Part shown: positions 1 through 49,870 of the stretch, in pieces
Layout of the letters: every line of letters starts with the position of its first letter
Numbering within the stretch: position 1 is the stretch's first letter
DNA from: a bacterium
Lineage (GTDB): Bacteria; B130-G9
NCBI GenBank assembly: GCA_035527515.1
Contig: DATLAJ010000037.1
Span: 1 to 49,870 of the forward strand
Reading direction: 5' to 3'
Length of the DNA stretch: 49,870 bases
The notes under the pieces: generated by a model
Told to the model about the DNA's origin: nothing
What the model saw: only the letters and a program-made list of their open reading frames with translations
The model's database searches: none
Program-made: the position numbers and the translations under genes

Positions 1-197
1 AGGTGTGAGTCCGAACGCAGCCCGAAAGCCCATACGTCCCGCTGCCACAGTAGTTCCATGTCATCCGCGGTTGCGACAGGGGCAAGTCCTGTGTGGCCTG
101 GGTCGCGCTGGAACATCGGCCAGAACGAGTCCGCCTGACCAGTGACAGCCACAACAAACATAAACGCAAACACTAATAACACTGTCAGATAACGCAT
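1..197 (-). CDS. Secreted PQQ-type beta-propeller protein, 5' end only
   Basis: The first 65 codons of a gene that runs off the left edge of the window. The ATG at 197 follows a clear GAGGAG ribosome site on the minus strand. Residues 1-22 form a signal peptide (basic MRY, then a hydrophobic stretch ending at TGQA). The mature start, SFWPMFQRDPGHTGLAP, matches the opening repeat common to secreted PQQ/BamB-like propeller proteins (WPMFxxDxxHTG). The gene lies downstream of the small secreted protein at 281-643 with a strong hairpin between them. Function is not determinable; a structural or binding role outside the cytoplasm is inferred. The propeller assignment rests on one repeat motif. Confidence 0.7.
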   Translation of the reverse strand, partial: MRYLTVLLVFAFMFVVAVTGQADSFWPMFQRDPGHTGLAPVATADDMELLWQRDVWAFGLRSDSH

Positions 198-229
198 CAC
201 GTTTTCTCCTCTCTATCTCTAGGGGATGA

Positions 230-259
230 GGCGGCGAGGGACTCAGGTCCCTCGCCGCC
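230..259 (-). terminator. GC-rich hairpin between two secreted-protein genes
   Basis: A perfect 13-bp inverted repeat (230-242 with 247-259) encloses a TCAG tetraloop. A second hairpin (AGCGTC/GACGCT, 266-282) overlaps the stop codon of the upstream gene. No U-tract follows on the minus strand, so it may stabilise a 3' end or attenuate read-through rather than act as a classic terminator. Confidence 0.5.
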
Positions 260-280
260 CATTCTAGCGTCTTGTTGACG

Positions 281-643
281 CTAAATCACTTCAGGTCCGA
301 CTCCCACGAGCGTATAATCATCAAATGTCTCGAACTGGTATGTGTAGTCGTCGCCCTCAGGAAGCGTCGTCTCATAGATGTAGTGAACCACGTCGTCAAA
401 ATCCTGCCAAGCCATCAGCTGGTTGATATACAGATTCTCGCCCTTCCAGACCTTGAGGTAGCAGTTCGGCGGTACCTGCTCCTCATCCAGATTGTAGCGA
501 ACCTCATAGTGAAAGATAGTGCTGTTCGCAAACCCGCTGGTTGGTGTGACCCAGCCATCACTAGTGAAGTAGCCCGCGAAAGCCAGTGCGGCCAACAAAG
601 CGATCGAGCCAACAATCGCTATTACTCTAACTCTTCTCAACAT
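281..643 (-). CDS. Small secreted Ig-like-module protein
   Basis: A 120-residue protein. The reading frame is open further upstream, but the ATG at 643 is preceded by a perfect AGGAGG six bases away and begins a signal peptide (MLRRVR followed by about 17 hydrophobic residues), so I chose it. The mature part, FHYEVRYNLDEE then YTYQFETFDDYTLVG, resembles the F-x-Y-x-V-x-Y-x-D beta-sandwich module repeated in the large protein at 11101-15696, and also the small secreted protein at 31541-31945. It is followed by a hairpin and the secreted propeller gene at 1-197. A minus-strand promoter at 1212-1241 could drive it through a leader of about 560 nt. Family unknown; export is well supported, function is not. 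Confidence 0.7.
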   Translation of the reverse strand: MLRRVRVIAIVGSIALLAALAFAGYFTSDGWVTPTSGFANSTIFHYEVRYNLDEEQVPPNCYLKVWKGENLYINQLMAWQDFDDVVHYIYETTLPEGDDYTYQFETFDDYTLVGVGPEVI

Positions 644-765
644 TTCAAACCTCCTATACATTTCTCGAAAAAGTTGCATTATTGTGTCTAAGTTGACATT
701 ATTCTCATAAACGGTGATGCCATTTGAAAGAACGGCGCGCGGGGCGAATAGGAGGGCCTCGTGGT

Positions 766-1137
766 CTAAACTGTACCGCGAGCCCTCTTCCCGCACTCGG
801 CAGGAAAGGCCCGGCTGTAAACGCAAGTAGAGAATGAAACATCATCATAACTTATAGGCCGGGTTCTGGCTTGCGCTGCCCCCCCCGCACTTTCCAACGA
901 AATAGGTTGCCAGGCATTGGAAGCCACCAACGGCAAACAGAGAGGGAGGACGAGAAGAATTACAGTGAAAGACGTTGCCGGTCTTGCTGAACGAGCAACG
1001 GTGCAGAACGCACGCGCCCGATGTGTCAGCTTGTGGCCGAACCTAGAATCCGAATGCAGCCGGGCATAGGCTGAAAAGTCAGCCTCGCTGGCCTCATCAT
1101 CCTCAAAACTGTTCCGAGAAACTTTGGCGATTCTCAT
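766..1137 (-). CDS. Possible small hypothetical ORF, probably not coding
   Basis: An open frame of 123 codons lying between the promoter at 1212-1241 and the gene at 643. The ATG at 1137 has GAGGGG upstream; another in-frame ATG at 1194 has AAGG. The product is arginine- and serine-rich with one internal hydrophobic stretch and matches nothing I recognise. It may instead be the untranslated leader of the 281-643 gene. Listed because of the promoter and ribosome-site context only. Confidence 0.2.
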   Translation of the reverse strand: MRIAKVSRNSFEDDEASEADFSAYARLHSDSRFGHKLTHRARAFCTVARSARPATSFTVILLVLPLCLPLVASNAWQPISLESAGGAAQARTRPISYDDVSFSTCVYSRAFPAECGKRARGTV

Positions 1138-1211
1138 CGCTCCCCTCAAAAGGTCTGCGCCTCTGCGTGGAAGCTCGCGCATCCCCAGGCGCATTGTGCG
1201 ACCTTACTATA

Positions 1212-1241
1212 AATATACTCCATCCGGACCGGCCTTGTCAA
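1212..1241 (-). promoter_or_regulatory. Sigma70-like promoter, minus strand
   Basis: Reading the minus strand: TTGACA (1241-1236), an 18-bp spacer, then TATATT (1217-1212). The flanks (CTTGACAAGG and TATATTTAT) match the promoter at 11014-11043 almost exactly. The nearest confident gene downstream is the small secreted protein starting at 643. Confidence 0.6.
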
Positions 1242-1336
1242 GCTTAAAAAACAGACTTTATCATTCTCGATCCTTTTTGACGGATTTGTCTCTGCGTTGC
1301 GCCTCCCTTGCTCCGCCCAAACGGCAGAAGGGTGTC

Positions 1337-1485
1337 GTAGGGGCTGTCCGAGAATCAGTGTGGGTCGTAGGGGCGATTCACGAATCGCCCTGGTTTGACC
1401 GACCTGTAAAGGGCAGGTCCGGGACCTGCTACACTATCCGATCGGGCACTGTGACGGCGAAGGGCGATTCGTGAATCGCCCCTAC
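1337..1485 (+). repeat. Composite palindromic dispersed repeat, copy 1
   Basis: The element opens with GTAGGGGCTGTCC (1337-1349). It then has a palindrome (1371-1390: GGGCGATTC, 2-nt loop, GAATCGCCC) preceded by GTAG, a middle part with the hairpin GCAGGTCC/GGACCTGC and CCGATCGGG, and finally an inverted copy of the palindrome (1462-1481) ending in CCCCTAC. The same order of parts recurs on the minus strand at 29177-29286. It encodes nothing; peptides read across it (VGAIHESP-like) are artefacts of the repeat. Confidence 0.8.
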
Positions 1486-1506
1486 ATTGTCCTCCATGGC
1501 AGAATA

Positions 1507-1530
1507 GGGTGCGGCAAGCAGCACCCCTAC
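1507..1530 (+). repeat. Extra hairpin ending in CCCCTAC
   Basis: GGGTGC (1507-1512) pairs with GCACCC (1521-1526) around an 8-nt loop and is followed by CTAC. The stem sequence differs from the neighbouring palindromes, but the 3' end is the same, as if a shared end sequence were attached to different hairpins. Confidence 0.45.
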
Positions 1531-1606
1531 GGCCCCGCCCAGTGCGCCTCGGCCACTGTCGGTTTTGTTTCTGTCTTGACCGGCCGCCTTTCTGTTGAAC
1601 ATTATC

Positions 1607-1634
1607 TTGACAAGTGGCGGATTTGTCTTATATT
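1607..1634 (+). promoter_or_regulatory. Sigma70-like promoter of the Lrp-lysine aminotransferase pair
   Basis: TTGACA (1607-1612), a 16-bp spacer and TATATT (1629-1634), about 50 bp before the TTG start at 1686. The -35 context CTTGACAAG is shared with the promoters at 1212-1241 and 11014-11043. Confidence 0.65.
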
Positions 1635-1685
1635 GTTTTGTGAAAGCGGCCTTTGGCCTAATATCATTCAATTGAGGGTGAAGCA

Positions 1686-2177
1686 TTGGACAGTATAGAC
1701 TTGAAGATCCTCTCGATGCTTCAAGAGGACTGTAAGGTTCCCCAGGTTGAGCTGGCTCGGAGCGTGGGCCTCTCGCCGGCCTCGATCTCGGAGAGGCTAA
1801 AGCGCCTCGAGAGGACAGGGATCATTAAGTCCTACACGGCGATTCTGGACGCTCACGCTCTTGGAATCGACATTACAGCGTTTGTGTTTGTTTTTGTTGA
1901 GCATCCGAGGTTCGAGTCTAAGCTTCTGGAGGAGCTCCGTGCTGTGCCGGAGGTTCTGGAGTGTCACCATGTTACAGGCGATTTCAGCCTTCTCTTGAAA
2001 GTGAGAACCCGAAACATCGAGACGTTTGAACACCTTCTTTTCCATAATATAAACAGGATACCCGGGGTGAGGCAGACCAAAACTACGATCGTGCTGTCTT
2101 CGCCGAAGGAGACGACGCGCATCCCTGTGGACATACCTGCTGAGAGCCCTAACGATGAGAAAGATCAAGGAGTGTAG
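1686..2177 (+). CDS. Lrp/AsnC-family transcriptional regulator
   Basis: A 163-residue feast/famine regulator. The N-terminal winged helix-turn-helix (about residues 1-50: LDLKILSMLQED-like start, LARSVGLSPASISERLKRLE recognition region) is followed by the effector-binding RAM domain (about 65-140, with the VLECHHVTGDFSLLLKVR segment). The start is TTG, chosen because GAGGGTG lies just upstream and the HTH begins at once. It is directly followed by lysine 6-aminotransferase. In actinobacteria an Lrp-type regulator next to this enzyme controls it in response to amino acids, and the same role is inferred here. The C-terminal tail (about 20 residues, charged) is longer than in minimal Lrp proteins. 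Confidence 0.9.
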   Translation: MDSIDLKILSMLQEDCKVPQVELARSVGLSPASISERLKRLERTGIIKSYTAILDAHALGIDITAFVFVFVEHPRFESKLLEELRAVPEVLECHHVTGDFSLLLKVRTRNIETFEHLLFHNINRIPGVRQTKTTIVLSSPKETTRIPVDIPAESPNDEKDQGV

Positions 2178-2181
2178 GAAA

Positions 2182-3510
2182 ATGGCGTTTACAAGGAGCA
2201 TAAAACCGACGGCTGTTCATGAGACGCTTGGCAAGTACATGCTTGTGGATGGGTTCGACCTCGTAATCGATCTTGAGAAGAGCAAGGGGAGCAGGCTTCA
2301 CGATTCACGCTATAATCGCGAGTTTCTGGACATGTTCTCGTTTTTCGCCTCGAATCCACTAGGCATGAACCATCCGGCGCTTCGGGACAAGGATTATTTG
2401 ATGAAGCTAACTAGGGCGGCCGTTCAAAAGCCGTCCAACTCCGACATCTACACTGTCGAGATGGCGGAGTTTGTCGATACGTTCGGTCGAATCGCCATGC
2501 CCAAGCATGCGCGCTACCTGTTTTTCGTCGAGGGTGGCGGCCTGGCGGTTGAGAACGCGCTGAAGGCAGCGTTCGACTGGAAGGTTCGCAAGAATCTCAA
2601 GGCCGGCATTAAGAAGGAGCTGGGCACACAGGTCCTACACTTCCGCGAGGCGTTTCACGGGAGGACCGGCTATACGCTTTCTCTGACCAACACCGACCCG
2701 GTTAAGATTAAGTACTTCCCGAAGTTCGAGTGGCCGCGAGTTGACAATCCCAAGGTTACGTTCCCGCTCGAGGGCGAGAACCTTTCCGCAGTCGAGGCCG
2801 CAGAGGAGCGTGCTCTTTCCCAGATGCACGAGGCGTTCCTGAGGAACGATGGCGACATCGCGGCGATCATCATCGAGCCAATCCAGGGCGAGGGCGGCGA
2901 CAATCACTTCCGCCCAGAGTTCTTGCGGGCGCTCAGGAAAGTCGCTGACGACAACGACGCGATGCTTATTTTCGATGAGATTCAGACCGGACTTGGCCTG
3001 ACCGGCAAGATGTGGTGCTACGAGCACTTCGGCATGGCGCCGGACATTCTTTGTTTTGGCAAGAAAACACAGGTCTGCGGGATCGCTTGCAGCAGCAGGA
3101 TCGATGATGTTCCGGATAACGTATTCCAAGTGGGAAGCCGAATCAACTCCACTTGGGGCGGCAACCTTGTGGACATGGTGCGCTGCCAGAGGTTTCTCGA
3201 GGTGATCGAGGAGGAGAACCTCGTTGAGAATGCGGCCAGAATGGGCGAGAGATTGCTTGATGGCCTCAAGGCGCTTCAGGAGAGATTTCCCGGGACCGTC
3301 CAGAACGCTCGAGGCAGGGGCCTTATGTGTGCTTTCGATCTTTCCGAAACGGCGCTCCGAGATAAGCTCTTCGGCAAAACGTATCAGAATGGTCTGATCC
3401 TGCTGAAGACCGGCGTCCGCGGCATCAGGTTCCGCCCAGCTCTGAACGTTACGCCGGGCGATATAGACGAGGCGCTTCAGAGGCTAGAGGATTCACTGGC
3501 GCATATCTAG
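2182..3510 (+). CDS. lat: L-lysine 6-aminotransferase
   Basis: A 442-residue class III PLP-dependent aminotransferase. It transfers the epsilon-amino group of lysine to 2-oxoglutarate, giving allysine (which cyclises to piperideine-6-carboxylate) and glutamate. Family-specific stretches are clear: MLVDGFDLVIDL (20-31), KPSNSDIYTVEMAEFV (83-98), FFVEGGGLAVENALKAAFDW (114-133), EPIQGEGGDNHFRPEF (232-247) and LIFDEIQTG with D265. PLP-Lys is K294 in CFGKKTQVCG, and INSTWGGNLVDMVR follows. The length fits the family. I chose the ATG at 2182 over the in-frame ATG at 2155 because it does not overlap the regulator and follows AAGGAG. Known roles of the family are lysine catabolism, stress or persistence, and antibiotic precursor supply; which applies here is unknown. 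Confidence 0.93.
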   Translation: MAFTRSIKPTAVHETLGKYMLVDGFDLVIDLEKSKGSRLHDSRYNREFLDMFSFFASNPLGMNHPALRDKDYLMKLTRAAVQKPSNSDIYTVEMAEFVDTFGRIAMPKHARYLFFVEGGGLAVENALKAAFDWKVRKNLKAGIKKELGTQVLHFREAFHGRTGYTLSLTNTDPVKIKYFPKFEWPRVDNPKVTFPLEGENLSAVEAAEERALSQMHEAFLRNDGDIAAIIIEPIQGEGGDNHFRPEFLRALRKVADDNDAMLIFDEIQTGLGLTGKMWCYEHFGMAPDILCFGKKTQVCGIACSSRIDDVPDNVFQVGSRINSTWGGNLVDMVRCQRFLEVIEEENLVENAARMGERLLDGLKALQERFPGTVQNARGRGLMCAFDLSETALRDKLFGKTYQNGLILLKTGVRGIRFRPALNVTPGDIDEALQRLEDSLAHI

Positions 3511-3557
3511 CCGCTCAGGTTGTAGCTCACGCACAAGTACGCTTCGGGCCCTGATGA

Positions 3558-4748
3558 TCAAGTCTGGGGTCTTTGCGCGCCGTATGCGGTTATTCTATTG
3601 TTTGTTAAGGTCGCCGGTTTGAGCTTAGGCAAAACTTGACGCGCTAGGTAGTCATGTACCCCTGCCACCCGCACCTCCTGATCGGTTTGGCCTACTAGGC
3701 GGCGATAACAGGCAGCAAGTATCGAATATTCCTTTGGCAGGCCGTCGCAGTGAGCCTCGTCCCACCTCATATCGGCAAGCATACTATCTAGTTTTTGGAG
3801 TCGGGTTAACAGAGCGTCAAGTGATTGGCGATGTTTGGCCTTTTCCTCGGTATCCTTGCCTGACCGGTTTCTCGTTGTGGCATAGTTCTTGCGGACCTTT
3901 GCCGCTTCGCGCCAGATCTGGCTTCTTTTCGACGCGCTCCTTAGCATGGTTGAGTCTCGTCTCAGCTTCGCCTCGAAGCCAAGCAATTCGCTGTGCACTT
4001 TTGCCAGCTTCTCGAGCTTGTGTTTGTAGTTGAATATCCATCCCTTGTAGTCACTTCCATAGACATTATATGACTTAAACAGCGCATGCCTCTTCGGATG
4101 ATAACAGCCCAATATGAAGAGCCATTCTTCGGGCAGCTCCGCGCGCACAGCGGAAAGCACTTGCCCCATTCTCCTCATGGAGCCAGCACTAGCATATCTA
4201 ACCGTGTGGTCATTCCTATTCAAAAGCCCCCCTATAGCCAGTTTCCCAACCCCGAGCTCCGCAAGCTGGATGCTGCTTTTGACGTATTCCTCCACTGACT
4301 TTCCTTGTGCAACCAGGATCAGTTCAAATCTCCGATCGCCACTCTGATAAACGCTTAAGCCTTTTAGCGCGCTCTCATAGGTTGAGTCCGGGTCCCTGAA
4401 TGTATCAGTCATTATGCCGTAGTCAGCGCGCATTTCTTCATAGGTGCGAAATAAATCAGGATAGGCCGGCCGCGGCTTGTCCGCAAATATCCCGCAATCC
4501 ACTGCTTTCACCACGGCGCTTCTCAACTGAAGGGCCTTCCGGCAGGGCTCAGTTAGACGACACTCGGCATGATCAGTCCGAAGCCAGCAACCGGACTTGT
4601 CACAAGGGAAATCAGCATAGAGCTGTCGAAACCGCGGCGATACTAGAGCATGGGTCATTAGACCAAATCGCACGCCGGGATGATTAACAAAGAAAGTTTT
4701 TATGATGTTCAATGACATCGGCCGGTCAACCACAAAGAAGGGGATCAC
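3558..4748 (-). CDS. DpdA/TGT-like transglycosylase of a putative defence operon
   Basis: A 396-residue protein resembling the tRNA-guanine transglycosylase superfamily, closest by eye to DpdA-type proteins that insert 7-deazaguanines into DNA. Signatures: VRFGLMTHALVSP (26-38), VDCGIF (83-88, where TGT has its DSG-type catalytic Asp), MRADYGIMTD (106-115), ILVAQGKSVEEY (144-155), LAIGGLL (170-176), and GCYHPKRHALFKSYNVYGSDYKG (split around 214-236, with D233 at the site of the second Asp). An N-terminal cysteine set (C49, C54, C63, C69) may bind metal. The C-terminal third is helical and charged. The ATG overlaps the preceding stop (ATGA), showing translational coupling. The substrate, DNA or tRNA, is not shown by sequence. 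Base composition is visibly AT-richer than in flanking genes. Confidence 0.7.
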   Translation of the reverse strand: MIPFFVVDRPMSLNIIKTFFVNHPGVRFGLMTHALVSPRFRQLYADFPCDKSGCWLRTDHAECRLTEPCRKALQLRSAVVKAVDCGIFADKPRPAYPDLFRTYEEMRADYGIMTDTFRDPDSTYESALKGLSVYQSGDRRFELILVAQGKSVEEYVKSSIQLAELGVGKLAIGGLLNRNDHTVRYASAGSMRRMGQVLSAVRAELPEEWLFILGCYHPKRHALFKSYNVYGSDYKGWIFNYKHKLEKLAKVHSELLGFEAKLRRDSTMLRSASKRSQIWREAAKVRKNYATTRNRSGKDTEEKAKHRQSLDALLTRLQKLDSMLADMRWDEAHCDGLPKEYSILAACYRRLVGQTDQEVRVAGVHDYLARQVLPKLKPATLTNNRITAYGAQRPQT

Positions 4749-5737
4749 TGCTCCGGGCCGGAATAAAATAGAGTCTCCCCGGCCTCCTCGGTTCCCCTTC
4801 TTCGCTTCATCGGTATCGGATAGGCCATTTGATATTCTTGATGTCTATTCCACACCTCGTATAAGCCTATAGCCTGCATTTTCGTGCCGACTGGCGCCAG
4901 AACGATATCGGGAGCGATTCCTTGTTCGCGTTCGACAGATTGCCGAAGTCTCTCGATCAGTGCCTCGCACTGAGCGCAGAATGCCTGGGGGTCATAGCTC
5001 GGTAAACTCGCATAGTACACGGAATCCGTGGAAAGCAAGGTGCTATTGTTCTTCTTGGCCGTTTCCAGTATTTTGTTACGAGCCGAATCTTTCTCTCCCG
5101 GATCACCCAGTATTGCGAGTGTACGAATAGGATCGTACCGCTTGAAGAGCGAATATGCTCGAGCTCCCTCATAGCCAAGCGAGATCACAAGAAGTGTAGG
5201 CCGCCAGCCGACAGCCCCTTCGAAGCCTGGCAGCGTGATCACATTTTTCAGACCAATCGCGTACGCATCCTCCGGATATCGATGCCGTCCGACCTTAGTG
5301 TATGCGAGAAATTGGGGCTTTCTAGGAATAAACCGCAGCATCGTGAGGATATATGACCGTGGGAAGGTGGAGATGTCAAAAACCATGGTTCTCACATCTA
5401 GAGTCTGCGCGAGTTTAGTCCATGTATCCAGGTCATCCAAAGTAAGCCGCATTTCATCATACGGGATTGCGCGATCCACCAGGATCTGAAGACCACGTTT
5501 ATGGTTTTCATGAAAGCGCTCTCGAGCGTCCTTATCACGGTCGTCAGACCCTTCTTCCGGCTCTCTGAAATAGACGTCAAAAACAACGAGCATTACCATA
5601 GAAATCGCTTTTGTCTCCGTAAGTCTGGTCAGCCCAGCGATAAATCGTTCCTCAAAGCTCACCGCGGTAAGTAGAAATGAATCGGAGGCCAATCCCGGAC
5701 TAGCGTTTAGTAGCGGGGAAATTCGTCTAGAAGTCAT
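4745..5737 (-). CDS. Unknown operon protein with CARF-like GTK motif
   Basis: A 330-residue protein I cannot assign to a family. The frame is open further upstream, but the ATG at 5737 has GGGGAGG four bases before it and overlaps the SIR2 gene by only 11 bases, so I use that start. It reads as an alpha/beta Rossmann-like protein in two halves. The first has LTAVSFEERFIAGL, MVMLVVFDVYF and VRTMVFDISTFPRSY. The second has LLVISLGYEGARAYSLF, TLAILGDPGEKD and IVLAPVGTKMQAIGLY (G284-T285-K286). The APVGTK segment recalls the GGTK signature of CARF/SAVED ligand-binding domains, so a nucleotide-sensing role is possible but inferred. Stop and next start overlap as ATGA. No signal peptide or membrane segment is visible. 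Confidence 0.6.
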   Translation of the reverse strand: MTSRRISPLLNASPGLASDSFLLTAVSFEERFIAGLTRLTETKAISMVMLVVFDVYFREPEEGSDDRDKDARERFHENHKRGLQILVDRAIPYDEMRLTLDDLDTWTKLAQTLDVRTMVFDISTFPRSYILTMLRFIPRKPQFLAYTKVGRHRYPEDAYAIGLKNVITLPGFEGAVGWRPTLLVISLGYEGARAYSLFKRYDPIRTLAILGDPGEKDSARNKILETAKKNNSTLLSTDSVYYASLPSYDPQAFCAQCEALIERLRQSVEREQGIAPDIVLAPVGTKMQAIGLYEVWNRHQEYQMAYPIPMKRRRGTEEAGETLFYSGPEQ

Positions 5738-8285
5738 CGTCCTCCCCATAGTCAAGCCCGGGTAATTCGTCCGGCTTGGCCTCTGTGGCCGTCTCCTGGA
5801 AAAGCGAATACTGATCATTCTCAGGTCTTCGCTGTCTCGACAAAGCGGATTTGACGAATTCACTTTCTGAAAGCTCAAATATTCTATTCAATAGGCCAGC
5901 ACCAAGAGTTCTGGGGTGTCGATTGGCGTACGAAAGCTGATAATAGGGTGTTAGCATCCTGTGGAGCTTATAGCCGTCATGAGGGATGTGCCGGCGCTGC
6001 TGGGGCTGCCTCGCCCCAAGGGGTGTCTGAAGTAGTCCTACTTCAACACAATAGTTGATTATGGTCTTTATCTTTGGGGATAGGTCTCCAGGATCGCTTA
6101 TGTGGAATTGCGACACAGTCCTGATGTTATCTCGGGAAAACCCCTTTTGTTCCGCGAGATTCTCCAGCTCTTGCCTTGCGCTATGCTCAAACTCCTCGCG
6201 AAACATCCTAGATAATGCGTCGATGAATCGAAGCACCTGCAGAGGATCCTTGGTGTCCAAATAGCCGAGACGGTGTATCGCTGATTTTCTCGAGACAACT
6301 GAACGCTGAATCTGAAAGGAGATCGGTCTGATTCGCACAGCTTTGTTCGCTATATCAGGATAGGCGGCACTCACTGTGTCCTTCAACAGGCTTACGAACG
6401 TGCGGACTATCCCTGAACAAAGATATGGATACCTGCGCCAACCGGAGAAATCCCGGCCCGCGAGTCGGATCTTTTCTTCGTTGCTGGTTCGTTTTCGTTC
6501 TTCAAGCAGTTCATCGACTGTTTCGACGCCACAGCGAGACTGCTGAAGACACTTATCTGCTACTCGCCTTAGGAAATTGAAATATCGCTGCTTATCGTTA
6601 CGACTGTATTTATCTGTGATAACCAGTGTGTAGTCATGCCCAAGGCGGAGCAGTTCGTCGTTTACATCCCTCTTTGGCCATCGCTCATATGTAGAAGCAA
6701 CTTTGTAGGTTATGGGAGCATCACGTGCACGCAGGAAACAATTCACAACGCGTGATTGTGCATCAGTGAGATGCTCCATCTCATCCAGTAGAAAAAAGAT
6801 TTGAGCATTCCCAAATAGCGTGTGCAAATCCCTCAGACGGTTAACAAGTTGATATGGGAAATCAAGGGGCAAACAGGAGGTTATTCTGTCAAGTGATGCC
6901 CGTGCATCATTGAATTCTGCCTCAATTGCTCGGTCGGCACTCTTAAAACAAGTTTTCTCGTTGCCACGTAGAGATGTGATTCGCAGCAAATCTCCTAAGA
7001 GCTCTTGACAAAAGACCATTTCGCGATTCCGGTCAATGTCTAGAAGGTCAAGATCCGATACTAGTCTCAATGTCTGTGTCACCCGCAAAGCCAGAAGCAG
7101 GTTGAAAACGTGGGTGAAATAATCTACCCAAGCCCTGTCCTTTGTATCTCCTGACCCAAGACAGAGTTGAGAGCTAAAATATTTGATCCCACATTTGATG
7201 TAAAAGCCACAGAAACGAGGCCTTTCGCTCTTCTCTCGCTTTTCCGCTAGCTGAACTTCAAGCGAAAGATGTCGAAGAAGCATGGTCTTGCCCGAACCCC
7301 GATGGCCTTCTATGAGTGTATTGCTGGCTTCTGAGCATACTTTAGCATAGTTCGGGGTGTCTATGAAGTACTTCCTGACTTTGTCTATGTCTTCTGGACT
7401 TATTTTATCCGCCTGGAAGAACCGGAATGGATTGTGATCTTCTTGCGGGGGAATGTCAGACGGCACTTCTCTTGGATGGAGCACTTCATGTTCTTGTCTT
7501 GAATATTCGTCAACCTTCTGCACCAATTCACGAAGATATTCTCCCGCGTCGCAATGTACAAAGCAAAAACCGTAACTTCTCCATTCGTTCTCTAGCGTGC
7601 TGTCCTCATCCAACATGACACACGTGATAGGAGCTTGCCATTTCCGATCGTCTCTCAAGCCTTTGATGATTCGACGCATGTTCCCATCTTGAAGACCACA
7701 GCCAACTATGACGACCCGTGATTGCAGGAGTTCGCTTTCGATCACGGTGCTCATTTTGGGGCGTTGCCTCTGGTAATTGTCGTAGTCATCTCGGTTGAGA
7801 ATCATCGCCTTCTCGTCTATTGCGCTGCCGTGCATTTTGATGAGCAGACTCCTTCTCTGGCGTTGCCCTACGTGATCGTCCCTGGACCAGACTTCTATTT
7901 TGTCTCCGAATGCCGTCTCGATGAGTTCGTCATAGTTGGTGGTCACTATCACCGAGATCGGCAGATCAACTAATGACAATGCAAGCGAAGAATCGGCGGA
8001 CTTGGTCTTTTGCTTCAAGTATTGCGCCACATCGTGCTTCGCGGCGCCGGGGCCACAGAAATGGTCATAATGGTCTGCTGCACCCGCCAGGTCGTATTCC
8101 CCGATTCTTGGCGGATCCTTTTTGTTCTTGCGTGCCTCATTAGCAATTTTCTTAAGCAGTAAATCACACAAATCGCGTGTTCCAGGAAGCCCCGCAGCTT
8201 GAGAAAAGCCGGCTCCCAGAAAAAGGAGTCCTCCTTCATTGGCAATGCATCTTATTAGATCTGGGTCATCGAAAATATCCGACAT
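5727..8285 (-). CDS. SIR2-domain and AAA/ORC-like ATPase fusion protein
   Basis: An 852-residue cytoplasmic fusion. Residues about 8-260 form a SIR2-like NADase domain: GAGFS (24-28), TTNYD with N117, KMHGS with H152, and VGCGLQD (194-200). These are the NAD-pocket and catalytic residues seen in anti-phage SIR2 effectors. Residues about 290-700 form a P-loop ATPase with Walker A GHRGSGKT (326-333) and Walker B FFLLDE (496-501), of the ORC/CDC6-like or STAND-like type. The remainder (about 700-852) looks helical or winged-helix and ends in an acidic tail. The ATG follows AGGAAAG and starts 9 bases after the DUF6884-like gene. Such fusions usually act as sensors that deplete NAD+ on infection; here that is inferred from the family. 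Confidence 0.85.
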   Translation of the reverse strand: MSDIFDDPDLIRCIANEGGLLFLGAGFSQAAGLPGTRDLCDLLLKKIANEARKNKKDPPRIGEYDLAGAADHYDHFCGPGAAKHDVAQYLKQKTKSADSSLALSLVDLPISVIVTTNYDELIETAFGDKIEVWSRDDHVGQRQRRSLLIKMHGSAIDEKAMILNRDDYDNYQRQRPKMSTVIESELLQSRVVIVGCGLQDGNMRRIIKGLRDDRKWQAPITCVMLDEDSTLENEWRSYGFCFVHCDAGEYLRELVQKVDEYSRQEHEVLHPREVPSDIPPQEDHNPFRFFQADKISPEDIDKVRKYFIDTPNYAKVCSEASNTLIEGHRGSGKTMLLRHLSLEVQLAEKREKSERPRFCGFYIKCGIKYFSSQLCLGSGDTKDRAWVDYFTHVFNLLLALRVTQTLRLVSDLDLLDIDRNREMVFCQELLGDLLRITSLRGNEKTCFKSADRAIEAEFNDARASLDRITSCLPLDFPYQLVNRLRDLHTLFGNAQIFFLLDEMEHLTDAQSRVVNCFLRARDAPITYKVASTYERWPKRDVNDELLRLGHDYTLVITDKYSRNDKQRYFNFLRRVADKCLQQSRCGVETVDELLEERKRTSNEEKIRLAGRDFSGWRRYPYLCSGIVRTFVSLLKDTVSAAYPDIANKAVRIRPISFQIQRSVVSRKSAIHRLGYLDTKDPLQVLRFIDALSRMFREEFEHSARQELENLAEQKGFSRDNIRTVSQFHISDPGDLSPKIKTIINYCVEVGLLQTPLGARQPQQRRHIPHDGYKLHRMLTPYYQLSYANRHPRTLGAGLLNRIFELSESEFVKSALSRQRRPENDQYSLFQETATEAKPDELPGLDYGEDDDF

Positions 8286-8294
8286 GTCTCTTTC

Positions 8295-8762
8295 CTATTT
8301 TTGGCCGAACGCCAGAGCCCGGAGCCATTGCTTCAGCCCATGCAATCGCTCACCAATCCTCCCATTAGCCGTGGTGATTTCACCCATCTTCGTTACATAT
8401 TCTGCGAGATCGGGCAGTGCCAGCATGTAATCGCGGCCGAGGTTAACGAACACATTGCGGTACAACCTCCCATTAAGAAGCCTGATAAGCTGACCTCGCC
8501 ACAAATTGGCGTTTTCGCTAGCCAGCTTCTTTGACATGCGAAGATCGTAATGCCCTATTCTGTCATCTCCGGAAATGAATCCGTATTTGGCAGACAGAAT
8601 CACGACGTCGACCTTCGGGGCCCCGTTAGCCTCCCTAAAGAATTTGCGAACCACCCTGAATGCGGGTCCGTCATAGAGCTCAATGGCTGGAAGTGGCTCA
8701 GTAGTGTGCTTCTTCCGTTTAGAGCACGACAGTATAAGCAGCGCTGACGCAGTTCTTCTCAC
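8295..8762 (-). CDS. DUF6884-like (YaaA-related) protein
   Basis: A 155-residue protein with the motifs of the DUF6884/YaaA-like group: LSCSKRKK (11-18), ELYDGPAF (28-35), VVILSAKYGFIS (53-64) and YDLRM (72-76). Members are found beside DNA-modification and defence genes, and DpdC of the 7-deazaguanine DNA system is described as a YaaA relative, which would fit the TGT-like gene three positions downstream. The start is GTG at 8762, as no ATG lies before the conserved SCSKRK motif; a GAGG lies about 10 bases upstream. First gene of the four-gene minus-strand operon. Its biochemical role here is inferred from family and neighbours only. Confidence 0.65.
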   Translation of the reverse strand: MRRTASALLILSCSKRKKHTTEPLPAIELYDGPAFRVVRKFFREANGAPKVDVVILSAKYGFISGDDRIGHYDLRMSKKLASENANLWRGQLIRLLNGRLYRNVFVNLGRDYMLALPDLAEYVTKMGEITTANGRIGERLHGLKQWLRALAFGQK

Positions 8763-8811
8763 TCTCGACTAGCCTCGCATAGTCTGTATTCTTCTTGAGC
8801 AAAACACATCT

Positions 8812-8840
8812 ACCGTAAGGGTGGTTCTCAGATCTGTCAA
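8812..8840 (-). promoter_or_regulatory. Likely promoter of the SIR2/TGT-like operon
   Basis: On the minus strand: TTGACA (8840-8835), a 17-bp spacer and TACGGT (8817-8812), about 50 bp before the GTG start at 8762. The -35 is perfect; the -10 matches only at the key TA...T positions. Confidence 0.45.
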
Positions 8841-8908
8841 GAGACAAGGTGCGAAGTGCCATGAACCTAAGCGCATCCCGATGTGGGAATCTCCCCACCG
8901 GATTGTCA

Positions 8909-10039
8909 CTACGAGGTCAGATTGCGGCGCCTGAGCTCCGCAAGCGCTTGCTCCACGCCGTCGGTCGCGGTCTGGTTGGCAACCCAGCTCGTCAGTTCAG
9001 TTATACCGTCCTCGAATGAGACCTTTGGCTCAAAGCCCAGTGAGCTCTTGATCTTGCTTATATCCGCGAAGCAATGTCGTATGTCCCCAGCCCGAAACTT
9101 ATTTACAATCTGCGGCACGAGCCCCTCGACCTTTCCGACCCTGTCGATGAGGATGCTGGCGATATCGAGCACCGAGGTTCCCCTGCCAGTCCCCACGTTA
9201 AATACTTGGTAGTTGGCCTTGTCGCTCTCAAGCGCCAGGAGGTTCGCCTCGGCGATGTCTTGCACGCTGATAAAGTCGCGGCTCTGAAGGCCGTCCTCGA
9301 AGATTATTGGCGAATGATCGTTCAGGATTCGGCTTCCGAAAATGGCGCACACGCCCGTGTAGGGATTGGACAGCGCCTGCCTGGGCCCATAAGCGTTGAA
9401 GTATCGAAGCGCGACGGTCGGTAGCTTGTAGGCAACGCCCGTGCTGATGAACATCTCCTCGTGGTCTCGCTTGGTGATAGCATAGATGGAAGTGGGGGAC
9501 AGCGGCTTCTCCTCGTCTGTCGGCAGCGGCTTTGCGATGGCTCCGCACTTGGGGCAGTGCATCTCCCACTCGCCTCTGGCCAGCTGGTCCTCAGACCGCA
9601 GCTTCGGATGGATCGCTCCGCATCGGGGGCATTCGTACTTGCCCTCGCCATAGATGGACATGGACGACGCCACCAGGACCTTCTCCACCTGATGCCTCTC
9701 ATTTGCGAGAATGTCCAGCAGAACCGCACCGCCCATAGTGTTGATGTCCGTGTAGCGCGCGATCTCGTACATCGACTGCCCAACACCGACCGCGGCCGCC
9801 TCGTGAAATATGACCTGCTTGCCCTTAATCGCGTTGTAAAGGGCATCCCTGTCTCTGACGTCGCCTTTTATGAACTCCGCATCCGAACTGAGATACCCAG
9901 GGACTCTCTGCTCCTCGCCGTGGACCTGCTTCTCGAGGCTGTCATAAACCGTAACCTCATAGCCCGAATCAAGCAGCCTATCTACCAGGTGAGAACCGAT
10001 GAACCCCGCACCACCCGTAACCAAAACCTTCGTTGCCAT
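8909..10039 (-). CDS. NAD-dependent sugar-nucleotide epimerase/dehydratase with zinc-ribbon insert
   Basis: A 376-residue extended short-chain dehydrogenase. The NAD-binding GGAGFIGSH (9-17) begins the Rossmann fold. The catalytic set is S125/S126 in ASSMSIYG and Y186-K190 in YAITK. RYFNAYGPRQ and SRDFISVQDIA are typical of UDP-glucose/GlcNAc 4-epimerases and dTDP-glucose 4,6-dehydratases. Between the catalytic Ser and Tyr lies an inserted zinc ribbon, CPRC (137-140) and CPKC (162-165), absent from ordinary GalE. The start ATG is 3 bases after the MerR gene, so the two are co-transcribed. Likely role: nucleotide-sugar supply for surface polysaccharide or glycoprotein. The exact substrate cannot be read from sequence. 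Confidence 0.85.
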   Translation of the reverse strand: MATKVLVTGGAGFIGSHLVDRLLDSGYEVTVYDSLEKQVHGEEQRVPGYLSSDAEFIKGDVRDRDALYNAIKGKQVIFHEAAAVGVGQSMYEIARYTDINTMGGAVLLDILANERHQVEKVLVASSMSIYGEGKYECPRCGAIHPKLRSEDQLARGEWEMHCPKCGAIAKPLPTDEEKPLSPTSIYAITKRDHEEMFISTGVAYKLPTVALRYFNAYGPRQALSNPYTGVCAIFGSRILNDHSPIIFEDGLQSRDFISVQDIAEANLLALESDKANYQVFNVGTGRGTSVLDIASILIDRVGKVEGLVPQIVNKFRAGDIRHCFADISKIKSSLGFEPKVSFEDGITELTSWVANQTATDGVEQALAELRRRNLTS

Positions 10040-10042
10040 TAC

Positions 10043-10405
10043 TCACTCCGATATGTTCTGAGTATTGAGAATCTCCAGTATTTCACGAGCCAACTGCCTC
10101 GCGCGCCGAAGCCGGTCCGCGTGCGGCCTATCCGTCTCGGGACCACTGTCATCGGGCGCTTCGCCCACCTCGCGGGCCGGGCCCGAAAGCCTCTTCCTTG
10201 CGCCGCTCACTGTATATCCATCTTCATATAGCAGTGTTTTTATCCTAAGAACCAGCTCAAGGTCCCGCTGGCTGTATATCCTCTGTCCCGACCGGGTTTT
10301 CTGCGGCTTCAGGAGAGAAAACTCCTTCTCCCAATACCGCAGCGTGGGAGCGTCCACCTCTGCTAGCTTGCTGACCTCGCCGATCCTGTAGAACATCTTA
10401 GCCAA
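10043..10405 (-). CDS. MerR-family transcriptional regulator
   Basis: A 120-residue MerR regulator. The winged HTH occupies about residues 4-75: YRIGEVSKLAEVDAPTLRYWEKEF, then the arginine-rich GQRIYSQRDLELVLRIKTLLYEDGYT. The C-terminal part is a short charged helix without the cysteines of metal-sensing MerR, so no inducer can be named. It starts with TTG at 10405 (GGGGTG upstream); an in-frame ATG at 10396 lacks a ribosome site. It sits between the IHF/HU gene and the epimerase on the same strand. An ihfA-merR neighbourhood occurs widely in deltaproteobacteria and related phyla. Confidence 0.88.
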   Translation of the reverse strand: MAKMFYRIGEVSKLAEVDAPTLRYWEKEFSLLKPQKTRSGQRIYSQRDLELVLRIKTLLYEDGYTVSGARKRLSGPAREVGEAPDDSGPETDRPHADRLRRARQLAREILEILNTQNISE

Positions 10406-10438
10406 AGCATTTCACCCCACGAAGACGGGGAGCACTCC

Positions 10439-10723
10439 CTATCTCGAGAAGAAGTCGCCGCCCTGCCGGAACCGCACGGTGACCAACTCCGGGACCTCAA
10501 CCGGCTCAGTCGTTACCGGATGTCTCGTCGTCCTCCGCCGGCGCCTCCTCAGCTCAAACGTTCCGAAGCCTCTGACCTTGACCTTCGCGTCGGCCAGCAG
10601 ACCCTCCTCAATTGCGCCCAAAATAGCATCTGCCAGCTCGTGCGACTCGGCAAGCGAAAGCCCACCGTGCGCATCCCGTAAGGCCTGCGCTATCTCTCGC
10701 TTGGTTAGCGTTTTCGCTTTCAA
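10439..10723 (-). CDS. Integration host factor/HU-type nucleoid protein
   Basis: A 94-residue DNA-bending protein of the HU/IHF family. TLTKREIAQAL opens the helical dimer core, VKVRGFGTFELRRRRRRT is the signature GFGxF segment, and TRHPVTTEPVEVPELVTVRF is the beta-arm with the intercalating proline position (HP). The frame is open to an ATG at 10819, but a TTG at 10723 with GTGAGG upstream gives the standard length, so I prefer it. It is cytoplasmic, and binds and bends DNA as a dimer. It precedes the MerR gene by 33 bp. Whether it is IHF-alpha or HU is not certain, though the arginine-rich arm favours IHF. Confidence 0.85.
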   Translation of the reverse strand: MKAKTLTKREIAQALRDAHGGLSLAESHELADAILGAIEEGLLADAKVKVRGFGTFELRRRRRRTTRHPVTTEPVEVPELVTVRFRQGGDFFSR

Positions 10724-10925
10724 CAGATCCTCACTTCGCCTATTACCATAAGCGCCAAAAAACTCGAGCACATCGTAGGGCAAGTGCACTAGCATTTCAA
10801 CTGCGCGAGTGGGGCCCAAGGATGAGATTGGGCAGCGGAGGTCTTATACCTCAAGCGCGTCTAACGCTTTCGATATGCGCTCGTTGGGCGCACGACTTGG
10901 CTTCGCAATCGCACCAGTCGGAGGT

Positions 10926-10959
10926 TTTGGGGTGTGGTGTCATGCCGCCACACCCCAAA
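10926..10959. other. 12-bp perfect inverted repeat in the divergent intergenic region
   Basis: TTTGGGGTGTGG (10926-10937) pairs perfectly with CCACACCCCAAA (10948-10959) around a 10-nt loop. It lies between the divergent IHF-type gene and the promoter at 11014. There is no U-tract, so an operator or RNA hairpin is as likely as a terminator. The rest of 10724-11013 shows nothing I can assign. Confidence 0.5.
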
Positions 10960-11013
10960 CAGACCTGCAACGCAGCTAACCCGACAGCGCGATTATTGTG
11001 TTTACGGATTCGC

Positions 11014-11043
11014 TTGACAAGGTGGTGGGCGCCTCGGTATATT
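11014..11043 (+). promoter_or_regulatory. Sigma70-like promoter of the giant secreted peptidase
   Basis: TTGACA (11014-11019), an 18-bp spacer and TATATT (11038-11043), followed about 45 bp later by AAGGAGGAGG and the ATG at 11101. It shares CTTGACAAGG and TATATTTAT with the promoter at 1212-1241. Confidence 0.7.
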
Positions 11044-11100
11044 TATTGTGTTGATCGTTTGAGCGAAATGTTCAGGAGAAATATTAAGGAGGAGGCACAA

Positions 11101-14100
11101 ATGGCCAGCCCATTTGGAAAATCTGCGAGAACCTCATGGCTTCGCGCCATTCTCTTAGCAGCTGTGCTGCTTGTTGTCTTTGCGAGCTTCGTATGGGGAG
11201 AGGTGTTGACGCCCGAGAAGCTCGATAAATCACTTCAATACTGCAAAACAGTGGCCTCTGCATCTTTTCCGGAATGGAAGGACGCGGATTTCGCTGACCG
11301 GGAAACATACTACGATCTGAGTGGCGTCCCACTTGTTTATGTTTACTCGGTCAAGCGGGAGAACGTGTATCTGGGTTATATGACTGTCAGCGCCCGGGAT
11401 GATTTCCACCCATTCTTCGAATATTCCGGCGGTCTGCGTCCGTCTTGGGGCCTTGAAAGGTCTCTGGACACAGTATGGGATATGGGCTACGAGCCGGGCG
11501 ATGTGCAGTTCGTTTTCGCGCCGCCCTTCGACTACTTGGTGAAGATTAAAGCCAAGAATACAAAGGACCGCGACGCGGCCGATGGCATCGTGATTCATCT
11601 CGGCAGTTTTCGGGTGTGCCCCAAGGTCGAGGTGGCGGCTTACCTGGACAGATACACAAGCGTATCCTTGCAGAATCGGGACAAAGTTAAAGGCTTCTGG
11701 CGGCAATATGTGTTGTCGGCTAATGGGGTCCCGGAAGTGAAGCAAGGCGCCGATGTCTTGGTCGCAAAGATCATCAACTCCGAGGCGCACGACTACGAGT
11801 TCACGTGGTATAAGGGCTGCGGCCCGACCTCTATGACGATGATGCTTGGCTATTATGGCAATGCTTGGGGCTATAAGAACTTCTGGTTTGATGGGCCAGA
11901 GAGTCTTTCTTGGTGCGGGACAGCGCCGTTCACCATTCAGGACCTTCACGACAAGATTGTGGAGTTTGGACAGAACATAGCTGACAGTGAGTTTGGTCGC
12001 GAGGAGCTGGGCGGCCCAGGCTACGACGGCTGCATACTTAATAAATACGGGATAGATCGTGAGGTTGCAGAGAGGACGATTCAGGAGACAGGCGAGTTTT
12101 ACGGCTACTCCTTCACCACCGACCATTTGGATTATTGGGGTCGCGGGGTTTCTCCGGCGATAATTAGCACGCTTCAGCAGGAGATCGACAAGAACCATCC
12201 TGTCTATTTCGGGATCAGCTCTGACTACTCTGGGAATGGATGGAACACACATGCGGTCTTGGGGGTTGGGTATAATTACTCAGCTGGCACCCACCAGGTT
12301 ATTGCCCACAATACGTGGTGGTGGTCGAACGGCAGCAAGCCGCATGCAGCCATGGAGAACTTTGAGGACTGGTCGATCATAACAGCCGCGCCGCTGGGTT
12401 TCAGCAACAGCCCGCCAGAGCTCACCGAGCCATCGGTTTCGCCGCTTTCGGGACCGCCAGGCACGGTGTTTACGTTTAGTATTCACTACTACGACGTGAA
12501 CGAGGCTGGATTTTATGTCGATGGGGCGCCGGATTTTGAGCCGTTCCGGACTGGAGACGACAACGGTGGGAACTGGGCTGGAGGAACGCTGCAGAGAGAC
12601 TACAAGGGTGACCTGATAGCGAATAACGGCATCATTGACTATGAGGGTTGGAACGATATGGGCGACCACTGCTCGGATGACACATGGTATGTTGATCCGG
12701 GCAGCGACCCCTGGCCGGACCCGACTGACTGGTGGTCCTCCCAAGACTCGCCGTACAATCCGAAGGACGGGGATACTTTCATCGACCTCAATGCTAATGG
12801 ACTATGGGAGTCGGAGCGCTTCGATGACGCCAACTGCAATGGAATCTGGGACGGAGACAATGGTCCTTACGACGGTTGTGTCGTGATCGACGAGGTTCCC
12901 TATCCGATGCTGATAGTTGGCAGTCCGGGTGCGGTCAAACGCTCAGATGCATACTATCAGGCGCAGGTAACGCTTGGCCCAGGTATCCACAAGTACTACT
13001 TTTACTTCAAGGACGGCAATGGTGGCACAGGACGGCTTCCGGCCCGTGGCGGGACATACGAGAACGTCAGGGTCGGTGAGCAGTATAATGCTGCCCCGGA
13101 TCTCTCGAACCCGGGCGTTTCGCCTTTGACAGGATCACGTATCAGTTTGTTTACGTATTCGGTCTATTACTACGATTCGGACGGCGACCTTCCGGGGAAC
13201 CCCTACGTGTTCATAGATGACGTTCCTTACCAGATGTGGCTGGCATCTGGCTCTGCGGAGAACGGTTTGTACAGGTATGAGACTTTCCTGAGCGAGGAGG
13301 GCCACGTCTATTACTTCGAGTTTGACGATTGCTACGGCAAGACAACTCGATGGCCATCGGCCGGCTACGTCAGCGGGCCGGTTGTGCTGGGCGGGGGAGA
13401 GGTTCCGATGCTCTCTGATGGGATGGTCTCGCCGAGGCGCCCGCTGTTTCAGACACCAGTCGCATTCACCGTTCGTTACACGAGTCCGCACGATTATACA
13501 CCGATAAGCAAGACGGTGGTCCTGGATGGTTCACCGCATGAGATGTCGTTCCTCGAAGGCATTACTGACGACGGCGCGGCGACCGCGATACCTGAGCTGG
13601 CCAACTTCGCTAGCGGGGCAACCTACTACTTCAGCACCTCACAGCTAGCTTTGGGTAGTCATAGCTTCTATTTCAGCTTCATTGACGAGACGGGTGGTGC
13701 AGGCCGGCTGCCGATGAAAGGTGTTATATCAGGCCCTGATGTGACCGGAACTAACGCGCCGCCTAATCTGAATAGGGGAATGGTGGACCCTGCGTCCGGT
13801 ACTGGGACAACGGAGTTTCAGTTCAGCGTTGATTATTCAGATATTAACGCCAACCCCGCCGAAGAGGTCCTCATGTATCTCGATGGGGACTCCCACCAAA
13901 TGGAGCTTCTGAGCGGCAGCCCTGCGAATGGCGTCTATGGGGTGTCGGTCTTCGGTCTTTCCGAAGGGCTGCACTCGTATTGGTTCTACGCCAAAGACAG
14001 CTTGGGCGCCGAGACCAGGACGCCAAGCGCTGGAGACGAGTTCGAGGGGCCTTATGTGAGCAAGACCAACACACCACCAGTGTTGAGCGATCCGGCGGTC

Positions 14101-15696
14101 AATCCCGAGACAGGTAGGTTTTTCGATAGATACGTGTTCGGCGTCGATTACTTCGATGAGGAGGGTGATGCGCCTCATCTTATGTCTGTCTGGTTGGACG
14201 GTGATGAACACGAGATGTGGCTTGCGTCGGGAGAAGGTTCTGACGGCACCTACACTTACGTCGCATCGCCGGGCGCATTATCGTCGGGCGAGCATCACTA
14301 CTACTTCTTCGCAAACGATGGCTTTGGTGGCACGGCGAGGTCTCCCGAGACCGGCTATTTCGCTGGTCCGACGGTCATATATCAGGAGGAGGCGATCTTA
14401 CCGTATTGGATCGTTGAGAAGAACATCTCGCCGAACATCGAGACGAGCATCGTGCTGACCAACACCGGGCGCGACCCGGTTGACGTTCAGGTCTCGCTTT
14501 GGAGATACAACGGTCAGCCGATCACCCCGAATTCGATACAGGTTGCTGGGCACGAGACGAAGGTCCTGAAGGTCTCGGAGATTCCTGGAGTAACCGATTC
14601 CGATACTGGCAGTGGGAACCTCACGTGGACGAACGGGCGGTTGGTTGTGTGGGGCAAGGTCGATGCGGGACCCACTATCGCTCTTGACCTTACAGGTGCA
14701 AGGCCAGGCCCGCTTCGCCTGCCGTTTTGGCAGGTCATCAGGTACGGAGATGGCAAGGTCAAATACGATACATTTATCGCCCTGGCAAACCAGTTTGATC
14801 GCGATGTGAGCGCGGAGATCACTTTTCTTGATGAGTTTGGCGCAGCCACAGCAACGACACACTTGGAGTTGGCGCCTTTCGGGATTAGGACGTTGCTTTT
14901 CTCCGAGGCAATAACTGGGACCAGCATCGGTTCGGCCAAGCTGGTCTTCAGCGACCCGGTTAGGGTCTGGGCCGTTATGCTCAACAAAGTGAGAGGCGGA
15001 GGATTTGAGCTGCCTGTTCTTGGCAGCGGCGAGACGACGCCGTATTTGGTGCCGTCTTGGAGGAATCAGCCCGCTTTCAACCTTGACACCTACGTCGTTT
15101 TTGCCAATCTCGGCGATAGGCCTGTCTCGTCTCAGATTACTTTCTACAATGATGCAGCGAACATCCGAGGCGCCGACCTTGCCTCGGTGCCGGCAGGTGG
15201 AATGAGCGTTATTCAGGCTAGCAGATGCACCATGACTGGGGAGGCTGGTTGGGCCCGGGCGGTTTGGCCAACGAGCGGCGAGATAGGCGTGTTCGCAGTA
15301 TGGCTGAACAGCAACCGGTCTCAGTTCTATCCTGTTCCCCCAGCCAAGAGCTTCACGCCGCCCATATATATCCCGTATTGGGAGTTTGACTCGCTTCTAT
15401 ACAAGGATACTTTTATATGGGTCCGCAACCCCAACGATGCGCCGGTCACGGGCAAAATATCAGTGAACGATCAGCGTGGTTTCCTCGTAGGCGAGGTCCC
15501 GTTTAGCTTGATGCCGCGCGGCCTGTTCTCAATATCGGTTAGCATGCTGGACACTGTGGGGCACGGGTGCTTGACGATTAGCTCAAATGCGGTGCCGCCG
15601 ATGCCTCTTATCGCTTGGGCAATGCTGTGGAATAGCTCTAGCGGCGATGGATGTCTCGTGAAGGCGCAGAAGGCCTTTGGCCAAGGAATCGAGTAG
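11101..15696 (+). CDS. Giant secreted C39-type cysteine peptidase with Ig-like repeats
   Basis: A 1531-residue exported protein. The frame is open from 10822, but the promoter at 11014 and AAGGAGGAGG fix the start at 11101. Residues 1-37 are a signal peptide. About 40-135 resemble the streptopain-type propeptide (YYDLSGVPLVYVYSV, then GYMTVSARDDF). About 220-430 form a papain-like C39 domain: C240 in KGCGPTSMTMM, H384 in THAVLGVGY, N404 in AHNTWW. Five Ig-like modules follow (from about 436, 666, 767, 887, 992), with F-x-Y-x-V-x-Y-x-D and GxHxYYFxxxD signatures. The first carries calcium-type loops (DLNANGLWESERFDD). From about 1098, four tandem modules each open with P-(Y/F/S)-W and end near VWAVML. 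No sorting tag or anchor. Likely an extracellular zymogen peptidase or adhesive protein; substrate unknown. Confidence 0.85.
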   Translation: MASPFGKSARTSWLRAILLAAVLLVVFASFVWGEVLTPEKLDKSLQYCKTVASASFPEWKDADFADRETYYDLSGVPLVYVYSVKRENVYLGYMTVSARDDFHPFFEYSGGLRPSWGLERSLDTVWDMGYEPGDVQFVFAPPFDYLVKIKAKNTKDRDAADGIVIHLGSFRVCPKVEVAAYLDRYTSVSLQNRDKVKGFWRQYVLSANGVPEVKQGADVLVAKIINSEAHDYEFTWYKGCGPTSMTMMLGYYGNAWGYKNFWFDGPESLSWCGTAPFTIQDLHDKIVEFGQNIADSEFGREELGGPGYDGCILNKYGIDREVAERTIQETGEFYGYSFTTDHLDYWGRGVSPAIISTLQQEIDKNHPVYFGISSDYSGNGWNTHAVLGVGYNYSAGTHQVIAHNTWWWSNGSKPHAAMENFEDWSIITAAPLGFSNSPPELTEPSVSPLSGPPGTVFTFSIHYYDVNEAGFYVDGAPDFEPFRTGDDNGGNWAGGTLQRDYKGDLIANNGIIDYEGWNDMGDHCSDDTWYVDPGSDPWPDPTDWWSSQDSPYNPKDGDTFIDLNANGLWESERFDDANCNGIWDGDNGPYDGCVVIDEVPYPMLIVGSPGAVKRSDAYYQAQVTLGPGIHKYYFYFKDGNGGTGRLPARGGTYENVRVGEQYNAAPDLSNPGVSPLTGSRISLFTYSVYYYDSDGDLPGNPYVFIDDVPYQMWLASGSAENGLYRYETFLSEEGHVYYFEFDDCYGKTTRWPSAGYVSGPVVLGGGEVPMLSDGMVSPRRPLFQTPVAFTVRYTSPHDYTPISKTVVLDGSPHEMSFLEGITDDGAATAIPELANFASGATYYFSTSQLALGSHSFYFSFIDETGGAGRLPMKGVISGPDVTGTNAPPNLNRGMVDPASGTGTTEFQFSVDYSDINANPAEEVLMYLDGDSHQMELLSGSPANGVYGVSVFGLSEGLHSYWFYAKDSLGAETRTPSAGDEFEGPYVSKTNTPPVLSDPAVNPETGRFFDRYVFGVDYFDEEGDAPHLMSVWLDGDEHEMWLASGEGSDGTYTYVASPGALSSGEHHYYFFANDGFGGTARSPETGYFAGPTVIYQEEAILPYWIVEKNISPNIETSIVLTNTGRDPVDVQVSLWRYNGQPITPNSIQVAGHETKVLKVSEIPGVTDSDTGSGNLTWTNGRLVVWGKVDAGPTIALDLTGARPGPLRLPFWQVIRYGDGKVKYDTFIALANQFDRDVSAEITFLDEFGAATATTHLELAPFGIRTLLFSEAITGTSIGSAKLVFSDPVRVWAVMLNKVRGGGFELPVLGSGETTPYLVPSWRNQPAFNLDTYVVFANLGDRPVSSQITFYNDAANIRGADLASVPAGGMSVIQASRCTMTGEAGWARAVWPTSGEIGVFAVWLNSNRSQFYPVPPAKSFTPPIYIPYWEFDSLLYKDTFIWVRNPNDAPVTGKISVNDQRGFLVGEVPFSLMPRGLFSISVSMLDTVGHGCLTISSNAVPPMPLIAWAMLWNSSSGDGCLVKAQKAFGQGIE

Positions 15697-15725
15697 CTGA
15701 TTTTTCTCTCATTATTCTTCTCCTG

Positions 15726-15756
15726 CAGAGGTCGTCCGCTGTGAGGGCGACCTCTG
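15726..15756 (+). terminator. Intrinsic terminator after the secreted peptidase gene
   Basis: CAGAGGTCG (15726-15734) pairs with CGACCTCTG (15748-15756), extended by three more pairs to a 12-bp stem with a 7-nt loop and followed by TTATTT. It lies 30 bp past the stop codon. Confidence 0.75.
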
Positions 15757-15820
15757 TTATTTAGTGTCTTGGGCGGGGTAGCGAGTTTTTCGATCACAAT
15801 AACAACACGTCCGCAAACTC

Positions 15821-16405
15821 ATGCGCATAAGCTCGGTTCGATTTATGGCGAGCTCGCACTCACTAGATTGGATGCCAGACCAAGTTCTGCCAGAGATCGC
15901 GTTCGCCGGAAGGTCAAATGTCGGTAAGTCCTCGCTAATCAACTGCCTTGTTCAGAGAAAGCGCCTCGCTCGGGCAAGCGTAACCCCGGGGAGAACGAGG
16001 TGTATCAACTTCTATAGCGTGAACGATGCTATCTGCCTGGTCGATCTGCCGGGATATGGCTATTCGAAGGCATCTAAGGCCCTTCGGGCAAAACTGGCGC
16101 CGCTGATCGAGGCATACCTGTCATCCGGCCGCGCCTCGCTGTGCGTCTCGCTCGTAGATTGCAGAAGGCCGCCTGAGACGTCGGACGTGGTTGTCTGGCG
16201 GTGGCTGGCCGCACACAACGTTGCGCTCGTGGTTGCCGCGACGAAGGCCGACAAGATATCGAGGTCAAAGCACAACGCAGCCGTCAAGGCAATAACGGGC
16301 GCGATTGAAAGCATCAAGAGCTCGCAAGTCATCCTCTTCTCATCGAAGACAGGGCTGGGAAGGTCGGAGCTCTTGAGGCGCATTCTCTCCTATACCAAAA
16401 CATGA
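15821..16405 (+). CDS. engB: Ribosome biogenesis GTPase EngB/YsxC
   Basis: A 194-residue TRAFAC-class GTPase needed for late 50S subunit assembly. All G motifs are present: G1 GRSNVGKSS (30-38), the G2 Thr within TPGRTRCINFY, G3 DLPGYGYSKAS (75 on), G4 TKAD (141-144) and G5 SSKTGLG (174-180). FAGRSNVGKSSLIN is diagnostic of EngB. The length matches the family. No strong ribosome site is visible before the ATG at 15821, and a later in-frame ATG at 15845 would also keep all motifs. The stop overlaps the rsmB start by 4 bases (ATGA), so the two genes are translationally coupled. Confidence 0.95.
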   Translation: MRISSVRFMASSHSLDWMPDQVLPEIAFAGRSNVGKSSLINCLVQRKRLARASVTPGRTRCINFYSVNDAICLVDLPGYGYSKASKALRAKLAPLIEAYLSSGRASLCVSLVDCRRPPETSDVVVWRWLAAHNVALVVAATKADKISRSKHNAAVKAITGAIESIKSSQVILFSSKTGLGRSELLRRILSYTKT

Positions 16406-17754
16406 CATCCGCAAGAACCATCGCTTATGAGGTGCTGCTGCGCGTCCAAACGCAGCGGAGCTACTCGGACTCGCTGTTAGATGCGCTCCTGACCAAAAGC
16501 CAGAATCTCCCGCCGACCGAGAGGCGATTCGCCAAGGCGCTCATCTTTGGCACGCTGAGGAATCGCACGCTGCTTGACTACTATCTCATGCAGGCCGGGT
16601 CGTTCCGGCCCGGCAAAACTGACGTGCGGACCCTCGCAGCGCTCAGGCTCGGCGCCTATCAAGTGATGTTCATGGAAAGGGTCCCTGATTCTGCCGCGGT
16701 CAACGAGAGCGTTGGCCTTGTGAAGGAGCGATGCGGGCCGAAGGCTGCTGGCTTTGTGAACGCCTTGCTGAGGCGCCTCGTCCGCTGCAAGTCGTCCCTC
16801 GAGCGCCCCAAAGTCGCGTTCGAGGCGGACGAGGCGAAGTTCGTGAAGTCGGTTGCTGTTGCGTTCTCTTTCCCTGAATACTTGGTGCAGAGGTGGCGCC
16901 ATAGGTTTGCGAGGGACCAGCTAGTCGCGCTCATCTCGAAGCTTAACGAGCTGCCAGTCAAGGCCGTTCGCGTGAACAGGACCAAGATAACAGTGTCCGA
17001 CCTTGCAGAAAGGCTCGCTATGCGCGGCTTTGGTGCGGAGGCGTCCGCGCTGTGCCCCAGTGCGCTCAGGCTCTCGGGACCTGGGCCGCTCGAGGAGACG
17101 CCGGAGTGGCGCGAGGGGTTGTTCACTGTTCAGGACGAAGGAGCACAGGTCTTGAGCCTGCTTGTTGAAACTCTGAGGCCGCACTCGATAGTCGATGTCT
17201 GCGCCGGCATCGGCCAAAAACTCACGCTGCTTGCGGAGCGTTTCCCAATCGCTCTCGTGGTCGGAAACGACACCTATCTGAGAAAGGTGGAGCAAAGCAG
17301 AGAGCAGGCAAAGAGGCTCGGCCTCAAGAACGTCCGCCTAGTCGCTGGCGACCTTCTCTCCCCAACGCTGAGACCAAAATCCTTCGACCTCGTCATTCTC
17401 GATGCGCCCTGCACCGGCACAGGCACCATCCGCCGACACCCAGAGATAAGGTGGCGCGTGCGGCCGTCGCATCTGAGAAAAACGGCCAGCCTGGCACTCA
17501 ACATGCTCGAATCGTGCATGCAACTCGCCAAGCAGCCAGGCACGATTCTATATTCCACGTGCAGCCTGGAGCCCGAGGAAAACGAGGAAGTCATCAGGAA
17601 GTTCTTGAGCCGCAATGCTGACTTCGAGGTCTGCCGATTACCCGATGTTCCCGCGCTGCTTCGTCCATCGATGGGCGAGTTTGGCCTCACGCTGTTTCCG
17701 CATGTCTATGACTGCGACGGGATGTTCTTCTCGCTTCTTCGGCGCAAGCCCTAG
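16402..17754 (+). CDS. rsmB: 16S rRNA m5C967 methyltransferase RsmB
   Basis: A 450-residue S-adenosylmethionine-dependent rRNA cytosine-C5 methyltransferase. The N-terminal NusB-like helical domain covers about residues 1-140 (ERRFAKALIFGTLRNR, NESVGLVKERCGPKAAGFVNA). The catalytic domain has the SAM loop DVCAGIGQKLTLLAERF, motif IV DAPCTGTGTIRRHPEIRW with C337, and motif VI YSTCSLEPEENE with C387, the nucleophile and release cysteines of the family. Usual SAM-loop members read CAAPGGKT; here it is CAGIGQKLT, a somewhat divergent loop that still fits. Coupled to engB by an ATGA overlap. It converges on the minus-strand membrane protein with only 17 bases between stops. Confidence 0.92.
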   Translation: MTSARTIAYEVLLRVQTQRSYSDSLLDALLTKSQNLPPTERRFAKALIFGTLRNRTLLDYYLMQAGSFRPGKTDVRTLAALRLGAYQVMFMERVPDSAAVNESVGLVKERCGPKAAGFVNALLRRLVRCKSSLERPKVAFEADEAKFVKSVAVAFSFPEYLVQRWRHRFARDQLVALISKLNELPVKAVRVNRTKITVSDLAERLAMRGFGAEASALCPSALRLSGPGPLEETPEWREGLFTVQDEGAQVLSLLVETLRPHSIVDVCAGIGQKLTLLAERFPIALVVGNDTYLRKVEQSREQAKRLGLKNVRLVAGDLLSPTLRPKSFDLVILDAPCTGTGTIRRHPEIRWRVRPSHLRKTASLALNMLESCMQLAKQPGTILYSTCSLEPEENEEVIRKFLSRNADFEVCRLPDVPALLRPSMGEFGLTLFPHVYDCDGMFFSLLRRKP

Positions 17755-17771
17755 ACGGCGAGCGACCCACG

Positions 17772-20045
17772 TCACCACCGAAGTTCGATGCTCTCGATGA
17801 ACATCGCTTGGTCGGACAGGCTATCCGGCTGCGAGTCCTCCTCAACATCGTGGTTCGGCGCGAGCGTCAGGTAGTGCAGGCCCGGCAGCAACTCTGAATC
17901 GAGTGCGCCTCGGACCAACGTCCTGTCGTCTTCAGAGATTTGGTCGTTCGGGATGGCGTTGCCGTCAAGGTCGATTCTGAAGTGAGTCATCTTGAATCGA
18001 GCAGGGAAGACAGGTGTGAATTGACAGACGTAATGTAGCTCATTCGAGCTCGTGCAGTTTCTGAAGATCACCCTCAGCCGCGGGGCACGAGAGCTCCCGG
18101 CGCGGCGCCGGCAGGGGTCGAAGATGATGCGCTTTCTGCCTGAATATGTGATGGGGTTCTGCCAGCCCTCCATGAGATATAGCCTTGCCGAGGGCTCGTC
18201 GGGTGTGATGACGAGCCGTCTCGCCGGTTTGTCGGTGAGTGGCAGTCGATAGATGCGCCCTGTCCTGTCTTGATAGACCATTTTAGCGCCGAGCACATCT
18301 TCGATGTAGCGCTTCATTGGATAGCCGCCCGCCCAGTAGTTGGCCCTGTAATCGCAGACGATATGAGTCAGTCCCAGAAGGGACGTGATCTGCTCGACAT
18401 AGTCCCTCTCAGAGAGAATACGGTCGAGGTCAATCCCTCGTCCGGTCTGAAGAGCCATGAGGCTGGACAGAAGGGGCGCTTGTCGGTAATACGATGTGAT
18501 CTCCCTCGGTATGCGAGATGCATAGCCGTTAGCCATGGGGGTCTTGTGCACTGTCTGGTATAAGAGCATGATCGAGGGGTCCACGAACGGGAAGGTCCCA
18601 ACCATGCCCTGCCCTGACCACACCTGGAATGGAGTAATGAGAATCCCTCGTGGCTTGGGCGAAAGCGTTCCAATCGCATTATAGACCGAAGGGAGCCTGG
18701 TCCTATTTGTGGTGATGGGCACGTGCACTCGCTCCGCGAACAATAGTCCGGCGACCAGCACGGTCAGTATCGCCGTGGCCTCCTTAGACCTTTGTTTTGA
18801 GAAGAGTCTTGCAGCGCCGAAGCCAACGAGAATCGCCCCGGCCAGCGCTACTCCGAGCCCGAAGCGGCCGGGGATTCTGAGGTCTGCGAGCAGCGGAAGG
18901 CTTGTTAGGAGGGTGAATGGAGACAGTGCAGCTGGAATGAACTGCACGCCGAACGCTTTTGGCTTGGGCCCAAGCGATATGGCCAAACAGACAAGAAGTC
19001 CGACCAGCAGGCACACGAGAAGGCCCTTGTCTTTCTTGCGAAGAGAAAAAGCGCCAAGACAAAGCAGAAGCAGCGCGAAGACGCCAAAGAACTGGGGCCG
19101 GTCCAGTCCGCCGCCGGTGATTCGAGAGGGCCATCCTTGCTTGAGCCTTTCGCTGGCGAACCACACGAGGCTGTCCGGGACGAAGTAGCTGAATGCGTCT
19201 GCCGATGACCGCACCGCAAGACCCGTGTCGCGCCCCCAATCGGCGTCGAACAGCGACGAGAACTCGCTGGCGTAGTAGATTACAGGAGAGGCTATGACAC
19301 AGAACACAACAGCCGCCAAACTAAGGGCCAACAGGCTTTTCTTCTTGCCGCGAGACCTTGCTGTCCGGACGAGACCCAGCACGAAGATCGGGGCAGCGCA
19401 CAGGCCAAGGATGATTGTCGTGGTGTAGTCGTTGTAGAGGTTTAGAGCAAGGAGCGCGGCCGCCATGACAAGGTCAAACTGTCTGTGGTTTTTGGTCCAT
19501 TTGAGCAGGAAATAGAGGCAAAATGGGAGAAGCTCTGTAGCTGTCAGGTTGTAGTGTCCGATAGCGTGGTACCAGTGCGTTGTAGAGAAGGCGAACGCGA
19601 TTCCGGCACAGAGGCCGGCCAAATGGGAGCCGGTGAGAAACCGAACTAGAACGGCCATGCCGAGTGCTCCAAGAGCGAACGACAAGATCAGGCTTAGATT
19701 GCTCGAGACAATTGGTCCCCAAAGCCAAGTAATGGGCGCAAGCGCGGCGCAGTGCAGGGGGATTGTGGTGTGATAGATTGTCCTGATCCCGAACGGGATC
19801 ATCGCCCAGTCGCAGTTGAAGAACAGGTCGCCATGCTTGATCTGTTCGGCAACCCACCAGAAGTTCCAGGCGAACATGGCCGAGTCGCCACCGCCGCACG
19901 GGGTCCCGTCAGCGATAAACAGCGCAACGTTGCGAGTGAAGACCACGGAAAGCATGAGGAATACGAGCGCGAGGAGGAGCAGCTCGCTCCGTCCGTTTCT
20001 GCTCGGCCGTATTAGGTTCTCGGCATCGTTATTGTCTTCCACCAT
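17772..20045 (-). CDS. Polytopic membrane protein, GT-C glycosyltransferase-like
   Basis: A 757-residue inner-membrane protein. About 12 hydrophobic segments lie between residues 20 and 450, followed by a soluble C-terminal domain of about 300 residues that is probably extracytoplasmic. Features typical of GT-C lipid-linked sugar transferases are an acidic first loop (GGGDSAMFAWNFWW), the FSTTHWYHAIGHYNLTATEL region and LYNDYTTT. The DUF6541/YfhO-like group is the nearest resemblance, but I cannot name a substrate. The start ATG at 20045 follows GAGAGGG. It is last in the rpoD-lpxH-tsaD run, 48 bases after tsaD. Likely role: surface glycan assembly or protein glycosylation. Confidence 0.7.
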   Translation of the reverse strand: MVEDNNDAENLIRPSRNGRSELLLLALVFLMLSVVFTRNVALFIADGTPCGGGDSAMFAWNFWWVAEQIKHGDLFFNCDWAMIPFGIRTIYHTTIPLHCAALAPITWLWGPIVSSNLSLILSFALGALGMAVLVRFLTGSHLAGLCAGIAFAFSTTHWYHAIGHYNLTATELLPFCLYFLLKWTKNHRQFDLVMAAALLALNLYNDYTTTIILGLCAAPIFVLGLVRTARSRGKKKSLLALSLAAVVFCVIASPVIYYASEFSSLFDADWGRDTGLAVRSSADAFSYFVPDSLVWFASERLKQGWPSRITGGGLDRPQFFGVFALLLLCLGAFSLRKKDKGLLVCLLVGLLVCLAISLGPKPKAFGVQFIPAALSPFTLLTSLPLLADLRIPGRFGLGVALAGAILVGFGAARLFSKQRSKEATAILTVLVAGLLFAERVHVPITTNRTRLPSVYNAIGTLSPKPRGILITPFQVWSGQGMVGTFPFVDPSIMLLYQTVHKTPMANGYASRIPREITSYYRQAPLLSSLMALQTGRGIDLDRILSERDYVEQITSLLGLTHIVCDYRANYWAGGYPMKRYIEDVLGAKMVYQDRTGRIYRLPLTDKPARRLVITPDEPSARLYLMEGWQNPITYSGRKRIIFDPCRRRAGSSRAPRLRVIFRNCTSSNELHYVCQFTPVFPARFKMTHFRIDLDGNAIPNDQISEDDRTLVRGALDSELLPGLHYLTLAPNHDVEEDSQPDSLSDQAMFIESIELRW

Positions 20046-20093
20046 AACCCTCTCAATATGCTTGTCCGATTGAAGCTGCGGCGAGGGGAGCGG

Positions 20094-21128
20094 TCATAGA
20101 GCAAGGCCAGGGACCGCGTCGAGGTCGAGGCCTGCGAGCTCGTTCTTCTCGAGGTGGTGGAACGCAGCGCAGGCGATCATCGCGGCGTTGTCAGTGCTGA
20201 GGTCCTTGGGCGGCAACAGAACGTGAAGCCCCCGTTCTCGAGCCGCGTCCGAGAGCCGCTTGCGCAGCTCGGCGTTGGCTGAGACTCCGCCGCCGAGTCC
20301 GATCAGCGAGATGTCCTCTGATTGGGCAAGCCTCAGAGTTTTGTGGATCAAGACGTCGAATACGGCCTGCTGGAACCCAGCGCATATCCTGCTGACCATG
20401 CTGGCCTCGAGCTTGGCCGAGGCATCTTGCGGTGAGGCAATCCCGAGCTCGAACCTGAGGTAGTTGAGGACTGCTGTCTTGAGACCGGAGAAGCTGAAGT
20501 CGTAGTTGTCGTGCCTGATCATCGGGCTTGGGAAAGAGATGCAATCGCCGCGTGACTGGCTCGCCAGCCGTTCAATCACCGGGCCGCCCGGATAGCCCAG
20601 CGAGAGCGCCTTTGCTACCTTGTCGAACGCCTCGCCGGCCGCGTCGTCAACCGTCCGGCCCCTGAGTTCATATTGACCGAAGTCTCTTGCAACGTAGAGG
20701 CTGGTGTGGCCGCCGGAGACGACGAGCGAGACAAACGGGAAACTGCATTGAGCGCTTGGGGTAAGAAGAGGCGAGATGATGTGCCCCTCAAGGTGGTTGA
20801 CGGGCACCAGTGGCAGGCCGCGTGAGTATGCGATTGCCTTGGCAACGCCTATCCCAACAAGCAGCGCACCGACAAGCCCAGGGCCTTGCGTAACCGCTAT
20901 CGCGGAGCAGTCGCCGAGCGTGCAGTCCGCATCCGAAAGAGCTCTTCTGACAACCGATATGATGTTCTCAATGTGCCGCCGGCAGGCAATCTCCGGCACT
21001 ACGCCGCCGAACTCGGAGTGGTCAGCGATTTGCGAGGCGACGACGTTGGAGAGAATCTCTCTTCCGTCCGACGCAACCGCGCAGGACGTGTCGTCGCAGG
21101 ATGTATCTATGCCTAAGATAAGCGTCAA
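20094..21128 (-). CDS. tsaD: tRNA N6-adenosine threonylcarbamoyltransferase TsaD
   Basis: A 344-residue ASKHA-fold enzyme that, with TsaB and TsaE, transfers the threonylcarbamoyl group from TC-AMP to A37 of ANN-decoding tRNAs. Signatures: GIDTSCDDTSCAV (6-18), metal-binding H112 and H116 in NHLEGH, VSGGHTSLY near 137, and the FSFSGLKTAVL and GLGGGVSANAELR segments. The length is standard. It starts with TTG at 21128 with GAGGTG upstream, placed 6 bases after the metallophosphatase stop. TsaB and TsaE are not in this window. Confidence 0.95.
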   Translation of the reverse strand: MTLILGIDTSCDDTSCAVASDGREILSNVVASQIADHSEFGGVVPEIACRRHIENIISVVRRALSDADCTLGDCSAIAVTQGPGLVGALLVGIGVAKAIAYSRGLPLVPVNHLEGHIISPLLTPSAQCSFPFVSLVVSGGHTSLYVARDFGQYELRGRTVDDAAGEAFDKVAKALSLGYPGGPVIERLASQSRGDCISFPSPMIRHDNYDFSFSGLKTAVLNYLRFELGIASPQDASAKLEASMVSRICAGFQQAVFDVLIHKTLRLAQSEDISLIGLGGGVSANAELRKRLSDAARERGLHVLLPPKDLSTDNAAMIACAAFHHLEKNELAGLDLDAVPGLAL

Positions 21129-21134
21129 GTAACA

Positions 21135-21926
21135 CTACACCTCGAGTTCCTTACCAAGCGTGGCGATATCGAAAAGATGAAGCGGCCTCTCCTTGCCAGT
21201 GCTCATGTCGAAAGTGAATATCCCACTTCTGCCCGGCGCAAGCCGCAGGAAACACAGCCCGTCCTGCTCGAAGCCGGGGAGCATCACCAGCAGCTTCTGG
21301 CGATCATCGACGAGCATCTCGGAGAAGATGGTGCGGTGGCCGTGGCCATAGACGACAAGGTCTGCGCCCGACTTCATCGTTCTGTATGCCGAATCGAAGC
21401 AGTGATAGTAGAAGTTGCTGTTCTTGCCGATCACGTAGTTCCTGCTGACGTGTGCAGAGCAGTTGGCCACATGAAGGCCTATATGAGGCGGCAAAGCGTG
21501 GAATAGCCAGGCCATGGGTCTGCTCCTGACGACCTTCCTGAGAATCCTATAGCCGATATCGTCTGGATCGAGGAGGTCGCCGTGCTCTACGTGGACCTTG
21601 GCGCCCAGGTAGTCCAGCTGAAGCGAGTCGGCGAAAATCACTGCGGGCAGCGCTCGCTCGAAGAATGGCCCGAGGTTGAAGTCATGGTTCCCGTGCAGGT
21701 ATTTGAAAGTAACACCGCTGTCGGCAAGGTCCAGCAGCTTGGATAGCGCCGGCACATAGCAGTACGGAACCACATCGCGATATCCGAACCAAAAACTGAA
21801 CAGATCGCCGTTTATGATAATTGATTCGGCCTCAGGCTTTATGAATTCGAGGAAGCGAACGAAGCAGGCCTGAAGCTCGTTCTCCCCTGGCGCAAGATGA
21901 AGGTCCGAAACTGCAATAAGGCTCAT
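21135..21926 (-). CDS. LpxH-like metallophosphoesterase (UDP-2,3-diacylglucosamine diphosphatase family)
   Basis: A 263-residue calcineurin-like phosphoesterase with the full metal set: DLHL (8-11), GDLFSFWFGY (40-49), GNHDF (79-83), HGD (115-117) and GHGHR near 194. The GDLFxxWFGY segment is characteristic of the LpxH group, which hydrolyses UDP-2,3-diacylglucosamine to lipid X in lipid A synthesis. That would imply an outer membrane with lipid A. Two differences from E. coli LpxH: GNHD rather than GNRD, and GHGH rather than GHTH. So a related pyrophosphatase cannot be excluded. Flanked by rpoD (59 bases upstream) and tsaD (6 bases downstream) on the same strand. Confidence 0.78.
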   Translation of the reverse strand: MSLIAVSDLHLAPGENELQACFVRFLEFIKPEAESIIINGDLFSFWFGYRDVVPYCYVPALSKLLDLADSGVTFKYLHGNHDFNLGPFFERALPAVIFADSLQLDYLGAKVHVEHGDLLDPDDIGYRILRKVVRSRPMAWLFHALPPHIGLHVANCSAHVSRNYVIGKNSNFYYHCFDSAYRTMKSGADLVVYGHGHRTIFSEMLVDDRQKLLVMLPGFEQDGLCFLRLAPGRSGIFTFDMSTGKERPLHLFDIATLGKELEV

Positions 21927-21985
21927 TGATCAGGAAAGCAAGAGGCGATACGCGCCCATCGAAGCTGTCTTGTCGGTCGAGCAGG

Positions 21986-23767
21986 TTAAGGGGTGAAGCC
22001 TTTGAGGAACTTGCGCCTCGTCGGATGCCGTAGCTTCCTGAGGGCTTTGGCCTCGATCTGGCGAATGCGCTCCCGCGTGACGTTGAACATGATGCCCGCC
22101 TCCTCAAGGGTGTGCTCGTATCCGGTGTCGATGCCCATTCTGAGCATGATTACCATCTCCTCGCGCGGCGTTAGATACTTTCTCAGAAGCTGGTGGGTGA
22201 TCTCCCTGAGGTTCTGACGATCGACCGCGTCGGTCGGGGATATTATCTTCTTATCCTCGATGAAGTCGCCGATGTGGCTGTCCTCCTCCTCGTTGATCGG
22301 GGTCTCCAGCGAGATCGGCTCTTGAGCTATTTTCATGATCTTGCGAATTTTGTCCGGAGGTATCGCGAGCCTCTGTGCGAGCTCATCTGGCGTCGGCTCA
22401 CGGCCAAACTCCTGCACCAAGTAACGAGAAGTGCGAACAATACGGTTGATAGTCTCGATCATGTGGACCGGTATCCTGATCGTTCGAGCCTGGTCCGCCA
22501 TTGCCCTAGTGATTGCCTGGCGTATCCACCACGTAGCATACGTCGAGAACTTGTAGCCACGTTTATACTCGAATTTGTCAACTGCCTTCATCAGCCCAAT
22601 GTTGCCCTCCTGAATCAGGTCGGACAGATGCAATCCGCGGTTGGCATACTTCTTGGCGATACTTACAACCAGCCGAAGATTGGCCTCTGAAAGCTCTCGT
22701 TTGGCCTCCTTGGCGATCTCCTGGCCCATCGCAACCCTGTGCGATACCTGCATCAATGCAGGCAAGGTCATCCCCGACTCGGCCTTGATCTTCTTTATCT
22801 TTCTGCGCCGGTCCTTGATTATGCTGTCTATCTCCCTGAGCTCCTCCAGCGTGAACCCTATTTGTCTCTCTTTACGGTCTCTGTTCTCGACAGCAATGCC
22901 GCGCAGCCTACGTATCGCGTTCCTGATCTCCTGAACCGGCATCCCGCAGTGTTCCTCATATTTGCGAATCTCTTTCTCGCACTCCGTCCACTGGTTCAGA
23001 AGATCGCGTATTTTCTCGGTGATCCTGTTGACGTACTTCGGGTTTAGATTTAGTGACATGAGCTTCTGGATTATCTCGGCAAACAGCTTGCCGGCCCTCT
23101 TGCGGTTATCCCTGGTCGCGGTCGCATCCCGCCTGCAAAGCCGCATCATGCTCAGATAATCCTTGTATCCCGCCTTCACATCGGAGAGTGTGTTAAGAAC
23201 ACGCGCACGATCCTCGTCCTCGTCATAACTCTCCCGATAATCCTCAACTTTGACGATCTCCCGAATGTTGTCCCGCCGCCTCCGGTCAGCCGCAAAACGC
23301 AACAGGTCCTTGATGCCCAACGGGGAAGACACAACGGCCTTGAGAATCCTGGTCTTGCCGATCTCGATCCGCTTGGCGATTCTGACCTCGCCCTCTCTAT
23401 CCAAAAGCGGCACCTTGCCCATGTCCCGAAAGTACATCTTCAACGTGTCGGACACATTAACGGGCGAGTGCTCCTTGGCCGAGTCGTAATGATGTTCATC
23501 CATATCCAACTCGTCATCGGCGTATTCAGGCGCCTCCTCCGGCACAGACTCCTGCACGAGCTGGTCCATCAACTCGTCGGCGCCAGCGTCCACGATCTCG
23601 ATGCCGTGCTGGCTCAACGCCATCATCAGGTCATCCAGCTCCTCGCCAGATACCGGAACGCCAGAAGGCAACTCGTCGCTTATCCACTGGTAGGTAACTA
23701 CCTTGCGACACTTTGCTTTCTTAAGGAGTTCCTCCCGTAACCTAGCCAGACTCGTCTTTGTCACCAT
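21986..23767 (-). CDS. rpoD: Primary sigma factor RpoD (sigma70)
   Basis: A 593-residue group 1 sigma factor. Region 1.1 covers about residues 5-65 ([24 protein letters not shown]), followed by an acidic linker. Region 1.2 contains [22 protein letters not shown] non-conserved insert holds many charged residues. Region 2 has [27 protein letters not shown] and [20 protein letters not shown] (core binding, -10 recognition). Region 3 begins [13 protein letters not shown], and region 4.2 has the [23 protein letters not shown] that reads the -35. Presence of region 1.1 marks it as the housekeeping sigma. Its own promoter at 23873-23901 is near-consensus, as are the other promoters in this window, consistent with sigma70 recognition. 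Confidence 0.97.
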
Positions 23768-23872
23768 TTGGGTACCCCTAGAGGAATTGGGATTATTTAC
23801 GCTCTAATTACCGAACAACAATTGCGGGCTATCGCAGTCCAAACCGCTTCTGACATGTCCATGCTATTTCTA

Positions 23873-23901
23873 ACTATATCATCGATCGCGAGATCTGTCA
23901 A
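23873..23901 (-). promoter_or_regulatory. rpoD promoter, near-consensus
   Basis: On the minus strand: TTGACA (23901-23896), a 17-bp spacer and TATAGT (23878-23873). Transcription would start about 100 nt before the rpoD ATG at 23767. The remaining part of the spacer, 23902-24094, shows no gene, tRNA or convincing terminator. Confidence 0.75.
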
Positions 23902-24094
23902 CCAACAAAGCGCAAGATTGACAGAACGCTCCGACAAAATCGGGCCAGTTGCGGGCCGCCTCGCCGTCAATTTGCCGCATACGTGGGCCTTTTGGCCGGG
24001 GAAGCTCTACAAACCGCCGGCGTCCGGGGCTCGCCCTACGCTCGATAGGTCCCGCCAATCCGCACGCAAGCTCCTCGCAGATTCCATACACCCG

Positions 24095-25342
24095 CTAGTG
24101 CGCATAAAGCGGGAAGCCCGACGTGAGCTCCTTGACTTGCTTGCCAACCCGCGCCACGACGCCCTCGTCGCCGCGGCTGTCAAGCACATCGGCAATGAAT
24201 TCTCCCACCTTTTCCATCTCTGGCTCTTTCATCCCGCGTGTTGTGAGCGCCGGCGTTCCGAGCCTGATCCCGCTGGTTATGAACGGGCTTTCCGTCTCGA
24301 ACGGGACCGTGTTCTTGTTACAGGTAATGTTCGCCTTGTCCAGCCACTCCTCCGCATCCTTGCCGGTCATACCCTTCGCGCTCACATCGACCAGCATCAG
24401 GTGCGTGTCCGTGCCCCCAGAAACAAGCCGATACCCCCTATCCATGAGCGTCTTGGCCAGCGACGTCGCGTTCTTCACAACCTGACCGATGTATTCTCTG
24501 TAACTGTCGGTCGCCGCCTCCTTGAGCGCAACCGCTTTCGATGCAATGACGTGCATCAGAGGCCCGCCCTGCACCCCCGGAAATACGCTCCTGTTGATCA
24601 GCTTCCGGTCGGACTTGGTACACAGAATGATCCCACCGCGCGGGCCACGAAGCGTCTTGTGTGTCGTTGTCGTAATGAACTGGCAGTGTGGAACGGGGCT
24701 CGGATGCTCCCCAGCAACAACCAGGCCCGCGATGTGCGCAATGTCCGCCATGACAACGGCGCCGACCTCGTCCGCTATCTCTCTGAACCTGGCGAAATCC
24801 AGTGTCCTCGGATAGGCGCTGCCGCCAACCTCGATCAGCTTCGGCCTGTGCTCGAGTGCCAGCCTCTCGACCTCATCGAAATCGATCTGCTCAGTCTGCC
24901 GATTCACGCCATAGGGAACGACGTTATAGAGCTTCCCGGAGAAATTGACCGGGCTGCCGTGCGTCAGATGCCCGCCGCAGGTGAGCGACAGCCCGAGCAT
25001 TTTGTCGCCCGGCTTCATCACCGCCATGTATACCGCCATGTTCGCCTGAGCGCCTGAATGAGGCTGCACGTTGGCGTAGTCCGCACCAAACAAGCTCATC
25101 GCGCGTGACCTCGCGAGCCGCTCGGCAACATCGACAAACTCGCACCCCCCATAATACCTCTTGCCCGGAATGCCCTCCGCATACTTGTGCGTCATCACAC
25201 AGCTCTGCGCCTGCCGAACAGCCTCGGATACGAAGTTCTCCGACGCGATCAGTTCCAGCTTCTCGAGCTGACGATGCTCCTCGTTCATTATCGCCTCGTA
25301 AATCTCTGGATCGACCTCTTTGACAATCTCCATCGAAAGCAT
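24095..25342 (-). CDS. glyA: Serine hydroxymethyltransferase GlyA
   Basis: A 415-residue PLP enzyme converting serine and tetrahydrofolate to glycine and 5,10-methylene-THF. Family motifs: [11 protein letters not shown] (29-39), [18 protein letters not shown] (54-71), [15 protein letters not shown] (91-105), VGGSAYPRT (172-180), [10 protein letters not shown] (199-208) and the PLP-lysine loop [14 protein letters not shown] with K229. The open frame extends 471 bases upstream into the methyltransferase gene, but the ATG at 25342 with AAGGAG eight bases before it gives the standard length. It follows the methyltransferase by 23 bases and is the last gene of the folE-to-glyA run. Confidence 0.96.
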
Positions 25343-25365
25343 CAGTTGATCTCCTTGTCCTTCAG

Positions 25366-26838
25366 TCAGTTGAATAGATCGCTCGAATTGCAGTCGCTGT
25401 TTGGCTTGGCCTTCGGAGCCTTCTTGAATGTTACATTCACGTGCTTTGATGGGGGGTAGTTGACGCCCTTGCCGCCAATGAGCTCCTCGACCGAGAGGAC
25501 CTGGATGCGGGGATAGCGCTTGTTCCAGCCCGGAGAATGATAAAACTCCGCTCTTGCGGCCTCCCTTTGCATGGGCTTTGTGGGCGGCTGCATGGTTATC
25601 AGGACGCCCATCTCGGCATTCTCGCGTTCCATGACGCCCCTCAGGTCCCGAATGTGCGAAACACCTACGTGGCCCGCCTTCACCGAGAAGATTATCTGCT
25701 TTGTCTCGCGGCCCTTGCCCTCGTCGTGGAAGTAGAGTCGCCCGTCTATCCCCTCGTCCGCTCCTTTCTTCTGCTCCGCAGGCCTTGCCCCTACCAGACC
25801 CAACGCCCACCACTGGAACTGATACGGGTCCTGCTTGGCAAGCTCCATCGCCCCAGAAATGGATACTGGCTCGCCAACGATGTCGTAAGTGTCCTTGATC
25901 TTCTCCCCAAATGTGTCTTGAAGACGATGCTTAATAAGCGTCACTGCCAAGTGCGTTACGTCGATCCCGATCCAGCGCCGATTGAGTTTCTGCGCTACAG
26001 TAATGGTCGTCCCGCAGCCACAGAATGGGTCGAGAACAACGTTACACTCGTTGCTGCTGGCTCTGATAATCCGCTCCAGAAGAGCCTCCGGCTTCTGCGT
26101 AGGATAGCCCAAACGCTCCTTCGCCACAGGATGTACGTATGGGATGTCCCATACATCGTGCATAGCCACGCCTTTGCTTGGGTCACGGTCCATTAGCCGG
26201 GTCTTGTCCTGGATAGCGCGGCCTCCCTCTACTTTGCGTTTGAAGGTAGCAATTGCAGTTTTTTCAGAGAATGGTTGCATTAGTTTGTTGTAAACCCAAG
26301 TCCTGGTCTTACTGTACCAGAGCAAAACGTCATGCATTTTTTGAAAGGTCTTCGAGGCAGCGGTCCACCTCCGGTAATGCCAAACGATCTCATTGCGGAA
26401 ATTACGTGTGAATACCGCATCCATGAGCAGCTTCAGGTAGTGGCTTGCCGTGGGGTCGCAGTGCAAATAAATGCTGCCGGTCGGTTTCAGAACCCGATTT
26501 AGCTCCACCAGTCGCGGCGCCATAATGGCGAGGTAGGCCATCATGTCGTTATGGCCGAGCAGCTTTCGGAAGGCCTGCATCGCCTCAGAGACCTTTCCCC
26601 CCGCCTCGACAATGTCCTGATAAGATTCTGCCGCCTCCTCGCCCCAGAACCAGGTGTCATCAAACGCCTTGATCTGAGCCCTCGAGCGAGCCCCATTTCT
26701 CTCGGCGAACAAGACATTGTAATCCTGGTTGCTCTTGAAGGGTGGATCGAGGTAGATGAGATCGACCGACTCATCCTTGATGTGTAGCCTTAAGACCTCC
26801 AGGTTATCTCCGTAGTAAAGGATGTTCTTGTCGGACAT
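25366..26838 (-). CDS. Beta-class DNA methyltransferase with C-terminal restriction-like domain
   Basis: A 490-residue fusion. Motif IV DPPF (31-34) precedes the SAM-binding [10 protein letters not shown] (about 262-271), the order of beta-class N6-adenine/N4-cytosine methyltransferases, with the target-recognition region between (about 150-240). Residues from about 350 form a PD-(D/E)xK-like domain: [12 protein letters not shown], then [20 protein letters not shown] and [14 protein letters not shown]. The expected catalytic acid before K is Ser in FSVKAG, so it may be a degenerate nuclease used for binding. The ATG at 26838 follows GAGG. It sits between rpiB and glyA, genes that are neighbours in Firmicutes. 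Two lines read in its recognition part have 24 and 26 GC of 60, lower than flanking genes, hinting at transfer. Confidence 0.88.
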
Positions 26839-26919
26839 TACTTGGCCTCAATCATTCATCGATCACGAACAAACCGTTATCGATACGACCCGCCCCGGCG
26901 ACATGAATGGCCCCGGCAT

Positions 26920-27369
26920 TTAGATAAGGCTGTTCTCAATCTTCTTGATTCTATCCAGACGGCGGCTGTACTTGCCGCCCTCGAAGTCGGTCGTCAGCCA
27001 CACATCCACTATGGCCTTTGCTACCTCATCGCTTATGACACCGGCGCCGAGGCACAACACGTTTGAATCGATGTGCGCCCTGGACATTCGGGCCATGAAC
27101 TCGTTCGTGCAAAGCGCGGCATATATCCCCTTGAACTTGTTGGCTGCAATTGACATACATACGCCTATGCCACAGAGCAGTATGCCCCGTTTGACCTCGC
27201 CCTGGACAATCGCTTTGCAGAGCTTCTCAGCATATTCGGGATAGTCCACCTCAGCGCTGCTATCCGCGCCGAGGTCCATAACCTCATAACCCGATTTCGT
27301 CAGATGTTCGCACAACACACGCTTCATACTGAATCCGGCGTGATCGGACGCAATCGCCACTGGTTCCAT
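26920..27369 (-). CDS. RpiB/LacAB-family isomerase paralogue with altered active site
   Basis: A 149-residue member of the ribose-5-phosphate isomerase B family (IASDHAGFSMKRVL start, VDYPEYAEKLC, SIAANKFKGIYAALCTNEFMARMSR, EGGKYSRR). C66 and H99, the catalytic pair, are kept. But LLCGIGVCMS has Ile68 where active RpiB has Thr (CGTG), and AHIDSN has Ile100 where others have Asn (HND). The gene at 27523-27981 is a canonical copy, and the two share long identical stretches, so this is a tandem duplication that has diverged. It may be inactive, have another sugar phosphate as substrate, or form a mixed oligomer as LacA and LacB do. The ATG at 27369 with AGGAGG is preferred over the TTG one codon earlier. 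Confidence 0.85.
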   Translation of the reverse strand: MEPVAIASDHAGFSMKRVLCEHLTKSGYEVMDLGADSSAEVDYPEYAEKLCKAIVQGEVKRGILLCGIGVCMSIAANKFKGIYAALCTNEFMARMSRAHIDSNVLCLGAGVISDEVAKAIVDVWLTTDFEGGKYSRRLDRIKKIENSLI

Positions 27370-27522
27370 CAAGACGCCTCCTTCTGCCCAAGTCTGTTCC
27401 TAATCTAATAATGCTCTCCATCGAGCGCATCCATTGTCCTACTTATGCCTGTTGTATTGTGCGCACAACCCCACTGCTGCGGGCAAACGGTTCGCCTGCG
27501 CAGATGCCCTGCCGGCGACGCA

Positions 27523-27981
27523 TCATTCCGCAATGTTCTCCCCCTCTATCACCCTGATTTCCCCTGTCCTGCGAGAGTGCCTTCCGCCCCCAAATGCCGT
27601 GTTCAGCCAGACTTCGACGATGCCCTTCGCGACCTCATCCCCCAGCACCCGACCGCCCAAACACAGAACATTCGAATCGTTGTGCTCACGCGACATCCTG
27701 GCCATGAACTCGTTCGTGCAAAGCGCGGCATATATCCCCTTGAACTTGTTTGCCGTAATCGACATGCCGATCCCTGTCCCGCAGACTAGAATGCCTCGTT
27801 CGGCCTGGCCAGCAAGAATCGCCTTGCACAGCCTCTCGGCGAAGTCCGGGTAATCAACCGAGGCAGGGCCTTCAGTGCCCAAATCAAGAACCTCGTAGTC
27901 CAAGGCTCTCAAATGCTCGATCAGCACCCGCTTCAGCTCGACGCCTCCGTGGTCGCTGGCTATCGCAAGTCTAGTTTCCAT
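27523..27981 (-). CDS. rpiB: Ribose-5-phosphate isomerase B
   Basis: A 152-residue RpiB interconverting ribose-5-P and ribulose-5-P in the pentose phosphate pathway. IASDHGGVELKRVL (7-20), VDYPDFAERLC (42-52), the anion-hole loop LVCGTGIGMS with C67 and T69, H100-N101-D102 in REHND, and FGGGRHSRR are all canonical. The ATG at 27981 has GGAG five bases upstream and lies 9 bases after the phosphatase gene, an order matching ywlE-rpiB of Bacillus. The divergent second copy lies 153 bases downstream; that gap holds nothing I can assign. Confidence 0.93.
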   Translation of the reverse strand: METRLAIASDHGGVELKRVLIEHLRALDYEVLDLGTEGPASVDYPDFAERLCKAILAGQAERGILVCGTGIGMSITANKFKGIYAALCTNEFMARMSREHNDSNVLCLGGRVLGDEVAKGIVEVWLNTAFGGGRHSRRTGEIRVIEGENIAE

Positions 27982-27990
27982 AACAACTCC

Positions 27991-28455
27991 CTACTGACCG
28001 AGTTTCACCCTCACCTCATCGATTATCAAGGGCATCGCATCTTTTATGGCCCCGAACACCGCCTCATAAGCCTGTTTTTGAAGCCCATACGGGTCAGGAA
28101 CATCCAACACTAGCATTCTACGCTCGACGGCTGGCAGGATCGAGCTCAACTGCTCCGCGTGTCCCTGGCTCATAGCCACGACTATGCTTGCATCCTCGAG
28201 CATTCTCTTATTCACCTGTCTTGACACGTGATGTGAGAGATCAAGCCCGTTTTCCGCTGCGACCTCTATCGCCCAATGCGAAGCGCCACGGCCATCCAAA
28301 TCCAACGTCCCAGCAGATTCGGCGACAACACCCTCGGTCCCAAGCACCCTCAGCTCCCTTTCAAGCAACGCGGCCGCAAGTGGGCTCCTACAGATGTTCC
28401 CGCTGCACACGAATAAGACTTTGAACCTACCCCTGTCCGTCTCAGGCAACTTCAA
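27991..28455 (-). CDS. Low-molecular-weight protein-tyrosine phosphatase family
   Basis: A 154-residue LMW-PTP. The P-loop VLFVCSGNICRSP carries C17 and R23 (CX5R), and the general acid is D121 in DVPDPYG. In the Bacillus arginine phosphatase YwlE the loop position after Asn is Thr; here it is Ile (GNICRS), as in classical tyrosine phosphatases, so tyrosine specificity is more likely despite the YwlE-like gene order. The start codon is a TTG lying directly after the folE stop codon. No ATG is available before the conserved P-loop, so the exact start is uncertain. Confidence 0.88.
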   Translation of the reverse strand: MKLPETDRGRFKVLFVCSGNICRSPLAAALLERELRVLGTEGVVAESAGTLDLDGRGASHWAIEVAAENGLDLSHHVSRQVNKRMLEDASIVVAMSQGHAEQLSSILPAVERRMLVLDVPDPYGLQKQAYEAVFGAIKDAMPLIIDEVRVKLGQ

Positions 28456-29013
28456 CTACGCGTTCAGAAGGTTCATGGCCTCAAGGCGCGTCTTTTCCCT
28501 TTTCTGGAACGCGCCCCGAACAGCGGACGTCGTGGCAACGCTTCCTGACTTGGCGACGCCACGCATCGACATGCAAAGATGCTCCGCCTCGATCACGACT
28601 AAGACACCCAGCGGGTTCAGCCCCTGCATGATCATGTCCGCGAACTCGCTAGTGAGGCGCTCCTGCAACTGCAAGCGCTTGCACAGTGTTTCCAAGACGC
28701 GCACAAGCTTTGAAAGCCCAACGATCGCCCCCTCACGGGGGATGTAGGCGACGTGTGCCTTGCCCAGGAACGGCAAGAGATGATGCTCACACACAGAATA
28801 CAACGGGATGTTCTTCACCATCACCATCTCGTCGTGCTTCGTCTGATAGACTTTGCTCAGCAAATCCCTGGGGTCCTGTCCTATGCCCGAGAATATCTCC
28901 TCGCACATCCGCGCCACCCTGTTCGGCGTCCCAACCAGACCCTCTCGCTCGGTGTCCTCGCCAATGCCCTCAAGTATAAGCCGAACGCCCTGCTCTATCT
29001 TCTTGGGGTCCAT
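28456..29013 (-). CDS. folE: GTP cyclohydrolase I FolE
   Basis: A 185-residue zinc enzyme converting GTP to 7,8-dihydroneopterin triphosphate, the first step of folate and also of queuosine/7-deazaguanine synthesis. Zinc ligands C75 and H78 lie in [10 protein letters not shown] and C147 in [38 protein letters not shown] and [11 protein letters not shown] are family hallmarks. The ATG follows GAGGTG. First gene of the minus-strand run ending in glyA. Making a folate precursor beside the folate-dependent GlyA is a natural pairing. Confidence 0.95.
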
Positions 29014-29176
29014 TTATCTAGCACCTCTTATCTTTGCACGTCCTCAAACCACAATACTCCACTGACCACAGAAGCAACTGGTCTCACAGGTCAGACAAGA
29101 TAACGCCACCAGCCCCGTCAGTCAATTGCGACCCAGTGTCTGGGCGGCGGCCCATAGGTGCCCACGGCACAGCCAT

Positions 29177-29286
29177 GTAGGGGCGGTTCACGAACCGCCC
29201 TTCGCCCTACGGAGCCCCGATCGGACTAGACCAGGGCGATTCGTGAATCGCCCCTACGGTGCCCGATGTTTTTGGACAGCCTCTAC
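29177..29286 (-). repeat. Composite palindromic dispersed repeat, copy 2
   Basis: The same element as at 1337-1485, in reverse orientation and shorter. On the minus strand: GTAGAGGCTGTCC (29286-29274), the palindrome GTAGGGGCGATTC-AC-GAATCGCCC (29257-29234), TCCGATCGGG in the middle, then GCGAAGGGCGGTTC-GT-GAACCGCCCCTAC (to 29177). In the last palindrome both arms changed together (GGTTC/GAACC instead of GATTC/GAATC), so the pairing is kept. The rest of 29014-29340 holds no gene I can support. Confidence 0.8.
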
Positions 29287-29320
29287 AACTGGCCATGCCA
29301 CCCAGGCCCAGGGTAAGGGA

Positions 29321-29344
29321 GCGGAGGCTCTCCGCCGCCCCTAC
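29321..29344. repeat. Hairpin ending in GCCCCTAC that supplies a stop codon
   Basis: GCGGA (29321-29325) pairs with TCCGC (29331-29335) and is followed by CGCCCCTAC. The final CTA (29341-29343) is read on the minus strand as the TAG stop of the propeller gene, so the repeat end overlaps the coding region. Confidence 0.5.
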
Positions 29345-31452
29345 ATGAATGTGAACGAGGCGCTCGAGATGTCGGTTATCATGTTGAAAGTGCCCTGCTC
29401 GAATATCGCTGTCATCCAGGTGTATTGCCCAGTCGCGAAATCTTCCGGGAAGTCGTAGATGAGCACGAGCACCGTTGGCATCATCGTCCCGGACGGCAGC
29501 ATGCCGCTCATAAACGGCGCCGGCAGGTCCCCGCCAGGATAATAGAAGAGCGTGCCGTCAGGCAGCATACAGGCGATCTGGATGTCGATGTCTATGTCCG
29601 GCCCCGGATTCTCGTAACTTATCGCAACCGTCATCACGTCCCCCGCGTGGTACTCCTCGCTGTCGGTCCCTATCGTTATCGTGGGTCCAGGCGGCTTGAC
29701 GCCCGACTCGCGGCACAAAAGGCCAGCCGGCGTTGCGAACCAGACGTCGCCGTTCGGGGCTATCGAGATGTCGCGTATCTCGTTGACGGGAATGCCGCTG
29801 TCGATGTCCCACATCTTCCACTCGTGGCCGTCGAAGTAGCCCAGGCCGTCGGCCGTGCCCACCCAGACGTTGCCCTGCGCATCGCACTCGATGCAGTTGA
29901 TAGCGTTCGAGGGAAGCCCATCATCGACCGTGTACCGAGCCAGCTCCCCTGAAAAATCCACCAGGGAGACTCCTGTATCCTTGAACCCGAGCCAAAGCGC
30001 GTCGCGGCCTGCGCAGGCCATCGCCGTTACGTTCTGATACTCGGGCAGCCATCTGACAACGCTGTTTCCGAGAAAGGCCGCGACGCCCGAAGGGATGCTG
30101 ACCCAGACCTTGCCGAGCTCGTCGAGGGCGATGGCCTGCGGACTACCCCACGACTCGGTTGGCCAGGACATCCAAGAGGCGCCGTCGTATCGGGCGAGGC
30201 CGTTTAGGGCGCAGACCCAGAGCCTGCGCTCGTAATCGCAGCAGAGGGCCTTGCAGTAGCTGAGCGGTATCCCATCGCTGCCGGCCCTGGAGTAGTTGAT
30301 GAACGTGCCCTGCCACTTCCGCAGCATGCCCTGTTGGCCAAACCAAATCGCGCCTGTCCCGTCGAAAGCGATGTCATAGACGGCGTTGACGCCGTAGGCC
30401 TCCGGGCGGTAAAGGACCTCCCAGTTCGGCGCGTCGTAGTATCCGATTTCGGCCTGTCCACACCCGTAGAAGACCTTGCTTCGCTCATCGACGGCGACGG
30501 AGTGCACGTCGTTGCTCATGACCGTATCGCCGGGAAAGTTCGTCCAGAGGCCGTTCTTGTAGCTCGCTATGCCCTGAGTGGTGCAGATGAACACGGTTCC
30601 GTCCGGGGCGCAGGCGACGCCCATGGTGACGTTCGATTCGAGGCCGGAGTTGAGCGTGTTGAAGGTGGTCCAGCTCTCGCCGTCGAACATGGAGACACCT
30701 GAAGTATAGTCGCCGACCCACACCCGGCCGTCCGGACCTACATCTACAAACATGGGCATATAGCCAGCAAGACCGTCATCGGGCATGTATGAGTGCACCA
30801 GGACGCCATCCTGAAATCGATGCGCCAGGTTCATGTCCGTTATCCATACTTCGCCCGACCCGCCGACGGCCATGTCCGTCGGATCAAGGAGGGGCAAGTC
30901 GTCGAACACCCTCCACACGCCATCTCTGTACCTGGCAAGCCTCCCTCCCTGTCGTGAGACAGCGAACCATCCCGTCCCGTCTTGCTCGAAACATATTTGT
31001 TGTGCATAGAAGCTAGGTACACCTTCTACAGAGCGCCAGATTTCGCCGTCGAAGCGCCAAAGCTCGCCCCACAACGAGCACCACACGCTTCCGTCGGGCG
31101 CCGCGGCAATAGCCCCAATGTTACCCGGGAACTCGTGCCAAGCAACGAAATCCTCAGCTATGCAGAAGACCTTGTTCCACGAGCCGACCCACACCCGGCC
31201 CTGAGTATCGATAGCGAGACCTATCGACCAGGTAGCCGCCTCAACGCGGTAGGTCTTATACTCGCCCGTCGATGGCACGAAGCTAACAACTCCTCCGGGA
31301 CCGGCCCTAAACCATAGGGTCCCGTCAGTGCCCACCTGCGGGTAGCTGACACCCGTAGCGCAGAACGGATTATCATAAAGCACGAAGTCGCCCGCATTGA
31401 CGATGCCGCAGAAGAGAACAACGAAGCAAATGAAAGACAGAAGACTCTTCAT
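29341..31452 (-). CDS. Secreted two-component-regulator-type beta-propeller protein
   Basis: A 703-residue exported protein. The ATG at 31452 with GAGGAG eight bases upstream begins a signal peptide (MKSLLSFICFVVLFCGIVNA); the open frame extends 17 codons further but without a ribosome site. Residues about 25-580 hold many short propeller blades of the type DxxGxVWVGTxxGLxxYDGxxW, as in the sensor parts of hybrid two-component systems (for example VDVGPDGRVWVGDYTSG, IAPNGDVWFATPAGLL), here without any kinase. Residues about 590-703 form a beta-sandwich (ITIGTDSEEYHAGDVMTVAI) resembling the N-terminal module of the protein at 43544-45529. No membrane anchor is seen. Binding partner unknown. 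Confidence 0.85.
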   Translation of the reverse strand: MKSLLSFICFVVLFCGIVNAGDFVLYDNPFCATGVSYPQVGTDGTLWFRAGPGGVVSFVPSTGEYKTYRVEAATWSIGLAIDTQGRVWVGSWNKVFCIAEDFVAWHEFPGNIGAIAAAPDGSVWCSLWGELWRFDGEIWRSVEGVPSFYAQQICFEQDGTGWFAVSRQGGRLARYRDGVWRVFDDLPLLDPTDMAVGGSGEVWITDMNLAHRFQDGVLVHSYMPDDGLAGYMPMFVDVGPDGRVWVGDYTSGVSMFDGESWTTFNTLNSGLESNVTMGVACAPDGTVFICTTQGIASYKNGLWTNFPGDTVMSNDVHSVAVDERSKVFYGCGQAEIGYYDAPNWEVLYRPEAYGVNAVYDIAFDGTGAIWFGQQGMLRKWQGTFINYSRAGSDGIPLSYCKALCCDYERRLWVCALNGLARYDGASWMSWPTESWGSPQAIALDELGKVWVSIPSGVAAFLGNSVVRWLPEYQNVTAMACAGRDALWLGFKDTGVSLVDFSGELARYTVDDGLPSNAINCIECDAQGNVWVGTADGLGYFDGHEWKMWDIDSGIPVNEIRDISIAPNGDVWFATPAGLLCRESGVKPPGPTITIGTDSEEYHAGDVMTVAISYENPGPDIDIDIQIACMLPDGTLFYYPGGDLPAPFMSGMLPSGTMMPTVLVLIYDFPEDFATGQYTWMTAIFEQGTFNMITDISSASFTFM

Positions 31453-31489
31453 TTTCCAACTCCTCTCTTGATTCTTCACAGGATTAAAT

Positions 31490-31513
31490 GGGGGGCCGGA
31501 CACTCCCGGTCCC
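31490..31513 (-). terminator. Terminator-like hairpin between small secreted protein and propeller gene
   Basis: GGGGGCCGG (31490-31498) pairs with CCGGTCCCC (31505-31513), 9 bp with one wobble and a 6-nt loop. On the minus strand it is followed by ATTTAAT, a short T-rich run. It sits in the same relative place as the hairpin at 230-259 in the other secreted-protein pair. Confidence 0.5.
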
Positions 31514-31540
31514 CCAGACCTCTTAAACTACCTCTTCAGC

Positions 31541-31945
31541 CTATCCGCCGCAGTCTCCGGTCATTAGGCTGTATGGCAGGGAGCCATCCGGATCTCGGCT
31601 ATCGCAATCCTCGCACTGGAAGTAGTAGTAATAGGTGCTGTTCTCGTCCAGCTCCAAAGCTACGACATGCAAGACGCAAAGCGGCTGAGGGCTTTCGCCG
31701 ATCTCCGTGAGATGCGGCACAAAAGCTGGGTCCCCATCTTTCTTGATGTACAAATATACATCATGAGGCGGGTCCACCAAGTTGTGGTAAACGCTGAAAG
31801 TGAACACGCAGCTGTTGACGCCAGCTACAACGCCGCCGTTGCACAGCGCATCGCCCGAACAGCAGTTATCAGCCCAGACATACAGAGCGATGCCGGCACC
31901 CACCACCAAACAGATTGACAAGACTATCAAAGATCTTTTACTCAT
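31541..31945 (-). CDS. Small secreted cysteine-rich Ig-like-module protein
   Basis: A 134-residue exported protein. AAAGGAG precedes the ATG at 31945. Residues 1-25 are a signal peptide (MSKR, hydrophobic core, YVWA). The mature part has FTFSVYHNLVDPPHDVYLYI, then STYYYYFQCEDCDSRDPDGSLPYS, the same order as F-x-Y-x-V-x-Y ... YYFxxxD ... RxP in the repeats of the 11101-15696 protein. About nine cysteines suggest disulfides outside the cytoplasm. Like the gene at 281-643 it lies just upstream of a secreted propeller gene, with a hairpin between. No known family recognised. Confidence 0.75.
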   Translation of the reverse strand: MSKRSLIVLSICLVVGAGIALYVWADNCCSGDALCNGGVVAGVNSCVFTFSVYHNLVDPPHDVYLYIKKDGDPAFVPHLTEIGESPQPLCVLHVVALELDENSTYYYYFQCEDCDSRDPDGSLPYSLMTGDCGG

Positions 31946-31977
31946 CGACTATCTCCTTTACTTGAAAGTCGTAGTTT

Positions 31978-32172
31978 GGTAGGTTTCCCTACCGTTTCTG
32001 GCGAGCGCCGCATGGCGCTCAACCTTGCCGGCCGGGGGGCTAATGCCTCCTGGTCGGCTTTCTTCTCAGCTCGACAATTCTTCAGTCTGCATTCTTGGCT
32101 GATATCGACCTCCTCTCTCTTAAGCTCATTTCCGATTCTCCCGGCCGAGGGGCTTCAGGTCTCTTGGTCGGC
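31978..32172 (+). other. Cluster of hairpins, candidate structured RNA
   Basis: Four hairpins in 195 bases: GGTAGG/CCTACC (31978-31993), GAGCGCC/GGCGCTC (32003-32020), GCCGGCC...GGTCGGC (32027-32058) and GGCCGAG...CTTGGTC (32143-32169). The last two are diverged copies of one unit, each ending TGGTCGGCTTTC. Their non-Watson-Crick pairs are G-U when read as plus-strand RNA but A-C on the minus strand, so plus-strand transcription is implied. The rest of 31946-32412 shows no gene. Confidence 0.3.
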
Positions 32173-32412
32173 TTTCATGCCGAAAATCACCGAGGTGAAA
32201 CTTCTGCGCGGTGTGCATAGGTGGGCCTCGTTCGTTTGGGTCGGCCGTCTCCGCCCTGTCCTTGGTAGTTAGTGCGAGGGAGGAGGCTATCGCGGGCAAG
32301 AGGGAATAGCGCACGACATTCCCCCTACGACATGTAGCAGCAGTTGAGAATGACGCCGCAGAATGTAGGAACCTCATCCCATTCCCCTATTTTATCCTAC
32401 AACCTTACTTAA

Positions 32413-32441
32413 AATATGACGCCTGCAACTAGAAGCGTCAA
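32413..32441 (-). promoter_or_regulatory. Possible promoter, minus strand
   Basis: On the minus strand: TTGACG (32441-32436), a 17-bp spacer and CATATT (32418-32413) followed by TTAAG. It would drive the small secreted protein at 31945 through a leader of about 460 nt. Confidence 0.4.
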
Positions 32442-32605
32442 GTGTTTTTTTTCGGACGTAAACACCGTCCAAAGCACTGCTTTCGTTTCAGGAGAGCACG
32501 GAGTTTGCCCAAGACTTGGGTCGGGCAGGTTGTGGCTGTGGGCTGTGCCTGATTGGCCGAGGCAGCCTCAAGCCGCATATCGCTTTGCTCTTCCTTGCCT
32601 CTATC

Positions 32606-32635
32606 TTGACGGCGGGCGGCGATGAGTGCTATCTT
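32606..32635 (+). promoter_or_regulatory. Likely argF promoter
   Basis: TTGACG (32606-32611), an 18-bp spacer and TATCTT (32630-32635), about 120 bp before the argF ATG at 32762. No ARG-box-like operator was recognised. Confidence 0.45.
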
Positions 32636-32761
32636 GCGGCCGGCACCTAGGGTCATAGGACAACTGGCTGCCTGAGATGTAGTTGAACTTGTTTTAGCAA
32701 GATTGGCTGGGTCGGGGCCTTGCCCACACCCGCCAACCTAACTAGCCGGAATGGAGGCGGA

Positions 32762-33700
32762 ATGGCAGTAAATCTCAAAGGACGCGACCTTCTTACGCTC
32801 GGTGACCTCACGCTCGAGGAGATCATTCAGATACTTGAATATGCTCAGACGCTCAAGCTCAAGCACTTTGCAGGCGAGCAGCACAGGCTGCTTAAGGGCA
32901 AGAACATCGCGATGATATTTCAGAAGCCGTCGCTTAGGACGCGGGTCTCCTTCGAGATCGGCGCCGAGCACCTGGGTGCACACGCCGTCTATCTTGCCCC
33001 GGACGACATCAAGCTCGGCGATCGGGAAGGCGTCGCGGACACCGCGAAGGTCCTGTCGCGATATGCGGACTGCATTGTGGCAAGGGTTCTCGAACATAAG
33101 ACAGTGGTGGACCTTGCGGAGTTCGCGAGCGTTCCAGTCATAAACGCGCTATGCGACACTTATCATCCCTGTCAAGTTCTGGCGGACTTGTTGACGATAT
33201 GGGAGAAAAAGGGCGAATTCGATGGCCTCAAGCTGGCCTTCATCGGAGACGGCAACAATATGTGCAATTCGTTGATGCTTGGCTGTTCGGCCGTGGGAAT
33301 GGATGTTAGTATCGCCACGCCACCGGGGTACGAGCCGAACCCTACTATCGTTGAGCGGGCGCGGGAGATAGGCTCCGCCGGCGGGGCGGAAATCCTAATC
33401 GGAAATGATACTAAGGAGGCGCTCAAGGACGCTGACGTGGTCTATACCGATGTCTGGACCGGGATGGGGCAAGAGGATGAGGCCGACAAGAGGAGAAAGG
33501 ACTTCGCCGGCTACGGGCTGAACGCCGAGCTGGTATCGGTCGCGGCCCCGGACACAACTATACTGCACTGTCTTCCCGCTCATTACGACGAGGAGATAAC
33601 CTTTGACCTAGTCCACGAGGACCCGCGGTCGGCAGTCTTTGATCAGGCCGAAAACCGCATGCATGTGCAGAAGTCGGTCTTGGCGCTGCTGGTTAGGTGA
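32762..33700 (+). CDS. argF: Ornithine carbamoyltransferase ArgF
   Basis: A 312-residue enzyme forming citrulline from ornithine and carbamoyl phosphate in arginine synthesis. The carbamoyl-phosphate loop is KPSLRTRVSFE (55-65; SxRTR, with Leu in the usual Thr place, as in several OTCs). HPCQ (135-138), the ornithine-side DVWTGMGQE (230-238) and HCLPAH (269-274, C270) confirm OTC rather than aspartate carbamoyltransferase. The ATG at 32762 after GGAGGCGG gives the usual length; the frame is open 14 codons further. It stands alone, with no other arg genes in the window. The following secreted gene begins 190 bases later. Confidence 0.95.
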   Translation: MAVNLKGRDLLTLGDLTLEEIIQILEYAQTLKLKHFAGEQHRLLKGKNIAMIFQKPSLRTRVSFEIGAEHLGAHAVYLAPDDIKLGDREGVADTAKVLSRYADCIVARVLEHKTVVDLAEFASVPVINALCDTYHPCQVLADLLTIWEKKGEFDGLKLAFIGDGNNMCNSLMLGCSAVGMDVSIATPPGYEPNPTIVERAREIGSAGGAEILIGNDTKEALKDADVVYTDVWTGMGQEDEADKRRKDFAGYGLNAELVSVAAPDTTILHCLPAHYDEEITFDLVHEDPRSAVFDQAENRMHVQKSVLALLVR

Positions 33701-33889
33701 GGTCTGAGATGCGTTTCTCGTTTAGGGCTCGTGTTGCTTGGGATTCGCAAGGTGGTCATACTTGGTGCCTGCCGTTCTTAGCCGTGCCTGGGATTGAGGG
33801 CAGCGTTCTGTGTGTTGAGGTCAACCCCGTGGGTTTGTAACAACAGCGTTATTAAGAATAATTTGTAGGCTTCCGCATGGAGGATTGCC

Positions 33890-36800
33890 ATGAACAGACC
33901 GAACAGATGTCTGCTCGCGCTCCTGCTCGCTACGATTCTCGTCTCGAGCGTTAGCGCCTCTTACATTAGAATAGGGCTTTACGACGGTTCCGTAGGGCAG
34001 GTTACCGACATCACGGCCCTGTGCGAGGACCTTTTCAGCTTCAGCCCGACGAACGTCATCCCTATCAACTTTTCGGGAGATTCTATCGTAGATGGCTACA
34101 TCGCCTTCAGTGAGAACACGCTTCAGATGTCCTATTGCGACGCTCGGACCTGGGCTGTCGTGCCGATCGGAGCCTTCGCCGCGGACGTCTTTGCATTCCA
34201 GCCCAGAAGGCTTTCCGTTGTTCATCGGGAGGGACAATTCGATGAGTTGTTGGCCTGGGATTATGGCCAGATAGTGCTGTTCGACCTCGATGACTTCGAG
34301 GCGCAGGACGTAACGATGGAGTTCGCTGGGGCGCTGTGCGTTTCAGGCGTATGCCTAAGCGACTCGTCGAACCTAGACGAGGCGACGTTGGCCTACGACG
34401 GAGAGAACTGGTATCTCGGCCTTGGCTACATCACGGGCTTTGTGGACGCTCTTTTGGGGCCAGGCGTGGTTCGGCTCACGCCGCTCAACGTTGTCGGCTC
34501 GACCGCGGACGATGCTATTGTCTTCGTTTTTGAGACGGACAACACACCGCCGGTCGCGGAGTTTACCATCTCGCCCGAGGCCGGTGATTCGAGCACAACG
34601 TTTGCGTTCGATGCCTCGGACTCATGGGACGCAGAGGATGAGGCGGACAGTTTGATGTCCCGCTGGGACTTCGACTCTGACGGCAGTTGGGACACTGAGC
34701 TTTCATTCGACAAGGTCGCGTATCACAGCTTCGGGTCGTCGGGCGAAAAGCAGGTAACCCTTCTCGTGATGGACACCGATGGTGCCACGGGAAGCAAGAC
34801 AAGTGCTCTGGTGGTCAGCAACGCTCGCCCGACAGCGGCCTTTGTGGTTGCTCCCGAGACGGGGACGGTGGGCACGGTCTTCTCGTTCGATGCCTCGGGG
34901 TCGTCAGACTACGAAGACGCGACCGAGGAGCTCGAGGTGCGCTGGGATTTTGAGTCGGACGGCACGTTCGACACTGATTTCACGAGAGAGAAGACTGCGC
35001 ACCATCAATATGACCGTCCACGGCTCTACACAGCAACGCTTCAGGTTCGGGATATGCAGGGCGGGCTCGGCCAGACGACGGACGACCTCGAAGTGGCAAA
35101 CCTAAGCCCGTCCCCTTGCTTCATGGCCACCCCAGAGGAAGGCACAGTGATTACCGATTTTGAGTTCGACGCAAGCTGCTCAAGCGACACGGAGGATTCG
35201 CTTGATTCGCTTCGGGTCCGCTGGGATTGGGACGACGACAGCATCTTTGACACCGCGTTTGGCTTCGACAAGACCGCACATCATCTCTTTGGGACTGTTG
35301 GCACGCACGTGGTTCGTTTGGAAGTCATGGATTCGAGTGGCGGAAGCAGCGTATGCCTGAAGAACATCAGGGTAATCAACACGCCTCCGACAGCGGCCTT
35401 TCTCGCGTCGCCCAACGAGGGGACCGTCAGGACGGCTTTCTCCTTCAACGCCTCGCTCAGCTCAGACTTGGAGGACCCGGCGCCGGAACTTCTGGTGCGT
35501 TGGGATTTCAACTCTGACGGGACCTTCGACACTGATTTCACAACGTTCAAGACCACCTCTCGAAGTTTCAGCACACCGGGCCAGAAGACGATAACGCTCG
35601 AGGTTGCTGACACACAGGACGCTCGCTCGACCACGACGCGGACGGTTACCGTCTTGAACACCGCCCCGACTGCCTGTTTCGCGTTTACACCGGCGACAGG
35701 CGACACTAGCACCGAGTTTGCGTTTGACGCGTCGTGCACGACTGACTGGGAGTCTACAGCCGGGACGCTGGAGTTCCGCTGGGATTTCGAGGGAGACGGG
35801 ACATTTGACACGCTGTTCTCTGACCAACCGACTGTGCATCATAAGTACGAGAGTCCAGGCACCAAGACGGTAGTGCTTGAGTCGCGGGATGAGCAGGGCT
35901 TGTCTGGCCAGACAAGCCGTTCGTTTTTTGTGGCGCAGGGCAACTTGCCGCCGACCGCATGTTTCGAGATTGAGCCGCAGTCGGGAACGACCGAGACGGC
36001 GTTCGAGTTTGACGCGAGCTGTTCGAGCGACCCCGATTCGGCCGATACCTCGCAGTTGCAGGTGCGCTGGGATTTCGAGGGAGATGGGGCTTTCGATACC
36101 GCTTTCAGCCACACGAAAGTGGCTTATTTCACGTTCGATACGGCTGGCTACAAGACGCCGACGGTAGAGGTTATGGACGAAGAGGGAGCAACCGATACCA
36201 CGAACCAGCGCATCTTCGTTCAAGAGATGAACTCCCCACCAGTCGCATGCTTCACGTATGCACCTCAGACCGGGAACACAGCCACGGAGTTCTCCTTTGA
36301 TGCCTCGTGCTCAAGCGACCCTGACGGCACATTCTCGACGCTCAAGTTCAGGTGGGACTTCGACGGGGATGGCACGTTCGATACGTCATATATGAGCTCA
36401 CCTACCATAACCCACCAGTTTGCGGCGCCGGGCACCTGGACGGTGATACTCGAGGTCATCGACGCACCTGGTGACACAGATACAGCGCAGAAAGATGTCG
36501 ATGTTGAGGCGGAGAATGACCCACCCGAGGCGTGTTTCTCGGTAACTCCTGTGTCCGGCGACACGGCCACATACTTCGAGTTTGACGCCTCGTGCAGCAC
36601 AGACCCAGACGGGACTGACTCGACGCTTCAGGTTAGGTGGGACTGGGAGAATGACGGGGTGTTTGACACCTCGTTTACCACGACGAAGACCGCGAGCCAT
36701 CGCTACCCAACGGCAGGCGCCAAGACCGTCAAGCTCCAGGTCAGGGATGCACACGGAGCGACGGACCAGACGACCTGGACAATCGATGTCGAGGAGGGAA

Positions 36801-37372
36801 ACGTTCCCCCGAGCGCATGTTTCACTGTTACCCCCGCAGGAGGGACAACCGAGACCGATTTCGAGTTTGATGCCTCGTGCAGCAGCGACCCGGACGGGAG
36901 CGACTCGACGCTTCAGGTTAGGTGGGACTGGGAGAATGACGGGGTGTTTGACACCTCGTTTACCACAATGAAGACCGCAAGCCATCGCTTCGAGGAGCCT
37001 GGTCAGCCCACTATCGTCGTTGAGGTTCTGGACGAGGGCGGCGCTACGGGGCACTACGCGAAACAGATAACGGTGGAATCTTCGGGCAACAGTCCTCCTG
37101 TGGCATACTTCACCGTAACCCCCGACACGGGCACTGTTGCGACAGTCTTCTTCCTTGACGCGTCAGGCTCGTCTGATGAGGATGAGGCGACCACGGGGAC
37201 GCTCGAGGTCCAGTGGGATTTTGATGGAGACGGGACCTACGATACGTCCTACACTGTCCAGAAGACGGTTACACACACGTTCGAGGACCCGGGCGCCTAC
37301 GACATTGTGCTCCGCGTTAAGGACCCGGAGGGGGCGACCGACACCTATACTCGAAGGGTATATGTTTACTGA
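33890..37372 (+). CDS. Secreted protein with ten tandem PKD domains
   Basis: A 1160-residue exported protein. GGAGG precedes the ATG, and residues 1-24 are a signal peptide ending SVSAS. A unique N-terminal domain (about 25-220) is followed by ten PKD modules of about 90-95 residues, each with (T/P)xAxFxxxPxxG, FxFDASxSSD, RWDFxxDGxFDT and HxFxxPGxxTVxLEV. In modules 3 and 5-9 both the ACF and the DASC positions are Cys; in modules 1, 2, 4 and 10 neither is, implying a disulfide per module. Modules 8 and 9 share a 65-base identical stretch, a recent duplication. No C-terminal anchor. It overlaps the dipeptidase start by one base. PKD arrays usually serve as spacers or binding rods at the cell surface. 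Confidence 0.88.
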   Translation: MNRPNRCLLALLLATILVSSVSASYIRIGLYDGSVGQVTDITALCEDLFSFSPTNVIPINFSGDSIVDGYIAFSENTLQMSYCDARTWAVVPIGAFAADVFAFQPRRLSVVHREGQFDELLAWDYGQIVLFDLDDFEAQDVTMEFAGALCVSGVCLSDSSNLDEATLAYDGENWYLGLGYITGFVDALLGPGVVRLTPLNVVGSTADDAIVFVFETDNTPPVAEFTISPEAGDSSTTFAFDASDSWDAEDEADSLMSRWDFDSDGSWDTELSFDKVAYHSFGSSGEKQVTLLVMDTDGATGSKTSALVVSNARPTAAFVVAPETGTVGTVFSFDASGSSDYEDATEELEVRWDFESDGTFDTDFTREKTAHHQYDRPRLYTATLQVRDMQGGLGQTTDDLEVANLSPSPCFMATPEEGTVITDFEFDASCSSDTEDSLDSLRVRWDWDDDSIFDTAFGFDKTAHHLFGTVGTHVVRLEVMDSSGGSSVCLKNIRVINTPPTAAFLASPNEGTVRTAFSFNASLSSDLEDPAPELLVRWDFNSDGTFDTDFTTFKTTSRSFSTPGQKTITLEVADTQDARSTTTRTVTVLNTAPTACFAFTPATGDTSTEFAFDASCTTDWESTAGTLEFRWDFEGDGTFDTLFSDQPTVHHKYESPGTKTVVLESRDEQGLSGQTSRSFFVAQGNLPPTACFEIEPQSGTTETAFEFDASCSSDPDSADTSQLQVRWDFEGDGAFDTAFSHTKVAYFTFDTAGYKTPTVEVMDEEGATDTTNQRIFVQEMNSPPVACFTYAPQTGNTATEFSFDASCSSDPDGTFSTLKFRWDFDGDGTFDTSYMSSPTITHQFAAPGTWTVILEVIDAPGDTDTAQKDVDVEAENDPPEACFSVTPVSGDTATYFEFDASCSTDPDGTDSTLQVRWDWENDGVFDTSFTTTKTASHRYPTAGAKTVKLQVRDAHGATDQTTWTIDVEEGNVPPSACFTVTPAGGTTETDFEFDASCSSDPDGSDSTLQVRWDWENDGVFDTSFTTMKTASHRFEEPGQPTIVVEVLDEGGATGHYAKQITVESSGNSPPVAYFTVTPDTGTVATVFFLDASGSSDEDEATTGTLEVQWDFDGDGTYDTSYTVQKTVTHTFEDPGAYDIVLRVKDPEGATDTYTRRVYVY
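36617..36966 (+). repeat. Recent internal duplication in the PKD gene
   Basis: Bases 36617-36681 and 36902-36966 are identical over 65 positions and 285 bases apart, exactly one 95-codon module. Neighbouring modules are far more diverged, so this unit was copied or converted recently. Confidence 0.85.
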
Positions 37373-38328
37373 TGTACAAGGGTATGATCGTCGCGGATGC
37401 ACACTGCGACACTGTGCTAAGGGCGTTAGATGGGCATGACCTGACCCGCGAAGACCCTGACTGCCACATAGACCTGCCCAAACTCCGTGCGGGTGGGGTC
37501 GATCTACAGGTCTTCGCCCTGTGGGCGAGCGCCTCGACGGTTCCGAAGCGGAGCGCTGAGAGGTTGCTGGCGCTCTTGGCCGAGGTCTCATCACTCATCT
37601 CTTCAGGGTCAAGTTTTGTGGCTCCGGCCCGGTCGTGCTCGGATCTCGAGGTAAACCTCTCGGAGTCTAAAACCAGCCTTGTGCTGGCGATCGAGGGCGC
37701 TCACTGTCTGGCGCCGGGCGAGGGATCGATCGACCTTTGTCACGACATCGGCGTCCGGTTGATAACGCTTTGCTGGAACAACTCCAATTGGCTGGCGACC
37801 TCCGCGGCCCAGGCGGACACATTTGCACACGGGTTGACGCCATTGGGGCGCGCAGCGGTCAGGAGAATGAGCCAGCGGGGTATAATTGTTGATGTCTCGC
37901 ACGCTTCGGAGCGGACGTTTTGGGACGTGGCGGAGGTTTGCGATAGACCCTTCATAGCCTCGCACTCCTGCGCAAGGGCGCTTCAGGATCACGCGCGCAA
38001 CCTGGACGACGAGCAGATTCGCGCGATCGCATACGCCAATGGCATTGTGGGCGTGAACTTCTGCGAGGCGTTCCTGCGGTCGAGCCCGGGTGCTTCCATT
38101 GACGACGTGATAGCCCACATTGAGTACATTCTCTCTTTGGTCGGCGACAATCATGTCTGCTTTGGGTCGGATTTTGATGGCATTCCGGTGGGGCCTGAGG
38201 GACTGGAGAACGTAAGCAAGCTGCCGTCTCTAGTGGACAGGCTTCTCGAGAGAGGGCACACGGAGGCGACCGTTCGCAAGGTTGCCGGCGAGAACCTGCT
38301 TAGAGTCTTCAGAGAAGTCTGTGGATAG
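37372..38328 (+). CDS. Membrane dipeptidase family (peptidase M19)
   Basis: A 318-residue zinc metallopeptidase of the renal-dipeptidase family, which cleaves dipeptides, including some with D-residues. Metal-site motifs: DAHCDT with H11 and D13, the bridging Glu in LAIEGAH (about 105), DVSHASE with its His, SHSCARALQDHARNL and GSDFDG. No signal peptide, so it is cytoplasmic, as in most bacterial members. The start ATG overlaps the PKD stop by one base (TGATG). An in-frame ATG at 37384 is also possible and follows AAGGG closely. Function near a secreted PKD protein is not obvious; translational coupling is suggested by the overlap. Confidence 0.92.
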   Translation: MYKGMIVADAHCDTVLRALDGHDLTREDPDCHIDLPKLRAGGVDLQVFALWASASTVPKRSAERLLALLAEVSSLISSGSSFVAPARSCSDLEVNLSESKTSLVLAIEGAHCLAPGEGSIDLCHDIGVRLITLCWNNSNWLATSAAQADTFAHGLTPLGRAAVRRMSQRGIIVDVSHASERTFWDVAEVCDRPFIASHSCARALQDHARNLDDEQIRAIAYANGIVGVNFCEAFLRSSPGASIDDVIAHIEYILSLVGDNHVCFGSDFDGIPVGPEGLENVSKLPSLVDRLLERGHTEATVRKVAGENLLRVFREVCG

Positions 38329-38343
38329 CTGCGACGAAGGGCA

Positions 38344-40566
38344 ATGACTGCCTATTTCTCGACACTCGCTAGGCTGTGGGGAGCGAGTTTCGGCCTCGGC
38401 CTGCTGGCCTGGCCCGTCATCATGTTCCCCTGCAAGCCTCTCCGCGACCGGGGATATGCCATCAGCAAAGTTTTTGGGACCCTGCTTGTAACCTACGGCG
38501 CGTGGCTCGCATCATCGCTCAAGGTTGTGCCTTTCGGCCTGCCTTCAATCCTTACTTCCGCAGCTGTGCTCGCCATAACCTCGTCCCTAACGCTCCTTCT
38601 GAGGCGCAAGGAGGTCCCGACTCTCGTCAAACCCCGCCTGCGCTCGATCGCCCTGACCGAGGTCGTGTTCATCGTCATCCTGGCGTTGATTCTCCTGCTG
38701 GTCGGCTATTATCCGGACGTAACGCCGGGCTCGGAGGGCATGATGGACCTGGGCATTCTCAACTCCGTATCCAGAACCGATTACTTCCCTGCGAAAGACG
38801 TCTGGATGAGCGGCGAGAGCATGAACTACTACTACTTCGGCCATGTCCTCGTGGCCGCGGTTGCGAAGCTCTGCCAAATGACCCCTGTGGCGTTCTACAA
38901 CCCCGCCAAAGCGCTATGGTTCGCTCTTTTCTGGCTCGGGATATTTTCACTGGGTTTCTCGATGACCCGGCGCGCCTCATACGGCTTCCTAGCCATTTTC
39001 TTGGTCGGGATAGCGGGGAACTTCGACGCCCTACTGCAACTTTTGGCGCTCTGTAACCCCCTCTCGCTTGACTGGTTCGGCTCCTCGAGAATCATCCCAG
39101 ACACCATCAATGAGTTCCCATTCTTCAGCCTGCTGTGGGGTGATCTGCACGCTTACGTCCTCTCGCTTCCGCTCTTTGCGACGTCCCTGGCCCTTATCTA
39201 CTGCCTGAATGGGCGACTCACACCAAGGCGCGGGCATTCTGACAGCAGGGAAACCCCATACGGGCTCATCGTCCTCTTGGCACTGTGCGGAGGCGCGCTC
39301 ATGGTAACGAACGCCTGGGACTTAATCTCGATGTCACTTGTCCTGTTTGCTGTTGTGATCTCCGCCCTGCCCCTTGTGAGAACTGGCCTCCTGCGGCATG
39401 TTATCGCCATTGCCAGGACTACATTCCCGGTTCTCGGCGGGGCAGTGGTTCTATTTCTCCCCTTCATACTCTCCGTCTCGCAGAACCGCCCCATCGGCTT
39501 CGTCAAGGAGCGAACCGATTCTGCCGATTTTGTGGTTGTCTTCGGGGTATTGCTCGTGCCGATTCTAGTGGAGGCGCTGGTTGCGATTCGTTTTGCACGG
39601 GTGGGTCATGCAGGGCCAAGTGGTGGGACGTCGTGGGTGGTCCGGGCCTTTTTTGTTGTCTGTCTATATGTCGCTTTGGGGCGGCCAACTTGGATGCTAC
39701 TCCTATTGGTCATCCCGCTGGCAGTCCTGGGATACTTTCACATGGGTAGGCTAGTTTCCGGGCGGGACAAGGATGAGTTAGAGGCTTGGCTCTCACGGGG
39801 TCGGTTCTTCGCGGTCCTTGTGGTCTCGGGGGCGCTGATAGCTTTTTCATGTGAGATGTTCTATGTAGAGGACGTTTACAGTGGAGGTCTGGCTCGGATG
39901 AATACCGTCTTCAAGCTTTACTTGCACGTGTGGGTGCTGTGGGGGGTCTCGGCGGCGTGCGCGGCGTGGGTGCTCAGAAGCCATTTGCTAAAACGACTGG
40001 GCCATGTCGCTAGACCAGCCGTCTGGGGGCTTGTTATCTTCTGTCTTGGCTCGGGCGTGCTCTATCCGCTGCTGGCGCCGATCTCCAGAACCAAACTCTT
40101 CTCGCAGGCCCATACTCTTGATGCGGACCGGGCCTTCAGGAACAAGTATCCTTCCGACGCTGCCGCGGTCAAATGGCTTCTGGAAAACGCACCAGGTCAG
40201 CTTGTCATCGCGGAGGCTAGCACATCCGCCTACGATTGGCCGGGCCGAATCTCTGCTTTCAGTGGGCACTGTGCAGTAGTTGGTTGGTGGGGACATGAGG
40301 TAGGATGGCGGGATGAGTTCGAGGCGATACATCACAGAGCATTCGAGATCGAACGGCTCTTCAGGTCGACCGACCCAAACGTGACCATCGATGTCATCTC
40401 AAAATATGGTATTCAGCTGATCTACTATGGCGAGGTCGAAGGGGAAATCTATGGGGAGGCCGGGCTTCAGAAGTTCCAGTCAGCTTTTGAGACGGTCTAT
40501 GCCTCGGACGGGGTCAAGGTGTTCGACGTGAGGAGGCCCAAAATGAGTGTCGAGGCAGGCGGATGA
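38344..40566 (+). CDS. DUF2298-family polytopic membrane protein
   Basis: A 740-residue inner-membrane protein with about 14 hydrophobic segments. It fits the DUF2298 (Chlor_Arch_YYY) family, known in Chloroflexota and Archaea: GSEGMMDLGILNSVSRTDYFPAKDVWMSG, MNYYYFGHVL and PDTINEFPFFSLLWGDLHAY are its recognisable blocks (here quoted in parts). The soluble C-terminal region (about 590-740: AAAVKWLLENAPGQLVIAEA, SAFSGHCAVVGWWGHE) resembles that of GT-C transferases acting on lipid-linked sugars. It starts 15 bases after the dipeptidase, and its stop overlaps the next start by 4 bases (ATGA). This pairing with an Agl23-like protein is itself typical. Likely role: glycan transfer or export; substrate unknown. 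Confidence 0.85.
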   Translation: MTAYFSTLARLWGASFGLGLLAWPVIMFPCKPLRDRGYAISKVFGTLLVTYGAWLASSLKVVPFGLPSILTSAAVLAITSSLTLLLRRKEVPTLVKPRLRSIALTEVVFIVILALILLLVGYYPDVTPGSEGMMDLGILNSVSRTDYFPAKDVWMSGESMNYYYFGHVLVAAVAKLCQMTPVAFYNPAKALWFALFWLGIFSLGFSMTRRASYGFLAIFLVGIAGNFDALLQLLALCNPLSLDWFGSSRIIPDTINEFPFFSLLWGDLHAYVLSLPLFATSLALIYCLNGRLTPRRGHSDSRETPYGLIVLLALCGGALMVTNAWDLISMSLVLFAVVISALPLVRTGLLRHVIAIARTTFPVLGGAVVLFLPFILSVSQNRPIGFVKERTDSADFVVVFGVLLVPILVEALVAIRFARVGHAGPSGGTSWVVRAFFVVCLYVALGRPTWMLLLLVIPLAVLGYFHMGRLVSGRDKDELEAWLSRGRFFAVLVVSGALIAFSCEMFYVEDVYSGGLARMNTVFKLYLHVWVLWGVSAACAAWVLRSHLLKRLGHVARPAVWGLVIFCLGSGVLYPLLAPISRTKLFSQAHTLDADRAFRNKYPSDAAAVKWLLENAPGQLVIAEASTSAYDWPGRISAFSGHCAVVGWWGHEVGWRDEFEAIHHRAFEIERLFRSTDPNVTIDVISKYGIQLIYYGEVEGEIYGEAGLQKFQSAFETVYASDGVKVFDVRRPKMSVEAGG

Positions 40567-42605
40567 GCACTGACAAGAGGGCCTACGATGTCTTCTTCTT
40601 TCTGTTTTTGGCTGTCGCTCTGCTCTCCGTTTTGGTGCGGTTCTGGAACCTTGATGTCAAGCCGCTTCACCACGACGAAGGCGTCAATGGCTTCTTCTTG
40701 GACAACCTGATCGAGCAGCGCGGCTATCGCTACGACCCCCAGAACTACCACGGGCCTATCATATACTACTTGGCCGCTCCGGCCGTCAAATCGTTCGGGA
40801 GAAGCATCTTCGCTCTTAGGTTCGTGCCGGCCCTTCTGGGCGCACTGATGGTCGTCCTATTCTGGCTGCTCAAGGAACGTCTCGGGAAGTTCCCGGCCGT
40901 CTGTGCGGCTGCGATGGTCGCGGCGTCGCCGACTCTTGTTTACTACAGCCGAGAGTTCATTCACGAGATATATCTGGTCTTCTTCACGTTGGCCTTCTTG
41001 CTCTCTGCCGAGGACTTCGCCAGAACACGCAGGCCCCGGATGCTTTTATTATCCGGACTATGGCTCGCGCTCGGCTTTACCACCAAGGAAACGACTCTGC
41101 TTCATTCGGCCATGATGCTCCTTGCTTTTGCCTTGGCGATGGGCCTAAGCCCCGACCGAGCCCCAGCGCGGGCAAGAGACCTCCTCCTCCGCCTCATGTA
41201 TGCGCCCGCACGAGCGATAATGTCGATCATCAAAGACCAGCCCGTAGCATTTGCCGCGTCGCTTGTGCTCTTCTGGGTTGTCATCGTAACGTTCTTCTCA
41301 TCCTTCTTCACAAACTTGAGGGGCATCGCCGACTTCTTCGCCGCATTCACCACTTGGACAAGAACGGGGCTAGAGATGAGTGGCCATTCCAAGCCCGCGT
41401 TCTATTTTTTGAGGGTTTTGTGGGAGATTGAACCGCTGACGCTTCTTCTGGGTGCGCTTGGGGTAGCGACGAGCCTTCGGTCGCAAGATGTTCTTGAGCG
41501 ATTTGCGTCATTCTGGGCCTTACTGACGTTCATAGTCTATTCTGCCGTGCCATACAAGACGCCGTGGCTTGTCATGGACATCATGCTGCCGCTGGTCATC
41601 TGCGCTGCCTGTTTTGTCAGGCGGGTCTTGAAGGCGCTGAAGGGTCACCGTGTGGTGGCTGCGGTCTGCGTTGCCGCCTTCGTCGGAGCCGTCGGTTGGT
41701 CGGGGGCACTGGCGTGGGATGTTTCTCTGGTGCGATATGACGACAACGAGATCCCGATCGTATATGTCCAGACATTTCGGGAGATGAATGACCTCGTCAG
41801 CCGGATAGATAGAATCGCCAAGCGCGTCGCCGGCGACAGGACGTGTATCTATGTCTTCGCCAAGGGCCAGTGGCCGCTGAGCTGGTACTTGCACCGTTTC
41901 GACAGTAGGTTTCCAGAGACCATAACGGCTCGCAAGGTTCTCCGGGCGGATATTATTGTCGCCTCGCTCGATCAGGAAGAGGAGATTGAGGAGCTGAGCA
42001 AGGGCCGGTTCGTTGCGGAGCGATTCAATCTGAGGCCGCAGGTCTCGCTGACGGTGTTTGCTCCCCGGCGATATGCAGCCCTCTTACAGCCACCCCATAG
42101 CGAGGGAGAGATTTTTCTGCCGCTCGACACGAAAGTGCCGCTCGAGACCGGCCTGGTCGCGAGATACTTCAAGGGGCCGCAGCTGCTTCCTCCTGCGTAT
42201 CGGGTGGAGGTCCAAAACGTTGTCGATTTCGAGTATGAGAAGGACTTTGGGAAGGATTTCGATGCCCCAGCAAGCATGCGCTGGGATGGCTATCTCCGGG
42301 TCCCCAAGACAGGGCAGTATGGTTTTCTCATCACGTCCGACGACGGTTCACGGTTCTTTGTTGATGGTGTCCTGCTCATAGATAATTGGGGCGAGCACGC
42401 TGCGGCGACCAGGGCCGGCAAAGCGACGCTGGCCGCGGGTTACCACCGCATCCGTGTTGACTACTTCGATGCTGGGTGGGGTGCTGTAATGAAGCTCGAG
42501 TGGGACCCACCCGACCGCGACGCTGAGCTGCTGACCCCCATGTTTCTCTACCACGCAGCGGCCGCATTTGTTGAAGACGACTACCCCATACAGGCGCAGC
42601 AGTAG
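40563..42605 (+). CDS. Agl23-like GT-C membrane protein fused to a PA14 domain
   Basis: A 680-residue protein. Residues about 10-400 are polytopic and match the TIGR03663/Agl23 group: RFWNLDVKPLHHDEGVNGFF with the acidic pair expected in the first GT-C loop, YDPQNYHGPIIYYL, PTLVYYSREFIHEIY and LGFTTKETT. Residues about 525-670 form a PA14 domain (GLVARYFKG, SMRWDGYLRVPKTGQYGF, SDDGSRFFVDGVLLIDNWG, AGYHRIRVDYFDAGWGA), normally a carbohydrate-binding beta-barrel. The PA14 part would lie outside the membrane. Coupled to the DUF2298 gene by ATGA. In haloarchaea Agl23 is linked to N-glycosylation; in bacteria the role is unknown. Confidence 0.88.
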   Translation: MSTDKRAYDVFFFLFLAVALLSVLVRFWNLDVKPLHHDEGVNGFFLDNLIEQRGYRYDPQNYHGPIIYYLAAPAVKSFGRSIFALRFVPALLGALMVVLFWLLKERLGKFPAVCAAAMVAASPTLVYYSREFIHEIYLVFFTLAFLLSAEDFARTRRPRMLLLSGLWLALGFTTKETTLLHSAMMLLAFALAMGLSPDRAPARARDLLLRLMYAPARAIMSIIKDQPVAFAASLVLFWVVIVTFFSSFFTNLRGIADFFAAFTTWTRTGLEMSGHSKPAFYFLRVLWEIEPLTLLLGALGVATSLRSQDVLERFASFWALLTFIVYSAVPYKTPWLVMDIMLPLVICAACFVRRVLKALKGHRVVAAVCVAAFVGAVGWSGALAWDVSLVRYDDNEIPIVYVQTFREMNDLVSRIDRIAKRVAGDRTCIYVFAKGQWPLSWYLHRFDSRFPETITARKVLRADIIVASLDQEEEIEELSKGRFVAERFNLRPQVSLTVFAPRRYAALLQPPHSEGEIFLPLDTKVPLETGLVARYFKGPQLLPPAYRVEVQNVVDFEYEKDFGKDFDAPASMRWDGYLRVPKTGQYGFLITSDDGSRFFVDGVLLIDNWGEHAAATRAGKATLAAGYHRIRVDYFDAGWGAVMKLEWDPPDRDAELLTPMFLYHAAAAFVEDDYPIQAQQ

Positions 42606-42624
42606 CACCCGTGCGGGTGCGCAC

Positions 42625-43350
42625 CTACTCAGGTTTGTCGCTCTTGACCCGGTCCTCGATTATCCGTTTGGATATCTGCGTCTTCTCCCGGATGAACCGC
42701 AAAACTAGCTCCTCATTGTAACTGGGATGCTTGTCGAAAAACGTTGAGGCGAAGTGGATCATGTTGCCGACCACGCACAGCGGCTGCGTTCCTGGGTTAC
42801 GGTCTCGGACGGCGATCCCGACACTTCTAATGCCCTTTTGGGCGAGTAGTTTCAGCTTGGCCTCACGCGAGCCCATGTTGTAAACGGGCGTCACGAAATC
42901 AATGCCAAACTCACGGTAGAACTGGCGAATGGCCTTGATGCTCTGCGGCATTTGTTCGACGTAGTAGGCGGTCTCGCCCGATGAGCCATCACTCGCCGTG
43001 TTGAGGCCGTGCTCGAGGCAGTAGATGATGTTTGCGGTGTGCATCGAGAGCTTACAGGCCAGGCACCATATAAACCTCGACTTGTAGTCTTTGTAATCTC
43101 GGACGGCGCTTCTGACGAATATGCGCTGAAAGATGTCTTTAACGGAGGTTATCACGTGTATGAATCGATGTGGTCCGAAGACCTCGATCAGCCCATTTGA
43201 CCCCTTCCTCGCCCATTTCAGAAACAGCTGGCCGTATCCATAGCTGTAGGTTATGAGGTGGAGCCTCTCGAACTGCTCAAGCATGATTATTGCCGAGGCG
43301 GAAGAATCTAGGCCCCCGGAATACATCAGCAGCGCCTCGTTATTAGACAT
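42625..43350 (-). CDS. PP-loop ATP-pyrophosphatase (QueC/adenine nucleotide alpha-hydrolase-like)
   Basis: A 241-residue protein with the PP-loop SGGLDSSASA (about 11-20), which binds ATP and adenylates a substrate. The frame is open to 43413, but the ATG at 43350 follows GGGGAG and places the PP-loop near the N-terminus. A CxxC pair (WCLACKLSMHTANIIYCLEHG) and a conserved SDGSSGETAYYVEQMP block follow. It resembles the QueC/tRNA-thiolation superfamily, but it lacks the four-cysteine zinc site pattern I would expect of QueC, so a substrate cannot be named. It converges on the Agl23-like gene, separated by a short GCACCC/GGGTGC hairpin (42605-42620). Confidence 0.7.
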   Translation of the reverse strand: MSNNEALLMYSGGLDSSASAIIMLEQFERLHLITYSYGYGQLFLKWARKGSNGLIEVFGPHRFIHVITSVKDIFQRIFVRSAVRDYKDYKSRFIWCLACKLSMHTANIIYCLEHGLNTASDGSSGETAYYVEQMPQSIKAIRQFYREFGIDFVTPVYNMGSREAKLKLLAQKGIRSVGIAVRDRNPGTQPLCVVGNMIHFASTFFDKHPSYNEELVLRFIREKTQISKRIIEDRVKSDKPE

Positions 43351-43401
43351 ACATTCTCCCCAGTTTTGTGCTAGTGGTAACGCCGGATGCGTTTGAGGGG
43401 A

Positions 43402-43429
43402 ACGATAACACACTTCGAAGCGGTGTCAA
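43402..43429 (-). promoter_or_regulatory. Likely promoter of the PP-loop gene
   Basis: On the minus strand: TTGACA (43429-43424), a 16-bp spacer and TATCGT (43407-43402), about 50 bp before the ATG at 43350. Two further GTTTGAC copies lie upstream, near 43440 and 43465, in direct repeat. Confidence 0.45.
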
Positions 43430-43543
43430 ACGGCGCAAGGGTCAAACCCGCTTTAGGGGTGCAGGTCAAACCTCAGGCGGGCGGCTGCCAGCGGCTGGCA
43501 AGCATCGGTTCCGGTCAGAAGGTGATCCGCTTACCAGGCGCGG

Positions 43544-45529
43544 CTACTCCACCGGATAGTGGCAGCCGAGATCGACTTGGCCTGTGTCGAGAGACCCATC
43601 GGCCTGCGTTGTGAAGTCCGAGAGTCCCGCATCTTCAGCGGACACGTTGCCAGCGTCTATGCAGCTGCTCATCGGGTCGAGATAGTAATCCCCGAGGGGT
43701 CCCTTGACGAAACGAGGGTCCTCGAAGATGTTGCCGGCGCCGTGATCGCTGGGGTCTGGGAGACAGCAATACGTGGCTCGGCAGTTCCAGAGGTCGTCGC
43801 CGTTGTCCCACACGATCGAGTTCTGAATGACCGGGTGCTCCCTGTAACATCTTATGCCGGAACCATCGTTTCCGACGATTGTGCAGTTGGAGATGAGACC
43901 TGTGCAGCCCCAGCACCAGATTCCTGATGCTCCGCCGTAGGACGCCTCGCCTTTGACAATCAAATTGTTGACTATTGTCGAGCTGCTCCTCGGGAAACAG
44001 GCTATTCCAAAGCCATAATTCCCCGCAAGCACGTTGTTCGTGATGATGGGCTGGCTACCCTCGGCGGCGCATATCGCCCCGACGAGCCCGGAATTCGTCG
44101 TGAATAGGTTCGCAGTTATGTCCGGTGATGCCTCGAGACAATAAAGTGCCCCGACCCCCGTCGATGTGTTGTCTGAAAAAGTGTTCCCAAAGATCGCTGG
44201 CGAGGACTGGTGGCAGTAAAGACCGCCGGCGAGTGCGTCATCGCCCGTTACCCAGTTGCCCGAGAACTCGTTGCCCTCGAGTGACCCTGACGCCATCAAA
44301 AGGTGAACCCCTCCGACGAGGCCTGACCCACTTGTGGCTGCATTATCGACGATTGCATTTCCCTTTATGATGAGCGAGCCACCCTGAGCATATATCGCGC
44401 CTGCAAGAGCCCACTCGCCAGTCGCGACGTTGCCGGCAATGGTGTTGTTCTCGATGATCGGAGAGCTCTGATCAAGATAGATGCACCCGATCGAGTCGCC
44501 AAAGTTCTGACTTATGGTGTTGCCAGTGAGACTGGGGGATGCGTTGATGATGAACATTGCGCCTCCATAACCAAGGCGCCCAGTTGCCGTATTGCCTACG
44601 ATAATGTTGTCCCGAAAGACCGGCGAGCCGCCGAGGCAATATATCCCGGCGCCCATATCAGCTGTGTTCTCGGTTATCCTGTTGTCAGCGAAAGTAACAA
44701 AGCTTGCGGAGCACGTCACCCCGCCGCCATTGGTTGCCTTGCCGCCGGTGATCGTGAAACCCTCCACAGCGGCGTTCTGCACGGCGCCAACATTGACCAC
44801 CGTCGATGAGCTCTCCGCGTCGAGCAGCGTACGATTAGCCCCCTCGCCGATGAGCGACACCCAGCTTTTCATGTTGAGCGGGAAGCTCTCGCCACTGTGC
44901 GAGGCCGAGTAGATTGAGGCTGCGACATGAACGGTGATAGGCTCGGTCTCGGTTGGAGAAGCCGTTGCGAGGGCATGAGTGATCGTCTTGAACGGCAGCT
45001 CGGCGCTTCCGTCGTTTCCGTCGCTGCCGCGCTCGGCGTCCACATAAATGTCTTGGCCAGTGCCGAGATAGCTGAAGGTAATAAAGGACAGCTGGCCTGG
45101 GAGCTCAAGCTGGCCTACATGAGTAATGGCCGCGAATATGGTGACCTCGCCCGGCTCATCAATGGGTGGAACATCGCTCGGAAGGCCGATAGAACAGACC
45201 GAAATGTGCTCAACGTTGAGCCCGCTCGGCAGATAGACATTCTCGACCCAGGGAAGTATCGATTCGGTGAATCGGCCACCGGCAAACATAAAGAGAGACC
45301 TTTCAGACGGGATCAGGCCAACGTAAATGCTCGCATTGAAGCCCCGGTCAGGATTGCGGACAGACACGTCGGTCTCGACGTTCTCGCCGCCTCGGTAGCT
45401 CGGCTTGTCAGTGTGGATTGAGACCGTCGGCTGCGCAAAAGTTGGTCCATGCAATAGCCCAAACAAAGCGGCCAGGATGCACAAGCCTGCCGCCAAGCCG
45501 CCTGGTCGATACAGATAATTAAGCGTCAT
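43544..45529 (-). CDS. Secreted right-handed parallel beta-helix protein
   Basis: A 661-residue exported protein. GAGAGGTGAGAG precedes the ATG at 45529; residues 1-32 are a signal peptide ending TFAQ. About 33-150 form a beta-sandwich (VSIHTDKPSYRGGENVETDV) like the C-terminal module of the propeller protein at 29341-31452. A DUF1565-type segment follows (DIYVDAERGSDGNDG, ELPFKTITHAL). From about 230 to 600 come some 14 beta-helix coils of the form GNxIxxNxAxxGGAIYxxxxSPxIxxN, as in pectate lyase, NosD and disaggregatase-type folds. Only a few glycans or proteins could be guessed as ligands, and no catalytic residues are evident. Surface or matrix role is inferred. Confidence 0.87.
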   Translation of the reverse strand: MTLNYLYRPGGLAAGLCILAALFGLLHGPTFAQPTVSIHTDKPSYRGGENVETDVSVRNPDRGFNASIYVGLIPSERSLFMFAGGRFTESILPWVENVYLPSGLNVEHISVCSIGLPSDVPPIDEPGEVTIFAAITHVGQLELPGQLSFITFSYLGTGQDIYVDAERGSDGNDGSAELPFKTITHALATASPTETEPITVHVAASIYSASHSGESFPLNMKSWVSLIGEGANRTLLDAESSSTVVNVGAVQNAAVEGFTITGGKATNGGGVTCSASFVTFADNRITENTADMGAGIYCLGGSPVFRDNIIVGNTATGRLGYGGAMFIINASPSLTGNTISQNFGDSIGCIYLDQSSPIIENNTIAGNVATGEWALAGAIYAQGGSLIIKGNAIVDNAATSGSGLVGGVHLLMASGSLEGNEFSGNWVTGDDALAGGLYCHQSSPAIFGNTFSDNTSTGVGALYCLEASPDITANLFTTNSGLVGAICAAEGSQPIITNNVLAGNYGFGIACFPRSSSTIVNNLIVKGEASYGGASGIWCWGCTGLISNCTIVGNDGSGIRCYREHPVIQNSIVWDNGDDLWNCRATYCCLPDPSDHGAGNIFEDPRFVKGPLGDYYLDPMSSCIDAGNVSAEDAGLSDFTTQADGSLDTGQVDLGCHYPVE

Positions 45530-45673
45530 TCTCTCACCTCTCCAAGTTTTGACCATGCCATACATATTAAAAGCATAACGATAATAAGTGCGTTGATCAC
45601 GCAGAAATCGCTCATGCCTGGTGCAGTGTGTTTTTGTTCCGTTGATGGGAGACTATCAGGATCGATGGTGAGC

Positions 45674-45711
45674 TTTTATGGACAGTACAATACGCTATAA
45701 TCCGTTAGCGA
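45674..45711 (+). promoter_or_regulatory. Promoter of the TPR-mfd pair
   Basis: A perfect -10, TATAAT (45696-45701), lies about 40 bp before the TTG start at 45742. The -35 is poor (TTTTAT at 45674-45679, 16-bp spacing). An inverted repeat, CGCTA/TAGCG (45694-45698 and 45707-45711), surrounds the -10 and could be an operator. Confidence 0.45.
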
Positions 45712-45741
45712 GTATGGATCATCAAAAAATGGAGACGCGCC

Positions 45742-47685
45742 TTGCCACGCAGTGAGGCACCATTCGGCTACGGCGTGTCAGCGTTATCTCTCTCCAGTTG
45801 CGTGACTGTGCCAGTTTCCGGGCGCTGGTTTGGCTGCGTTCTGGCTGCCGTTATTATTGTGCTCACTAGCGTATTCTCGCTTTCTGCTCGTGCGCAGAGC
45901 GATGGGGTTGGAGAGGCAATACGCCGGCAGGAGAACAAGCCCGGCGCGACGGGGCAAGAGCCTTTGAGGTGGGCGACTGGTGACAGCAAGGCGCGCAGAA
46001 AGGTTGGTCGCATGCTTGAGCGCGTGAGAGGCACAGGCCAGGGAACTGATGGCTACCAGCCGATGGCTCCCGATGCGGTGGGGAAGAGGATGGTGGAGGT
46101 TGAGAGGGAAGGGAGTTATCTTTTTTGGGTGCTGATCGGCGTCCCGGGCGCACTCCTCCTCGCTTTTGTGCTGAAGCTTTCGTTCAACGTTTTCGTCAGA
46201 CCTGTGGTTAGGCCGATTCGGCGCTACCATGGTGCAGGGGAAGCAGTATTACCAAGTATGTCTCAGGTCAGTAAGCTGGCCTCGATGGCGCGGCGTTACG
46301 AACGAAGAGAACGGTTCTTGGATGCGGCGCAGCTTTATGAGGCCGCAGACGAGATGAAGTCGATGCTTCTGGATGCGGTGAGTGACGTGCCGGGCGAGCC
46401 GGGCGAGCCGCGCAAAAGGCCATTCCTTGAGAAGGCCACGGAGCTTTATGAGAGGGCGAGAGATTATAGGAAGGCGTCGGAGCTTCAGGCGAAGTTGGGC
46501 GTGCCGGGCAAGATGAGGCAGCTTTCTCTGCTTCAGGGCAAAGAGTATGAATCCGAGCGGAAATACCTTCTTGCTGCGGACATGTATGCCCAGGCTCAGG
46601 ACTTCGTCGCTGCGGCCGCGATGAACGAGGCAGGGGGGCATATTCATGGTGCGGCGGCCTACTACGAGAAGGTTGGTGAGAAACTGAAGGCGGCCGAGCT
46701 GTATGAGAAGTTCTATAAGCAGGAGAAGATTGACCATTTTGGCAGTATGCATGACCAGAAGGCCTACAATTATGTCCGCAAATACGCTCTCAAGAGCGCA
46801 AGGCTTTACGCGACGTGCGGGAGGCTGCGAATGGCCGCGCAGATATTCGCGGAGTTTTCGGAGTTCGTGGCTGCTGGCAAGATGCTTCTCAAGGCTGAGC
46901 GGTTTATTGAGGCGGTCAACGTCCTTGTTAGGAGTAATGACTTAGCGCTCCTGAGGGAGGCGCTTGACAAGGCGGATGCAGAGAGGATCGATCCTGAGCT
47001 GCTCGCGCGGGCGATGGAGAAGCTTGGCAAGCCTGACGCGGCAGCGACCACGCTGCTTACTGCGGGAAGGTCGATCGAGGCGGCAGCTATTTACGAAAGA
47101 ACAGGAAACTTGAGCAAGGCGGCCGAGATTTACGAGCGGCATGGCAATCTCGAGCTTGCGGCGGAGCTCTGGGCACGGGCCAAGGAGTTCGAACGTGCTG
47201 CGAAAGATTACCTCAAGTTGAATGACAAGGAGGCTGCCATCGAGATGTATCGTCGCCTAGAAGATGTGCGTAAGATGGCTGAGTTAAAGGCGGAACTTGG
47301 CGACTTCTTAGACGCGGCCAGATACCTGTTTAGCCTGGGCGCGGACGTGGAAGCCATGTCAATGCTCCAGCGGGTAGAACCAGGCCACCCAGACTTCTTG
47401 GATGCGTTTCGCCTTCTCGGTGAACGTCTGATAAAAGACGGCCAATACCAGAAGGCAAGGGACATCCTCGAGCCAACGATTAAGTCCCTCAGTCCCCGCT
47501 CACGTGAGGCGACGGAGATTTACTATTTACTTGCCCTGGCCTCGATCAGGGGTAACATGCTCGAAAAGGGGAAAGAATGCCTCGAGCAGGTGCTCGATAT
47601 CGACTATTCCTTCAAGGATGCAAGCAAGCTTTACGATTCGCTATTGACAGGCGGCAGCTCAGGCCCGGTGAAGGATGAACCTTAG
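45742..47685 (+). CDS. Membrane-anchored TPR/alpha-solenoid protein
   Basis: A 647-residue protein. An N-terminal hydrophobic segment (about 29-52, signal peptide or anchor, ending SARAQ) and a second membrane helix (about 125-147, FWVLIGVPGALLLAFVLKL) bracket a short, basic, proline-poor linker. From about 165 to 640 the chain is an array of TPR-like helical hairpins (AAQLYEAADEM, AAAYYEKVGEKLKAAELYEKF, AAAIYERTGNLSKAAEIYERHGNLELAAELW). The start is TTG with GGAG eight bases upstream. Its last codons overlap mfd by 11 bases. A scaffold for a protein complex at the inner membrane is inferred; partners are unknown. Confidence 0.78.
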   Translation: MPRSEAPFGYGVSALSLSSCVTVPVSGRWFGCVLAAVIIVLTSVFSLSARAQSDGVGEAIRRQENKPGATGQEPLRWATGDSKARRKVGRMLERVRGTGQGTDGYQPMAPDAVGKRMVEVEREGSYLFWVLIGVPGALLLAFVLKLSFNVFVRPVVRPIRRYHGAGEAVLPSMSQVSKLASMARRYERRERFLDAAQLYEAADEMKSMLLDAVSDVPGEPGEPRKRPFLEKATELYERARDYRKASELQAKLGVPGKMRQLSLLQGKEYESERKYLLAADMYAQAQDFVAAAAMNEAGGHIHGAAAYYEKVGEKLKAAELYEKFYKQEKIDHFGSMHDQKAYNYVRKYALKSARLYATCGRLRMAAQIFAEFSEFVAAGKMLLKAERFIEAVNVLVRSNDLALLREALDKADAERIDPELLARAMEKLGKPDAAATTLLTAGRSIEAAAIYERTGNLSKAAEIYERHGNLELAAELWARAKEFERAAKDYLKLNDKEAAIEMYRRLEDVRKMAELKAELGDFLDAARYLFSLGADVEAMSMLQRVEPGHPDFLDAFRLLGERLIKDGQYQKARDILEPTIKSLSPRSREATEIYYLLALASIRGNMLEKGKECLEQVLDIDYSFKDASKLYDSLLTGGSSGPVKDEP

Positions 47686-49870
47686 GGACAGGATCAGGCA
47701 TCTCATCGACCAGGAGCACATCAGCTCCCTACTGAAGCTCGTCGATGACGGCGCCCAGTCTGCAATTCTCGAGGGCCTACGAGGCGCGGCGGCCACGCTC
47801 ATCATCGCTGAAGTTGCCCATCAGTCCTCAAAGCGTCTCCTGGTGGTGGTCGATGATATGCGAAAGGCCCACTCCATGATGGCCGACCTCGCCTTTTTCC
47901 TCAATGTCCGGCGAGGCGCGTATGCGCTGGAAGAGGGAGCCTATCTGATCGCGGATGGGTCGCCAGCCGACACGCGGGATGACATCTTCATCCTCCCGTC
48001 GAGATCGATCTTGCCCTTTGAGATGTTCTCACCTCCGCACCAGGAGATGGCGCTTCGGCATCTGGCGCTGCGAGCCGCGCTTACGAAGCGGGCCAAAATC
48101 GTAGTTGCGCCAGCCGAGGCCCTTCTGCTGCGCACGGCGCCCAAGGACCTGATCGCCGAGCACGTGCTAGACCTTGCCGTCTTGGAGGAATGCGACATGG
48201 AGAGGGTCGCGACAAGGCTGCTTGGTGCGGGATACAAACGTGAATATGTGGTTGAGCTGCCCGGCTCATTCGCCATCCGCGGCGGCATTCTTGACGTCTT
48301 CCCGCCGAACGAGGAGCTCGGTATCAGGCTCGAGCTGCTCGACGACCGCATCGAATCGATACGTGAGTTCGATACGAGCACGCAGCGATCGGTTAGAAAA
48401 TTGCGGTCCGCCGTGATTCCTCCTGCCAGCGAGATCATCCTGACCGAGGAGGTTGCGAAAGATGCGACGAGAAGGCTGCTTTCCATCGAACCTCGTTCAG
48501 ACCAATACCTCAACTACCAGAACTTGATGGAGAAGATCGAGCAGCTGAACCATTTTAGCGGGATAGAGAACTACCTGTCGCTCATTTACGAGAGCGCCCC
48601 GATGACGCTTGATTTTTTCGACGACGATTTCTGCACGATCATAGCGACGACGTGTCCGGTGGAGGAGCTCGTGGCGAGTTTCTGGGAGAGAGCGAGAGAT
48701 GCGGCCAAGACGGCGACGAGGACGTCGCTTTTTTTCTGCGAGCAGATGTATTTGAACTTTGTTTCTCAGAATGACCTTTTGAGCTTGCTTTCGATGCGAC
48801 ACCGGCTTTTCTTACAGGGCGAGACCTCCATCGCAACACCCATTTCGGAAGATGTATTTAGCCAGTCGCTTGAGCGGTTTTCGTTTGAGACTTCGTCTGT
48901 AATTCCGTCCGGAAGCGACGTTGTGCTCATGCTGCTGTCGCTTTTCGGCAAGGGGAGAGGTCCTGCGACGGATACGGTGAACGTGGTCTGCCATACCGCG
49001 GAACAGGCCAGGAAAATGAGGCGGCTGATGCTGTCAGACGACCTGGGCCCAGAGGTGCAGGGCGACCCCGATGCTCTCTTTGGCGAGCTCTGCCTCGCTG
49101 ACCTCTATCGGGAGGGCAGGGCGCAGCTTTTCGTTGGGCGTCTATCTCGCGGTTTTAGGTTTCCGGAGCTTGCGATAACTCTCGTCTCGGAGGAGGAACT
49201 GCTCGGCAGCAAGATGGCGGCCAAGAAGCGCCGGCGCAAAGAGGTTGATGAGCAGATGCTCGACTTTGCAAGCCTTTCCGCTGGCGACTTCGTTGTTCAC
49301 ATTGATCACGGCGTTGGCAAATACGTGGGTCTTTCTACGATGCTGGTCGATGGTCGCCCGGTCGATTACATGACGGTGCTTTACGATGGAGAAGACAAGC
49401 TTTACGTGCCCGTAGAGGAATTGACAGGCGTGCAGAAATACGTGGCCTCGGGAGACATCAAGCCACGCCTCAACCGCCTGGGCGGCAGCGCGTGGGCGAA
49501 GGCCGTTAGTCGCGTCAAGAAGGTCGCACAGCAGATCGCCAAGGAGCTGCTCGAGCTCTATGCGGCCAGGGTGGCGATCCAGGGGTTTACGTTTGGCCCA
49601 GACACGCCGTGGCAGTATCAGTTCGAGCTGATGTTTCCATTTGATGAGACACGGGACCAGCTTATGGCGATCGAGGATGTCAAGAGAGACATGGAGACGG
49701 CCAAGCCCATGGACCGCCTCGTCTGCGGCGACGTTGGCTACGGCAAGACGGAGGTCGCGCTCCGCGCCGCTTTCAAGACTGCTAGCAACAACAAGCAGGT
49801 GGCGGTTCTTGTCCCGACAACGGTCTTGGCTCAGCAACACTACGACACGTTTCATAAACGCTTCGCTCAG
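47675..49870 (+). CDS. mfd: Transcription-repair coupling factor Mfd, 5' part
   Basis: The first 732 codons, cut by the window edge (complete Mfd is about 1150 residues). Mfd removes stalled RNA polymerase and recruits UvrA to transcription-blocking lesions. The N-terminal UvrB-like module is seen in SFAIRGGILDVFPPNEELGIRLELLDDRIESIREFD (quoted here as its features: RGGILDVFPP, then LDDRIESIREFD, about 205-235). The RNA-polymerase-interaction domain begins with GDFVVHIDHGVGKYVGL (about 537-553). Then come FEATPDQ-like MFPFDETRDQLMAIEDVKRDME and Walker A GDVGYGKT (685-692) of the RecG-like translocase. The ATG at 47675 overlaps the TPR gene by 11 bases. Confidence 0.94.
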   Translation, partial: MNLRDRIRHLIDQEHISSLLKLVDDGAQSAILEGLRGAAATLIIAEVAHQSSKRLLVVVDDMRKAHSMMADLAFFLNVRRGAYALEEGAYLIADGSPADTRDDIFILPSRSILPFEMFSPPHQEMALRHLALRAALTKRAKIVVAPAEALLLRTAPKDLIAEHVLDLAVLEECDMERVATRLLGAGYKREYVVELPGSFAIRGGILDVFPPNEELGIRLELLDDRIESIREFDTSTQRSVRKLRSAVIPPASEIILTEEVAKDATRRLLSIEPRSDQYLNYQNLMEKIEQLNHFSGIENYLSLIYESAPMTLDFFDDDFCTIIATTCPVEELVASFWERARDAAKTATRTSLFFCEQMYLNFVSQNDLLSLLSMRHRLFLQGETSIATPISEDVFSQSLERFSFETSSVIPSGSDVVLMLLSLFGKGRGPATDTVNVVCHTAEQARKMRRLMLSDDLGPEVQGDPDALFGELCLADLYREGRAQLFVGRLSRGFRFPELAITLVSEEELLGSKMAAKKRRRKEVDEQMLDFASLSAGDFVVHIDHGVGKYVGLSTMLVDGRPVDYMTVLYDGEDKLYVPVEELTGVQKYVASGDIKPRLNRLGGSAWAKAVSRVKKVAQQIAKELLELYAARVAIQGFTFGPDTPWQYQFELMFPFDETRDQLMAIEDVKRDMETAKPMDRLVCGDVGYGKTEVALRAAFKTASNNKQVAVLVPTTVLAQQHYDTFHKRFAQ

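Follow-up and report, generated by a model that had tools for sequence, protein, structure and literature searches.

A four-gene operon joining a SIR2-ATPase fusion and a CARF6-family protein with a DpdA/DpdC-like pair: a candidate abortive anti-phage system

Loci that pair an ORC-CDC6-like AAA+ ATPase with a CARF6-family protein are represented by models in Pfam (PF24389, PF24390, PF24391 and PF24408) and PADLOC (CARF6). Besides this core, they commonly contain an effector-like enzyme, encoded beside the ATPase or fused to it, and a DNA-modifying enzyme in the same gene run. The ORC-CDC6 and CE families were probably defined by Burroughs and Aravind in 2020, and CARF probably by Makarova (2020). 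A SIR2 NADase-type domain with its catalytic motifs is known from ThsA of Thoeris, DSR1/DSR2 and KomC. In the Dpd system, the dpdC domain is given as DUF6884 in a survey of dpd islands (PMC11888242), and DpdB is reported to be dispensable in some clusters. A TGT homologue and an ORC/Cdc6 ATPase occur together in BRC (BREX-related capture), a predicted defence system which carries PglZ, DUF6079, HerA/FtsK and DUF4007 and is without DpdC (PMC12839542).

The locus described here lies in the window, by which is meant the whole stretch of DNA that was analysed (49,870 nucleotides). Its four genes, A to D, and the related features are as follows:

Gene A, 8295-8762, minus strand: 155-aa DUF6884/YaaA-like protein of the DpdC family.
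Gene B, 5727-8285, minus strand: SIR2 fused to an ORC-CDC6-like AAA+ ATPase.
N-terminal domain of B, 7434..8285, minus strand: SIR2 NADase-type domain, residues 1-284, with motifs GAGFS, TTNYD and KMHGS.
C-terminal domain of B, 5727..7433, minus strand: ORC-CDC6-like AAA+ ATPase, residues 285-852, with Walker A EGHRGSGKT and Walker B FLLDE.
Gene C (the 'GTK' protein), 4745-5737, minus strand: 330-aa protein of the PADLOC CARF6 family.
Gene D, 3558-4748, minus strand: 396-aa divergent DpdA/TGT-like protein.
TGT core of D, about 4035-4541, minus strand: residues 70-238.
Inserted block, 3520..8908, no strand: region between lat and the epimerase gene, containing only the four-gene operon.
Flanking genes: lat at 2155-3510 and the epimerase gene at 8909-10039, bordering the inserted block.

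The four genes form a single minus-strand operon, as in the original prediction, with a gap of 9 bases between A and B and overlaps of 11 bases between B and C and of 4 bases between C and D. In a genome of the same genus (G001:C8), lat and the epimerase gene are 91 bp apart, as compared to 5,389 bp in the window (3520-8908); the block is therefore an insertion which coincides with the operon and entered as one unit. It is also AT-richer than its flanks, as had been claimed, with a GC content of 0.499 against 0.568 for the remaining window, and GC3 is likewise lower (0.50-0.59 across the four operon genes, 0.72-0.74 in the flanking genes). The promoter proposed ahead of the operon is no better than chance: a sigma-70 scan of 3400-9000 gave 5 sites for 4.4 expected, none of them upstream of A. 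Reading frames and domain searches of the block revealed no DNA methyltransferase, the DpdA/DpdC-like pair being present instead. Outside the block, at 25366-26838, the window encodes an N4/N6 DNA methyltransferase that carries an Mrr-like endonuclease domain as a fusion.

The CARF6-family protein, the ORC-CDC6-like ATPase and the ATPase-linked effector of the ORC-CDC6-like/CARF6 loci are all found in the operon; however, its effector is SIR2, and a DpdA/DpdC-like pair is found where those loci have a methyltransferase. With the Dpd system it shares the DpdA-like D and the DpdC-like (DUF6884) A. It differs in having the SIR2-ATPase and C instead of DpdB and the DpdD-K restriction genes, none of which is encoded in the block, and in the missing zinc motif of D; the block was rejected as a full Dpd system. 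B shares its SIR2 domain and catalytic motifs with ThsA, DSR1/DSR2 and KomC but differs in the ORC-CDC6-like ATPase fusion and in its linkage with C, A and D. Its assignment as a DSR or Thoeris homologue was rejected because the similarity is confined to SIR2 (residues about 10-240), and the specific partners and architecture of those systems (ThsB TIR and SLOG; the long DSR C-terminus) were not found in the block or in B. The PglZ, DUF6079, HerA/FtsK and DUF4007 genes of BRC are absent from the four-gene block, which has in A the DpdC-like protein that BRC lacks (PMC12839542). The closest relatives of A, and some of the closest of D, are found in two clusters of a different kind (L012 and L124), in which DUF6884-DpdA is accompanied by a UvrD-like helicase and a PD-(D/E)XK nuclease, with neither SIR2 nor the C family.

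The core of C and ATPase and its effectors are thus already covered by models of Pfam (ORC-CDC6-like, PRTase-CE, HD-CE) and PADLOC (CARF6), and a TGT is already known from ORC/Cdc6-containing defence in BRC (PMC12839542), so that the description of the operon as new stands for the exact combination and falls for the core. In a literature search which lacked key subscription papers, a TGT/DpdC pair was found described neither with SIR2 nor with a CARF6 core and, in line with the original prediction, no system joining SIR2 with a TGT-like enzyme was found.

The SIR2-ATPase effector architecture originally read in B is borne out by its domain matches. The N-terminal domain matches SIR2_2 (PF13289, 2.5e-24) and the ThsA models (2e-24), and ThsA, DSR2 and KomC were matched by sequence in the PDB, while the C-terminal domain matches ORC-CDC6-like PF24389 (1.4e-60); both the SIR2 NADase and the Walker motifs are intact on inspection. 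Protein A matches DUF6884 (PF21818, 1.1e-14) and YaaA (PF03883, 9e-10) and, in PADLOC, PDC-M57A (2e-11) and DpdC (1e-6), which places the YaaA-related protein of the earlier reading as a DpdC-family partner. It also aligns (phmmer 1e-20) with the N-terminal half of a protein in which DUF6884 is fused to DpdA.

Genome searches and plasmids yielded 31 further loci that encode a C-family protein. These came from plasmids of Sinorhizobium, Rhizobium, Bradyrhizobium, Moraxella, Paraburkholderia, Klebsiella and Spirosoma, from Nitrospinae, KSB1 and Acidobacteria (Angelobacter), from one Methanophagales and one Thermococci archaeon, and from genomes of the phyla of G147, G031 and G275. A scan of genome contigs with a four-row CARF6 alignment, one narrow pattern, gave 5 loci only; tblastn of plasmids with C and D gave no match, and viral contigs scanned with C, D and a CARF6 alignment gave nothing. 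By profile, an ORC-CDC6-like ATPase adjoins or is fused to the C family in 30 of the 31 loci (the match in L104 being marginal), and the sole locus without a detected ATPase, L081, sits at a contig end. A DNA methyltransferase occurs in the same gene run in at least 19 loci (the call in L053 being weak), which makes it a common rather than a strictly defining member. The methyltransferases are of N4/N6 (often beside ThyX), C5, D12 and N6_Mtase kinds, and the effector-like modules, present in most loci and exchangeable, comprise PRTase-CE (12), HD-CE (3), calcineurin-like (2), kinase fusions (4) and a TIR fusion (1). Neither a TGT nor a SIR2 in the core operon was found in any of the 31; in L049 a separate SIR2 gene lies a few hundred bases downstream, outside the core operon. 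Modification may not be obligatory, given that the core is present in L010 and L086 and a recognisable methyltransferase was not found in either.

Judged by gene content, the C family and the ORC-CDC6-like ATPase are the near-constant core of a putative modular, methylase-linked defence family. The window operon is predicted to be a variant of that family, in which the DpdA/DpdC-like pair would replace the methylase and SIR2 would serve as effector. The proposal of a TGT-like enzyme that labels host DNA as self gains support because a methyltransferase lies beside the same core in so many related loci; by analogy, A and D would most simply be a modification unit.

The reading preferred here, to which we give a probability of roughly 0.5, is that of an abortive anti-phage system which was acquired by horizontal transfer and resembles restriction-modification, with a 7-deazaguanine self mark made by D and A and a SIR2-ATPase response. 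D, with A, would insert a 7-deazaguanine base into host DNA, the two proteins taking the role held by the DNA methyltransferase in related loci. B would be sensor and effector in one chain, with C as regulator; its ATPase, working with C, would engage invading DNA or an infection signal. Where the mark is missing, B would assemble and its SIR2 domain would be switched on, destroying NAD+ and stopping phage growth. We infer that A and D act on DNA, that the trigger depends on the mark and that NAD+ is depleted. The narrower statement, that self is marked by 7-deazaguanine rather than by a methyl group and the mark read out by a SIR2 NADase driven by the ORC-CDC6-like ATPase and its CARF6-family partner, is put forward tentatively, at somewhat less than even odds. 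The exact insertion, the intact SIR2 and Walker motifs, and the recurrent company of core, methyltransferase and effector-like module support the preferred reading; against it stand the single occurrence of the exact combination, the extreme divergence of D and the lack of an encoded DpdB. The genome encodes a housekeeping TGT and QueC, and GTP cyclohydrolase I lies at 28456-29013 of the window; because QueC and GTP cyclohydrolase I are encoded, preQ0 is plausibly available.

The assignment of D as a DpdA/TGT-like enzyme was upheld, with DpdA as the nearer of the two in profile comparison. Matches to curated DpdA models are weak (7e-6 in PADLOC, 2e-5 in NCBIfam); in hhalign, the DpdA profile was matched with a probability of 96.7 (E 3e-10) as compared to 3 for the profile of housekeeping and small TGTs, and the genome's own housekeeping TGT gave a phmmer E of 0.9. 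Residues D84 (in a DCG motif), D115, Q148-G149, G173-G174 and D233 align with the catalytic positions of TGT and DpdA, the active-site places in the TGT family. The CxCxxC...H zinc motif of the DpdA/TGT C-terminus is absent from D in the profile alignment, and a helical region is found in its place. The predicted model is confident in the core only and poor outside it (pLDDT 49). In the PDB it comes closest to 7ui4, the DpdA that inserts preQ0 into DNA (E 4e-7), followed by tRNA TGTs (6e-5), a ranking that is not independent proof since DpdA sequences were in the modelling alignment. In the tree, D forms a very long branch (length 7.3) beside DUF6884-fused DpdAs with a support of 58/99. The grouping with housekeeping TGTs that would have told against the original prediction is not seen in the profiles; in the tree, a joint clade of D and housekeeping TGT is not rejected by the AU test (p 0.195), so that the tree alone is compatible with such a grouping. 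The reading of D as a housekeeping TGT was considered and set aside as the less probable one. Owing to its divergence, missing zinc motif and poorly modelled periphery, D may be inactive or act otherwise.

The same features of D bear on a different role, in which D, with A, would read or erase 7-deazaguanine in phage DNA: a degenerate TGT fold would recognise preQ0-type bases in the DNA of an entering phage, or remove them, upon which the SIR2-ATPase would fire, by a type IV-like logic. D has kept a base-binding and catalytic core while losing the zinc subdomain and gaining a helical C-terminus, and no DpdB accompanies it. Some phages are reported to carry DpdA-made 7-deazaguanine DNA (PMC6884629), and the escape mutants of a known restriction system of type IV, GrwAB, map to phage DpdA (PMC12409362). 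However, the corresponding place in related loci is held by apparently complete methyltransferases, i.e. writers, A resembles DpdC, a modifying enzyme, and D84, D115 and D233 are all retained. This role is considered unlikely, with perhaps one chance in five.

Protein C invites another explanation, in which C, as a CARF-type sensor, would bind a nucleotide second messenger or a metabolite that gates the system, and D and A would act on RNA or a small molecule rather than on DNA. C starts with ATG, preceded closely by GGGGAGG, and carries the signature APVGTKMQ; it matches PADLOC CARF6 PDLC01911 (2.4e-21), and the domain search gave no Pfam match. Residues D122, Y147 and K287 (numbered from the residue before the ATG) are invariant in 15 diverse homologues and resemble a ligand or active site, and the predicted model (pTM 0.77) has two Rossmann-like halves. 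TGT enzymes classically act on tRNA, which also fits a gated system of this kind. Fold searches with C nevertheless gave weak, mixed matches (TM 0.2-0.28), the Csm6 CARF among them, and no convincing CARF match; judged by the model, 'CARF' should be taken for C as the name of its family and not as proof of a fold that binds ligands. Moreover, no cyclase or Cas10 is present in the block, the profile comparison puts D nearer to the DNA-acting DpdA than to tRNA TGT, and the recurrent methyltransferase partner points to DNA. Gating by a nucleotide is accordingly held to be improbable, to about the same degree as the reader or eraser role.

The DpdC/DpdA-like pair also occurs elsewhere without the C core. 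DUF6884 and DpdA are fused in G027 (L002/L012) and in L124, and lie side by side in L118 and in L069, a cluster on a haloarchaeal plasmid; a sequence search with D in 290 genomes gave one other match, a DUF6884-DpdA fusion, again without the C core. On these neighbourhoods the operon is, by prediction, a meeting of two recurrent modules, the DpdC/DpdA-like pair and the effector/ORC-CDC6/CARF6 core; of the joint conservation sought by the original prediction, the separate recurrence of the two halves was found, while the exact four-gene set was seen once. That single occurrence, the divergence of D and the position of A and D at opposite ends of the operon would suit a chance or decaying assembly, in which SIR2-ATPase and C work as an abortive module next to a fortuitous or non-functional A and D, but four intact, tightly coupled reading frames inserted as one block, and the recurrence of the A and D pair elsewhere, make this quite improbable.

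If the preferred reading of a self-marking abortive system is true, 7-deazaguanine marking would have been separated from the restriction genes of Dpd and connected to an abortive NADase switch, and enzymes of the TGT type and DNA methyltransferases would be interchangeable within one defence architecture. The ORC-CDC6/CARF6 loci, including those on conjugative plasmids, would gain a working model in which modification status gates the effector. What is predicted is an immune system in which an unusual base in the DNA distinguishes self from non-self.

Several clusters with DpdA have a gene neighbourhood of their own. In L012:5814-12666, L123:795-5263 and L124:3134-8724, DpdA is accompanied by a helicase of the UvrD/REP type and by a PD-(D/E)XK-like nuclease gene, and these clusters are possibly a separate 7-deazaguanine restriction system. 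The Natronococcus plasmid cluster L069:2957-11803 is Dpd-like, with a helicase, a PLD protein, a TGT, DUF6884 and a second small TGT, and further encodes a BREX-type ATP-binding protein and a queuosine precursor transporter.

Among the CARF6 loci, the methyltransferase or the core repeatedly has ThyX (flavin-dependent thymidylate synthase) as a neighbour (L003, L009, L049, L050, L051, L056, L098 and L103). In the Methanophagales locus, where the methyltransferase is of the C5 kind, an HhH-GPD/EndoIII-type DNA glycosylase directly follows CARF6 (L013:10948-11766), perhaps for the repair of mismatches from 5mC deamination. Two copies of the system are apparently decaying: in L049:1747-7936 the ThyX, methyltransferase and ORC reading frames are split, and in L098:8410-10771 CARF6 is split, with a transposase alongside. 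A conjugative IncF plasmid of Klebsiella pneumoniae carries an operon of N6 methylase, PRTase-CE, ORC-CDC6-like ATPase and CARF6 (L054:2657-7759); CARF6 matches occur in 128 Klebsiella plasmid records, where the gene is annotated as hypothetical.

Follow-up and report, generated by a model that had tools for sequence, protein, structure and literature searches.

All-or-None Cysteine Pairs in Tandem PKD Modules of a Bacterial Protein Suggest a Disulfide Between Strands A and B

The window analyzed here is a 49,870-nt stretch of bacterial DNA (assembly GCA_035527515.1, contig DATLAJ010000037.1). It contains an ORF encoding a 1160-aa protein with an N-terminus that, judged by eye, resembles a signal peptide, followed by an N-terminal region of approximately 195 residues and an array of PKD modules that continues to the C-terminus. 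The translation shows ten modules in tandem (residues 218-1160), each 93-96 residues long and all in one register. When the whole protein was compared with PF18911 (PKD_4), ten stretches matched with a total of 306.4 bits (cut-off, 27; E-value, 3.1e-93), and each of the ten modules exceeded the cut-off when scored singly. By sequence, all ten belong to the Pfam families PKD_4 (PF18911) and PKD (PF00801). The features of the gene are as follows, with positions 7 and 27 counted from the start of each module:

33890..37372, + strand, gene for the 1160-aa protein: signal-peptide-like N-terminus, N-terminal region and ten tandem PKD modules
33956..34540, + strand, N-terminal region spanning residues 23-217, without a match in Pfam
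34541..34819, + strand, PKD module 1, E/D at positions 7/27, no Cys pair
34820..35098, + strand, PKD module 2, A/G at positions 7/27, no Cys pair
35099..35377, + strand, PKD module 3, Cys410/Cys430 (codons 35117-35119 and 35177-35179), with an additional Cys489
35378..35656, + strand, PKD module 4, A/L at positions 7/27, no Cys pair
35657..35941, + strand, PKD module 5, Cys596/Cys616 (codons 35675-35677 and 35735-35737)
35942..36229, + strand, PKD module 6, Cys691/Cys711 (codons 35960-35962 and 36020-36022)
36230..36514, + strand, PKD module 7, Cys787/Cys807 (codons 36248-36250 and 36308-36310)
36515..36799, + strand, PKD module 8, Cys882/Cys902 (codons 36533-36535 and 36593-36595), the basis of the structure model
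36800..37087, + strand, PKD module 9, Cys977/Cys997 (codons 36818-36820 and 36878-36880)
37088..37369, + strand, PKD module 10, Y/G at positions 7/27, no Cys pair

Elsewhere in the window, a 134-aa protein encoded at 31541-31945 (- strand) has a signal-peptide-like start and nine cysteines, all but one of which follow the likely signal, and had no match in NCBIfam. The gene at 29341-31503 (- strand) encodes a beta-propeller-like protein (Reg_prop) that is exported and weakly resembles the type IX secretion protein PorZ, with a score below the cut-off. Downstream of the array, at 38344-42605, are genes for two adjacent membrane proteins, one of the DUF2298 type and one of the PMT_2 type with a C-terminal PA14 domain. 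No Rfam match was found anywhere in the window. Within the N-terminal region of the 1160-aa protein, three or four loose internal repeats can seemingly be made out by eye (approximately residues 40-60, 95-110, and 180-200); a two-row structure model of this region was rejected (pLDDT 41).

The original prediction held that two cysteines occur in the modules either together or not at all, and the translation bears this out: both positions 7 and 27 are Cys in modules 3, 5, 6, 7, 8, and 9, and neither is in modules 1, 2, 4, and 10. The spacing between the two is 20 residues in all six pairs. Two sets of six modules out of ten would coincide by chance with a probability of 1/210 (0.0048). As a control for selective attention to this pair, we listed the 78 column/residue states that occur in three to seven modules of the array; no two columns other than Cys 7 and Cys 27 shared one residue across an exactly matching set of modules. 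The protein also has cysteines beyond those in the original account, namely the third Cys of module 3 (Cys489) and four in the N-terminal region (Cys45, Cys83, Cys150, and Cys155).

An ortholog of the protein (L011) was found in a different genus belonging to the same family, and an identical sequence was present in a second record (L030, 'bacterium isolate AUK292'). The ortholog and the window protein agree at 664 of 1160 aligned residues (57%). All 12 pair cysteines are kept in the ortholog, and its modules free of the Cys pair are the same four. The six remaining cysteines of the window protein are divided evenly, with Cys7 (in the likely signal peptide), Cys45, and Cys155 kept and Cys83, Cys150, and Cys489 absent; the ortholog in turn has a Cys1153 that the window protein lacks. 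The joint absence of Cys83 and Cys150 looks like the all-or-none behavior of the module pair.

For a wider comparison, PKD modules were collected in similarity searches of named genome records (80 loci), viral contigs (4 loci), and further genomes, and were aligned with an iterated profile. Among 543 distinct modules, 510 had letters at both columns, and these comprised 26 with both cysteines (hereafter, CC modules), two with Cys at position 7 only, none with Cys at position 27 only, and 482 with neither (Fisher p 1e-41, a value that ignores relatedness among modules). Excluding rows with the same sequence as in the window protein or the ortholog left 490 modules, of which 14 were CC, two had only the first Cys, none had only the second, and 474 had neither. 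The 14 outside CC modules came from eight genomes, including a Gemmatimonadetes MAG (L031) and an Eisenbacteria MAG (L070) in addition to G017, G044, G051, G101, G274, and G375; five of the 14 are in a single protein of G375. Both half-pair modules (L085 and L024) lack the DAS-type motif of strand B. As a control, the neighboring column 28 was examined and found to hold Cys in 30 of the 543 distinct modules, as the sole Cys in 27. The four viral loci contained no CC module. Matches to PKD were found in 18 plasmid records, and the 15 modules recovered from seven of these had Cys at neither position; a second plasmid query found nothing.

Since the collecting queries themselves contained CC modules, we added pattern searches of 386 genomes that demanded only one of the two cysteines, and removed non-PKD matches by eye. 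The strand-B Cys pattern gave 20 matches, three of them non-PKD, and the strand-A Cys was present in 17 of 17 PKD modules, eight of which lie outside the window protein and its ortholog. Conversely, the strand-A Cys pattern gave 26 matches, 15 of them non-PKD, and the strand-B Cys was present in all 11 PKD modules, including four from outside the protein pair. Together with the 510-module survey, these conditional searches rule out chance co-occurrence. In the window protein, the ortholog, and unrelated modules alike, the two cysteines behave as one unit, kept or missing together. Spacing between the cysteines ranged from 19 to 23 residues among aligned CC modules and, counted by eye, was 34 in two lipoproteins of G248; judged from these sequences, the partners remain together despite changes in the length of the loop between them.

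Other cysteines were also observed in the surveyed modules. All five CC modules of the G375 protein (L191) have a Cys at position 18 as well, and cysteines at columns 18 and 33 co-occur in six surveyed modules, possibly representing a second PKD disulfide. The position-28 Cys (DASxC; in L012 and others) aligns with Thr800 of the clostridial collagenase ColH, a residue that stabilizes the bulge described below. In L148 (from G101), the CC modules are followed by a stretch that, by eye, resembles a formylglycine-generating-enzyme/sulfatase-modifying domain.

The original prediction would fail if positions 7 and 27 were too far apart to bond, and three lines of evidence bear on whether they are in contact. 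Direct-coupling analysis of 530 modules placed 7-27 at rank 1 of 3828 pairs. With CC modules removed, the pair dropped to rank 503 of 3828, as is expected if the coupling at these positions is by Cys alone. The pairs 8-25, 9-24, 12-21, and 10-21 persisted without the CC modules and trace an antiparallel register between strand A and strand B, with i+j near 33. In a strict register, position 7 would be opposite position 26, so a 7-27 bond depends on a bulge in strand B. An AlphaFold2 model of module 8 (pLDDT 96.5, pTM 0.87) is a PKD beta sandwich in which residues 7 and 27 lie in irregular segments, and the isolated bridge residues 5 and 28 adjoin the two cysteines. The best matches of the model among solved folds were PKD chains (Z 13.8 for 2c26 and 12.5 for 4aqo); Ig-like chains with Z of 8-10 in the VIA-align list were set aside as ordinary fold likeness.

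A HMMER alignment to the s2b domain of ColH equates D30 with Asp802, S28 with Thr800, C27 with Gly799, and C7 with Ile779; when residues are counted instead from the calcium-ligand Asn774, position 7 corresponds to Tyr780, so that either position 7 or position 8 is the equivalent of Tyr780. In ColH s2b, a conserved bulge at Lys798/Gly799 deprives Tyr780 of strand A of its backbone partner, and the amide of Tyr780 is bonded by Thr800 (PMC4356367). Mapped in this way, the Cys pair would sit across the conserved strand-B bulge. The covariation register, the model, and the ColH mapping together argue strongly that positions 7 and 27 touch and bond, and neither the register nor the mapped crystal structure suggests that they are too distant to do so. 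We therefore consider it very probable that each of the six modules has one intra-module disulfide from position 7 in strand A to position 27 in the strand-B bulge, stapling A to B. The strand-to-strand disulfide of the original prediction thus finds good support in the reciprocal co-occurrence in unrelated modules, the register, and the ColH mapping, with the bond itself remaining a predicted one.

In clostridial domains, the ligands of calcium are the initial Asn, the carbonyl that follows it, a pair of Asp residues beyond strand B', and an Asp further along, at the end of strand F (PMC4356367). The equivalent positions N1, D30, and D78 are kept in ten of ten window modules, and position 32 is Asp in five and Glu in five; these residues are kept with or without the Cys pair. 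Given this conservation, calcium binding is probable in all ten modules and would take place where each module meets the one before it. The 7-27 disulfide would staple the N-terminal strand A to strand B beside this calcium site, closing a 20-residue loop that contains strand A' and the A-B turn and locking some 19 residues in each module. The contribution of calcium in the clostridial domains is about 2-3 kcal/mol (Table 3 of PMC4356367). When PKD domains from an archaeon and from human were pulled, the response to force was located in the A'/A-B loop against strand G (PMC2862302). A stapled module might remain closed despite a shortage of calcium, protease attack on the A-B loop, or tension on the rod, and the exported ten-module rod would then stay folded under circumstances that would otherwise loosen strand A. 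Pulling force would be diverted from residue 7 to residue 27, bypassing strand A'. Both this protection of the folded state and the rerouting of force are what we infer from the predicted position of the staple.

Folding in an oxidizing compartment, as the original prediction had it, is no more than plausible: the start of the protein resembles a signal peptide, yet DsbA (PF01323), DsbB (PF02600), and VKOR (PF07884) had no match in the window's genome, which is 95.6% complete, and Thioredoxin_4 gave a sub-threshold match there (21.4 bits versus a cut-off of 23.2). We extended the search to a panel of 12 genomes, consisting of the window's, three from its genus or family, and eight more that have CC modules; the DsbA search covered the window's genome only. 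DsbB was found in none of the 12, VKOR in one, and Thioredoxin_4 above its cut-off in seven. The bond may form extracellularly, or by way of an enzyme outside the DsbA, DsbB, VKOR, and Thioredoxin_4 families.

The lack of matches to DsbA, DsbB, and VKOR would also suit a reading in which the two cysteines form a metal site or a redox-active dithiol with no structural disulfide, but we consider this very improbable. There are only two cysteines per module (three in module 3), the alignment has no conserved His or further Cys, and the CXXC motif is absent; calcium, moreover, is held through other residues in PKD modules of this type (PMC4356367). It is also conceivable that disulfides join adjacent modules, or two copies of the protein, instead of linking position 7 to position 27 inside a module, and the unbroken run of CC modules from 5 to 9 would allow it. 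Nonetheless, module 3 is isolated, flanked by modules 2 and 4 that lack the pair, the Gemmatimonadetes protein (L031) has a single CC module adjoining a Cys-free one, and the two cysteines are coupled within single modules, all of which make such links scarcely credible.

A greater share of the remaining doubt attaches to shared ancestry alone, whereby one CC module was duplicated or gene-converted within the array and its cysteines traveled together unbonded. Modules 8 and 9 share an identical 65-nt run in mid-module and differ in their first thirds, which makes conversion inside the array probable and would be explained by a recent conversion or duplication; the Cys codons are merely about 60 nt apart; and the CC label is clustered on a tree of 146 modules built with columns 7 and 27 left out, where the best tree needs at least 13 changes of the CC state compared with 26 when labels are shuffled. 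However, both cysteines of six modules were kept in the ortholog even though 43% of residues changed, and CC is found in very different, unrelated modules of the eight other survey genomes and, by pattern search, in G112 and G248. Common descent also leaves the near-absence of half-pairs unexplained, given that a Cys at column 28 is in most cases the only one in its module. Hence, we regard ancestry without a bond as unlikely, and prefer the disulfide between positions 7 and 27.

On the same tree, starred branches make up 13 of 143 inner branches and force just one CC change, and the paired independent-pairs test on starred branches yielded a single pair. Judging by how diverse the modules that carry it are, the CC state probably arose more than once; on the tree, the case for many origins lies in the unresolved branches. 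A bolder form of the disulfide reading, which we put forward tentatively and think rather doubtful, is that the bulge staple has been invented repeatedly, Cys jointly taking the place of the residue at the bulge and its strand-A opposite wherever an exported module needed a hold on strand A independent of calcium or force; in this lineage, bond formation would proceed without DsbA, DsbB, or VKOR and so point to an unrecognized oxidant or oxidase.

Taken as a whole, the all-or-none Cys pair is real and repeatedly seen, and is best read as a structural disulfide in a variant of the well-known PKD domain, with a function that we infer. Exported microbial proteins are widely built from PKD modules, whose mechanics are under study. 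Stapled and unstapled modules in one chain would provide a natural experiment at a known irregular point, and a staple of two residues may offer a rule for hardening PKD linkers. The pair could also serve as a marker of oxidative folding in lineages without recognized disulfide machinery. Our searches of the literature, which mostly lacked subscription papers, found no description of this PKD Cys pair. The original prediction called such a disulfide unusual for PKD domains, and in frequency it is (14 of 490 modules once this protein pair is set aside), but bacterial PKD domains with predicted disulfides are already on record: the twin PKD linker of SMECel6A, which like the protein described here is bacterial and exported, has three predicted disulfides, which may or may not correspond to the pair described here (PMC10853513).

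A further likeness is with the C-terminal extension of the halolysin SptA, an exported accessory beta domain in which the disulfide Cys303-Cys338 guards against proteolysis, as shown by mutation; its spacing is 35 residues rather than 20, and the paper makes no mention of PKD (PMC3158780). The modeled fold of module 8 matches those of ColG, ColH, and a clostridial endoglucanase (2c26/2c4x). The solved relatives compared (five in each of three alignments, with chains such as 6aem, 4l9d, 4xed, and 7kv5 left out) differ from the six window modules in having no Cys at positions 7 and 27; the ColG and ColH paper nowhere uses the term 'disulfide' (PMC4356367). Strand order and the strand-B bulge are common to the window modules and the s2, s2a, and s2b domains of clostridial ColG and ColH (PMC4356367). 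The calcium ligands of ColG and ColH are Asn, Asp, Asp, and Asp, and the window modules have the same residues at the equivalent positions, except that the third is Asp or Glu (PMC4356367). At the ColH bulge, Thr800 and Asn825 contribute hydrogen bonds (PMC4356367), to which the six window modules would add a covalent bond.
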